From Acidobacteriota bacterium (GTDB lineage: Bacteria > Acidobacteriota > Aminicenantia > JBFLYD01): 45,512 bases of DNA. A program made the position numbers and the translations under genes. A model generated the notes under the pieces. The model worked only from the letters and a program-made list of their open reading frames with translations. It was not told where the DNA came from and searched no databases. The first letter of the stretch is position 1. Each line of letters opens with the position of its first letter. This document shows positions 1 to 45,512 of this stretch, piece after piece. The stretch spans positions 1-45,512 of the forward strand of contig JBFLYD010000004.1 of NCBI GenBank assembly GCA_040756905.1, written 5' to 3'.

Positions 1-116
1 ATAAAGATATTAATTTCAGTGTATACATTTAAATTGATTGGTTTCCGTCTTTAACATATTGATATTGCTGGAAAAAAATTGTGTAGCCACACATTTGCAA
101 GGTTTTCTTAATAAAG

Positions 117-1508
117 TCACGCTAGGATTTTAGAATATAATTGATCTCCGATAAAAAGCATCACCCCTTCCCCTTTTGCTCTTTTTATCATTGTATCTGA
201 AAATCCTTTCTTACTAAAAAGACAAAAAAGCTCTTTTCTGTTTTTATCTCCCCATTTGACCTTTTTAGCCTTATTTTTCAGGTTCTCATAAATATCCAGC
301 CCTACTGGCTTTTTGCTCCATTTAACCTCTCCAAATAAAATTAAATTTAAATCTTTATTTATGCCAATTATGTCAATTTCTGTATATTTATTCCACCACT
401 TACCAATAGATGTAAAGTGGAAAGATTCACTATACCTCTGTATAGTTTCAATGGCGACTTTTTCGTAAACAAGTGAAAGGTGCTGAGGCACTCCTTCCCT
501 GATACTTTTAAGGACATTGTCTATCTTTCCCATCTCTAATTCAGCACGCCTTGGAAAGATAAATTTAAACCAGAATTGAAAGAATTCTTCTGTAATTCTA
601 TAGAGACCCTTTTTGCTCTTAAGGGGTCTTTCTTCAGTAACAGGAATTTCCCTTTCTACAATCTTGAGGTCAGAGAGAACCCCAAGATATTTGTTTGCCA
701 CTGGTTGGGGGATTCCTGTGGCATTCACTATTTCTGAAAGCTTTCTTTTTCCTTGGGCAATAGCCTGAAGAAGGGCAAAATAATATCTTGGTTCCCTCAG
801 TTCCTCTCTCAGGATAAACTCAACTTCATCATAGAGCATCTGCCCCTTTTTCAAGACATGGTCTTTGAGATTTCCGATGGAATCCTTCTTATTTGAAAAT
901 TGAAGCCAGTAAGCAGGAATCCCACCCGCTATGGCAAAATGGAAAAGTCTATCTTCAAAGGTCTTCCCCCTCCTAAATCTGCTGACATTTTCGAAAGTCA
1001 TGGGGTCAATCTTCCACTGTCCTGTTCTCCTGCCATAAAGGGGCGACCTGTAGCCGAGGACCTCTGTCTCCATCATTGCGATACTTGAACCAAGAAGGAT
1101 AAGGTATATACTACTTTTAGACCAGTATTCATCCCACGCCTTCTGAAACAGACTCGGAATTGCAGGATTGGACTGTATTAAATAGGGGAATTCGTCTACT
1201 ACCAGCACAAATCTCAGGCTTTTTTCTTTGATGTATCTAAAGCATTCTTCCCATTCAGCAAATCCCCTTGTCAAAAGGAGAGGTTCATTAAAGAATTGCC
1301 CGATAGCAATAGAGAATCTTCTTAACTGTTCAGTCTCATTGGTGCTTTCTGAGAGGAAATACACATGGGGCTTATTCTTTACAAACTGTCTTACAAGTTC
1401 AGTCTTGCCGACCCTGCGTTTTCCCCATAGGATTATAAGCTGGGCCTTCTGCTCTTTCCACTTTTCTTCGAGAAATGCTAATTCCTTCTCCCTGTTGATA
1501 AATTCCAC
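117..1508 (-). CDS. Archaeal-type AAA+ ATPase with C-terminal DUF234 nuclease-like domain
   Basis: A 463-residue protein of the ATPase_2/DUF234 family. The N-terminal P-loop domain shows a Walker A at residues 29-36 (GKRRVGKT) and a Walker B ending in D105-E106 (LVVDE). A winged-helix-like middle part follows. The C-terminal DUF234 region has a PD-(D/E)xK-like pattern: D379 in EIDIIG, then E394 and K396 in GEVKW. Family members are common in archaea and some anaerobic bacteria, and their role is poorly defined; a link to mobile elements or DNA processing is inference. The start is GTG, supported by the perfect Shine-Dalgarno AAGGAGG at 1516-1522 about seven bases upstream. The gene stands alone, facing away from the left edge, with its own promoter. 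The P-loop and nuclease residues look intact. Confidence 0.85.
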   Translation of the reverse strand: MEFINREKELAFLEEKWKEQKAQLIILWGKRRVGKTELVRQFVKNKPHVYFLSESTNETEQLRRFSIAIGQFFNEPLLLTRGFAEWEECFRYIKEKSLRFVLVVDEFPYLIQSNPAIPSLFQKAWDEYWSKSSIYLILLGSSIAMMETEVLGYRSPLYGRRTGQWKIDPMTFENVSRFRRGKTFEDRLFHFAIAGGIPAYWLQFSNKKDSIGNLKDHVLKKGQMLYDEVEFILREELREPRYYFALLQAIAQGKRKLSEIVNATGIPQPVANKYLGVLSDLKIVEREIPVTEERPLKSKKGLYRITEEFFQFWFKFIFPRRAELEMGKIDNVLKSIREGVPQHLSLVYEKVAIETIQRYSESFHFTSIGKWWNKYTEIDIIGINKDLNLILFGEVKWSKKPVGLDIYENLKNKAKKVKWGDKNRKELFCLFSKKGFSDTMIKRAKGEGVMLFIGDQLYSKILA

Positions 1509-1539
1509 ATCAAAACCTCCTTAAAATATACTTTAGAGT

Positions 1540-1568
1540 ATTATACTCAAGAGTATATAAAAAAGCAA
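1540..1568 (-). promoter_or_regulatory. Sigma70-type promoter of the DUF234 ATPase gene, overlapped by an inverted repeat
   Basis: On the minus strand TTGCTT (1563-1568) is followed after 17 bases by a consensus TATAAT (1540-1545). It lies about 30 bases upstream of the GTG start. The -10 box sits inside the inverted repeat GAGTA-TTA-TACTC (1536-1548), and a further GAGTATA follows. An operator for a repressor is possible but inferred. Confidence 0.6.
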
Positions 1569-1598
1569 ATGGGCGAATTGCCTCATCTTAAACAGAAG

Positions 1599-1701
1599 GC
1601 TCGCCGCAATCCCGTCCCTTCAGGGGCAGGTAAGGCGAGCAATATTAATGATAAAATATCTTGTCGTCGAAGAATCCCCGCCATTTATGGCGGAGTTCTT
1701 C
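1599..1701. repeat. Two GC-rich imperfect palindromes in the spacer after the heme operon
   Basis: The spacer 1511-1867 holds no gene I can support. It contains two hairpin-forming units: 1599-1640, with arms GCTCGCC and GGCGAGC around a CCCGTCCCTTCAGGGGCAGG core, and 1669-1701, where GAAGAA...CCCCGCCA pairs with TGGCGG...TTCTTC. They lie downstream of the last heme gene, so they could end its transcript, but neither is followed by a T run. They are more GC-rich than their surroundings, as expected of REP-type or MITE-derived sequence. Confidence 0.55.
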
Positions 1702-1744
1702 AATCTAACCAAAAAATGGATATACTAATGATAATAAATAAATT

Positions 1745-1832
1745 TATGTAGGGCAGAGCTTTAGCCCTGCAAATTAACCCTGAATCAAGTTCAGGGCTAA
1801 AGGCTTGCCCTACAAATTAATTATTGCTTTTT
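1745..1832. repeat. MITE-like core repeat, copy lacking the outer inverted repeats
   Basis: Contains TGTAGGGCAGAGCTTTAGCC and, inverted, GGCTTGCCCTACAAATTAAT, around a centre with TTCAGGG. The same core occurs at 5326-5433, 17895-17937, 28249-28402 and 33055-33240. The outer TIR (CTAATACAAACG) seen in the complete copies is missing here. Confidence 0.6.
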
Positions 1833-1867
1833 CAGAGCTCTATACACAAAATATTTTACGCTACCAC

Positions 1868-2905
1868 TTAAAAAATGGAACCTTCCATTAATTTTTTATC
1901 CCATTCGTAGAATTCATTGCTAAAATAGACGACTCTTTTCTTTTTAAATTCCTTTAAACTGGATAGAATTTCGTAATCTTTTATTCCTGTTTTTTCAGAG
2001 ATTCTCTTAACAATTTCATAACAATCTTCTTCCTTTCTGCAGTGTATCATTGTAAATAGAGAATAGGGCCAGTTCGGGTAGGTGGGTCTCTGATAACAGT
2101 GGCTCACTGCATTGAATGAAGCCATTATTTTTCCACATTTATCGATGTATTTTTCATCAACAACCCAGACAACCATGGCGTTAAATTTAAACCCTAAATT
2201 TCTGTGATATAGCACAGCTGACATTCTTCTCATGATTTTTTTATCAATCAGAGATTTTGCGATTTTTATTAAATTATTTTGGGATATATCAATTCTTTCT
2301 GATAACTCTTTAAAGGGTTCTGGTTCTAAAGGAAGGTCATTTTGCAATTCCTTGATACAGGATATCTCAAGAGATGAAAGTTTGGGGATATAATCCCTGG
2401 GTTTAAATTCATTTCTACGTTCATTTTGCACTGTAATAGATTCAGTTCCACTGGCATCAAGGTTTACCCCAATTTTAAAAACTTTAATCGCAGGAAGGAT
2501 AAGATAGTTTTTTGCTTTTGAAAGAAGATAAATTTTTTCTACAGTTTTTTCTAAATTTAGCTCAGAGGGTAATGCTAAAGTAAACCATAGATTGAACCTA
2601 TGATTTCTTAGATAATTATGACTTACCCCAGGATGAGAATTTATAATTTTTGCTGCCTTTTCTAAATTTTTTTCTGCAACTTCAAAAGCTACCAGGATAC
2701 TGCTATATCCAAGACTCTGGGCGTTAAATATCCCCCTGATTTCTCTTATTATTTTTTCTTTTTTAAGATTGTTTATTCTTTCAATCACTTCATTTTCTCC
2801 GATTTCCAATAAATCTCCGATCTTTTTGAAAGGTCTTTTTTGCAATGGAATCTGTCTCTGAATTAAATTTAATAATTCTTTATCTTTATCGTCGATATTA
2901 TTCAT
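1868..2905 (-). CDS. ahbAB: Siroheme decarboxylase, AhbA-AhbB fusion (Lrp/AsnC-like)
   Basis: A 345-residue protein made of two homologous Lrp/AsnC-like halves, roughly 1-150 and 175-330, each with an N-terminal winged helix and a C-terminal ligand domain. In this family AhbA and AhbB form the heterodimer that decarboxylates the C12 and C18 acetates of siroheme to 12,18-didecarboxysiroheme. The halves carry the family signatures GVSHNYLRNHRFNLW (residues 93-107) and AVSHCYQRPTYPNWPYSLF (266-284), whose histidines are at or near the heme-substrate site. Most anaerobes encode the two subunits separately; fusions resemble denitrifier NirDL. It is the last gene of the heme operon, seven bases after hemL. 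An ordinary Lrp regulator is unlikely because of the tandem fusion and the ahbC/ahbD neighbours. Confidence 0.88.
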   Translation of the reverse strand: MNNIDDKDKELLNLIQRQIPLQKRPFKKIGDLLEIGENEVIERINNLKKEKIIREIRGIFNAQSLGYSSILVAFEVAEKNLEKAAKIINSHPGVSHNYLRNHRFNLWFTLALPSELNLEKTVEKIYLLSKAKNYLILPAIKVFKIGVNLDASGTESITVQNERRNEFKPRDYIPKLSSLEISCIKELQNDLPLEPEPFKELSERIDISQNNLIKIAKSLIDKKIMRRMSAVLYHRNLGFKFNAMVVWVVDEKYIDKCGKIMASFNAVSHCYQRPTYPNWPYSLFTMIHCRKEEDCYEIVKRISEKTGIKDYEILSSLKEFKKKRVVYFSNEFYEWDKKLMEGSIF

Positions 2906-2912
2906 TGTTATC

Positions 2913-4199
2913 TCAGGAGAATATAGATTTCAATGACTCGTAGTTCGCTTTTATCGTGAGTTCTAAATCTTTTTCAGTATGGGCTGAGGATAAAAATATT
3001 GCTTCAAATTGTGATGAAGCTATGTAAATTCCTTTTTTTAGCATGTATCTGAAATAGATAGAAAACTTTTCTGTGTCAGATTTCTGGGCTGATTCAAAAT
3101 CATTTATCTTTTCTTTTGTAAAGTAAAGGCAGCTCATCGAATTAAATCTTATATAATTTAAAGGAGCCTTTAATTTTTTTATGTTTTCTTTTATTCCTTC
3201 CTCAAGAATTCTTGATTTAATCTCAAGTTTTTCGTAAAAATCTGGAGTATTTTTTATTAAATTAAGAGTCTCATAACCTGCTCTCATTGCGACTGGATTG
3301 CCGGATAAAGTGCCTGCCTGATAAACAGGTCCTTCAGGGGATATTAAACTCATTATTTCATTTTTCCCTCCATAAGCTCCAACAGGAAATCCCCCTCCTA
3401 TTATCTTCCCAAGTGTTGTCAGATCAGGGTTTACATTAAAAATTTTCTGGGCTCCTCCAAAATTTACTCTAAAACCAGTCATAACCTCATCAAAGATGAG
3501 CAATATTTTTTCATTTTCTGTTATTTCTCTCAGCTGATTCAGAAAATTATCCTCAGGAATGACGCATCCCATGTTTCCTGCAACTGGCTCAATGATAATT
3601 GCTGCAATTTTTCCCTTGTTCTCATCCACAAGCTTCTTTACTGAGTTTATATCATTAAATTTTGCATTCAATGTATCTTTCGCTGAACTCCTGGTAATGC
3701 CTGGGCTTGAAGGTGTGCCAAAAGTTAAGGCTCCTGAACCAGCTTTAATCAGAAAGCTATCGCTATGGCCATGGTAACATCCTTCAAACTTTATAATTTT
3801 ATCTCTATTGGTATAAGCCCTTGCCACTCTTATGGCACTCATGGTCGCCTCAGTTCCTGAATTTACCATTCTTATTTTTTTAATTGAAGGAATTGCTTCA
3901 ATTATCAATTCAGCAAGTTTTATCTCATGTACATTTGGAGCTCCGAAGCTTATTCCTTTTTCTACAGATTCTTTTATAGCTTTTACTATCTGTGGGTGTG
4001 AGTGACCGAGAATCAGAGGTCCCCATGAAAGAATATAATCAATGTATTCCTTCCCCTCTGAATCCCATATTCTTGAGCCCAATCCTTTCTCGATAAATAC
4101 TGGAGTTTTCCTAACATTTTTAAATGCTCTAACAGGAGAATTTACTCCTCCCGGCATCAGTTTCTTCGCTTTTTCATATAGTTTCTTATTAGTTTTCAT
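2913..4199 (-). CDS. hemL: Glutamate-1-semialdehyde 2,1-aminomutase
   Basis: A 428-residue class III PLP aminotransferase-fold enzyme of normal length. It converts glutamate-1-semialdehyde to 5-aminolevulinate, the second step of the C5 pathway after HemA. The N-terminal MPGGVNSPVRAF signature is present, as are NSGTEATMSA (113-122), FDEVMTGFR (236-244) and the PLP-binding lysine K265 in TTLGKIIGGG. It starts with ATG, seven bases after the end of ahbD, inside the minus-strand heme operon. Nothing looks degenerate. Confidence 0.96.
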   Translation of the reverse strand: MKTNKKLYEKAKKLMPGGVNSPVRAFKNVRKTPVFIEKGLGSRIWDSEGKEYIDYILSWGPLILGHSHPQIVKAIKESVEKGISFGAPNVHEIKLAELIIEAIPSIKKIRMVNSGTEATMSAIRVARAYTNRDKIIKFEGCYHGHSDSFLIKAGSGALTFGTPSSPGITRSSAKDTLNAKFNDINSVKKLVDENKGKIAAIIIEPVAGNMGCVIPEDNFLNQLREITENEKILLIFDEVMTGFRVNFGGAQKIFNVNPDLTTLGKIIGGGFPVGAYGGKNEIMSLISPEGPVYQAGTLSGNPVAMRAGYETLNLIKNTPDFYEKLEIKSRILEEGIKENIKKLKAPLNYIRFNSMSCLYFTKEKINDFESAQKSDTEKFSIYFRYMLKKGIYIASSQFEAIFLSSAHTEKDLELTIKANYESLKSIFS

Positions 4200-4206
4200 T
4201 TTCTGC

Positions 4207-5274
4207 TCATATTATTTTCTTAATTTTTGGCTGATAAATGCAAAAGGGTTCTTCATCTAAGTAATTTCCAGAAATAGCATAAGCTCTTGCTCTGCATCCA
4301 CTGCATATTTTTCTATATTCACAGTATCCACATCTTCCATTGTACCCATCAATGTATCTTATCTCCTGAAAAAGAGACGATTCATCCCATATTTTTTTAA
4401 AATCCAAATTTTCTTTTCTTAAATCTCCTGCTTCAACATCGAGGAAACCGCAAATTTGAACTTTCCCGGTATGGGAAATAAAAGCAAAGCTTTGTCCTCC
4501 CATACATCCTTTCGTCATGGCATCAAGCCCATGAGTCTGAACGTTAACAGGTCTTCCTTTTGCTCTTTCTCTTTCTCTGAGGATTCTATAATAGTGAGGT
4601 GCGCATGTCGGTTTAAAATTAATCGGATTTTCTTCTCTTTTTTCATATACCCAATTGAGTATCCTTTCATATTCTTGGGGAGACAATTCCAGGTGAGCCA
4701 TGTTTTTTCCCCTTCCAGTTGGAACAAGCAAAAATGGATGGAAAGATATCGCTCCAAGTTTTACAGCTAAATTGAGAATTTGAGGAAGTTCCTGATAGTT
4801 TAACTTGCTCACTGTTGTATTTATTTGAAATTCTATTCCTTCCTTTCTTGCGATTTCTGCAGCTTTAATAACATCTCTAAAAGCGCCTTTGACCTGTCTT
4901 AAGCCATCGTGAGTCTCTTCATCCGCTCCATCTATACTAAGACTTATTCTTTTAATCCCTGATTGTTTCATTTTTTCAATTGAGCTTTCTGAAACGAGAA
5001 TCCCGCATGGAGCCATTACCATTTTTAGGCCTGATTGAGTGCCATAGGAGGCGATTTCAAAAATGTCGTTTCTCATCATCGGCTCTCCGCCAGTCAAGAT
5101 TATTATTGGCTTTGCGAAAGATGAAATATTTTCAAGAATTTTAAAGCATTCTTCAGTGGTTAATTCATCTTGAAAAAAATCTGCCGAGGCTCCAGCTCTG
5201 CAGTGTTTACATTTTAGATTGCAAGTCCTGGTGACCTCAAAAGCTATCAGTTTTGGAATAAATTTTTGTTCCAT
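4207..5274 (-). CDS. ahbD: AhbD, radical SAM heme synthase (Fe-coproporphyrin III decarboxylase)
   Basis: A 355-residue radical SAM protein when started at the ATG at 5272-5274. The SAM cluster motif is C18-x3-C22-x2-C25 in [15 protein letters not shown]-terminal auxiliary cluster region contains KGCMGGQSFAFISHTGK, QICGF and CGYCEYRKICSGC, as in AhbD. The enzyme oxidatively decarboxylates the two propionates of iron-coproporphyrin III, giving heme b in the final step. The frame stays open upstream to a TTG at 5316, but that stretch is not family-like and approaches the repeat at 5326-5433, so I prefer the internal ATG; its ribosome site is weak. Distinguished from AhbC, also present, by the CRA motif and the C-terminal cysteine pattern. 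Confidence 0.9.
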   Translation of the reverse strand: MEQKFIPKLIAFEVTRTCNLKCKHCRAGASADFFQDELTTEECFKILENISSFAKPIIILTGGEPMMRNDIFEIASYGTQSGLKMVMAPCGILVSESSIEKMKQSGIKRISLSIDGADEETHDGLRQVKGAFRDVIKAAEIARKEGIEFQINTTVSKLNYQELPQILNLAVKLGAISFHPFLLVPTGRGKNMAHLELSPQEYERILNWVYEKREENPINFKPTCAPHYYRILRERERAKGRPVNVQTHGLDAMTKGCMGGQSFAFISHTGKVQICGFLDVEAGDLRKENLDFKKIWDESSLFQEIRYIDGYNGRCGYCEYRKICSGCRARAYAISGNYLDEEPFCIYQPKIKKII

Positions 5275-5325
5275 AATTCCATTTGATTCAAAAATGGCCC
5301 GAAATATTAAAGTCAAATCTCAACA

Positions 5326-5433
5326 CTAATACAAACGAATTAAATAAATTGACATGTAGGGCATGGCTTTAGCCTTGCATTAAGCAACCCTGAAGGGTTG
5401 CCCTACAAATTATTTATTGCTTTTGTATTAATA
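5326..5433. repeat. MITE-like element filling the hemB-ahbD spacer
   Basis: An approximately 108-bp element with imperfect terminal inverted repeats of about 35 bp. The left end starts CTAATACAAACGAATTAAAT and the right end closes with TTGCTTTTGTATTAAT. The inner part reads GTAGGGCATGGCTTTAGCC...GGGTTGCCCTAC. It encodes no transposase. It occupies nearly the entire gap between hemB and ahbD, so the operon transcript would carry a long hairpin here. Confidence 0.7.
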
Positions 5434-5440
5434 ATAAACA

Positions 5441-6463
5441 TTAGTCTTGACCCAAGAAAGCATTGGTGTCAGGCCTGACACCCCTTTTTCCACTTTTCAA
5501 CTTTCTTGCCATGTCTTTTGCAAAATAAGTAAGAATTAAATCTGCCCCTGCTCTTTTTATCGAGGTTAATATTTCATACACGATTTTTTCTTCATCTATC
5601 CATCCTAATTTAGAGGCAGCTTTTACCATCGAAAATTCTCCGCTTACGTTATATGCAGCAATGGGCACAGAAAATCTATTTTTTGCCTGAGAGATTATGT
5701 CAAGATAGGATAGAGCTGGTTTTATCATTACAATGTCAGCTCCTTCTTCAATGTCTAACTCTATTTCTCTCAATGCTTCTCTTTGATTAGCAGGGTCCAT
5801 CTGATATGATTTTCTGTCTCCAAATTTTGGAGCAGATTCTGCTGCTTCTCTGAACGGGCCGTAAAAAGCAGAGGCAAATTTTGCAGAATATGCCATTATG
5901 GGGATATTTATTAATCCATTCGAATCAAGAGCTTCTCTTATAGCCTTAACTCTTCCGTCCATCATGTCTGATGGAGCAATTATATCAGCTCCAGCATTTG
6001 CATACACAACACTTGCTTTAGCAAGAAGTTTTAAGGTCTCATCATTTTTTACATATCCATTTTCGACAATCCCGCAATGACCATGACTTGTATATTCACA
6101 CATGCATACATCAGCGATCAGTATCAAGTCTGGTATTTCTTTTTTTATTGATTTTAGAGCCTGAGGAATTATTCCATTCTCATCGTAGGCTTCAGATCCT
6201 TTCTCATCTTTTCTCTCAGGAATTCCAAAAAGTATAACTGCTGGAATTCCAAGATTGAGGACTTCCTTGCATTCCTCAACCAGCATATCTACTGAAAATT
6301 GATAGTTTCCGGGCATTGATTTTATTTCATTTTTAATTTTTCTGTCGGGTCTTACAAAAAGGGGATAGATTAAATCGTTAATTGAAAGCTCTGTTTCTTT
6401 GACCATATTTCTTATAACTTCATTTTTTCTCAAACGTCTCATTCGATTCACAGGAAAGCTCAT
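5441..6463 (-). CDS. hemB: Porphobilinogen synthase (delta-aminolevulinate dehydratase), zinc type
   Basis: A 340-residue HemB that condenses two 5-aminolevulinate molecules to porphobilinogen. The two Schiff-base lysines are K195 ([17 protein letters not shown]) and K248 ([10 protein letters not shown]). The metal site carries C120, C122 and C130 ([13 protein letters not shown]), which marks the zinc-dependent class. Catalytic domains are complete. The last roughly 14 residues ([13 protein letters not shown]) run past the normal family end and are encoded by a REP-like palindrome at 5465-5482, so the C-terminus looks newly acquired. It follows ahbC by ten bases in the heme operon. Confidence 0.96.
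5465..5482. repeat. Perfect 18-bp palindrome inside the 3' end of hemB
   Basis: GGTGTCAGGCCTGACACC is a perfect palindrome. The half GTCAAGCCTGACACC recurs at 39795-39809, and the related GACCTGACCCC occurs at 15201-15248 and 19525-19572. It is read through in frame as the HemB tail. Confidence 0.7.
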
Positions 6464-6473
6464 ATTTTCCTCC

Positions 6474-7658
6474 TTATTTAAGACCTATTTCTTCATCGGT
6501 AAGATAGCATGCAGGGTCTTTTTCCCATACATCTCCTGTTTTTGCTTCAGCTCTCACTCTGAAATTTCCATTGCAGATATTGATCCATCTGCATCTTAAG
6601 CATTTTCCTTTTAAATAGGGCTTTCTGTATTTCAATTTCGCTATAAGGGGATCAGACAAATCCTCCCATATCTGGCTGAATTTTTTTTCTCTAACATTTC
6701 CAAAGGAATAATGCCTCCAGAATTGGTCTGGGTGAACATTGCCGTCCCAGGAGATGCATCCAATTCCTATTCCAGTGCTATTTCCTCCGTTCATTTGAAG
6801 AAGCTTCAGAACATCGTTTGATCTCGGATTCTTTTCTTTTTTCATTCTAAGGTAAAGATAGACTCCGTCTGCATGATTATCAACAGTTAACACTTCTTTA
6901 GGGAAGCCTCTTTCATACATTTCTTTTGTTTTATCAATTATTAAATCTACTGTGGCCCTTGTTTCTCCATGAGAAAGGTCTTCATCGATAAGTTCTGAAC
7001 CTCTTCCTGAATAAACAAGGTGATAGAAACATATTCGTTGAATATTTTCTTCAACGATTAGATTAAAGATCTCGGGAATATCTTTTACATTTCTTTTATT
7101 GATTGTAAACCTCAGGCCTACTTTTAATCCCTGTTCCTGGCAATTTCTTATTCCTCCAATTGCTCTTTTAAAAGCCCCTTTAACACCTCTGAAGTTATCG
7201 TTTGTTTCCTCAATTCCATCAAGACTTATTCCCACATAAGACAATCCTATTTTTTTAAGGGACCTTGCAACATCTTTTGTGATGAGCGTTCCGTTGGTTG
7301 AAACAACCGTTCTGATTCCTAAATTTTTTGCATGAATTGCCAATTCGAAAAAATCCTTTCTTATCAATGGCTCTCCGCCTGAGAAAAGAAGAACAGGTAC
7401 TCCATAGGATGCAAGGTCTTCTATTAATTTTTTTGCTTCATGGGTAGTTAGCTCATCTTCATAAATTTTATTAGTTGATTGAGAATAGCAATGAACACAT
7501 TTAAGGTTGCAAGTTCGGGTCATATTCCAGACAACAACTGGTTTTTTGTCTTCAGAGAACTGAAGAAGGTTTGAGGGAAGGTTTTTTGATTTTCTTCCGT
7601 ATCTGAGTAAATCAGACGGTTCAACTGTTCCAAGGTATAGTTTAGATATTCCTATCAT
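6474..7658 (-). CDS. ahbC: AhbC, radical SAM 12,18-didecarboxysiroheme deacetylase
   Basis: A 394-residue radical SAM protein with the AhbC signature along its length: [20 protein letters not shown] at the N-terminus, C50-x3-C54-x2-C57 in [55 protein letters not shown] and [13 protein letters not shown]. The C-terminal cysteines ([23 protein letters not shown]) fit an auxiliary iron-sulfur cluster. AhbC removes the C2 and C7 acetate chains of 12,18-didecarboxysiroheme, giving iron-coproporphyrin III for AhbD. Its ATG overlaps the stop of cobA-hemD by four bases (7655-7658), implying translational coupling. Confidence 0.93.
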
Positions 7659-9166
7659 TTGTTTTCCTTTTTGTAATAATTTAAAATTGACTCCACCAGT
7701 CCGGGAATTATATGAATTTTTGCTTCAACATCAGGCGTATAGCCTAATTCTTTAAGAGTATGGGAGGTAACAGGACCGATGCTTGCTATTTTAGCTCCAT
7801 CAATTTTCAGCTTTAGACTAAAGAAATTTTTTACAGTTGAAGAACTTGTAAATGTTATAAAATCTATTTTTTCTTTATTAATGTATTCTCTAACTTCTTC
7901 AGGTATATTTAATTCTCTCTCTGTTCTGTAGGCTACAATTGATTCAACTTCTGCTCCCTCTTTTTTAAGTTCATTTTCGATTAAATCTCTTGCTATATCT
8001 GCTCTGGGAAGAAGAATTTTTTTCCCGATAATTTTTTCCTTCTTTTTAAATTCCTTCAGGAATATTTCACTTGTAAATTCAGAAGGGTAGAAATCAACTT
8101 TGAGATTGAAACTTTCAATAAATTCTTTTGTAGCAGTGCCAATGGCTGCTATCTTTATTCCGTAAAGTTCCCTTAAGTCTTTTTTTATTTTTAGAAATCG
8201 TTCGATAAAGAATTTAAAACTATTTATACTTGTAAAAACAATCCAGTTAAAAGTTTTTATTCTCTTCATTGCATTATCTAAAGGCTTTAAATTGCGGGGT
8301 GGCAAAATTTTAATCGTAGGAATTTCTATCGTTTCAGCTCCCAGATCCTCCAGCAGTTCAGCTAATTTACTTGTCTGCTCACGGCTTCTTGTAATGATTA
8401 TTTTTTTTCCAAAAAGAAGTTTTGATTCATACCAGTTTAATTTTTCTCTCAGTTTAACTATTTCTCCAATAACGATTATCGCAGGAGGTTCAAAATTGTT
8501 TTTCTTTGCTAATTTAACGATATTTTTTAAATTTCCCATAATTGTTTTTTGAGAGGGAAGTGTTCCAAGTCTTATTATAGCCACAGGTGTTTCTGGCGAT
8601 TTTCCATATCTTAAGAGATTTTGAACAATTTTTTCTATATTCTTCATCCCCATGTAAAATATTAGAGTTTCGTAAGCGGAGGAAATCTTTTCCCAGTTTA
8701 GTCTGCTTCCTTTTTTTGAAGAATCCTCATGTCCAGTGATCAATCCAATTGTTGTATTAAAAACTCTGTGGCTTACGGGAATCCCTGCATAGGCAGGAAC
8801 AGCCACTGCTGCTGTTATACCCGGAACTACTTCAAATGGAATCCCTTTTTCAGCTAAATACAATGCTTCCTCTCCTCCTCTTCCGAACACAAATGGATCT
8901 CCTCCTTTTAATCTAACAACTATCTCCTTTTCTTTTGATTTTTCTTCCATTAATTTATTTATTGATTCCTGAGGAAGGGTGTGTTCTCCTGAGCTTTTTC
9001 CCACGTAAATTAGCTCTGCATTTTCTTTTACTTCTTTTAAAAGTTTTTTATTTATAAGGTTGTCATAAATAACAACATCAGCTTTTTTTAAAAACCTGAG
9101 ACCTTTTACAGATATCAGTTCCGGGTCTCCAGGCCCTGCTCCTATCAAATACACCTTTCCTTTCAT
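7655..9166 (-). CDS. cobA-hemD: Fused uroporphyrinogen-III C-methyltransferase / uroporphyrinogen-III synthase (CobA-HemD)
   Basis: A fusion of about 503 residues. The N-terminal SUMT domain (roughly 1-245) has KVYLIGAGPGDPELISVKG and the SAM-site VRLKGGDPFVFGRGGEE, and turns uroporphyrinogen III into precorrin-2. The C-terminal domain (roughly 255-500) is a HemD-type synthase with IIITRSREQTSKL near its start and FTSSSTVKNFF near its end; it closes hydroxymethylbilane to uroporphyrinogen III. I place the start at the ATG at 9164-9166, where the family normally begins. A GTG at 9241 would add 25 residues and almost abut hemC; neither start has a clear ribosome site. The fusion channels substrate toward siroheme, fitting the Ahb pathway. 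Confidence 0.93.
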   Translation of the reverse strand: MKGKVYLIGAGPGDPELISVKGLRFLKKADVVIYDNLINKKLLKEVKENAELIYVGKSSGEHTLPQESINKLMEEKSKEKEIVVRLKGGDPFVFGRGGEEALYLAEKGIPFEVVPGITAAVAVPAYAGIPVSHRVFNTTIGLITGHEDSSKKGSRLNWEKISSAYETLIFYMGMKNIEKIVQNLLRYGKSPETPVAIIRLGTLPSQKTIMGNLKNIVKLAKKNNFEPPAIIVIGEIVKLREKLNWYESKLLFGKKIIITRSREQTSKLAELLEDLGAETIEIPTIKILPPRNLKPLDNAMKRIKTFNWIVFTSINSFKFFIERFLKIKKDLRELYGIKIAAIGTATKEFIESFNLKVDFYPSEFTSEIFLKEFKKKEKIIGKKILLPRADIARDLIENELKKEGAEVESIVAYRTERELNIPEEVREYINKEKIDFITFTSSSTVKNFFSLKLKIDGAKIASIGPVTSHTLKELGYTPDVEAKIHIIPGLVESILNYYKKENK

Positions 9167-9243
9167 ATTAGTTCTAAAATAAATTTTTGTTAATAAGTAA
9201 AGTTTTGAGGTAAGATAATCTGATAAAAATTTTCTGAGCACCC

Positions 9244-10254
9244 TTACTGTTCAAAGAAATCTCCTTTATTTTCTTTTATAGAGAGGAGGATTTCTTTTCC
9301 TCCCTTTTCAATCAGAGTATTTGCAAGGTTTTCTCCAATTTCTTCACTTTCCTCAGGATAACCATCAATTTTTCCTCTTATTATTTTTGTTCCTTCTAAA
9401 TTAGATATCATTCCTGTGAGTTTTATTTTATTATCTTCTATAAGTGCTACTGCTCCAACTGGAATCTGGCAGCCTCCTCCAGGTATCTTATCCCTTAAAT
9501 ATTTTTTGTTATCATGTTGAAACACGATACTTTTCTGGTGTGTCCACGATATTCTCCTTAAAAAGCTTCTCTCAGCTTTTATAGATTGAAAAGCCTTATA
9601 GTCATTTAAATTCCTGACAATTTTATAAATCTCTTCATCATCTTTTCTTATTTCAATCGCTATGGCTCCCTGACCCGGAGCTGGAAGCATTGTATCAAAA
9701 GGAATTATTTCAGATATAAAAGATTCAAGGTTGAGTCTTTTTATGCCTGCATATGAAACGATGATTCCATCTAAACCCAAGCTTTCAAGTTTTTTGATTC
9801 TCGTGTCTATGTTTCCTCTGATAGTTTCTATTCTTATATCATTTCTGAAGTATAAAATTTGAGAAATTCTTCTCAAGCTGCTGGTTCCGATTTTTGCTCC
9901 ATAAGGAAGTTCGTTCAGCTTATATTTGGAGATTAAAACATCATTTGGGATTTCCCTTTCCGGGACTGCAGCAATTATCAATTCCTCTGGTAAATCCGTG
10001 GGCAAATCTTTCATGCTGTGAACAGCTAAATCAATTTTTCGTTCTATAAGAGCATTTTCAATTTCTTTTGTGAAGATTCCTTTATCGTTTATTTTTGAAA
10101 GGGGAGTATCAAGAATTTTATCTCCTTTTGTTTTAATCGGAATTATTTCAGCCTTTAAATTATTTAATTTCTCTAATTTATTTTTTACAAAGTTTGCCTG
10201 CCAGAGGGATAGCTTACTTCCTCTTGTTCCAATTTTAATTTTCATTCTTTTCAT
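9244..10254 (-). CDS. hemC: Hydroxymethylbilane synthase (porphobilinogen deaminase)
   Basis: A HemC of about 336 residues that polymerises four porphobilinogens into hydroxymethylbilane. It has IKIGTRGSKLSLWQA at the N-terminus, VHSMKDLPT, the LPAPGQGAIAIE motif and the dipyrromethane cofactor cysteine in GGGCQIPVGA. The protein is longer than usual because of a 23-residue insertion (9481-9549) between FLRRI and GGGCQIP, directly before the cofactor loop. Starts at 10254 or 10245 (ATG) are both plausible and overlap the end of hemA by 20 or 11 bases; a TTG further up at 10272 is less likely. Confidence 0.94.
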   Translation of the reverse strand: MKRMKIKIGTRGSKLSLWQANFVKNKLEKLNNLKAEIIPIKTKGDKILDTPLSKINDKGIFTKEIENALIERKIDLAVHSMKDLPTDLPEELIIAAVPEREIPNDVLISKYKLNELPYGAKIGTSSLRRISQILYFRNDIRIETIRGNIDTRIKKLESLGLDGIIVSYAGIKRLNLESFISEIIPFDTMLPAPGQGAIAIEIRKDDEEIYKIVRNLNDYKAFQSIKAERSFLRRISWTHQKSIVFQHDNKKYLRDKIPGGGCQIPVGAVALIEDNKIKLTGMISNLEGTKIIRGKIDGYPEESEEIGENLANTLIEKGGKEILLSIKENKGDFFEQ

Positions 10255-11521
10255 GTGTTTTTTCAAGCTCAAAAATTTCTCTTATAGTATCAAGTCGAAG
10301 AAGACCTATTTCAGAATCTTCATTGAATTCTTTTATTTTAGTCATCGGCCCATGCAGGATCTTATTAACAAGGCTTTTTGCAAAAATATCGAGCATTTCT
10401 ATGTTTTCTTCTTTGAAATATTTCTTGTTTTTTTGAATCTCAGCGTTCCTTATATGTTCAACTTTTTCCTTTAACTTCTGGATTAGTGGTGAAACTTTTA
10501 AGGATCTGAACCAGGAAAAAAATTTTTTTACTTCCTCTTCTATAATTGCTTCAGCTTTTGGAATTTCAGCAAATCTTCTGGCTAAATTCTTATCAGAAAT
10601 AGTCTGAAGGTCATCGATTGAATAGAGAAACACATTGTATAGTTTGTTTATCTCTGGTTCAAAATCTCTTGGAACAGCAATGTCTATTATAAAGATAGGT
10701 CTATGATTTCTAAAATTCATTATTGATTTCATTTGATCAAGTATTATAATCGGTTCAGCTGAGCCTGTTGAACTTATTACAATGTCTACTTTATTAAGGA
10801 TCTCAGTAATTTTATCGAACGGAATTGCTTCAGCTTCCATTTTTTTAGCTAAATCTTCTGCCTTAGAAAAAGTTCTGTTAGCAATGAATAGTTTTTTAAT
10901 ACCCTTCTCTTTTAAAAGTTGTGCTGTTAGCTCTCCTGTTTCGCCTGCTCCTATTAAAAGGCTTGGATGGGATGAGATGTCCTTAAATATTTTTTGAGCC
11001 ATTTCCACTGCAATACTGCTTACTGAAACTACTCCAGATCCTATATCTGTTTCGGATCTAACTCTTTTTCCAACTCTGAATGAGTTATGAAAGAGCTTAT
11101 TAAGGATTATCCCATTTGTCCCGGCCTGACATGAGAGTGAATAAGCCTGCTTAATCTGACCAAGGATTTGATTTTCTCCAACAGCCATTGAATCGAGCCC
11201 TGAGGCTACTTCAAAGATATGTTTTATCGATTGTTCTAAATTTAAGATATATGAAATTTTTTCATCGATCAATAAATTTATTCCTTTTTTTAAGTATATA
11301 AAATTAAAAATATAATCAATTACTTCAGCCCTTAAAGAAGTGGTGACAAGATATAATTCAGTCCTGTTGCAGGTTGAAAGGATTGAAGATTCTTTTATAA
11401 GATTTTTTTCTTTTTTGATTTCTTTAAGAGATTCAAAAATTTCAGATGAAGAGAATACTAATTTTTCCCTTATATCAAGAGGAGCTGTTTTATGATTTAC
11501 GCCAATTGTTATTAAATCCAT
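10235..11521 (-). CDS. hemA: Glutamyl-tRNA reductase
   Basis: A 428-residue GluTR, first enzyme of the C5 route, which reduces glutamyl-tRNA to glutamate-1-semialdehyde with NADPH. The nucleophile is C51 in LSTCNRTELYLV. The N-terminal ITIGVNHKTAPLDIREKL, the substrate-site SGLDSMAVGENQILGQIK, and the nucleotide motif LLIGAGETGELTAQLL are all intact. A helical C-terminal dimerisation domain follows. The start overlaps the end of the precorrin-2 dehydrogenase gene by ten bases, and the 3' end overlaps hemC. Confidence 0.97.
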   Translation of the reverse strand: MDLITIGVNHKTAPLDIREKLVFSSSEIFESLKEIKKEKNLIKESSILSTCNRTELYLVTTSLRAEVIDYIFNFIYLKKGINLLIDEKISYILNLEQSIKHIFEVASGLDSMAVGENQILGQIKQAYSLSCQAGTNGIILNKLFHNSFRVGKRVRSETDIGSGVVSVSSIAVEMAQKIFKDISSHPSLLIGAGETGELTAQLLKEKGIKKLFIANRTFSKAEDLAKKMEAEAIPFDKITEILNKVDIVISSTGSAEPIIILDQMKSIMNFRNHRPIFIIDIAVPRDFEPEINKLYNVFLYSIDDLQTISDKNLARRFAEIPKAEAIIEEEVKKFFSWFRSLKVSPLIQKLKEKVEHIRNAEIQKNKKYFKEENIEMLDIFAKSLVNKILHGPMTKIKEFNEDSEIGLLRLDTIREIFELEKTHEKNEN

Positions 11522-12141
11522 TTTTTTATTTTATTTTTAATTTTTTTTATGTCTTTTTTTGTCAGGGAGAGGATATTTTCGGAATTTACAATGGATTCTA
11601 AAATTTTCTCCCTTTTCTTTTCATCATCAGGGTAGATTTTCTTTAATTTTTTTCTAAGTTTTCCCAAGAGATTAAGCAGTTCTATTACTTCATCATTTAT
11701 GAGATTCTGGATTTCCTCTCTAAGTTTTTTTGCCAATGAAGGACTTTTCCCGTTTGTTGAAATAGCTATTTTCAAATCTTTTTTATGGAATGAAGAAGGA
11801 ACAAAAAAGCTGCATTTTTCCGGAGCATCTACAACATTACAGAGGATTTTATATTTAGCTGCTTCTTTTGCTATTAATCTATTAGTGGAATCAGAATCAG
11901 TTGCAGCAATTGCAATGAAAAAATCTTTTATGTCTCCTTTCTGATAATTTCTTTTAAGTATTTGAACAGGATATTTTCTTGATAAGTCTGAAATATTTTT
12001 TGACACTTTCGGACTTATCACTGTTATCCTCGCTTTTGATTCAATAAGAGACAAAATTTTTCTCTCCGCTACTTTTCCTCCGCCTATTACAAGACAATCC
12101 TTGTTCTCAAGTTTAAGAAATACTGGGTATAGATAGTTCAT
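11512..12141 (-). CDS. Precorrin-2 dehydrogenase / probable sirohydrochlorin ferrochelatase (Met8p/CysG-N type)
   Basis: A 209-residue protein of the siroheme-synthase N-terminal family. The NAD-binding motif VIGGGKVAERKI is near the N-terminus, and VVDAPEKCSFFVPS carries the conserved aspartate used by Met8p/CysG for both dehydrogenation and iron insertion. It oxidises precorrin-2 to sirohydrochlorin. No CbiX/SirB-type chelatase lies in the window, so this protein probably also inserts Fe2+, completing siroheme; that second activity is inferred. It sits nine bases after the ccsA-like gene and overlaps hemA, so it is co-expressed with the heme genes. Confidence 0.9.
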   Translation of the reverse strand: MNYLYPVFLKLENKDCLVIGGGKVAERKILSLIESKARITVISPKVSKNISDLSRKYPVQILKRNYQKGDIKDFFIAIAATDSDSTNRLIAKEAAKYKILCNVVDAPEKCSFFVPSSFHKKDLKIAISTNGKSPSLAKKLREEIQNLINDEVIELLNLLGKLRKKLKKIYPDDEKKREKILESIVNSENILSLTKKDIKKIKNKIKKWI

Positions 12142-12150
12142 CTTTTTATC

Positions 12151-12972
12151 TCAAAATACATGAAATTTTGTAAGAAAAAGATTTACTATAATAAGAGAGA
12201 AGAGAAGCACGAGAAATCCAGAGAACGAAAGAAGAGCTGTTCTTTTTCCGGCCCATCCAGAATATTTTTTTGTTAGGACGCTAAATCCAAATATCATCCA
12301 TGTAAAAAAAACAAAGATAATTTTTAAATCTGTTATCCATCGAGTATTTATAACCTTTGTTGACCATATGATTCCTGAAACGATTGAGATTGTGAGAAAA
12401 CAGAATCCTACAAGAGAAGCTCTGGAATTCATCCCATCGAGGATTTCCAGAGAGGGAAGACGATTATAAATAATACCAAATTTTTTTCCTTTTATATCGT
12501 AGAAAAGCATAAGGTACATCAGACTGTAGAGTGCAGCGATAATGAGGGAAGAATAACCAATCAGGGCTGAACCAGTATGGATCCCGAGATGGAAGTTTTT
12601 TAACAAAGGATTAATTTTCGGAGGAATTGATATAAATGCCGATGAAGTTGTTTGAAATAAAAACACGACTATAAGAATGAAAAAACCTGTTGATTTCTCT
12701 CCGATTTTCTGTTCAATAAAAAAATAAATTATGACAATGGCAAGGGAGAGGAATGTGAGGAGTTCAAACAGAGAGGCTATGGGGAAATGTTTAAATACAA
12801 TTGTTCGGAGAATGATACTTGAGGCATGGATGGAAATAGCCATTAGAATCAGGGGTTTTAAAGTTTTCTCAAAAAAACTTTCTTTTTTGAAAAAATAAAT
12901 CCCATAAAAAATTGTTGTAATTACATAGAGAACTGGTAATAGTGTATTTAATGCACTTATTAGAGCTTTCAT
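12151..12972 (-). CDS. CcsA/HemX-like cytochrome c assembly membrane protein
   Basis: A 273-residue integral membrane protein with about eight hydrophobic segments, of the cytochrome c assembly (CcsA/ResC/HemX) family. A conserved histidine region (NFHLGIHTGSALIGYSSL) sits before a central membrane helix, and a tryptophan-rich segment (IIWSTKVINTRWITD) corresponds to the heme-handling loop. It is the first gene of the heme operon. HemX homologues in Gram-positives neighbour hemA and affect GluTR levels; CcsA homologues deliver heme for cytochrome c maturation. At this length, without a long C-terminal WWD domain, HemX-like is the better fit, but which role applies cannot be settled from sequence alone. 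Confidence 0.8.
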   Translation of the reverse strand: MKALISALNTLLPVLYVITTIFYGIYFFKKESFFEKTLKPLILMAISIHASSIILRTIVFKHFPIASLFELLTFLSLAIVIIYFFIEQKIGEKSTGFFILIVVFLFQTTSSAFISIPPKINPLLKNFHLGIHTGSALIGYSSLIIAALYSLMYLMLFYDIKGKKFGIIYNRLPSLEILDGMNSRASLVGFCFLTISIVSGIIWSTKVINTRWITDLKIIFVFFTWMIFGFSVLTKKYSGWAGKRTALLSFSGFLVLLFSLIIVNLFLTKFHVF

Positions 12973-13074
12973 GAAAAATTAATATGAATTAATCAATATA
13001 TCATAAATAAGGAAAAAAATAAAATTTTATGTTTAAACAATTAAAAGCGTTTATTTAAATCAGTGTTTCAAATT

Positions 13075-13100
13075 GCCCTTCCTACTCAGAAAAGGAGGGC
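13075..13100 (-). terminator. Hairpin at the 3' end of sucD
   Basis: GCCCTCCT pairs with AGGAAGGGC across the sucD stop codon. On the minus strand it is followed only by AATTTGAAAC, a weak tail. On the plus strand a run of seven T follows at once, which would better stop antisense transcription. It lies at the end of the TCA operon and just before the heme operon. Confidence 0.4.
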
Positions 13101-13958
13101 TTTTTTTACAGTGACTCCGATTTCTGCGGGGCTTTTTACCACATGGACTCCTGCTCCTTCAAGAGCTTTCATTTTTTCTACAGCAGTTCCTTTTCCCCCA
13201 GATATTATAGCTCCTGCATGTCCCATCCTTCTTCCCGGAGGAGCAGTCTGACCTGCAATGAAACTTACAACAGGTTTTTTAAATTCTTTTTTTATGTATT
13301 CAGCAGCTTCCTCCTCTGCTGTTCCACCGATTTCTCCTATAAGGACAACTGCCTCAGTTTCCTTATCTTCATTAAACAGCTTTAATATATCTATGAATGA
13401 AGAGCCAACTATCGGGTCACCTCCGATACCAACTGCTGTGGATTGCCCATAGCCTAATTTAGTTATTTGATCAACTGCCTCATAAGTTAAAGTTCCTGAG
13501 CGTGACACAATCCCTACGCTTCCTTCTTTATGGATATGGCCTGGCATTATTCCCATTTTACATTTTCCAGGGGAGATAACTCCAGGACAGTTCGGGCCGA
13601 TCAATCTTGATTTTTTATCCTTTAAATAAGCTTTTATTTTTACTAAATCCAATGCAGGAATTCCCTCAGTTATACAGACAATTAAATCCATTCCAGCATC
13701 AGCAGCTTCACAAACAGCATCCGCAGCAAAAGCAGATGGAACAAATATGATTGAAGCATTTGCTTCATTCTTTTCTTTTGCTTCTCTTACAGTATTGTAA
13801 ACAGAAACTCCTAAATGGACTGAGCCCCCCTTTCCAGGTGTAACACCTGCAACTACTTTTGTTCCATAATTTATCATCTGTTGAGTATGAAAGGAACCTT
13901 CTCTTCCAGTAATTCCCTGAACAACCACTCTTGTGTCTTTGTCAATCAGAATACTCAT
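13086..13958 (-). CDS. sucD: Succinyl-CoA synthetase alpha subunit
   Basis: A 290-residue SucD. It has the CoA-binding Rossmann start ([16 protein letters not shown]), [20 protein letters not shown] and the phosphorylated histidine H247 in [14 protein letters not shown]. With SucC it interconverts succinyl-CoA and succinate with substrate-level phosphorylation. The ATG lies inside the sucC 3' end with a 17-base overlap. Last gene of the mdh-fum-sucC-sucD operon. No odd features. Confidence 0.96.
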
Positions 13959-15126
13959 CGAGTATCTCTTTTTTTGCTAAACTTACAGCCATTTCAGCTG
14001 CTTCCTTCATTGTTGATGCCACTGAAAAATTTAACCCTGATTTTTTCAAAAGATCTTGCGCTATGTTCACATTTGTTCCTTCGAGTCTTACCACCATTGG
14101 AATTTTAATTCCAATTTCTTTTGCAACATTTATAACTCCCTGAGCCACTATGTCACATCTCATAATTCCACCGAAAATGTTTATTAAAGCTGCACGGACA
14201 TTTTTATCCGAGATGAGAATTTTGAATGCATTTCTTACCTGTTCTTCATTTGCTCCGCCACCCACATCTAAAAAATTAGCAGGCTCTCCTCCATAATGCT
14301 TAATTATGTCCATTGTTGCCATTGCAAGCCCTGCGCCATTGACCATGCATCCAACACTTCCATTTAATTTTATATAGTTAAGATTATATTTAGAGGCTTC
14401 CACTTCAAGGGGGTCCTCTTCGTAGATGTCTCTCATCTCGAGGATTTCAGGATGTCGGAAAAGGGCATTGTCATCAAAGTTCATCTTTGCATCAAGGGCA
14501 ATAACTCTTTTATCTTTGGTTAGAATTAAGGGGTTTATCTCTGCTAAAGATGAATCTTCTGATTCAAACGCTCTGAAGAGGGAGAGTATAAATTTTGTTG
14601 CTTCTAAAAACTCTGGACCTTTAAGGCCTATAGCTAAAGCAAGGTTTCTTGCCTGAAAGGGAAGAAGACCTGTTGCAGGATTTGTCCATTCTTTAAAAAT
14701 CAATTCTGGGTGCTCTTCAGCTGTTTTTTCAATTTCAACCCCTCCCTCCGGAGATGCCATAACAACTGGGCATTCTTTTACTCTGTCCAGGACGATTCCC
14801 AGATATAATTCCTTTTCAATATCGAGGGATTCTTCTACAAGAACTTTTCTTACAATTTTGCCTTCAGGTCCAGTCTGGTAGGTAACGAGTTTTTTTCCAA
14901 GCATCTCATCAGCGATTTTTTCTGCCTCTTCAGGTGTATTCGCAATTTTTATTCCTCCAGCTTTTCCTCTTCCTCCTGCATGAATTTGAGCCTTGATTAC
15001 AACAGGCCTTTTCAACTCAAGGGCTATTTCCTTTGCTCTCTGAGGAGTATCTGCTACATCTCCCTCAGGGATGGTTACACCAAAGTTGGCCAGGATTTTC
15101 TTTGCCTGATATTCATGTATTTTCAT
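13942..15126 (-). CDS. sucC: Succinyl-CoA synthetase beta subunit
   Basis: A 394-residue ATP-grasp subunit with [17 protein letters not shown] at the start, [16 protein letters not shown] as nucleotide-binding part, and [17 protein letters not shown] plus [10 protein letters not shown] in the C-terminal ligase domain. Its length matches the family. It pairs with the overlapping sucD. The spacer to the upstream fumarase beta gene carries a REP-like hairpin. Nucleotide preference (ATP or GTP) cannot be told here. Confidence 0.96.
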
Positions 15127-15200
15127 TTGTTCCTTCCCATTATGATGGATGATTTAATGCTAAATCGAATTCAATAAATTAATAAATCTAAATCTGTTCA

Positions 15201-15248
15201 AAAATGCAAAAAACAAGACCTGACCCCCATTCTTTGCATTTTTGCATT
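15201..15248. repeat. REP-like hairpin with GACCTGACCCCC centre
   Basis: ATGCAAAAAA, then AAGACCTGACCCCC, then TTTGCATTTTTGCAT form an imperfect hairpin. It directly abuts the fumarase beta stop codon, between fumB-like and sucC. A near-identical unit lies at 19525-19572. It could act as an intra-operon hairpin, but a repeat origin is clearer. Confidence 0.65.
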
Positions 15249-15801
15249 ATTTTATTTCGTATTGGGAGCGGCCCTGCTCGTATAGGTCATTTCCATATAT
15301 GTCATTTATCACTGTGGCAGGGAAATCCTTAACTTCGAGTCTATAGATTGCCTCTGGTCCAAGTTCTGGATAGGCTACAATTTCGGACTTTAAAATACAT
15401 TTTGAAATGAGAGCTCCTGCTCCTCCAACAGCTGCTAAATATATCGCCTTGTATTTTTTCATTGCTTCTATTACTTCTTTATCCCTGGAACCTTTTCCAA
15501 TAGTTCCCTTTAACCCTAAAGAAAGGAGAATTGGAGTATAGGTGTCCATTCTGTAGCTTGTTGTTGGTCCTGCAGAACCAATTGGCTTACCTGGTCTTGC
15601 AGGAGTTGGCCCTACATAGTAGATTATCTGTCCTCTTATGTCAAATGGCAGGGGTTTTCCTTCTTTTGCAAGTTCGAATAATTTTTTATGGGCTGCATCC
15701 CTTCCTGTATAAATATGTCCTGAAATCAGAACTTTATCCCCTGCTTTAAGTTTTTCTAAAGTTTCGTCTGTTAGAGGAGTGCTTATCTTATATTCTGCCA
15801 T
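15247..15801 (-). CDS. Fumarate hydratase class I, beta subunit (Fe-S hydrolyase beta type)
   Basis: A 184-residue protein of the tartrate dehydratase/fumarase class I C-terminal family. Signatures are GDKVLISGHIYTGRDAAHKK, YVGPTPARPGKPIGSAGPTT, GKGS and AAVGGAGALISKCI. With its alpha subunit, which binds the 4Fe-4S cluster, it hydrates fumarate to malate, fitting its place after mdh and before sucCD. The alpha subunit gene is not in this window, which is unusual since the two are normally adjacent. An L-tartrate dehydratase is the alternative, but the TCA operon argues for fumarase. Confidence 0.9.
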   Translation of the reverse strand: MAEYKISTPLTDETLEKLKAGDKVLISGHIYTGRDAAHKKLFELAKEGKPLPFDIRGQIIYYVGPTPARPGKPIGSAGPTTSYRMDTYTPILLSLGLKGTIGKGSRDKEVIEAMKKYKAIYLAAVGGAGALISKCILKSEIVAYPELGPEAIYRLEVKDFPATVINDIYGNDLYEQGRSQYEIK

Positions 15802-15814
15802 CTCGGAATCCTGA

Positions 15815-16762
<948 letters not shown>

Positions 16763-16827
16763 TTATGTTAAATATTAAAAATTTTTTTAGATTTACTTTT
16801 TTTAACATTATCAGTTTTTTAGAGTCT

Positions 16828-16856
16828 AATTTATCCTAAAAAAAAATAGTTTTCAA
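16828..16856 (-). promoter_or_regulatory. Possible promoter of the mdh-fum-sucCD operon
   Basis: On the minus strand TTGAAA (16851-16856) is followed after 17 bases by TAAATT (16828-16833), about 90 bases upstream of mdh. The -10 element is only a partial match, so this is a candidate within an AT-rich divergent spacer. Confidence 0.35.
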
Positions 16857-16899
16857 GATAAATTGTAAACACGTAATTGCTTTAGAAAAATTTAAAAAA

Positions 16900-16927
16900 T
16901 TGCTTTTTTTATTTTTGAGACTATAAT
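16900..16927 (+). promoter_or_regulatory. Sigma70-type promoter of the GWxTD gene
   Basis: TTGCTT (16900-16905), a 16-base spacer and consensus TATAAT (16922-16927) lie about 20 bases before the ATG at 16947, with the AGAAGGAG ribosome site between. The -35 hexamer is identical to that of the ATPase promoter at 1540-1568. Confidence 0.55.
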
Positions 16928-16946
16928 TGAATTTAGAAGGAGAAAA

Positions 16947-17843
16947 ATGAAAAAATTTTTTTTGTTTTTATTAACTTTAATTTTTGTTTGTTGTTCCATG
17001 TATAAACTGGAACAACAATTAGACCCTGAAAGCAAGGAATTTCTTTCAAAAGTTCGATATATAATAACTTCCCAGGAAAGGAAAAATTTTCTAAAAGTTC
17101 CAGCTGAAAAAAGAAAGGAATTTATTGAGGAATTCTGGAAAAAAAGAGACCCCACTCCAGAAACAGAAGAGAATGAGTTTAAGGATGAATATTCCAAGAG
17201 AATTGAAGAGGCAAATCGATTGTTTGTTGGAGGGTCAAGGCCAGGATGGCTTCAGGACAGGGGAAGAGTGTACATAATGTATGGCCCACCTACAGAAGTA
17301 GATAGATATCCTATGGGAACAATTTATACTGATATACCTTATGAAGTCTGGTACTATGGCTTTACTCCTATTGTTTTCGTTGACTACACAAGAACAGGAG
17401 ATTATGAGCTAACACCGGAAAGTTTGATGTATTTAAATGAAATCAAATGGGTTGCAAAACCATTGACTGGAGAACCGATTAAGCCTGCGAAGAGCAGGAT
17501 ATTGAACTATGAAATAGAGGTTGAAAGTGTGACAGAAGAAGATGTGAAAATAAAAATATCTGTACCCTATAAAAATATTATTTTTACTCAGAAAGATGAA
17601 AAGCTCGAAACTGTTTTAGAATTAAACTTTGAAATTTCAGGAGGGAAAAAGAAAGCTCCGATAACCCGTTCTGAAAAATATACAATTTCCTATTCTGAAG
17701 ATGAGATAAAAAAGTTAGCTCCGGAAGACTATATGGTTGAAATTCCATTAAAAGTTTCAAAAGGGAATTATAAGGGAAAAGTTACTCTGGAAAATAAAGT
17801 AACAGGAGATAAAAAGACCAAAACCCTCAAATTTTCAGTATAG
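16947..17843 (+). CDS. GWxTD domain-containing protein, probable lipoprotein
   Basis: A 298-residue exported protein. The N-terminal hydrophobic stretch (residues 3-15) ends in CC at 15-16, which may be a lipobox cysteine although the consensus is loose. The domain core at residues 99-115 reads PGWLQDRGRVYIMYGPP, the hallmark of GWxTD proteins, here with LQ in place of xT. A C-terminal beta-rich domain follows. The family is frequent in Acidobacteriota and Aminicenantes; its function is unknown, probably in the envelope. It has a good promoter and ribosome site, and is transcribed away from mdh. Confidence 0.85.
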   Translation: MKKFFLFLLTLIFVCCSMYKLEQQLDPESKEFLSKVRYIITSQERKNFLKVPAEKRKEFIEEFWKKRDPTPETEENEFKDEYSKRIEEANRLFVGGSRPGWLQDRGRVYIMYGPPTEVDRYPMGTIYTDIPYEVWYYGFTPIVFVDYTRTGDYELTPESLMYLNEIKWVAKPLTGEPIKPAKSRILNYEIEVESVTEEDVKIKISVPYKNIIFTQKDEKLETVLELNFEISGGKKKAPITRSEKYTISYSEDEIKKLAPEDYMVEIPLKVSKGNYKGKVTLENKVTGDKKTKTLKFSV

Positions 17844-17856
17844 TAACAAAGTAACA

Positions 17857-17937
17857 TAGGGGTCAAACAAAGGGATCAGGTCTGCACCTGCAAAATAAGC
17901 AAGCCTAAAGGCTTGCCCTACAAATTAATTATTGCTG
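17857..17937. repeat. Composite of REP-like and MITE-core fragments
   Basis: GGGGTCAAACAAAGGGATCA and GGTCTGCACCTGC resemble the GGGGTCAGGTCT repeats elsewhere in the window. They are followed by AAGCCTAAAGGCTTGCCC and TACAAATTAATTATTGC, the right half of the MITE core. This fills much of the spacer before the isocitrate dehydrogenase gene. Confidence 0.5.
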
Positions 17938-18037
17938 TTAGTTTAGTAATGGTAACCTTGATTTTTTAGGTTTAAATTGATATCCTTAATCTCACTTTTT
18001 AGAAAATAAAAATAATTTATAAAAATGAGGAGGATTT

Positions 18038-19231
18038 ATGGATAAAGAAATAATAGAGAAGGCAAAAGAACATCTGGCAAAACTCCTTGAGGAGCAGATT
18101 GCCAGGGTAGAGGAAATGAAAAAAGAGCCTGAATGGATCGATTATCAAAAGCTTCCTCGAGTAATAATAGGCATTGCTGGAGGAGATGGTATCGGTCCTT
18201 ACATCTCAAAGCAAGCGCAGAGAATCCTTGAATTTTTACTGAAAGATGATGCAAAAGATGGGAAAGTTGAGTTTAAAGTGATTGAAGGACTTACGATAGA
18301 AAACAGAGCAGCTAAAATGCAGGCAGTTCCAGATGATGTGCTGGAAGAAATAAAGAAATGCCATGTAATCCTGAAAGGACCAACCACAACCCCCAAAAAA
18401 GGTGATCCATGGCCAAACATTGAGAGCGCAAATGTCGCCATGAGGCGTTACCTTGACCTCTTTGCAAATGTTCGGCCTGTAAAGGTTCCAAAGGAGGGAA
18501 TTGACTGGATATTCTTCCGAGAAAATACTGAAGGAGAATATGTGCTTGGAAGCAAAGGCTTTAACGTAACCAATGATCTGGCGATTGATTTTAAAGTAAT
18601 TACAACTCAGGGTTGTGACAGGATAATAAGGCTTGCCTTTGAATATGCAAAAAAGAATAAAATTAATCGTATAACAGCGGTCACAAAGGCAAATGTGATT
18701 AAAACAACTGACGGAAAATTTCTTGAAACATTTTACAGGATTGCAAAAGAATATCCTGAAATATACGCTGATGACTGGTTTGTGGACATAATGTCAGCAA
18801 AGTTAATCGATACAAAACGAAGGACAGACTTCAAAGTAATAGTTCTTCCAAATCTTTATGGAGATATCCTGACTGACGAAGCTGCTGAATTTCAGGGAGG
18901 AGTTGGAACCGCAGGCAGTGCGAACATCGGAAAGAAATATGCAATGTTTGAAGCAATTCATGGAAGTGCACCGAGAATGGTTACAGAGGGAAGAGCAGAT
19001 TATGCTGACCCGAGCTCAATTCTCAGAGCAACAGTAATGTTACTGAGGCATATTGGTTATACTGATAGAGCAGATAAGCTTGAGAAAGCTCTCGATGTAT
19101 GCGGAATTTTTGAGAAGAAGTTTGTAATAACTGGAAGGAAAGACGGAGCTACTGGAGCTGCTTTTGCTGATTATTTAATGGAAGAAATTAACAACCCGAA
19201 TTTAGAAGAAAAGTGGAAGAGCCTCCAGTAA
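18038..19231 (+). CDS. Isocitrate dehydrogenase (isocitrate/isopropylmalate dehydrogenase family)
   Basis: A 397-residue beta-decarboxylating dehydrogenase. IAGGDGIGP is the N-terminal motif, substrate binding residues lie in IESANVAMRRYLDLFANVRPV, the catalytic tyrosine-containing loop is RENTEGEY, metal-binding aspartates follow in NLYGDILTDEAAEFQGG, and HGSAPRM begins the cofactor loop. The ANVAMRR pattern points to isocitrate rather than isopropylmalate. Cofactor preference is not clear: the position after HGSAP is R, not the D typical of NAD enzymes. The N-terminus has about 40 extra residues before the first strand. GAGGAGG precedes the ATG. It complements the TCA operon on the opposite strand. 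Confidence 0.88.
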   Translation: MDKEIIEKAKEHLAKLLEEQIARVEEMKKEPEWIDYQKLPRVIIGIAGGDGIGPYISKQAQRILEFLLKDDAKDGKVEFKVIEGLTIENRAAKMQAVPDDVLEEIKKCHVILKGPTTTPKKGDPWPNIESANVAMRRYLDLFANVRPVKVPKEGIDWIFFRENTEGEYVLGSKGFNVTNDLAIDFKVITTQGCDRIIRLAFEYAKKNKINRITAVTKANVIKTTDGKFLETFYRIAKEYPEIYADDWFVDIMSAKLIDTKRRTDFKVIVLPNLYGDILTDEAAEFQGGVGTAGSANIGKKYAMFEAIHGSAPRMVTEGRADYADPSSILRATVMLLRHIGYTDRADKLEKALDVCGIFEKKFVITGRKDGATGAAFADYLMEEINNPNLEEKWKSLQ

Positions 19232-19242
19232 GAAGAAAAAGA

Positions 19243-19340
19243 GGACATAGGAAAAAAGGGGACAGGCAACTTTTTCCAAATAAAGAAAATAAAAAATAGA
19301 ATAAGATAGAGTAAAAAAAGTAGGCTGCCCCCTATTGTCC
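19243..19340. repeat. Imperfect palindrome with GGGGACAG / CTGCCCCC arms
   Basis: The left arm (GGACATAGG...GGGGACAGGCAACTTTTT) pairs imperfectly with the right arm (AAAAAGTAGGCTGCCCCCTA then TTGTCC) around an AT-rich centre. No coding. The gene-free stretch 19232-19649 holds this unit, about 180 bases of AT-rich sequence in which I see nothing, a second REP-like hairpin and a promoter. Confidence 0.55.
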
Positions 19341-19524
19341 AATAATAATTTTAAACTAAAGTTTTTGGTCAGAAATTGAGTTGTGGCATAATAGAAAAAT
19401 TAAACTTTATCTTTCAAAAAAGACCTTAAACAATAAAACAATTAAATTATACCAAAAAATAAAGCTGTTTTCTTAATTTAATTTACCTATTCTTTGTGAT
19501 TAAATAAATAAAATAATTTTAGAT

Positions 19525-19572
19525 AAAAATGCAAAAAATGAGACCTGACCCCAATTTTTTTTGCATTTTTTA
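19525..19572. repeat. REP-like hairpin with GACCTGACCCC centre, second copy
   Basis: ATGCAAAAAA...GAGACCTGACCCC...TTTTTTTGCAT forms a hairpin closely matching 15201-15248. It lies just upstream of the promoter of the small peptide gene. Confidence 0.65.
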
Positions 19573-19587
19573 TAAAAAAAATTTTGA

Positions 19588-19617
19588 TTGAAATTTTGTT
19601 TTTTGGAGAGGTATAAT
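19588..19617 (+). promoter_or_regulatory. Sigma70-type promoter of the 47-residue peptide gene
   Basis: TTGAAA (19588-19593), 18 bases, then consensus TATAAT (19612-19617). The peptide ATG is 33 bases further on, preceded by TAAGGAGGG (19635-19643). A dedicated promoter and strong ribosome site support real, high expression of the small gene. Confidence 0.6.
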
Positions 19618-19649
19618 TGAAAGCAAAAAAAAATTAAGGAGGGTTTAAA

Positions 19650-19793
19650 ATGACAGACAAAGCTTTGTTTGAGGCAAAAAAATTAATCGAGGAGGGTCTC
19701 TCCTACGAAGAGGTTGTAAAAAGATTAAAAGAAGAGTTTAATGGAGGTGAATCAGTATTATATGCTATAATGGCATTTACAGGGATTAAGTAA
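19650..19793 (+). CDS. 47-residue peptide, candidate substrate of the downstream radical SAM enzyme
   Basis: The frame encodes 47 residues, starting MTDKALFEAKKLIEEGLSYE and ending in ESVLYAIMAFTGIK. I recognise no family. The first 30 residues are charged and helical (AKKLIEEGLSYEEVVKRLKE). After an NGG turn the last 14 are hydrophobic (SVLYAIMAFTGIK), a leader-plus-core layout. It has a consensus-like promoter, a strong Shine-Dalgarno (TAAGGAGGG) and lies 76 bases before a B12-binding radical SAM/SPASM-like gene on the same strand. A ribosomally made precursor modified by that enzyme is inferred. An unrelated small helical regulator is the alternative. There are no cysteines, so thioether bridges are excluded; C-methylation or carbon-carbon crosslinks would be possible. 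Confidence 0.6.
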   Translation: MTDKALFEAKKLIEEGLSYEEVVKRLKEEFNGGESVLYAIMAFTGIK

Positions 19794-19838
19794 AAAAAAT
19801 TTAAAAATTTGTTTTAAGAAAGAATAAAGTTTAAAAAA

Positions 19839-19863
19839 GAATAATATTAATTTAATATTATTC
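19839..19863 (+). promoter_or_regulatory. Perfect 12-bp AT-only hairpin between the peptide and radical SAM genes
   Basis: Arms GAATAATATTAA and TTAATATTATTC flank a single T. It ends six bases before the radical SAM ATG and covers the place where a ribosome site would be; no Shine-Dalgarno is visible. It may lower maturase output relative to the peptide, or be a weak processing or termination site. Confidence 0.55.
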
Positions 19864-19869
19864 CCAATA

Positions 19870-22065
19870 ATGAATAATAGAAGTCTAATTTTTATTTTCC
19901 CTCCAGAGGCTGCAAAAAAAGATTTTTTACATCATTTAGGGGTTGGATACATCCAGGCTTTTTTGAAAAAAAGAGAAATTGATTCAATTCAATATGTTCC
20001 TGAAGAAAGATTAAGCGTAGAATCCCTTGTGGAAGAAGTTCTTGATTTTGGGCCTATTTTTATTGGATTTACTGTCTTTGACTTTAACTATTATCTTGTT
20101 AAAATAATTTCAAAAAAATTAAAGCAAAGAAATAAATCGATTCAAATTTTAGCAGGAGGACCAACGGCAACTTTTTCTGATTCATTGATAATGGAAGATA
20201 ATCCATCCATCGATATCTGTGTAAGAGGGGAGGGAGAATACACTGTCTATGAATTACTTAATCATTTTGTTGAAAACGGAGACTTAAATGACATCGGTTA
20301 TATCCAGGGTATAACTTACAGAAAAAATGGGAAAATAGAAAGAACTCCTGATAGACCATTGATTAGAGATTTTTCCAATAAAGATGGAGAACTCGATGTA
20401 ATTCCCTCTCCTTATTTAGAGGGAGTCTTTAGAGGAGATGAAAAAACAGGGATTTTAACATCGAGGGGTTGCACTTTTAAGTGCACTTACTGCAATTTTA
20501 CGATTATGTCTAAAAATAGAATAAGGTATCATTCAATCGATAGGGTAATTTCAGAACTAAGAATCATAAACGATACAATGGTAAAAGAAAATCTATTGAA
20601 TGAATCAGTAAACATATATGATGATGCTTTTTCTTTAAACATAAATCGGGCAAAGGAAATATGTAAAAGAATTGCAAAAGAAAATTTTAAGATAAAATTT
20701 TCCTGTGAGACAAGAGTTGACAGAATGGATGAGGAGCTTTTAGAGTTGATGAAAAAAGCAGGGATTAAGGACTTATCCTTCGGGCTTGAGAGTGCAGTTC
20801 CTGAGATCTTAAGAAACATAAAAAAAGTTGGAGATTTTAGAACAGATGATTTTAAGAAAGAAAAGGAATTCATCGAAAAGATTAAATACTATGTAAATTT
20901 TGCAAAAAATATAGGTTTAAACCCGGTTGTGAGTATAATCTCAGGGCTTCCGGGTGAAACTCTAAAAGACGGGAAAAAAACAGTTCAATTTGTCAAAGAA
21001 TTAAATTTAGATTTTTATGCCCATAATTTCTTACAGATATTTCCAGGAACAGAATTGTTTTATACTCATAAAAATTATGGGATTGGAATTGAAAAGAGCC
21101 CATCCTTACTTCCATTTGAAACAATTTTTTCCTATGATGTATCAAAAGTTCCTTTTGGAAAAAATTCAACGATTCAGAATGAAAAAGATAAAGCGATTTC
21201 ATTTATTATCTCAGGTCTTGTAAATTCCCAGGAAAGAGCTTTTTCAAAATCCTCTGTTTTAACAGATGTAGTTTTAAAGAATATAAATGAACTTAATAAT
21301 AATTTAATTGAATGGCTTTCAAAAAACTCATCCCTTCTTTCAAACATGATCTTTTTATATGATAGAAAAGAATTTGAGCGTGAAGATACAATAAAAAAGA
21401 TGATTTATGGTGAAGTTCCAACAAAAAAGTTTTACTTTCTAAAGCTAATAATAAACAAATTAAAAAAAGAACTATCGGAAGCAAAAATATATCATTTCGT
21501 AACTTCAAAAGCATATAGATGGGATTTGTATTTTTCCTTTGTTCCCTTTCGATATTTTGCAAATAATAAAAATAAAAAATTATATGAAATATCTAAAGTT
21601 ATTTATGAAATAAAAAATGAAGATGATTTAAAATATTTTGAAGAATTTATTCCTTTGATGTTTGATGAAGAAAAAAAAGAATTAAAAAAAGAATTGATGG
21701 ATTTTAAAGGATGTTTTTTAAATGGATGCAGATGGTCAAACAGAGAATGTCCATCTTTAAACCTTCAGAAAATTATAATAGAAGAAGATGGCTCTATTAA
21801 ACCATGTATTACAGGAAAGAAAATAGGATCAGTGGGAGAAAATCTTGATGAAATAGAAAAAAGGTTTCTGGAATTATTTGAAAAAGAGAAAAAAATAAGA
21901 GGCTGTAATTATTGTGAGATAAAAGAATTCTGTTCAAAATGTGTTTTTCCACTTTCAATAGATGTTAAAAAATATTGTGAGATAAGGAGAAAATACCTTT
22001 TTATATCAAAGATAGTGAATTTTATGGAGATTGCATCAAGGATGCCAGGTTTAATTAAAGAGTGA
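19870..22065 (+). CDS. B12-binding radical SAM protein with C-terminal SPASM-like cysteine cluster
   Basis: A 731-residue enzyme. Residues 1-150 are a cobalamin-binding-like Rossmann domain (ILAGGPTATFSDSLI, DICVRGEGEYTVYELL) lacking the DxHxxG base-ligand motif, as is usual for B12 radical SAM enzymes. The radical SAM core begins with C201-x3-C205-x2-C208 (SRGCTFKCTYCNF). Residues 450-610 are unassigned. Cysteines at 615, 620, 627, 646, 679, 682, 688, 691 and 703 (for example GCNYCEIKEFCSKC) resemble a SPASM domain binding extra iron-sulfur clusters, typical of peptide-modifying radical SAM enzymes. This and the 47-residue gene upstream suggest a peptide maturase; the reaction is unknown. 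The 3' end overlaps the convergent kinase-like gene by 11 bases. Confidence 0.8.
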   Translation: MNNRSLIFIFPPEAAKKDFLHHLGVGYIQAFLKKREIDSIQYVPEERLSVESLVEEVLDFGPIFIGFTVFDFNYYLVKIISKKLKQRNKSIQILAGGPTATFSDSLIMEDNPSIDICVRGEGEYTVYELLNHFVENGDLNDIGYIQGITYRKNGKIERTPDRPLIRDFSNKDGELDVIPSPYLEGVFRGDEKTGILTSRGCTFKCTYCNFTIMSKNRIRYHSIDRVISELRIINDTMVKENLLNESVNIYDDAFSLNINRAKEICKRIAKENFKIKFSCETRVDRMDEELLELMKKAGIKDLSFGLESAVPEILRNIKKVGDFRTDDFKKEKEFIEKIKYYVNFAKNIGLNPVVSIISGLPGETLKDGKKTVQFVKELNLDFYAHNFLQIFPGTELFYTHKNYGIGIEKSPSLLPFETIFSYDVSKVPFGKNSTIQNEKDKAISFIISGLVNSQERAFSKSSVLTDVVLKNINELNNNLIEWLSKNSSLLSNMIFLYDRKEFEREDTIKKMIYGEVPTKKFYFLKLIINKLKKELSEAKIYHFVTSKAYRWDLYFSFVPFRYFANNKNKKLYEISKVIYEIKNEDDLKYFEEFIPLMFDEEKKELKKELMDFKGCFLNGCRWSNRECPSLNLQKIIIEEDGSIKPCITGKKIGSVGENLDEIEKRFLELFEKEKKIRGCNYCEIKEFCSKCVFPLSIDVKKYCEIRRKYLFISKIVNFMEIASRMPGLIKE

Positions 22066-24490
22066 ATTCTTTTTTATATTTTTCCCACCTTTTCTTTAAA
22101 TTCTCCATTATTTTTTTGAATTCAGGTTCATTTCTGATGTTATTAAGGTTAGGGTCAACAAGGAACCATGGATAATTTTCATTTCCATATTTAATTGCTT
22201 CTTTAAACCATTTCAAAGCTAATTGTTTATCATTCTGCAAAGAATAATATGAGGCGACAAAATAAGTAAAATCTCCATCGTAATTGGCTAAATGCATTAC
22301 TTCTTCTATAGCTTTTTCAGCTTCTTTATTTTTTCCCTGCTTTGAATAAATCATAGAAAGGATGAAATAAGGTGCTTTGTGCTCAGGGTTATATTTCAAA
22401 CTTTCTTTTAAGGTTGACATAGCCTCATTATATTTTTTTTCATAAAATAACAAATATCCAGAATACACCAATCCGATCGGATGATTGTTTTGAATTTTAA
22501 AGACTTTTTCTAATTCATTCTTTGCTTTAGAAAAATCATTTTTATAGATATAAATTCTACCTCTGTTTATGTAGCTTAAAACATTAAGTTCATTATTTTT
22601 TTCTAATTTTTCAGCTTTTTCTAAAGCCTTATCCAGTAAACCTGCATATTCATAGATTGTTCCTAACATAGCGATTACAAATTCATTGTTAGGGTTAATT
22701 TTATAGACATATTCAATCTGTTTATAAGCTTTCTCTTTTTCACCATTTTTAAAATATATTGCAGCTAAATTTGTATGGGCTTCAATCAGATCTTTATCTA
22801 TCTCAAGAGCTTTTAAACTCATCTCTCCTCCTTTTTTCAATAGATCCTCTTCACTTTTAATTCCATATTCAAGATAAAACCATGCATTTCTTCCTAAGGC
22901 TGCATAGGCAGGTGCATAATTTTTATCGATTTCCAAAGATTTCTTCAGCATCTCATCAGATCTATCCAGATATTCTTTCCTTATTTCTTTTATAAACTCA
23001 GCGTTATAGTATTTTCCTTTTAAGTAAAACTCGTATGCCTTTGGGTTTACTTTCATTCTTTTTTCCATTCTTCCCCTTTCTTTTTTAGAAAGGTCTACAT
23101 CTAAAGTTCTGATTAATTCTCTTCCTATATCGTATTTTATGTAAGGAATATTGTATTCACTCAAATTCAATTCGCTTGCCCAGAGAAGCCCTGGAGTTCC
23201 TTCCTTTACTTTTACAATTTTTGTTTTAAGTTTAATCCTATCCTTTTCTTTCTTTAATTCTCCATCAACGATAACATCGGCTTTAAGTTCTTTTGCAATC
23301 TCTTGAATGTCTTTCTTTTTTTCTTCATACCTCAGCATTGTGCTCAATGGTCTGACCGCAAAGTTCTTTACAGGAAAAAGGCTTGAAATAATTTCATCAG
23401 TTAGTCCAATGCTCATGAAGTTATACTCTTTATTTTTTGTAGCATTATCAATGGGAAGAACAGCGATTGAAATGGTAGGTTGGGGCTTATAATAAAACTT
23501 TTTAACTGCTGGAATTATAACAAATGAAATTATCAATGCTGCAGCTAAAGAATAAGCAGCTACTTTTTTCACTAAGGCAGTCAGGTACTGTTTTTTCTTT
23601 CTTCTTTCCACATAAGGCTTTACAAGTTCAGTATACAAGGGAACCATTTCGCTGAATGCCTGTTCAGTACTTCTATACCCTTTCTCTTTTTTCCTCTCAA
23701 GAAGCATCATGATTAAATCTCCGAACTCATAATAGATGTCCCTTTTGATGTTTTCAATATGAGTTATATCATCATAAATAGCTGTAAACATAAAAAGGAA
23801 AACCGATTCTGTTTTAAAAGGGTGAACTCCAGAGGTCATTTCATACAAGACAATGCCAGTAGAAAAAAGGTCTGATCTAAACTCAATCGGCTTATCATCA
23901 AGATGAGCCGGAGAAAAATATTTAATTTCTTCTACTATGCTTACATAAGGCTTTTTTGGGTCAACCTCTGTGTATTCCCAGCTTAGTTTATAACCTATTA
24001 CAGGGTTGGGCTCGAAGAAATTTATAATTTTAATTTTATCATTCCTGGTCAGAACTATATTCTCCGGCTTGATATTTTCATGGATGACATTTTTTTTATG
24101 GGCGTAGTTAAGAGCGGATAAAATTTGATAACCAATGTGGATAGCTCTCTCCTGCTCAAAGGGATATGAATCCACTAATTTGTCCAGGAAAGTCCCTGTA
24201 ATATCTTCAAGCTCAACTATAATCTCTCCATCTTCTTCCCATACTGCATAAACTTCCTGTATATTATCATGCTTAAGGATTTTTGCTTTTCTTGCTTTAT
24301 GAAAAAATAGAGTTCTGTAGTCTTTATCCCTGGAAAGAAATTTATGGAGAATTTTTAACCAGACCATTTTTTTAGTGGTTCGATCTATAGCTCTATAAAC
24401 AACCCCGATCTGATCTTTATATAGCTCTTTTAAAATTTTAAAATTTGATTTTTCTCTACTTATTTTTGTTTCATTCATTTTTTCCCCCAT
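22055..24490 (-). CDS. Membrane-anchored kinase-like (predicted pseudokinase) / TolB-like / TPR protein
   Basis: An 811-residue protein. Residues 20-290 have a Ser/Thr protein kinase fold: K46 stands at the VAIK position, but the HRD motif reads HEN (H137-N139, then IKPEN), the DFG motif reads NFF (157-159), and the glycine loop is degenerate (YKDQIGVVYRA). Loss of both catalytic aspartates predicts a pseudokinase. One transmembrane helix lies at about 308-330. Residues 339-460 match the TolB-like/FlgO domain found with kinases and cyclases (ISIAVLPIDNATKNKEYNF). TPR repeats fill about 480-800. The start at 24490 may be four residues too long: the ATG at 24476-24478 is preceded by a GGGGGA ribosome site. 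Confidence 0.85.
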   Translation of the reverse strand: MGEKMNETKISREKSNFKILKELYKDQIGVVYRAIDRTTKKMVWLKILHKFLSRDKDYRTLFFHKARKAKILKHDNIQEVYAVWEEDGEIIVELEDITGTFLDKLVDSYPFEQERAIHIGYQILSALNYAHKKNVIHENIKPENIVLTRNDKIKIINFFEPNPVIGYKLSWEYTEVDPKKPYVSIVEEIKYFSPAHLDDKPIEFRSDLFSTGIVLYEMTSGVHPFKTESVFLFMFTAIYDDITHIENIKRDIYYEFGDLIMMLLERKKEKGYRSTEQAFSEMVPLYTELVKPYVERRKKKQYLTALVKKVAAYSLAAALIISFVIIPAVKKFYYKPQPTISIAVLPIDNATKNKEYNFMSIGLTDEIISSLFPVKNFAVRPLSTMLRYEEKKKDIQEIAKELKADVIVDGELKKEKDRIKLKTKIVKVKEGTPGLLWASELNLSEYNIPYIKYDIGRELIRTLDVDLSKKERGRMEKRMKVNPKAYEFYLKGKYYNAEFIKEIRKEYLDRSDEMLKKSLEIDKNYAPAYAALGRNAWFYLEYGIKSEEDLLKKGGEMSLKALEIDKDLIEAHTNLAAIYFKNGEKEKAYKQIEYVYKINPNNEFVIAMLGTIYEYAGLLDKALEKAEKLEKNNELNVLSYINRGRIYIYKNDFSKAKNELEKVFKIQNNHPIGLVYSGYLLFYEKKYNEAMSTLKESLKYNPEHKAPYFILSMIYSKQGKNKEAEKAIEEVMHLANYDGDFTYFVASYYSLQNDKQLALKWFKEAIKYGNENYPWFLVDPNLNNIRNEPEFKKIMENLKKRWEKYKKEFTL

Positions 24491-24501
24491 TTTATTTTAA
24501 T

Positions 24502-24993
24502 TTAATTACTCTTCTTTGATTTACTCTCATCTAAAATTTTTCTTATTAATTTAATCAATTTATTCAGCTGGAATGGTTTTTTTATGAAATCAACTGCACC
24601 CAATTCTATCAATTTATTCATCCTTTCCTCTTTTGGATATCCTGATGAGACTATAACTTTAGCTTCTGGATTGATTTCTAAAATTTTTTTGAGTAAATCC
24701 TCGCCTTTAATTCCTGGCATTACTAAATCAAGTATAATCAGATCAATTTCTTTTCCGAATTTTTCATAGATTGAAAGAGCCTCAGTTCCATCTCCAGCCA
24801 TAACAACTATATATCCATATTTTTCCAGTATTTCTTTAGAAAGATCCCTGATGAATTCCTCATCATCGATCACAAAGATTTTCTCATTTCCACTTACTAA
24901 AGTTTCTTCTTCGATTTCTATTTCTTTATTTGGGTGCTCTCTTTGTAATCGAGGGAAGATAAACATTAAACATACTTCCATTTCCTGGTTCAC
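24502..24993 (-). CDS. Response regulator receiver protein (CheY-like)
   Basis: A single receiver domain preceded by about 35 loose residues. Numbered from the GTG at 24993: acidic pair D43-D44 (FVIDDEEFIRD), phosphoacceptor D89 (IILDLVMPG), S116/S117 at the switch position, and K139-P140 (FIKKPFQL). No output domain. The frame begins 68 bases inside the upstream histidine kinase gene and is offset by +1; ATG codons at 24979-24981 or 24964-24966 are also possible starts. The acidic stretch before the receiver (IEIEEETLVSGNEKIFVIDD) is what normally links a kinase to a fused receiver. Confidence 0.88.
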   Translation of the reverse strand: MNQEMEVCLMFIFPRLQREHPNKEIEIEEETLVSGNEKIFVIDDEEFIRDLSKEILEKYGYIVVMAGDGTEALSIYEKFGKEIDLIILDLVMPGIKGEDLLKKILEINPEAKVIVSSGYPKEERMNKLIELGAVDFIKKPFQLNKLIKLIRKILDESKSKKSN

Positions 24994-26671
24994 TGTATAC
25001 AGTTATGTATCCTTCAAGGTTTTTTACTATATTCCAGACAACTGAGAGACCGAGACCTGAGCCTTTAGCTTTTGTTGTAAAAAATGGTTGAAATATTTTC
25101 TTCTTGGTTTCGCTGTCCATTCCAATTCCTGTATCCGAAACGGAGATTAGTATATAATCTCCTGTTTTTGCTCCTAAATGGGATTCAACAAAATATTTAT
25201 CCAGAAAGACATTTGTTGTTTCAATGTGTAATTTACCTCCATCAGGCATTGCATCTCTTGCATTTATACATAAATTCAGAATAGCCTGGTATATAAGTTT
25301 AGGATCTGCTTTAATTAAATCTAAATCCGGAGCCAGGTCTGTTTCAATTTTAATATTTTTTTCAAAGACCCTGGAAATAAGTTTCATTAACTCGTTAATG
25401 ATATCATTTACATTGAAATGGGTTATGGAAATTTTTTCTTTTCTTCCGTAACCTAATATCCGGTCAACAAGTTCTGAAGCTCGTATCGATGATTTCTGAA
25501 TGGTTTCCATCATTGAATAAATTTTTTCATTTTCCTTAGGAATATGCATCTTTGCGAGATCTGAATATCCAAGTATTATGGCAATGAGATTGTTTAAATC
25601 ATGGGCGATCCCGATGGTTAAAGAAGCAAGCGTTTCCATTTTTTGAGCCTGCAAAAGTTCCTCATAAAGTTTCTCCCTTTCCTCTGTGCTTTTTGTGATG
25701 TCAGTGAGGCTTCCTATTATATAAATAATGTTTGAATCTGGAATTTTTTCAGCGAAGGCCTCTCCATCAACCCAGAGAATGTCTCCTTTTTTGTTTATTA
25801 TTCTAAACTTTGAGAAAATCCTTTCTTTTTCTGGAATAGATACAATTTCTTTAAATGTTTTCTGTCTATCTTCAGGATGAACTATTCTTACTATGTTCTC
25901 CAGGTTTTCAATAAAGTTTTTAACTGGATATCCAGTTATTTTTTCTATCTGGGGGGATATAAAAACTGGTTGAAATTTCTTGCCATCGTAACTGATTTTA
26001 AACACACATTCTGATATGGAAGAAAGAGTTGTGTCTAAATCTTCTTTGTATCTTTTTAATTCATTGTAAATGTTAACTCGATAAATATAGGATGATATTA
26101 TATTAGCGTATATTCTTAAGAGGGAGATTTTTTCTTTTGTGAAGAATTTTGACTTTACACTGTAAACATTTAAAGCTCCTAATACTTTTTCTTCAAATAT
26201 TAAAGGGATTGCGGCTGATGATTTATAACCTCTTCTAAGAGCCTCTTCTCTCCAGAGCTTGTATTTTAGATCAGAAATTATATTATTTTGAACCACGGGC
26301 TTCTTTGTTTTAATTGACATTCCGGTCGGAGTCAGACTGTATTCTGAGTCATCGTATTTAATCTTTATCGTTTTAAGATAGTCTCTTTCAAAGCCGTAAG
26401 ATACAACAGGTTTTACTTCAAAAGTTTTTTCATCCAGAAAGCCAATCCAGGCCATTTTCAGATTGAAAATTTTAACAACATTTTCGCATGCACTTTTCAG
26501 GAAGGAATCAAGATCAAAAGAGGAAATTATTTGGTTGCTCAATTTAATCAAAGAAGATAAAAATTTGTTTATTTCTTTTGCTTCTAACAACTTGTATTTT
26601 TCTCCAGAGAGTTCTTCAATTGCTTCGGAGACAAAGGACAATTCTTTTACATAATCAGTCTTTACTTTCAT
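24926..26671 (-). CDS. Soluble GAF-PAS sensor histidine kinase
   Basis: A 581-residue kinase without membrane segments. A GAF-like domain covers about 35-200 (FNLKMAWIGFLDEK, SSAAIPLIFEEKVLGALNVY). A PAS/PAC domain covers 210-330 (GYPVKNFIEN, VHPEDRQ, DGEAFAEK). The phosphorylated histidine is H357 in GIAHDLNNLIAIILGYSDL. The ATPase domain has NARDAMPDGG, SDTGIGMD and TKAKGSGLGLSVVWNIVKN. The signal is probably cytoplasmic but not identifiable. Its end overlaps the response regulator, which is the likely phosphotransfer partner. There is no ribosome site next to the ATG; an isolated AGGAGGG lies near 26716. Confidence 0.9.
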   Translation of the reverse strand: MKVKTDYVKELSFVSEAIEELSGEKYKLLEAKEINKFLSSLIKLSNQIISSFDLDSFLKSACENVVKIFNLKMAWIGFLDEKTFEVKPVVSYGFERDYLKTIKIKYDDSEYSLTPTGMSIKTKKPVVQNNIISDLKYKLWREEALRRGYKSSAAIPLIFEEKVLGALNVYSVKSKFFTKEKISLLRIYANIISSYIYRVNIYNELKRYKEDLDTTLSSISECVFKISYDGKKFQPVFISPQIEKITGYPVKNFIENLENIVRIVHPEDRQKTFKEIVSIPEKERIFSKFRIINKKGDILWVDGEAFAEKIPDSNIIYIIGSLTDITKSTEEREKLYEELLQAQKMETLASLTIGIAHDLNNLIAIILGYSDLAKMHIPKENEKIYSMMETIQKSSIRASELVDRILGYGRKEKISITHFNVNDIINELMKLISRVFEKNIKIETDLAPDLDLIKADPKLIYQAILNLCINARDAMPDGGKLHIETTNVFLDKYFVESHLGAKTGDYILISVSDTGIGMDSETKKKIFQPFFTTKAKGSGLGLSVVWNIVKNLEGYITVYSEPGNGSMFNVYLPSITKRAPK

Positions 26672-26781
26672 TTTTTAATTTAGGATAAATAATTTTTCTC
26701 TAAGTTTGATATTTACCCTCCTCTTTAACTTATGCTTAAAGTCTATTAAAAATAAATAGAAAATGCAACACTTTTTTAATT

Positions 26782-27297
26782 TCATAATTTTTCAAGTTCT
26801 TTTTTCAATTTAGTTTCAAGATAATTTCTATTTTCTAATGTGAGTTCATACATTTCAACATCTTTCCTTTGCTTGATTTCATTCAAAAATGGAATGCTCT
26901 TTCGATGAATAACTCCCACCACTCTTTTATCGCTATTAAGGGCTTTGATGGCAATTTTTCTAAATTCATCTGAAAAAAGCTCCATCTTCCCTATTTCATC
27001 TATCACGATTATCCCTTTGTTTTCAATGGCATCCTTAAGACTCCTGACTCCTATTTCTTCAAGGTCTTCAACGTTAATCCCATATTTACCAAGAGTATGG
27101 GAGCTTTTCAGCCCTTTTCTTGCAAGAATTCCCTTTTTTCCATCGAGGGTAATTATCTCAAAACCAACTCTTTCGCCTCCTTTTCTTATTTCCTGAGTAT
27201 AAAAACCCCCAGCTGATTCTACATTTTCTATTAGTTTTTTTAAAAGTGTTGTTTTTCCCACCCTCGGGTTACCTGTAATGAGAATATGCTTTTTCAT
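26782..27297 (-). CDS. THEP1-family nucleoside triphosphatase
   Basis: A 171-residue P-loop protein of the NTPase_1 (THEP1) family. Walker A is at residues 9-17 (GNPRVGKTT) and Walker B ends D100-E101 in IVIDEIGKMELFS, the family hallmark. Members hydrolyse NTPs in vitro; the physiological role is unclear, possibly nucleic-acid or nucleotide handling. Length is normal. No clear ribosome site precedes the ATG. Confidence 0.9.
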   Translation of the reverse strand: MKKHILITGNPRVGKTTLLKKLIENVESAGGFYTQEIRKGGERVGFEIITLDGKKGILARKGLKSSHTLGKYGINVEDLEEIGVRSLKDAIENKGIIVIDEIGKMELFSDEFRKIAIKALNSDKRVVGVIHRKSIPFLNEIKQRKDVEMYELTLENRNYLETKLKKELEKL

Positions 27298-27328
27298 TGT
27301 TTAATTTTATATATATATTATATAAATG

Positions 27329-28195
27329 TTATGGATTCTTAAAAAATTTAATGGATTTATCTAAAATTTTAAAAAAATAAAAAATGGAGGAATAATGGCC
27401 TCCATTTAGCCACATTATTTCAGGGTTGCCAAGAGCTTCGTGTAATTCCTCAACACATTTTTTTGGAATTATTTTATCTTTAATTGCATTTACCATTAGG
27501 ATATTTGATTTTAATCCATTATATGAATAATTTAGTGGATCGACTTGGTTAAGTATTTCTTTTATATTCTCCTCTGATATTTTTTCTTTGATTAATTTCG
27601 CTCTTAACTTTTTAGTTAGTGAGCTGTGAAAAATGAGATAGGGTATATCAGCTCCTCCAAGTATTAAAACTGCTTTATTAAAGCACTGAAGTCTTGCTAT
27701 GGCAACACTTCCAACTATAGCTCCCATACTTATCCCCAAAATTCCTATTTTAGAATTGTCAATCTCGGGTTGCTTTCTAACCCAATTTATATATATTTCT
27801 ATATCATTTAGACTTTGCATGAGAATTTGTTTTATCATATTGAGGCTTTTATCACCCGTTATGGATTTCTTAGCTTTAAAAAAATTATATTCATTTTGAT
27901 AAACTTCTTCTATTAAAAGAGTGGCAATTTTTTCTTTTGCAAATTTTTTACAAATTATTTTCTCTATAAATATTCCACCGCTTAGATGGGGTAAGATAAT
28001 TATTATTGGAATTTTCTCTTTAATACCCGAGGGTTTATAATAATAGGAAAAAGAAGAAGCATTTTTTATTTTAATCTTATAAAAGATAATATTTTTCTTA
28101 CTTTCCCAATAAAATGGTTCTTTAGAGGATAATAAATTTTGAAAGGAAAATAATGATAAAGATATTGATATTAATGAGATCGTCAGGCTTTTCAT
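27329..28195 (-). CDS. Secreted alpha/beta hydrolase (dienelactone hydrolase-like)
   Basis: About 288 residues from the ATG at 28193-28195. A signal peptide-like N-terminus (MKSLTISLISISLSLFSF) is followed by an alpha/beta hydrolase fold. The nucleophile is S156 in LGISMGA, the probable acid is the D of NAIKDKIIPKK, and the histidine is in NGGHYSS. The substrate is unknown. The frame stays open upstream to a TTG at 28225, but the signal peptide supports the ATG. It lies 31 bases after the NTPase start on the same strand, so it is upstream in a possible two-gene unit. Confidence 0.78.
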   Translation of the reverse strand: MKSLTISLISISLSLFSFQNLLSSKEPFYWESKKNIIFYKIKIKNASSFSYYYKPSGIKEKIPIIIILPHLSGGIFIEKIICKKFAKEKIATLLIEEVYQNEYNFFKAKKSITGDKSLNMIKQILMQSLNDIEIYINWVRKQPEIDNSKIGILGISMGAIVGSVAIARLQCFNKAVLILGGADIPYLIFHSSLTKKLRAKLIKEKISEENIKEILNQVDPLNYSYNGLKSNILMVNAIKDKIIPKKCVEELHEALGNPEIMWLNGGHYSSIFYFFKILDKSIKFFKNP

Positions 28196-28248
28196 TTTTA
28201 GCTTAAAATTACCATTTGATCGCAATCTTTCTCATTTGTATACTTCAA

Positions 28249-28402
28249 CTAATACAAACGCAATAAATAATTTGTAGGGCAACCCTTCAGAGCCTACCCC
28301 TAACCTTGCCCTGAACTTGTTTCATGGTTTGATTCGGGGGTTGCTTAATGCAAGGTAAAACCATGCCCTCCATGTCAATTTATTTAATTCGTTTGTATTA
28401 AT
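28249..28402. repeat. MITE-like element, complete copy in reverse orientation
   Basis: About 154 bp, from CTAATACAAACGCAATAAAT to TTTAATTCGTTTGTATTAAT. The interior has TTTGTAGGGCAACCC and GCATGCCC-like arms, plus inserted CCTAACC... sequence absent from the 5326 copy. Relative to that copy its ends are swapped, so it is inverted. It fills most of the divergent spacer between the hydrolase and the small membrane protein. Confidence 0.7.
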
Positions 28403-28514
28403 ATTTTTATAACATATCCATAAAAAAATAACATTTTATCTAAAAAGAGGCGATTCGGCTAGAAATTTGACAAATTCAGGATTTTAAAATAAAAAAACTT
28501 GAAGGAGGGATAAA

Positions 28515-28973
28515 ATGATGGAAGAAAAGAAATCAATTAAAATTGCTACAATAATCCTTTTTATTGTTTTGGCCTACGCTGCAGTTTATAGTTTAATCTC
28601 AATAATAATTCCTGATGTTTTTGCAGTGCGAATATTTCCAGGATATACAGGACAATCCTGGTCCGATTTTGTTGCTTCAAGTCCAAAATTAGCAAATCAC
28701 CACAGAGCGACTGCAAGATTGGCAGGAGGATTTGCACTTTCAACTGTCGTTGCTGGATTTTTTGTCCTTTTAACATCATTTAAGAAAGGTGAAAAATGGT
28801 CTTGGTTCTGCCTCTTGTTTGTCTCCCTTATAGCTTGGGTAAATTCATTGATATTTGGGATTTTTGGTAAAGATCCAATCAGCATAACAATGGACCTTGT
28901 GGGTCTAATTTTATTCATTATAGGTATAGTAATTCCAGCAAAAACCATTTTAGGGAAGAAAAAAATAGAGTAA
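28515..28973 (+). CDS. Small four-helix membrane protein of unknown function
   Basis: A 152-residue protein with hydrophobic helices at about 10-32, 68-88, 95-116 and 124-143, and charged ends. An extracytoplasmic loop (about 33-67) contains HHR (62-64), which could bind metal or cofactor. I recognise no family. A clear GAAGGAGGG ribosome site precedes the ATG. It stands alone between a MITE-like element and the methyltransferase gene. Confidence 0.7.
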   Translation: MMEEKKSIKIATIILFIVLAYAAVYSLISIIIPDVFAVRIFPGYTGQSWSDFVASSPKLANHHRATARLAGGFALSTVVAGFFVLLTSFKKGEKWSWFCLLFVSLIAWVNSLIFGIFGKDPISITMDLVGLILFIIGIVIPAKTILGKKKIE

Positions 28974-29133
28974 TTTCAATATTATCATGGATACATAAAA
29001 ACGCTATTTTTGTACCACTTATTCAATCTCTTTTCCCATTAATACCAAAAAAACAGAAGATTTGAAGTATTTGGCAGATTAGAAATCTATTAAAATATGC
29101 AATAATTCCATAATTTTTAACAGTAGTGAAAAA

Positions 29134-29679
29134 ATGTTGACCAGAAAACAATTATTACTAAAAGAGATACCAAGAAAGCGGCTTTCATACTTTGAATTGC
29201 AGGCATACTGGGGAATTACAAAACATATGGGAGGATTAGAGGCCACAAAGGAGCTGATAGAGCTCTGCAAAATAAATAAAGATAAACACATCCTGGATGT
29301 AGGTTGTGGTGTTGGAAAGACCACCTGTTACATTGTAAAAAGATACGATTGTAAAGTGATGGGAGTGGATATTTCTCAAAGTATGATTGAAAGGTCAAGC
29401 GAAAGAGTGAAAAGGGAGGGCGTAGAGGATAAAGTTAATTTAATTATGGCTGATGCACAGAACCTTCCTTTTAAAGAGAGAGTTTTCGATGCAGTCATTT
29501 GCGAATCTGTTACCGCATTTCCAAAAGATAAAAAGAGAGCGGTAAATGAGTATGCGAGAGTGGTAAAACAAAGACAGAAGCTCAGCTTTCAGAAAGTATG
29601 CAAAAGAAATATATTCTCCAGACACATTAAGAGCCTCTTTAAATACCTGGGATACGGAATATACGTTGGTAGAAAATAG
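29134..29679 (+). CDS. Class I SAM-dependent methyltransferase, internally deleted
   Basis: 181 residues against the roughly 260-280 usual for this type. The SAM site is intact: ILDVGCGVGKTTCYIV (motif I), VMGVDISQSM (motif II), MADAQNLPF and DAVICESVTAFPKDK. After EYARVVK the expected PGG segment and the beta-strands beyond are missing. The sequence resumes near the normal C-terminus (LFKYLGYGIYVGRK), as if about 80-90 codons were lost in frame. Another frame from about 29570 to 29720 also reads as plausible protein, so a more complex rearrangement is possible. Activity is doubtful. Confidence 0.65.
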   Translation: MLTRKQLLLKEIPRKRLSYFELQAYWGITKHMGGLEATKELIELCKINKDKHILDVGCGVGKTTCYIVKRYDCKVMGVDISQSMIERSSERVKREGVEDKVNLIMADAQNLPFKERVFDAVICESVTAFPKDKKRAVNEYARVVKQRQKLSFQKVCKRNIFSRHIKSLFKYLGYGIYVGRK

Positions 29680-29758
29680 AAAACAAGAAAAACATAAATA
29701 TTTTAACTTTTCTCTCTGTTGACCGGTAGAATAAAAAGTGTTAAAAATTAACTATATT

Positions 29759-29844
29759 GCCGGGATGGCGGAATGGGCAGACGCAAGGGACTTAAAATCC
29801 CTCGGCACGTCAGTGCTGTGCCGGTTCGAGTCCGGCTCCCGGCA
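29759..29844 (+). tRNA. tRNA-Leu (anticodon UAA)
   Basis: An 86-base class II tRNA. The acceptor stem is GCCGGGA / TCCCGGC with discriminator A. The anticodon stem AGGGA / TCCCT encloses the loop CTTAAAA, giving anticodon TAA. The variable arm is long (CGGCACGTCAGTGCTGTG) and the T arm is CCGGTTCGAGTCCGG. The 3' CCA is not encoded. Confidence 0.96.
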
Positions 29845-29992
29845 TTGCATTATTATTTATTAATTAATAATTTTTTTGTTAAGAAGTTTGAGTTTGTTTA
29901 CAAAGGAATAAAGAAGAATAATGTAATTATTCTCAATTGAAAAAACTGATTCAAAACTGAAATATTAGGTAAAGCAGGAGCAGGTAACTTTG

Positions 29993-30553
29993 TTAAGATA
30001 AAGCTTTTTTATTAGTTAGAAGTTTTCTTAATCTTTTATCGACTCTTGCAGATTTTGCTAATAAAAATAATTTATTTTTATCTATGTTTTCTAATTCATA
30101 TAAATTCTTCACATCAATTATATCCTGAGGACTGCTTCCTTTCATTTTCATCACTATCAAACCTTCTGGCTTTGCAATATTTATTTGTGTTCCAAAAATA
30201 GAAGAATTAACCTGAGTTAAATCATCTAGAATTTTTTCGTGCCAATTTTTTGAAGCAATTATTAAATCAATTATAGTTACTCCATCATCTATTCTTATAA
30301 CATACATTCCCAAGAGGTTATCCATCATTACCTCAGTCTTGTGGAATTCCTTTTGTATTCTTTTATTTAATAGGTCAATATTTTTTTTATTTAATTGCTC
30401 TGTAAGGTGGACAAGAAAATCTATATCTTTTGTTGCCCTTGGAACAGTCCATGAAGACACAGCGAGACCTCCTACGAGTGCAAAATTTTTAATAATTTTT
30501 TCTTGGGTTAAATTATTTAATAATTTGACTATCCTTTGAAAGGATTCTCGCAT
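29993..30553 (-). CDS. Nucleotidyltransferase (MNT/AbiEii-like)
   Basis: A 186-residue nucleotidyltransferase-fold protein. The core motif is FALVGGLAVSSWTVPRATKD, with G28-G29 and the metal-binding D43 and D45 (KDIDFLV); a third acidic residue is in TIIDLII. IAKPEGLIVMKMKGSSPQDIIDVKNL is typical of this family. Such proteins often act in toxin-antitoxin or abortive-infection pairs. It overlaps a 63-residue gene upstream by 41 bases, suggesting a two-gene module, and lies downstream of a tRNA gene on the other strand. A toxin role is inferred from family and layout only. Confidence 0.8.
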   Translation of the reverse strand: MRESFQRIVKLLNNLTQEKIIKNFALVGGLAVSSWTVPRATKDIDFLVHLTEQLNKKNIDLLNKRIQKEFHKTEVMMDNLLGMYVIRIDDGVTIIDLIIASKNWHEKILDDLTQVNSSIFGTQINIAKPEGLIVMKMKGSSPQDIIDVKNLYELENIDKNKLFLLAKSARVDKRLRKLLTNKKALS

Positions 30554-30704
30554 TTTTCTTTATTCCTTTTTTCAGATCTCGGCAGAGCTCAGATAGAAAA
30601 ATTGCTTCTTCTATTTTTTTGTCTAAAGGAATGTTTCTTGACCTTTTCTTAATAGTTGACTTTTTTAATTCTCGAAAATTTTCAAAGCTTCTTTTTCTTT
30701 TCAT
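30513..30704 (-). CDS. 63-residue basic protein, possible partner of the nucleotidyltransferase
   Basis: A lysine/arginine-rich helical protein (MKRKRSFENFRELKKSTIKK at the start, then KKIEEAIFLSELCRDLKKGI). I recognise no family. It overlaps the nucleotidyltransferase start by 41 bases and is read first. This arrangement is common in antitoxin-toxin pairs, so an antitoxin-like role is plausible but unproven. There is no Shine-Dalgarno before its ATG; a TATTATTATAAAATG run suggests a near-leaderless transcript. Confidence 0.5.
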   Translation of the reverse strand: MKRKRSFENFRELKKSTIKKRSRNIPLDKKIEEAIFLSELCRDLKKGIKKNARILSKDSQIIK

Positions 30705-30875
30705 TTTATAATAATAGCACTCTTTATATTTTTTTAAAATCTTTTTATAAACTTCAAAATTAATTTTATTCAGAGATCTTTTTTACTTTGTTTTGGAGGG
30801 CAATGAAACTTTTTTTATAAAGATTTCGTTATTTATACATGAAAGACAATGGATTCGAAAAGGAGTTTTAGAATA

Positions 30876-32303
30876 ATGAAAAGAAATAAGTCACCATATA
30901 TCCTAATAATATCGATGATATCGATGTTAATTATTTTTACAGGATTCATGTTATCTGATGAAAAAGTACTTAAAATTCCAAAGTTTTCCAGGGCTCCAAA
31001 GATAGATGGGGTTCTGGATAACCCTTTATGGGAAAAAGAAGCTCTTAAGATTGAGAATTTTGTTCAGTTTCAGCCAAAAGAGGGAGCAATTCCTTCTGAA
31101 AAAACCATCGCATATCTGGGTTATGATGAGAAAAATTTTTATTGTGCAGTTAAATGTTTTGATTCAGAGCCTAAAAAAATTCGTGCATCTTTAACTAATC
31201 GCGATAGTGCTTTCAATGATGATTGGATTTTGATATTTCTTGATACTTTCAATGAAAAAAGACGTGCTTTTGAATTTTTTGTTAATCCAATAGGAATTCA
31301 AGGAGATGGTATCAGAACTGAAGAAGGTGGAAACGAAAGCGACTCGCAAACATGGGATACTGTTTTTTATACTGATGGAAAATTGAATGAGGAAGGATAT
31401 GTAGTGGAAATTGCTCTTCCCTTTAAAAGCATTCGTTTTCCAAACCTTCAGAAGAAAGTCTGGGGAATTTTTATAATTCGGAATATTCCGAGAAAGGGTG
31501 AATTGATTACTTTTCCAATAATTAAAAGGGGAATGGGAGGAGTCCTTACTCAGGAAGCCCAGATTATGATTGAAGGATACGTGGAAAGAGGTAAAAATTT
31601 AGAAGTTATGCCAATATTCACCTCTTTGAAAAATGAAGGAGAAAGAATCGACCCAGAAGCAGGAGTGAATCTCAAATATGGTTTAAGCTCAGACTTAACA
31701 TTTGATTTCACATTTAACCCTGATTTCAGCCATATCGAGGCAGATGCTCCTCAGATTGACATAAACCAAAGGTTTGCCCTTTATTATCCTGAAAAGAGAC
31801 CCTTTTTCCTTGAAGGAACTGAGATTTTTCAGTATGGCTCCCAGTGGGACCCTCAAGGAATTAATATTATTTATACAAGAAGAATAATCGACCCTCGATG
31901 GGGAGGAAAATTCACAGGAAAAGTTGGCCGATTTACTCTTGGGTATATATCTGCATTAGATCAAAACCCAACTGAAAGCTTGTGGGAAATTAGTAATGGC
32001 GGTAAAAACCTCAGTGAAGATGCTCTCTTTAATATATTTAGAATGAAAACAGATGTCTTTAAAGAATCTTATGTAGGATTTGCATTTACAGATAAAGAAA
32101 TAGATGGGTCTTTCAATCGAGTCGGTTCAATTGATGGAAAATTTAAGTTTTCGAAGAATTTCTACTTTTCTTTTCAGGCTGTGGGAGCAAAAACAAAATA
32201 TCAGGATGAAGAAACTGGTTGGGCTCCAGCTTTTTACTCAGAATTCTTCTACACATCCAAACACTGGGGCTCAGGAATCGAGTATCAGAGTATTCACCCC
32301 TGA
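30876..32303 (+). CDS. DUF5916-type outer-membrane protein with CBM9-like domain, 5' part of a frameshifted gene
   Basis: The N-terminal part of an exported protein. A signal peptide (MKRNKSPYILIISMISMLII) is followed by a CBM9-like domain (APKIDGVLDNPLWEKEA, to about residue 200) and the start of a DUF5916 beta-barrel (NPDFSHIEADAPQIDINQRF, PEKRPFFLEGTEIF). I prefer the ATG at 30876, which has AAAAGGAG upstream; the ATG at 30849 adds nine residues. The frame ends in CAC-CCC-TGA at 32295-32303, in the middle of the barrel. The family continues in the +1 frame without a gap. Such proteins are common in Bacteroidetes, Acidobacteriota and Aminicenantes, with an unknown, perhaps uptake-related, role. 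Confidence 0.85.
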   Translation: MKRNKSPYILIISMISMLIIFTGFMLSDEKVLKIPKFSRAPKIDGVLDNPLWEKEALKIENFVQFQPKEGAIPSEKTIAYLGYDEKNFYCAVKCFDSEPKKIRASLTNRDSAFNDDWILIFLDTFNEKRRAFEFFVNPIGIQGDGIRTEEGGNESDSQTWDTVFYTDGKLNEEGYVVEIALPFKSIRFPNLQKKVWGIFIIRNIPRKGELITFPIIKRGMGGVLTQEAQIMIEGYVERGKNLEVMPIFTSLKNEGERIDPEAGVNLKYGLSSDLTFDFTFNPDFSHIEADAPQIDINQRFALYYPEKRPFFLEGTEIFQYGSQWDPQGINIIYTRRIIDPRWGGKFTGKVGRFTLGYISALDQNPTESLWEISNGGKNLSEDALFNIFRMKTDVFKESYVGFAFTDKEIDGSFNRVGSIDGKFKFSKNFYFSFQAVGAKTKYQDEETGWAPAFYSEFFYTSKHWGSGIEYQSIHP

Positions 32304-33039
32304 TTTCCAAGCTTCCTCAGGATTTGTTAATCGTGTGGATTACAGGAGAATCGGAACTTGGATTAGATACACTTGGCTTCCAGAGAAGAAATTTTTTAAT
32401 TCCATTAATTTATCTCTTAACATAGGGAAGATGGATGATCATGCTGGAGATGTAGTGACAGATCGATGGACAGGTATGAATGTTAATGTTGAATTCTCCA
32501 ATTTCAACCGTATTTTTATTCATTTTTCAAACAACATGGAAAGGTATGGAGGGATAAATTTTAAGAAAAATCGATTCCAGATTAATGGTCAATCGAATTT
32601 CATCCGCTGGCTGGATTTTAATGCAGGACTTTCCATCGGAGATTCGATTAAATATGATCCCGAGAGTCCATTTTTAGGGTGGAGTTTTTCTCCATGGATA
32701 TGGTTGAATTTTAGACCGAATACTCAATTACAAGCTGGATTGAGTTTTAGCAAATACACTTTCTGGGAAAAAAGAGGAGGAAAGCTTCTCTGGGATTATA
32801 ATGTATTAAGACAGATAACAACTTATCAAATATCTAAAACTATCTCCTTGAGAACCATAATTGATTATAATCATTATTATAAAAAATTATATGGTAGTTT
32901 TCTTTTAAGCTACATCCTTCGGCCAGGAACTGTTTTCTTTTTGGGATATGACGATAATTTCCAAAGGGATGAGTTTGGAAGTTATGTCCGAACTAATCGT
33001 ACTATTTTCTTAAAATTCTCCTACTGGTGGCGTGTTTAA
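32299..33039 (+). pseudogene. DUF5916-type protein, 3' part in the +1 frame
   Basis: About 247 codons that continue the barrel of the gene at 30876. Joining the parts by removing one C from the CCCC at 32297-32300 gives the smooth sequence EYQSIHPDFQASSGFVNRVD. It is beta-strand rich (TWIRYTWLPEKKFFNSINLS) and ends in FLKFSYWWRV, with the aromatic C-terminal residues expected of an outer-membrane barrel. The combined protein would be about 720 residues, normal for the family. It is either a frameshifted remnant, a base-calling error, or the product of +1 recoding at CCC-TGA. Confidence 0.7.
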
Positions 33040-33054
33040 ATTAATTCTCTTTCA

Positions 33055-33240
33055 CTAATACAAACGAATTAAATAATGGCTATATACTCAAAATGGTGAT
33101 GATAATAAGGGAATGTTTGACATGTAGGGCAAGGCTTTAGCCTTGCATTAAGCAACCCCACAATCAACCCATGAAACAAGTTCAGGGCAAGTTTCGGAGA
33201 AGGGTTGCCCTCCAAGTTATTTAAAGCGTTTGTATTAATA
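33055..33240. repeat. MITE-like element, complete copy with insertion
   Basis: It starts CTAATACAAACGAATTAAAT and closes GCGTTTGTATTAATA. The interior carries TGTAGGGCAAGGCTTTAGCC and GGTTGCCCTCC arms. Extra sequence after the left TIR makes it about 186 bp. It shares its right end with the next element. Confidence 0.7.
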
Positions 33241-33383
33241 CAAACGCATTAAATAAGATGACATAAACTAATAGTATTGTCATTCCCGCGTAGGCGGGAA
33301 TCCAGTTTTATCATTATGTTTCTGGATTCCTGCTTTTGCAGGAATGACGGTAAATGTAACATTATTAATTTCGTTTGTATTAG
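33235..33383. repeat. Same TIRs around a dRS3-like palindrome pair
   Basis: Bounded by TAATACAAACGCATTAAAT and ATTTCGTTTGTATTAG, but the interior differs. It holds ATTCCCGCGTAGGCGGGAAT (33282-33301), matching the ATTCCC-N8-GGGAAT pattern of Neisseria dRS3-like repeats, and an inverted partner (CTGGATTCCTGC...GCAGGAATGAC). It appears to be a related terminal repeat carrying a different cargo. Confidence 0.65.
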
Positions 33384-33388
33384 CAATA

Positions 33389-36148
33389 CTATTTTGTTCT
33401 ATTTCCTTTTGTATCAAATTTTACAATTTCATCACAAAGAGACTTTAGTTCTGATTCAATCTTTGAAGCATCTCCAACTACAATGATAACTGCGTTATCA
33501 AGAGCGATGTAAGTTTCTGCAGCTTTTTTCATTTCATCGTACGTTACTGAATTTATTATATTAGGGTAAGTATTCCAATAATCAGAAGGAAGATCGTTCA
33601 GTTTAAGTTCTGCTGCAGCACCTGAAATTCCCCTTGACCCTTCCATCAGAAGCGGCAGAACACCTGAGAGAAAAGATTTTGAATATTTCAAATCTTCTTT
33701 AGTTGCATCTCCTTTTCTGATTCTTTCTACTTCTTTCAGTATTTCTTTTACTGCAGAAGCTGTAACTTCTGTTCTTACTTCAGCGTTGATTGCGAAAATT
33801 CCTGAATTTAGAAAAGGCATAATCCATGAGTAGCAGCCATAAGTCCAGCCTTTATCCTCCCTGAGATTCATGAATAGTCTTCCTGTAGCGCCTCCACCGA
33901 TATGCCTTCCACCACCGAGGATTTTATTTGCCACGAGAAGGGAGATGTAATCTGGGTGTTTTCGCTCAAAAAGAAGATTTCCTATGAGAATATATGATTG
34001 AACAGAGCCAGGTCTATCGACTAAATAAAGAACTCTTTTTGAAGGCTTTGAAGGTAGTTCTGATTTAATTTCTTCAATAGGAGCTCCCTTTTTCCATCCT
34101 GAGAATCTCTTTTCGATTTCTTTAAAAATTTCCTCGGATTTAAAATCTCCTACTGCAATCGCAAAGGTTTGGTTGGGCATAAAAAATTTATTGTAATAGT
34201 CAATTAAATCCTGTCTTGTGGCCGTGTTAAGGTATTCCTGTGTAGGAAGAATCTGGAAGATATTTACATAAGGAGCTCCAGAAGGGGTGGTTATTTTTGA
34301 ATAGGGATGATTTCCGAATACCTGTTTATAAAGCATTTCTGAAGCAAGGAAAAGGGGAGAAGCTCTTTGCTGAATTATTCTTGCTTTAAAATTTCTTATC
34401 TGTTTCTGAAATTCCTCTTCAGGGAAAGTTGGATTAAGAATTAAATCAGCGGTAATGTCAAGCACTTCAGTTAAGTATTCTTTAAGAGTTGTTACTGTTA
34501 CTATGATTGTGTCTGGTGATGATGATATATCGATTGATGCTCCCAATGAATCTAACTTTTCCTGAATTTTCTTTCCTGGAAAATTTTTCGTTCCCTCTTT
34601 AATTGTATTTGCAAGAAGAGTTGAGATACCTGGTTTATCATGAGGTTCAAAGTAAGCTCCACCTTTCATATAGAATTGAATCGTAATTTTAGGTAGGGAA
34701 TGGTCTTCGAATGATTGAATAGAAAGACCATTTGAAAGAGTTTTTTCTTTTGAAGAAGGAAATTTATAAGTTAGAGGAGTTTCATTGAAAGGAACTTTTT
34801 TTCTGAATGATTCATCAGGGAGTTTTGTGGATGAAGGAAGGACTGTGACGACCGACCTGTTTTTAACTGCGAAGTATTTATTTGCCACATTCATTACATC
34901 TTTTTCTGTCACTGCCATGTATTTATCAAGCTCTGTATTTATAAGATTTGCATCTCCGTCATAGAGTTCATATTCGCATAGAAACATTGCCCTGTAGAGA
35001 TTTCTTTCAAGAATATTTATCATGCTCGATTTTAATCGATTTTTTGCTTTCTGTAATTCCTCAGAAAGAACAGGAACTTTTTTTATTTTTTCAATCTCAT
35101 CAAGGGCAATCTGAAATACCTCATCCGGGTTTTTATCAGGTTTTACCATGATGTTAATGGTAAAAATACCAGCATCTCTCATTGGATTTGCACTACCTGA
35201 GACACTTATTGCCACTTCTTTTTCTTTTACCAATTTTTGATAGAGTCTTGAGCTTTCTCCTGAAAGAAGAATGTCGGATAGCAGTCTTAAAGCATAAGTA
35301 TCAGGATGAAGTCGTTTCGGAATTCCATAGCCTGCAAATATCGCAGGAAGGTTCGCATATTTGTCGATAAGAGTGAGTTTTTTCTCTCTTGTTCTTTCAG
35401 GTTCATTGATTACAACTGAGGGAGGTGAAACTCGAGCAGGGATAGAACCAAAATATTTTTCCACTAATTTTTTTGTCTCTGAGGGATTTATGTCTCCTAC
35501 GATAGCAAGAACTGCGTTGTTCGGAGCATAATAAGTGTTGAAGAATTCCTGGACGTCTTTTAATTCTGCTGCATCTAAGTCTTCCATGCTGCCAATAACA
35601 GTGTGGCTGTATGGAAAGCATTCAAAAACAAGTTCATAAAGTCTTGCTCTTCCTTCAGAATAGGGTTGGTTATCATAACTCTGTTTCTTTTCTTCTTTAA
35701 CTGTCGCGCGTTGATTTTCGAAATTTTCTTTTGTGATGTTTAAAGCTTTCATTCTGTCTGATTCTGTCCAGAGAGCTATTTCCAACTGGTTTGATGGCAT
35801 GGTTGCAAAATAGTTGGTTCTATCCTGACTTGTAGAGCCATTGTCGTTTCCTCCAGCTCTTCCAATCCACATATGATGCATGTTTCTTGGGATGTTTTCA
35901 GAGCCCTGAAACATCATATGCTCAAAGAGATGGGCAAACCCTGTTCTTCCTTTAACTTCATTTCTTGACCCTACGTTATAATAGACTGCATATCCGATAA
36001 CTGGATTAGAGTGGTCTTCTGATAGAATAACACGAAGTCCATTTTGCAATTCAAATTTTTCGAATTTTACCAATGGCTCAGAGGCTATCGAGAATAAAAC
36101 CAGGAAGAAAATTAGAATGGAAAACAAAGATAATCGTTTTAATATCAT
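33389..36148 (-). CDS. M16 family zinc peptidase, two-domain (pitrilysin/PqqL-like), secreted
   Basis: A 919-residue protein with signal peptide (MILKRLSLFSILIFFLVLFS). The N-terminal half holds the inverted zinc motif H73-L-F-E76-H77 (AHLFEHMMFQG), and the third ligand is a glutamate near 152-153 in VKEEKKQSYDNQPY. The C-terminal half is a second M16 domain without the zinc motif, as is usual for the non-catalytic partner half. It probably degrades peptides in the periplasm or outside. AAAGGAGG precedes the ATG. The stop lies just after the repeat pair at 33055-33383. Confidence 0.92.
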   Translation of the reverse strand: MILKRLSLFSILIFFLVLFSIASEPLVKFEKFELQNGLRVILSEDHSNPVIGYAVYYNVGSRNEVKGRTGFAHLFEHMMFQGSENIPRNMHHMWIGRAGGNDNGSTSQDRTNYFATMPSNQLEIALWTESDRMKALNITKENFENQRATVKEEKKQSYDNQPYSEGRARLYELVFECFPYSHTVIGSMEDLDAAELKDVQEFFNTYYAPNNAVLAIVGDINPSETKKLVEKYFGSIPARVSPPSVVINEPERTREKKLTLIDKYANLPAIFAGYGIPKRLHPDTYALRLLSDILLSGESSRLYQKLVKEKEVAISVSGSANPMRDAGIFTINIMVKPDKNPDEVFQIALDEIEKIKKVPVLSEELQKAKNRLKSSMINILERNLYRAMFLCEYELYDGDANLINTELDKYMAVTEKDVMNVANKYFAVKNRSVVTVLPSSTKLPDESFRKKVPFNETPLTYKFPSSKEKTLSNGLSIQSFEDHSLPKITIQFYMKGGAYFEPHDKPGISTLLANTIKEGTKNFPGKKIQEKLDSLGASIDISSSPDTIIVTVTTLKEYLTEVLDITADLILNPTFPEEEFQKQIRNFKARIIQQRASPLFLASEMLYKQVFGNHPYSKITTPSGAPYVNIFQILPTQEYLNTATRQDLIDYYNKFFMPNQTFAIAVGDFKSEEIFKEIEKRFSGWKKGAPIEEIKSELPSKPSKRVLYLVDRPGSVQSYILIGNLLFERKHPDYISLLVANKILGGGRHIGGGATGRLFMNLREDKGWTYGCYSWIMPFLNSGIFAINAEVRTEVTASAVKEILKEVERIRKGDATKEDLKYSKSFLSGVLPLLMEGSRGISGAAAELKLNDLPSDYWNTYPNIINSVTYDEMKKAAETYIALDNAVIIVVGDASKIESELKSLCDEIVKFDTKGNRTK

Positions 36149-36446
36149 AAAGCCTCCTTTAATGATGTTTTTTATCTATTAATTTTTTTATTTTTCCCAG
36201 GCTTATCTTCATTTTATAAAATATATTATAAAAAGTGCGCCAATTCAAATTTAATGACGAGCACATCCCATTTATTGTTTAATATTGTGTCTCCCTATTT
36301 CAGACTGAGAATTACATCATTGCTTAGGACTTCATAATTTTATTCAAAATTATAAAAATTTTTTCATTGACAAGATATTTTTTATATTAGTTGGAGAGGA
36401 GGCCAGGCTCACAGAGAGAGAAATCCCTCTTCCCTGTCCATTGGCG
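36149..36446. other. Spacer without a supported gene
   Basis: AT-rich divergent spacer between the M16 peptidase and the small-gene operon. A TTGACA occurs at 36368-36373 but no well-spaced -10 follows. The reading frame of the next gene stays open upstream through 36390-36446 (for example EREIPLPCPLAMNF) without an ATG or GTG, so that gene could begin earlier at a rare codon. Confidence 0.4.
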
Positions 36447-36626
36447 ATGAATTTCATTAAAAGTATTCTCAAAAAATGTGGAGTAAAAGTTATCTCATAT
36501 TATTACAATCAACAAGGGTTTCCAATCATTCAGGTTGAAAGCAAAAATAAAAAGGACAAAATAATAAAAATTATAAACGATGCAGGCTTTATCGGAAATG
36601 TTAAAGGAGGCGATAAAAATGAATAA
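36447..36626 (+). CDS. Small hypothetical protein (59 residues)
   Basis: MNFIKSILKKCGVKVISYYY begins a compact alpha/beta protein containing IIQVESKNKKDKIIKIINDAGF, which looks like a beta-alpha-beta unit of ACT or ferredoxin-like size. I recognise no family. No ribosome site precedes the ATG, and a TTG two codons earlier is possible. It overlaps the next gene by eight bases, so translation is probably coupled. Confidence rests on this overlap and on its plausible composition. Confidence 0.45.
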   Translation: MNFIKSILKKCGVKVISYYYNQQGFPIIQVESKNKKDKIIKIINDAGFIGNVKGGDKNE

Positions 36627-36927
36627 GAATAACAAGATTGTAAGAATATTTGCAATGCCTCTTCAATTTCCCTGTGGACCTGAATCTGTCTGTTGTGGTC
36701 CTATAGGACAATCCGATGAAGAAATAAGAAATTTTAAGGAGTCAGTTGAAAAAGAATTGGGAGTTGTAGTAGAAGTAAGGAATGTGATGAAAGGAGAGGA
36801 TATGCGAGATTGGCATCAAATTTCAGGACCGTTTCGTTCCTTTAGAGCAATGTCTCTTCCAATTATTGCTGTAGAGGATGAAGTAGCCACTCTTCAGGAG
36901 AAAATGAAGGAATTGGAGATTCAATAA
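36619..36927 (+). CDS. Small thioredoxin-fold-like cysteine protein (ArsD-like layout)
   Basis: 102 residues from the ATG at 36619, which has a strong AAAGGAGG ribosome site. The N-terminal strand (IVRIFAMPLQFPCGPESVCC) carries C19, C25 and C26, followed by a helix (QSDEEIRNFKESVEKELG), a strand (VVVEVRNV) and MSLPIIAVEDEV, a cis-proline-like thioredoxin-fold position. The order of elements and the vicinal cysteines resemble ArsD-type metallochaperones, but similarity is only structural. A thiol redox or metal-binding role is inferred. It is followed after 19 bases by an aldehyde dehydrogenase gene. Confidence 0.6.
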   Translation: MNKNNKIVRIFAMPLQFPCGPESVCCGPIGQSDEEIRNFKESVEKELGVVVEVRNVMKGEDMRDWHQISGPFRSFRAMSLPIIAVEDEVATLQEKMKELEIQ

Positions 36928-36946
36928 AATAAGGAGGTATTATAAA

Positions 36947-38428
36947 ATGCAAGAATATGGGCTTTATATTGATGGGCAATGGCTTCTTTCATCTAACGGA
37001 GAAATATTCGAGACCAAAAATCCAGCTACTGGAGAAGTATTAGCCACTTTTCCTAAGGCTACTGAAGAAAATGTAAATAAAGCGGTCGAGGCAGCTAAAA
37101 AAGCTTTTCCTAAATGGAGAGAGACCCCAGCTCCCAAGAGAGCAGAAATTCTTTTTAAAGCAGCTCATATTATGGAAGAAAGAAAGAATGAATTAGGGGC
37201 GCTTTTAACTTCCGAAATGGGGAAAATAATTGCCGAGGGTAAAGGAGATGTTCAGGAAGGAATCGATTTGACCAAATATGTAGCTGGAGAAGGTAGAAGA
37301 TTAATGGGTGAGACAGTCAAATCAGAACTACCAGATAAATTCGCTATGACTGTTCGGCAACCAATAGGCGTGGTTGGACTTATAACGCCCTGGAATTTCC
37401 CTTTTGCCATTCCATGTTGGAAAATAATGCCTGCTTTAGTAGCAGGAAATGCAATTGTTTTTAAGCCAGCAACTGACACTCCTCTCATTGCAGCTAAGCT
37501 GATTGAAATTTTAATAGAATCAGGTATTCCTGAGGGTGTGATTAATTTTATAACTGGCTCAGGATCAGTTGCAGGAGAAGCTATAGTTCATCATCCGGAT
37601 GTTAAAGCTATTTCCTTAACTGGTTCAGTTGAAGTAGGAAGACATACTTATGTCGAAGCCGCTAAAAGATTAGCCAGAGTAGAATTGGAATTGGGAGGAA
37701 AAAATCCTCAGATTATATTGGAAGACGCTGATATAGATTTAGCGGTTGATGGAGTTTTATTTGGAGCTTTTGGGACAGCAGGTCAAAGATGTACCGCAAC
37801 ATCAAGGCTTATAATTCAAGGAAAAGTGTATGATCAAGTTATGGAAAAACTGATAACCCGAACGAAAAAATTAAAAATCGGAAACCCTTTGGACCCTGAG
37901 ATTGACATTGGCCCTCTCATAAATGAATCTCAGGGAAGGCAGATAATGGAGTATATAAAAATTGGACAGGAGGAAGGAGCTAGACTTCTCACTGGGGGAA
38001 AGAGACTAACAGGGGGCATTTTTGATAAAGGTTTCTATATTGAGCCAACAATTTTCGAAGCCAAACATGGGATGAGAATTACTAAAGAAGAGATATTTGG
38101 TCCTGTTTTAGCGTTAATAAAAGTCAGGGATTTTGAGGAAGCCATTTTTGTGGCTAATGATGTTGAATATGGTCTTTCTTCCTCTATCTATACTAAAAAT
38201 ATCAACTTAGCTTTTAAGGCAATTGAGTTATTAGAAGCAGGGATAACCTATATTAACGCTCCAACGATTGGAGCTGAAGTTCAACTTCCTTTCGGTGGGG
38301 TAAAAGATTCCGGAAATGGTGGAAGAGAAGCTGGTTCTACAGCGATAGATGAATTTACCGAAATAAAAACTGTCTTTATTGATTATAGCTCTAAATTGCA
38401 GAAAGCTCAGATTGAGGAAGGGAAATAA
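36947..38428 (+). CDS. NAD(P)-dependent aldehyde dehydrogenase
   Basis: A 493-residue ALDH superfamily enzyme. TPWNFP contains the oxyanion N150, VFKPATDTPL binds the cofactor, the general base is E248 (ELELGGKNP) and the nucleophile is C282 (TAGQRCTATSRL). The sequence resembles the group oxidising semialdehydes such as alpha-ketoglutaric semialdehyde, but the substrate cannot be fixed. It has an AAGGAGG ribosome site and follows the small cysteine protein closely, so the two may be co-expressed. Confidence 0.94.
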   Translation: MQEYGLYIDGQWLLSSNGEIFETKNPATGEVLATFPKATEENVNKAVEAAKKAFPKWRETPAPKRAEILFKAAHIMEERKNELGALLTSEMGKIIAEGKGDVQEGIDLTKYVAGEGRRLMGETVKSELPDKFAMTVRQPIGVVGLITPWNFPFAIPCWKIMPALVAGNAIVFKPATDTPLIAAKLIEILIESGIPEGVINFITGSGSVAGEAIVHHPDVKAISLTGSVEVGRHTYVEAAKRLARVELELGGKNPQIILEDADIDLAVDGVLFGAFGTAGQRCTATSRLIIQGKVYDQVMEKLITRTKKLKIGNPLDPEIDIGPLINESQGRQIMEYIKIGQEEGARLLTGGKRLTGGIFDKGFYIEPTIFEAKHGMRITKEEIFGPVLALIKVRDFEEAIFVANDVEYGLSSSIYTKNINLAFKAIELLEAGITYINAPTIGAEVQLPFGGVKDSGNGGREAGSTAIDEFTEIKTVFIDYSSKLQKAQIEEGK

Positions 38429-38468
38429 GAAATTCAAAAAAGTAAAAGAATTTTTAGATTATATAATT

Positions 38469-39626
38469 TTAAAAAATTATTCCTGATAGAAGTATTCCTC
38501 CAATCACTACCCATAAAATGTCAAATTTCAGTAATAGAGCTAGAAAAGAAGCTCCAGCAAGGAGAACTGATTGAAAATCCCAGTGGACATTTGAAGCAAA
38601 ATGGATGGTAGTGGATAGGAGCAAGCCAATAAAGCAGGAAAGAGCTCCCTGGATTGCCTTCTGGAAATAGGATGAATACTTCAATCGATCAAAATAAGGA
38701 ACAATGCTCACCAGAATGATAAAAGATGGTGAAAACACATATAGAGTTGAAACAACAGCACCAAGAAAGCCAAATAGCAAATAGCCTATAAAAGTTGCTG
38801 TGATTACAATTGGCCCTGGTGTAATCTGTCCAAGTGCAATTCCATGCATGAAAGTGCTACTATCAAGCCATCTTCGAGAATGGACAACTTCATGAAACAT
38901 AAGTGGTACCGAGACAAAACCTCCTCCAAAAGCAAAAAGGTCAATCTTAAACATCAGGAATGCGAGGCTGAATAATTTTTCATTTATAAGTCTGAGAATA
39001 GCGAAGCCGATTAACACAGGCATAAAAAGAATTAATAAACGCTTTATTCCATTTGCATTTTTTGAGGGTGCTTGATCAGTTGATGATGGAGCCTCTTTTT
39101 TAAAAACGAGGATCCCAACGCCTGACATTAAAATTATCACCAGGATTGGATTAATTTTTATAAGGAAAAAAATCGCCGCAAGAATTGCAATAAGTATATA
39201 TCTCCAGTTCTTTATAGAACTTTTTCCAAAAGAGATGGTTGCATTTGCTATTATGGATACAACGATAACCTGCAGTCCTTTTAATACAGAAGCTGCAACA
39301 GGAATATTACGGGTGTGTGTATAAAAGAAAGTAAGAAATACCATAAGCAGAAAAGCAGGTAGCCCAAATCCAACAAATGATGCTATAGCTCCAAATACTC
39401 CCCTTAACCTTAAACCAACGTAGGCAGATACTTGCATGGAAGTAGCTCCGGGTATTGATTGACATAGGGCAATTCCATCATTGAACAATTCTTCTGAGAT
39501 CCATTTTTTTCGATGAACAAAAATGTCTCGAATATACGAAGCCATTCCAGGGCCACCAAAAGCAGTGAGCCCAAGCTTTAAAAAAGAAAGAAATAAATTT
39601 CTAATTTTTACTGACTTTTCCATCAT
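38469..39626 (-). CDS. chrA: Chromate transporter-family protein, two-domain
   Basis: A 385-residue membrane protein made of two homologous CHR halves (about 1-175 and 195-385). The first has FGGPGMASYIRDIFVHRKKW and GLCQSIPGA-like (IALCQSIPGATSMQ), the second FAFGGGFVSVPLMFHEVVHS and IALGQITPGPIVITATFIGY, the duplicated family signatures. Family members export chromate by proton-linked antiport; in organisms without chromate exposure another anion may be the substrate. It converges with the aldehyde dehydrogenase. Confidence 0.93.
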   Translation of the reverse strand: MMEKSVKIRNLFLSFLKLGLTAFGGPGMASYIRDIFVHRKKWISEELFNDGIALCQSIPGATSMQVSAYVGLRLRGVFGAIASFVGFGLPAFLLMVFLTFFYTHTRNIPVAASVLKGLQVIVVSIIANATISFGKSSIKNWRYILIAILAAIFFLIKINPILVIILMSGVGILVFKKEAPSSTDQAPSKNANGIKRLLILFMPVLIGFAILRLINEKLFSLAFLMFKIDLFAFGGGFVSVPLMFHEVVHSRRWLDSSTFMHGIALGQITPGPIVITATFIGYLLFGFLGAVVSTLYVFSPSFIILVSIVPYFDRLKYSSYFQKAIQGALSCFIGLLLSTTIHFASNVHWDFQSVLLAGASFLALLLKFDILWVVIGGILLSGIIF

Positions 39627-39794
39627 AAATTTTTAAAAGAACATACATCTCTAATCCCACTTTAGCACCATACCGAAAATTATAGTTTTTATTATAGAAA
39701 ACATATCCGAATGAATATTTGTCATTCATTTCAAAAATCATATTATAGAAAAGATTTATATTCAATCTGACGTAAAGTCAAATAAAATCAAAAA

Positions 39795-39809
39795 GTCAAG
39801 CCTGACACC
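39795..39809. repeat. REP-like half site GTCAAGCCTGACACC
   Basis: Matches half of the hemB palindrome at 5465-5482. The surrounding spacer 39627-39902 is AT-rich and I see no gene in it. Confidence 0.4.
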
Positions 39810-39902
39810 AAAATGAAGCTGAACGCTGAAGTTAATACTTTTAAATATAAATAAAATCATATAAATTTATTTTTATAATTCCAAAATTTAGGAGGAGAAA
39901 TT

Positions 39903-42239
39903 ATGGGAAAAAGAAAAAATCAAAAAATTGGGAAGATGATTTTACTTCTCTTTATGCTAATCTTGATTTTCTCTCCTTCATATCAGGCAGAGAAGAAATC
40001 GCCAAAGAAATTCCAGATGACAATTGATAATATTATGAGAGAAGAGGAGCTTGTTGGGACTTCTCCATCTGGAATCAGATGGTCATCCGATGGAGAGCGA
40101 ATTTATTTTGAATGGAAAAAGTCAGGAGAAGAAAAGTCAGCAACATATTTTACTACAAAAGATGGAGCTGAGCCCCAGAAACTTGCTGAGGAAGAGATAA
40201 AAAATATTCCTCCTACAAGTGCTGAATGGGATAAAGCTAAAAAATTAGCTTTATTTGTTGAAGGAGGGGATATTTTTATTTTTGACAGCTCGGATAACAA
40301 AAAATACCAGATAACACGAACCTCTGATATGGAATGGGAGGCTCATTTTACAGCAGATGGTAAAAAGATAACATTTGCAAAAGATAACAATCTTTACGTA
40401 TTATCTTTAGAAAAAGGAGAATTAATTCAGGCTACAGATTTTAAAACTACCAAACCTGAGGCACCACCCAAACTCACAGAAACACAGAAATTTTTAATAG
40501 AACAACAGAAAAAGTTGTTCGAGCAATTTAAAAAAGAAAGGGAAGAAAGAGAAGCTCAGTTTGGTAGAGCTATGAGGCAGAGGATGGAAACAGCTTTCAG
40601 AGATAAAAGGCAACCATTTTTTCTTGAAAAAAATCAGAGTGTTCGAAATTTAAAGCTTTCACCCGATGAGAAATATGTAATTTTTACAATTTTTGAAAGA
40701 TCTGATGATTCAAAGCCAACCATAGTTCCAGATTATGTAACTCGTGATGGATACACAAGGGATATTCAATCAAGGTCAAAAGCTGGAGATGTATTCGGAA
40801 TAGCAAAAACTGGAATTTATTATGTAGATGACGGAAAAGTCGTTTGGATTGACCATGGGCAGGGAGAAAGAAAAGTATCGATTCTAAATTATACTTGGTC
40901 TTCTGATGGCAAAAATTGTGCTATGATCGCATTCTCTGATGACCATAAGGATAGATGGATTCTTTTGTTGAGTCCTTCTGATGGAAAAACTACTGTTCTT
41001 GATCATTTCCATGACGATGCATGGATAGATGGCCCTGGAGTAAATACTTTCGGTTGGATGCCAGATGATAAACATGTATATTTTATCTCTGAAAAAGATG
41101 GATATGCCCACCTTTACACATTATCTCTGGATGGGAAAGATTTAAACCAGCTGACTCAGGGAAAATTTGAGATATATTCGCCTCAAATATCGAATGATAA
41201 AACAAAGTGGTATTTTACCTCTAATGAGGTTCATCCTGGAGAGAGGCATTTCTACTCCATGCCAATAGAGGGAGGAAAAAGGACAAAGATTACCTCAATG
41301 GTTGGAAATAATATGTGCTATCTTTCTCCAGATGAATCAATGATTGCGATTCTTTATTCATACAGTAATCAGCCACCAGAGATTTACCTAAAGAAAAATG
41401 AACCCAGTGCAAAAGTAAAGAGGATAACCACATCAACGACAGAGGAGTTTCGCTCGTATAACTGGATAGCACCAGAGATTGTAACATTTAAAAGTGATGA
41501 TGGAGTTACAATTTATGCAAGGTTGTACAAGCCAAAAAAACCAGCAAAAGGAAATCCCGCAGTTTTATTCGTTCATGGAGCAGGGTATTTGCAAAATGTC
41601 CACAAATGGTGGAGCAGCTATTTCAGAGAATACATGTTCCATCATTTTCTTATGGAACATGGATATATTGTTTTAGACATTGATTACAGGGCGAGTTCTG
41701 GTTATGGAAGATACTGGAGGACTGCGATTTATCGCCATATGGGAGGCAAAGACCTTGATGATTTGGTCTCAGGTGCAAAGTATTTGGTTAAAGAGCATAA
41801 AGTCGACCCTAAGAGAATTGGAATATATGGAGGAAGTTATGGAGGATTTCTGACACTTATGGCTATGTTTACAAAGCCTGATGTTTTTGCAGCTGGAGCT
41901 GCTTTAAGACCTGTAACAGACTGGGCTCATTATAGTTACTCATATACTTCAAACATCTTAAACATTCCCCAGGAAGACAAAGAAGCCTACGAGAAAAGTT
42001 CTCCTGTATATTTTGCAGAAGGATTGAAAAATCCTCTTTTAATATGCCATGGAATGGTTGATGTAAACGTTCATTTTCAGGATACAGTAAGGCTTGTCCA
42101 GAGACTGATAGAACTAAGAAAGGAGAACTGGGAGGTGGCAATCTATCCTGTAGAAGACCATGGATTCAAAAATCCCACAAGTTGGGCTGACGAATACAAA
42201 AGAATTTTCAAGCTTTTTGGGAGATATTTAAAAAAATAA
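39903..42239 (+). CDS. S9 family prolyl oligopeptidase-like peptidase, secreted
   Basis: A 778-residue protein. A signal peptide-like segment (MILLLFMLILIFSPSYQAEK) follows a basic N-terminus. A beta-propeller with WD/PD40-like repeats covers about 40-510, including a charged helical insertion (QQKKLFEQFKKEREEREAQF). The C-terminal alpha/beta hydrolase domain has S645 in GIYGGSYGGF, D720 in GMVDVNVHF and H753 in EDHGF, the complete S9 triad. It is probably a dipeptidyl or oligopeptidase acting on extracellular peptides, together with the M16 peptidase. Strong TTTAGGAGGAG ribosome site. Confidence 0.93.
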   Translation: MGKRKNQKIGKMILLLFMLILIFSPSYQAEKKSPKKFQMTIDNIMREEELVGTSPSGIRWSSDGERIYFEWKKSGEEKSATYFTTKDGAEPQKLAEEEIKNIPPTSAEWDKAKKLALFVEGGDIFIFDSSDNKKYQITRTSDMEWEAHFTADGKKITFAKDNNLYVLSLEKGELIQATDFKTTKPEAPPKLTETQKFLIEQQKKLFEQFKKEREEREAQFGRAMRQRMETAFRDKRQPFFLEKNQSVRNLKLSPDEKYVIFTIFERSDDSKPTIVPDYVTRDGYTRDIQSRSKAGDVFGIAKTGIYYVDDGKVVWIDHGQGERKVSILNYTWSSDGKNCAMIAFSDDHKDRWILLLSPSDGKTTVLDHFHDDAWIDGPGVNTFGWMPDDKHVYFISEKDGYAHLYTLSLDGKDLNQLTQGKFEIYSPQISNDKTKWYFTSNEVHPGERHFYSMPIEGGKRTKITSMVGNNMCYLSPDESMIAILYSYSNQPPEIYLKKNEPSAKVKRITTSTTEEFRSYNWIAPEIVTFKSDDGVTIYARLYKPKKPAKGNPAVLFVHGAGYLQNVHKWWSSYFREYMFHHFLMEHGYIVLDIDYRASSGYGRYWRTAIYRHMGGKDLDDLVSGAKYLVKEHKVDPKRIGIYGGSYGGFLTLMAMFTKPDVFAAGAALRPVTDWAHYSYSYTSNILNIPQEDKEAYEKSSPVYFAEGLKNPLLICHGMVDVNVHFQDTVRLVQRLIELRKENWEVAIYPVEDHGFKNPTSWADEYKRIFKLFGRYLKK

Positions 42240-42338
42240 AAAAATTATTTATTATTTTCTGGATATAATATAAATAATTCAGATGTAAAAAAGTTTCTTT
42301 AATTAATAAATTGATTTTAACTTGAGCGGGAGTGATTT

Positions 42339-43060
42339 CTAAATTGATTTCTTGATGTATTTATAATTAGCTATCTGGAATTTCTTGAAAAATATGTCGC
42401 CTGTTTCTTCGTCTTCTATTCTTGCATAAATAAACCCATTTTTTATTATGCTCGGGAAAAAGTTTAGTTTTGTTTTATAAATATAATATCCATCTTGACT
42501 GAATACATCAAATTCATATTCCTTTGATTCATCAACAGGTGATCTCATTCTTGATACATAAATCCTTCCATCTGAATCAACTAAAATTGAAGAAAAAAAT
42601 GGTCTATGGGGTGGAAAGTAAATTTTATCTCTCACCTCTTTTGTAAGAGAAGGCTTAAAGGCGTCACATACTTTATCTTTTTCCTCTGAACTAACAGGAG
42701 TTTCCTTCTCCTCCTTTCTAAATTTAAAAACCAATTCTCCTGAAAGAGAAATAGATGAGAGTTCATATTTAGAGGATTCTCCATGGATAAATTGATTTGA
42801 GATTTCTGAGAAATAAAAATATTGATTGAAAACAAACCAATGGGAGAATTGGATTATCATTTTTCCTGTATTGATTGTTGTGATGGGATCAAGAATTTTT
42901 TTAATTTCTTTATCGAGTTTTCCATCATTGTTTAATTTTGCAAATGTTTGATATCTTTCTTTTTCAGTTGTCCGATGTAGAATACAGAAGATTGATCCAT
43001 GCTCGTCTATTTGTAAACTTGTAAAATATGTCAGGAGAGAATAATTTATTGGGATTTTTT
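42339..43060 (-). pseudogene. 6-bladed beta-propeller protein, 3' part in a shifted frame
   Basis: The C-terminal part of the protein begun at 43531. The frame is open from the A8 run at 43055-43062 (IPINYSLLTYFTSLQIDEHG) to the stop at 42339 and includes a later ATG at 42860. Typical family elements are VRDKIYFPPHRPFFSSILVD and SDGRIYVSRM near the end. Read together, the two parts give a normal protein of about 397 residues. As a separate gene from 42860 it would lack a signal peptide and most blades. Confidence 0.65.
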
Positions 43061-43531
43061 TTGATATTTTCCTTCTCTATCAAAAACAAGAAGACCTCTT
43101 TTAGGGGAGTCATACACATAAACATTTCCCTTTTTGTCAAGTTTCATTCCAAAAGGTCTTTCGAATTCTCCAGGTCCTTGCCCTTTTTTTCCGATGGTTT
43201 TTAAATATTTTCCATTTTCATCATAAACCTGAATCCTGAAGTTTCCAGAATCAAGTACATAGAAATTTCCAGCTCCATCTAAATCAAAATTCCAGGCATC
43301 TGAAAAGGAGTAATTCTCTTCATCTGGATTTCCAATTGAAAGAATCTCCTTTAGCTCAAGTATTAACTCACCATACACAGGCTCAGAGGGGTTTTTCATA
43401 ACTTTTATTTTTCCCTCATACTCAATCTTTCCCTTCCATTTTTCTGATCTCTCCCTTGAACAGTTTGAAAAAGACATAAAAAATAAAATTAAAACAACAA
43501 AAAGTCCAAATGTTATTATTTTCCTAACCAT
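43046..43531 (-). CDS. 6-bladed beta-propeller lipoprotein, 5' part of a frameshifted gene
   Basis: 161 residues. The N-terminal helix ends in a lipobox-like LFFMSFSNC, implying a lipoprotein. NHL-type blades follow: FDLDGAGNFYVLDSGNFRIQ, VYDENGKYLKTIGKKGQGPG and MKLDKKGNVYVYDS. The frame stops two codons after a run of eight A (minus strand). One more A, or a -1 slip on A-AAA-AAA, joins it to the part at 42339-43060. The family is expanded in Aminicenantes-like genomes; function unknown. Confidence 0.75.
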   Translation of the reverse strand: MVRKIITFGLFVVLILFFMSFSNCSRERSEKWKGKIEYEGKIKVMKNPSEPVYGELILELKEILSIGNPDEENYSFSDAWNFDLDGAGNFYVLDSGNFRIQVYDENGKYLKTIGKKGQGPGEFERPFGMKLDKKGNVYVYDSPKRGLLVFDREGKYQKKSQ

Positions 43532-43741
43532 TTTCCTATCCTGTTTATATTTTAATTTAAATTATAAATCTATTAAATGAATTTTTTAATGATTTTAGAA
43601 ATCTGTGACAAAAGGATGATTTTTAGATAATCAATCCCATATTCTGTATTTAATTATTTTGTGGAAGCCTTCTTCATCAAAGGAAAGAACAGATGTCAAG
43701 CGTGCTTGGGCTGCATTATGAAAATTGTTTGACATCTCATT

Positions 43742-44110
43742 TTGCATAAAATAGTAAAAAATATACCTATAAGCGAAAGCTATAAGAAGTGTAAAATACT
43801 TAAAAGTCAGGATATATGGAGGATAATGTTTTATAATTTTGCTCAACCGATATTGATAAATAATAATATCTACGTATTAGTAACTAAATTGGAGTACAGG
43901 GATGAGACCGTTGATTCGTTCAGAAACCCACAATCCAAAAAGCTCTTCCTTTATTGTCTGAAAAAGAATCGCCTGATCAAGATAAGAGAGGTTTCTGAGG
44001 GTGAGTTTATGGAATTAGGAGCAGTATGGCAAAATCGCATAATTCTCTACAGATGGGGGGATCCTTATCCTTTCATAAAAGTTCTTGAAATAAACGAATC
44101 ATCTATATAA
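43742..44110 (+). CDS. Hypothetical protein, possibly a beta-propeller fragment
   Basis: Up to 122 residues; the ATG at 43826 (MFYNFAQPILINNNIYVLVT) may be the real beginning. The sequence is beta-strand rich (KKLFLYCLKKNRLIKIREVS, NRIILYRWGDPYPFIKVLEI), like the last blades of the neighbouring propeller proteins. It has no signal peptide and no good ribosome site. It is probably a degraded copy, and expression is uncertain. Confidence 0.35.
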   Translation: MHKIVKNIPISESYKKCKILKSQDIWRIMFYNFAQPILINNNIYVLVTKLEYRDETVDSFRNPQSKKLFLYCLKKNRLIKIREVSEGEFMELGAVWQNRIILYRWGDPYPFIKVLEINESSI

Positions 44111-44257
44111 TTGATAACAAATTTTGGTTTTGTTTATAGTTGTTTTCCAAAGAGGAGTGCAAATTGGAGACAGGTCAAAAATTGTTAAGGTTAAAAAATC
44201 AAATTTTCAAGCTTGAAACTGAAAAGTTTTTTTCTGAGCATAAGCTTTTTCTAAAAT

Positions 44258-44287
44258 TTGATATTAAAATATTTGAAAGGATATAAT
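44258..44287 (+). promoter_or_regulatory. Sigma70-type promoter of the last beta-propeller gene
   Basis: TTGATA (44258-44263), 18 bases, TATAAT (44282-44287), then 41 bases to the ATG at 44329, which has a GGGGGG ribosome site. Confidence 0.5.
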
Positions 44288-44328
44288 TTAAATAAAAATG
44301 AATTTAATTAAAATAATTGGGGGGTAAA

Positions 44329-45417
44329 ATGAGAAAAATATTTTTTGTAATTCCTGCTTTATTTGGGATTCTGGTATATGGAGCGGATAAAAACATAGAA
44401 AAAGTTGATAAAAAAATTGAAGATGGAGTTGAGGTTATCCTGAATTATCTTGAGCCCTATAAGATAAAAAATGTTTCGACAAAAATGACATTGCAAGAGG
44501 AGTTTTCAATCGACACTGAATTTTTTGAGGATGAAGCTATCTCAAGCGTTGGAGGAATTGAAGCTGATGATGAAGGGAATATTTATGTTTCTGAGACTAA
44601 AATTAACAAGGTTCTTGTTTTCGATAGAAATGGAAAATATCTAAGGTCTATAGGAAAGAAAGGCGAAGGCCCTGGTGAGTTTAGAAGTCTTTCTAAAATA
44701 AATATTAATTCCTCTGGAGAGTTAATTACCTGGGATACATTAAGTATGAAATTTTCTTTTTTTAAAAAGGATGAAGCTCTTTTAAAAGAGAGAAAGCTAA
44801 CACTGACAGAGAGAATTCTTCCAGATAGTTATTTACTGGAAAATGGAAACTATATATTTTCAATTCATAGCTTTGACCCAAATGCAAATTATATGTATAT
44901 TGGACTTTCTCTTTATGATTCAGAATTTCATAAAATTAAGGACTTAAATGGAAAAGTTGAAATACCAAACCCTCTAAAGAACATAAAAATAAAAGGCGTT
45001 GAAGTTTCTGTTTTCTCAAAAACTCAAAAAAACAAGATAATAATCGGAAACAACCAGAAAGATGTCTATGAAATTGAACTCTATGATTTGAATGGAAAAT
45101 TACTCAAGAAAATAAGAAAAGAATATAAAAGGGTTTCTCCAACAGAGGAATACAAGAAAAAATTTTTAGAGCTCTTCAAGAGTCCCATTTTTGATCAAAT
45201 AAGAGGAAGAATATATTTTCCCGATCATCTTCCTCCCTATCACAATATATTTTCAGATGAAGAAGGAAGGATATTTGTTGAAACCTATGAAAAAGGAGAG
45301 AAAGAAGGAGAGGTAATTTTTGATATTTTTACTCCTGAAGGAGTATTCATTTCGAGGAAAAGTTTGAAGAAATTTCAAACAGGTATATTTGCATATTCCG
45401 ATGAATCTGGCCACTGA
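44329..45417 (+). CDS. 6-bladed beta-propeller protein, C-terminus altered at an insertion junction
   Basis: About 362 residues with signal peptide (MRKIFFVIPALFGILVYGAD). The first blades contain GGIEADDEGNIYVSETKINK and VLVFDRNGKYLRSIGKKGEG, closely similar to the protein at 43531. The last recognised part is RIYFPDHLPPYHNIFSDEEG followed by a final strand. Normal family members then end with a strand resembling IIKNGFIYARIEDEETGDI (seen at 42339-43060). Here that is replaced by YSDESGH, encoded in sequence that belongs to the repeat at the right edge. So the last 20-30 residues have probably been lost through an insertion. Confidence 0.82.
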   Translation: MRKIFFVIPALFGILVYGADKNIEKVDKKIEDGVEVILNYLEPYKIKNVSTKMTLQEEFSIDTEFFEDEAISSVGGIEADDEGNIYVSETKINKVLVFDRNGKYLRSIGKKGEGPGEFRSLSKININSSGELITWDTLSMKFSFFKKDEALLKERKLTLTERILPDSYLLENGNYIFSIHSFDPNANYMYIGLSLYDSEFHKIKDLNGKVEIPNPLKNIKIKGVEVSVFSKTQKNKIIIGNNQKDVYEIELYDLNGKLLKKIRKEYKRVSPTEEYKKKFLELFKSPIFDQIRGRIYFPDHLPPYHNIFSDEEGRIFVETYEKGEKEGEVIFDIFTPEGVFISRKSLKKFQTGIFAYSDESGH

Positions 45418-45512
45418 TTCTGATTGAAACCGGCCACCTGTCGGAGCGAAGTGACGCTGAATTTTCATTATACCTCAGAGTGGCTGGATTGAGTCAAGGA
45501 TGACTTTCTTTT
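45393..45512. mobile_element. Probable end of an insertion sequence (IS21-like), partial
   Basis: From about 45393 the composition changes to GC-rich. Two tandem imperfect units follow: ATTCCGATGAATCTGGCCAC and ATTCTGATTGAAACCGGCCAC. Then CTGTCGGAGCGAAGTGACGC follows. Tandem repeats of this kind near the ends are known for IS21-family elements. No transposase is visible before the window ends, so family and boundary are inferred. Confidence 0.4.

Follow-up and report, generated by a model that had tools for sequence, protein, structure and literature searches.

A stretch of 45,512 nucleotides of Acidobacteriota DNA (the window) encodes on its forward strand a 47-residue peptide (19650–19793) and, 76 bases downstream on the same strand, a 731-residue enzyme (19870–22065), which joins a B12-binding domain and a radical SAM core to a probable SPASM domain. 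Both genes and the gap between them are as described in the original prediction. We interpret the pair as a two-gene cassette of the RiPP type, with a probability of about 0.7. For the enzyme family, the RiPP reading is well supported by sequence comparisons, because peptide genes lie beside the enzymes of relatives, one relative belongs to a cluster that encodes PqqD, a radical SAM/SPASM enzyme and an ABC transporter, and the enzymes contain a SPASM domain. For the window pair, the same reading is likely. The peptide and the enzyme of the window are linked by position, from which we infer that the peptide is the substrate of the enzyme.

The small open reading frame (ORF) at 19650–19793 is a genuine protein-coding gene, since it has the only strong ribosome-binding site among the intergenic ORFs of 20–89 residues in the window and the highest codon-usage score. 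The ribosome-binding site AAGGAGGG (19636–19643), which the original prediction had noted, ends six bases before the start of the ORF. The codon-usage log-odds of the ORF are +19.2 bits, or 0.41 bits per codon, which ranks first among the 34 intergenic ORFs in the window; the runner-up reaches 0.21 bits per codon, about half as much, and the other five frames of 19650–19793 have negative scores. The product, MTDKALFEAKKLIEEGLSYEEVVKRLKEEFNGGESVLYAIMAFTGIK, is composed of a charged, helical part (residues 1–33) and a hydrophobic tail (residues 34–47, ESVLYAIMAFTGIK). It lacks cysteine, which excludes a thioether in the product, and it matches no family in Pfam or NCBIfam, in agreement with the earlier description of a cysteine-free peptide outside known leader families. 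The NGG turn that had been singled out as a feature of the peptide is not conserved in the peptides of relatives.

A sigma-70-like promoter, TTGAAA-N18-TATAAT, is located at 19588–19617 on the forward strand and agrees with 11 of 12 consensus positions. The sequence of the proposed dedicated promoter is therefore present and the promoter is plausible, but it is not significant, because the scan of this AT-rich DNA gives three such sites and 3.4 are expected by chance. The region between the two genes contains an AT-rich hairpin (19839–19863, forward strand), a feature missing from the original prediction, with a stem of 11 base pairs and a loop of three bases (z −3.07 relative to shuffled sequences), and no Shine-Dalgarno sequence was recognised upstream of the enzyme ORF. 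The hairpin may keep the synthesis of the enzyme lower than that of the peptide.

The catalytic half of the enzyme consists of a B12-binding domain (residues 20–129, positions 19927–20256; Pfam PF02310, E 2.5e-14) followed by a radical SAM core (residues 196–375, positions 20455–20994; PF04055, E 2.4e-18), which corroborates the predicted domains. The CxxxCxxC motif is formed by C201, C205 and C208, which are invariant in an alignment of the enzyme with seven full-length relatives. Both domains are present in all eight aligned proteins, and the position of the B12-binding domain N-terminal to the CxxxCxxC core is that of class B cobalamin-binding radical SAM enzymes. An RRE domain was not detected in the enzyme by Pfam. 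The enzyme gene is AT-rich, with 29% GC; certain other genes of the window are equally low, and therefore we do not conclude that the enzyme gene was acquired by recent horizontal transfer. The solved structures nearest by profile are an apramycin-pathway enzyme, TokK, CysS and OxsB, and these matches are limited to the catalytic half. AlphaFold models were too poor for testing peptide binding or the SPASM fold (pLDDT of 57 for the whole enzyme and 54 for the C-terminal domain), and a Foldseek search with the model of the C-terminal domain gave nothing usable.

No NCBIfam model covers the enzyme over its length or reaches its cutoff, and the best matches end near residue 404. HpnJ (135 bits, cutoff 577.6) and BchE (113 bits, cutoff 481) belong to a type of B12 radical SAM enzyme with small-molecule substrates; judged by score, this type is nearest to the window enzyme over the catalytic half, HpnJ having the best score of all, but the match ends before the SPASM tail. 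The second-best match is to ApyD of the aminopyruvatide-type RiPPs (117.8 bits, cutoff 750, E 5e-34), which is likewise a B12 radical SAM enzyme, but the similarity is confined to residues 51–378. The C-methyltransferases of the rSAM_ocin_1 or PoyB–PoyC type (TIGR03975) resemble the window enzyme in combining a B12-binding domain with a radical SAM core and act on a ribosomal peptide, as is proposed for the window enzyme; the N-terminal half is homologous. However, the window enzyme scores far below the cutoff of this family (64 bits, cutoff 282, E 8e-18), and the match ends at residue 374, leaving the SPASM domain outside.

The C-terminus of the enzyme is, on the sequence evidence, a diverged SPASM domain (cysteines 620–703, positions 21727–21978). 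We accept this assignment because of a near-cutoff match to TIGR04085, a profile comparison that outperforms shuffled alignments, and the conserved spacing of cysteines. The nine C-terminal cysteines of the original prediction are residues 615, 620, 627, 646, 679, 682, 688, 691 and 703, and the spacing from residue 620 onwards is C-x6-C-x18-C-x32-C-x2-C-x5-C-x2-C-x11-C. Most members of the family keep C-x6/8-C-x16/18-C-x32-C-x2-C-x5-C-x2-C-x11-C; L053, L057 and G435 deviate slightly from this spacing, and L055 has partly lost it. The SPASM pattern of a Cx2-4Cx5Cx2-3C block with a distal cysteine and upstream cysteines is present and conserved; the last gap is 11 residues in the window enzyme compared with the 14–18 quoted in PMC5682303, and the rest of the pattern fits. 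The C-terminal 129 residues match TIGR04085 with an E-value of 5.4e-5 and 23.5 bits (cutoff 27), and three other members of the family also match this model. When aligned by hhalign to true SPASM domains, represented by two haem-pathway enzymes of the window that carry the Pfam SPASM domain and two maturases from related loci (n = 4), the C-terminal alignment of the family scored 28.4, compared with 17.6 for the best of 100 column shuffles, none of which was as good, and 12.4 for the reversed alignment. The family C-terminus also has weak matches to the peptide-maturase models GG_samocin_CFB, PapB and CcpM. The Pfam SPASM model PF13186 does not match the enzyme, and a search of PDB profiles with the C-terminal alignment returned only a chance match.

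The enzyme family is sparsely distributed. We searched 142 genomes of the class, a sample of 396 genomes of the phylum, and 37 further genomes from the class of one relative with the full-length enzyme alignment. Besides the window genome, full-length members were found in two of the 142 genomes, one with two copies (G064) and one with four (G076), and in one genome of the phylum sample (G435); the rest of that sample and the 37 other genomes of the G435 class contain no member. A scan of GTDB species genomes added one more full-length relative, from a deltaproteobacterial metagenome-assembled genome (L057), and a plasmid collection yielded just half-length matches to generic B12 radical SAM proteins. 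The window enzyme shares 28–33% identity with its relatives, and the window organism is the sole member of its taxonomic family in the genomes searched.

Small ORFs are located in front of the enzyme, or of its operon, at every locus with visible upstream DNA: in the window, on contigs C377 and C157 of G076, on contigs C186 and C687 of G064, and in L057. The contig of G435 ends at the enzyme gene and gives no upstream information. Contig C377 of G076 reads peptide, enzyme, enzyme, peptide, enzyme, peptide, with the enzymes at L054 6500–8752, 9068–11302 and 11289–13556; the peptide gene at L054 6288–6461 comes after its enzyme. On contig C157, the enzyme comes after two peptide genes that are nearly identical, and on contig C186 it comes after one. 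The peptides of contigs C377, C157 and C186 form a clear family, and most of their genes have a GGAGG site. A profile of this family gave six clear matches in the 142 class genomes, all six beside the enzymes, and a seventh, weak match (E 0.0027), which reads through stop codons. The enzyme at L055:1782–3962, which has two near-identical peptide genes in front of it, has lost most of the cysteines of the CxxCx5CxxC block and may represent either a variant with a single cluster or a copy in decay.

The neighbourhoods of several relatives resemble RiPP loci. The region of contig C377 (L054, L067) is, by its gene content, a dense RiPP island: four leader ORFs of class I lanthipeptides surround the three enzymes and three peptide genes, and a Clo7bot-like radical SAM/SPASM maturase, a cysteine-rich 62-residue ORF and an ABC transporter follow about 6 kb further on. 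On contig C687 (L053:115–2274), a 58-codon ORF with the perfect ribosome-binding site AAAGGAGG is followed by a B12 radical SAM enzyme related to the rSAM_ocin_1 C-methyltransferases of RiPPs (TIGR03975, E 4e-35) and then by the family member; two B12 radical enzymes may thus act in one RiPP pathway at this locus. In L057, the enzyme gene is preceded, at a distance of 139 bases, by a 58-codon ORF that has a GGAG site, and is followed by genes for an HprK-related kinase, a methyltransferase, a radical SAM/SPASM enzyme, PqqD, an ABC transporter and NTP_transf_5. The C-terminal segment of the L057 ORF product, ALACTKSTSGRISACTTCKSAGSLSS, contains cysteine. The deltaproteobacterial cluster (L057:7652–17589), with two radical SAM/SPASM enzymes of which one has a B12 domain, appears RiPP-like from its gene content.

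The peptides of relatives are similar in size to the window peptide and also have a hydrophobic C-terminal tail. By eye, they share with it a charged helix, a G-L turn (a GLxxxxLV hairpin) and a short tail of small, hydrophobic and aromatic residues, a likeness that we do not count as evidence. Homology found no support in rankings with hidden Markov models or in region-preserving shuffles: the score of the window peptide against the profile of the relatives' peptides lies within the range of shuffled sequences, and the scores of pairwise alignments were reached by 15–50% of shuffles. No convincing homologue of the window peptide was found in 100 related genomes. The original prediction asked whether the small gene always precedes the enzyme in relatives; a small ORF does lie in front of the enzyme or its operon wherever upstream DNA is visible. 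The proposal that the pair is a RiPP system agrees with the relatives' peptides and the L057 cluster at the level of the family, but the window peptide itself has no detectable similarity to those peptides.

Next to the pair, we recognised no gene of the window as encoding a transporter, a protease or an RRE protein, which matches the original prediction for the first two. Export through a double-glycine leader is unlikely, since the NGG turn is not conserved and no C39 peptidase was detected in the genome. The product may remain in the cell or leave by an unlinked exporter. The enzyme gene converges, with an overlap of 11 bases, on a reverse-strand gene (22055–24490) for a Ser/Thr protein kinase with C-terminal TPR repeats. 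The reverse strand of the window also contains a block of the alternative, siroheme-based haem pathway (1868–12141). Its gene at 1868–2905 encodes a siroheme decarboxylase in which AhbA and AhbB are fused in one ORF, with both NCBIfam equivalogs above cutoff, the gene at 6474–7658 encodes AhbC, and the product of 4207–5316 scores just below the AhbD cutoff.

Instead of modifying the peptide, the enzyme could, like HpnJ and BchE, act on a small molecule, a lipid or a tetrapyrrole; the small gene would then encode an unrelated small protein that lies in front by chance. The models of HpnJ and BchE are among the best-scoring for the N-terminal 400 residues, the haem-synthesis block is about 8 kb away, and the peptides of the window and of relatives are dissimilar in sequence. 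However, the scores are far under the cutoffs, with the best model below a quarter of its threshold, and the matches stop near residue 404, whereas the SPASM tail, the peptide genes adjacent to the relatives' enzymes and the RiPP-like cluster of L057 all indicate peptide substrates. We consider a small-molecule substrate unlikely; no small-molecule family, HpnJ and BchE included, matches the enzyme over its full length.

Both SPASM and B12 radical enzymes include members that modify proteins, such as anSME, which acts on sulfatase, and Mmp10, which acts on MCR. The window enzyme might thus have a larger cellular protein as its target, and the 47-residue product might be an accessory or chaperone that binds the enzyme or the target. 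Over its N-terminal two thirds, the peptide resembles a soluble charged helix, and the absence of a visible export route would suit such a role. Nevertheless, no candidate target is adjacent to the pair, the relatives' peptides resemble that of the window in size and likewise end in a hydrophobic tail, and one copy of the enzyme is part of a PqqD-containing cluster, which makes this explanation improbable. Rather than encoding a substrate, the small ORF could regulate the weakly initiated enzyme gene as a leader ORF or enhance its translation, which would account for a hairpin that separates an ORF with a strong ribosome-binding site from one that has none. The codon usage of the small ORF indicates selection on the encoded protein, however, and the G076 peptide gene that follows its enzyme is not placed as a leader ORF would be, so that we regard this role as very improbable.

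Based on the RiPP reading of the pair, a mechanism can be proposed. The 47-residue peptide would be a precursor produced in excess over the enzyme, because its gene has a strong ribosome-binding site, and a hairpin and no recognisable ribosome-binding site precede the enzyme gene. The charged helical N-terminal part of the peptide would serve as a leader, and the cysteine-free hydrophobic tail is the likely core. The enzyme, for which three iron-sulfur clusters are predicted, presumably binds methylcobalamin and SAM, and the 5′-deoxyadenosyl radical would abstract hydrogen from one of the side chains of the peptide tail. The resulting carbon radical may receive a methyl group from methylcobalamin, the outcome favoured by precedent, or form a bond with another residue. 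The SPASM clusters would help to bind the peptide or to transfer electrons. Methylation of unreactive carbons is established for B12 radical SAM enzymes (PMC5682303), and the methylation expected in the original prediction is suggested by this domain precedent. If the product is a RiPP, C-methylation is the likeliest outcome, with roughly even odds, followed by a C–C or C–O cross-link. In a biphenomycin-like system (pbs), a B12 radical SAM enzyme cross-links aromatic residues with no obvious role for cobalamin (PMC12257519). The auxiliary clusters of SPASM domains are needed for modification and were proposed to bind the substrate or carry electrons (PMC8326336, PMC5682303).

The pbs cross-linker is a B12 radical SAM enzyme like that of the window, but it has an MNIO partner (PMC12257519), none of which was recognised beside the window pair. 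The SPASM maturases (Clo7bot, PapB, CcpM, AlbA and SCIFF) share with the window the C-terminal two-cluster cysteine pattern and the adjacent small precursor gene, but the window peptide has no cysteine from which a thioether could be made. SPASM and B12 radical SAM enzymes are treated as separate groups in the reviews consulted (PMC8326336, PMC5682303), and auxiliary clusters go unmentioned in a review from December 2025 that covers cobalamin radical SAM enzymes (PMC13331322). The literature covered on SPASM, cobalamin radical SAM enzymes and RiPPs, which largely excludes subscription journals, describes no single enzyme with both domains. This suggests that the combination of B12 and SPASM within one RiPP enzyme is undescribed. 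We speculate, tentatively and with the odds against it, that the family represents a new class of RiPPs, whose single enzyme would apply both methylcobalamin and SPASM clusters to a cysteine-free hydrophobic core for chemistry unseen with either alone, for example C-methylation coupled to oxidative cross-linking; such a class would be thinly spread in uncultured bacteria and have fast-diverging precursors.

B12 radical SAM enzymes perform C-methylations and ring closures that are hard for chemists, and SPASM enzymes form cross-links in peptides. A compact two-gene system that pairs an enzyme having B12 and SPASM domains with its own peptide would be suited to learning what the combination does, and the family's nine enzymes could be tested side by side with several candidate peptides, drawn from different genomes.
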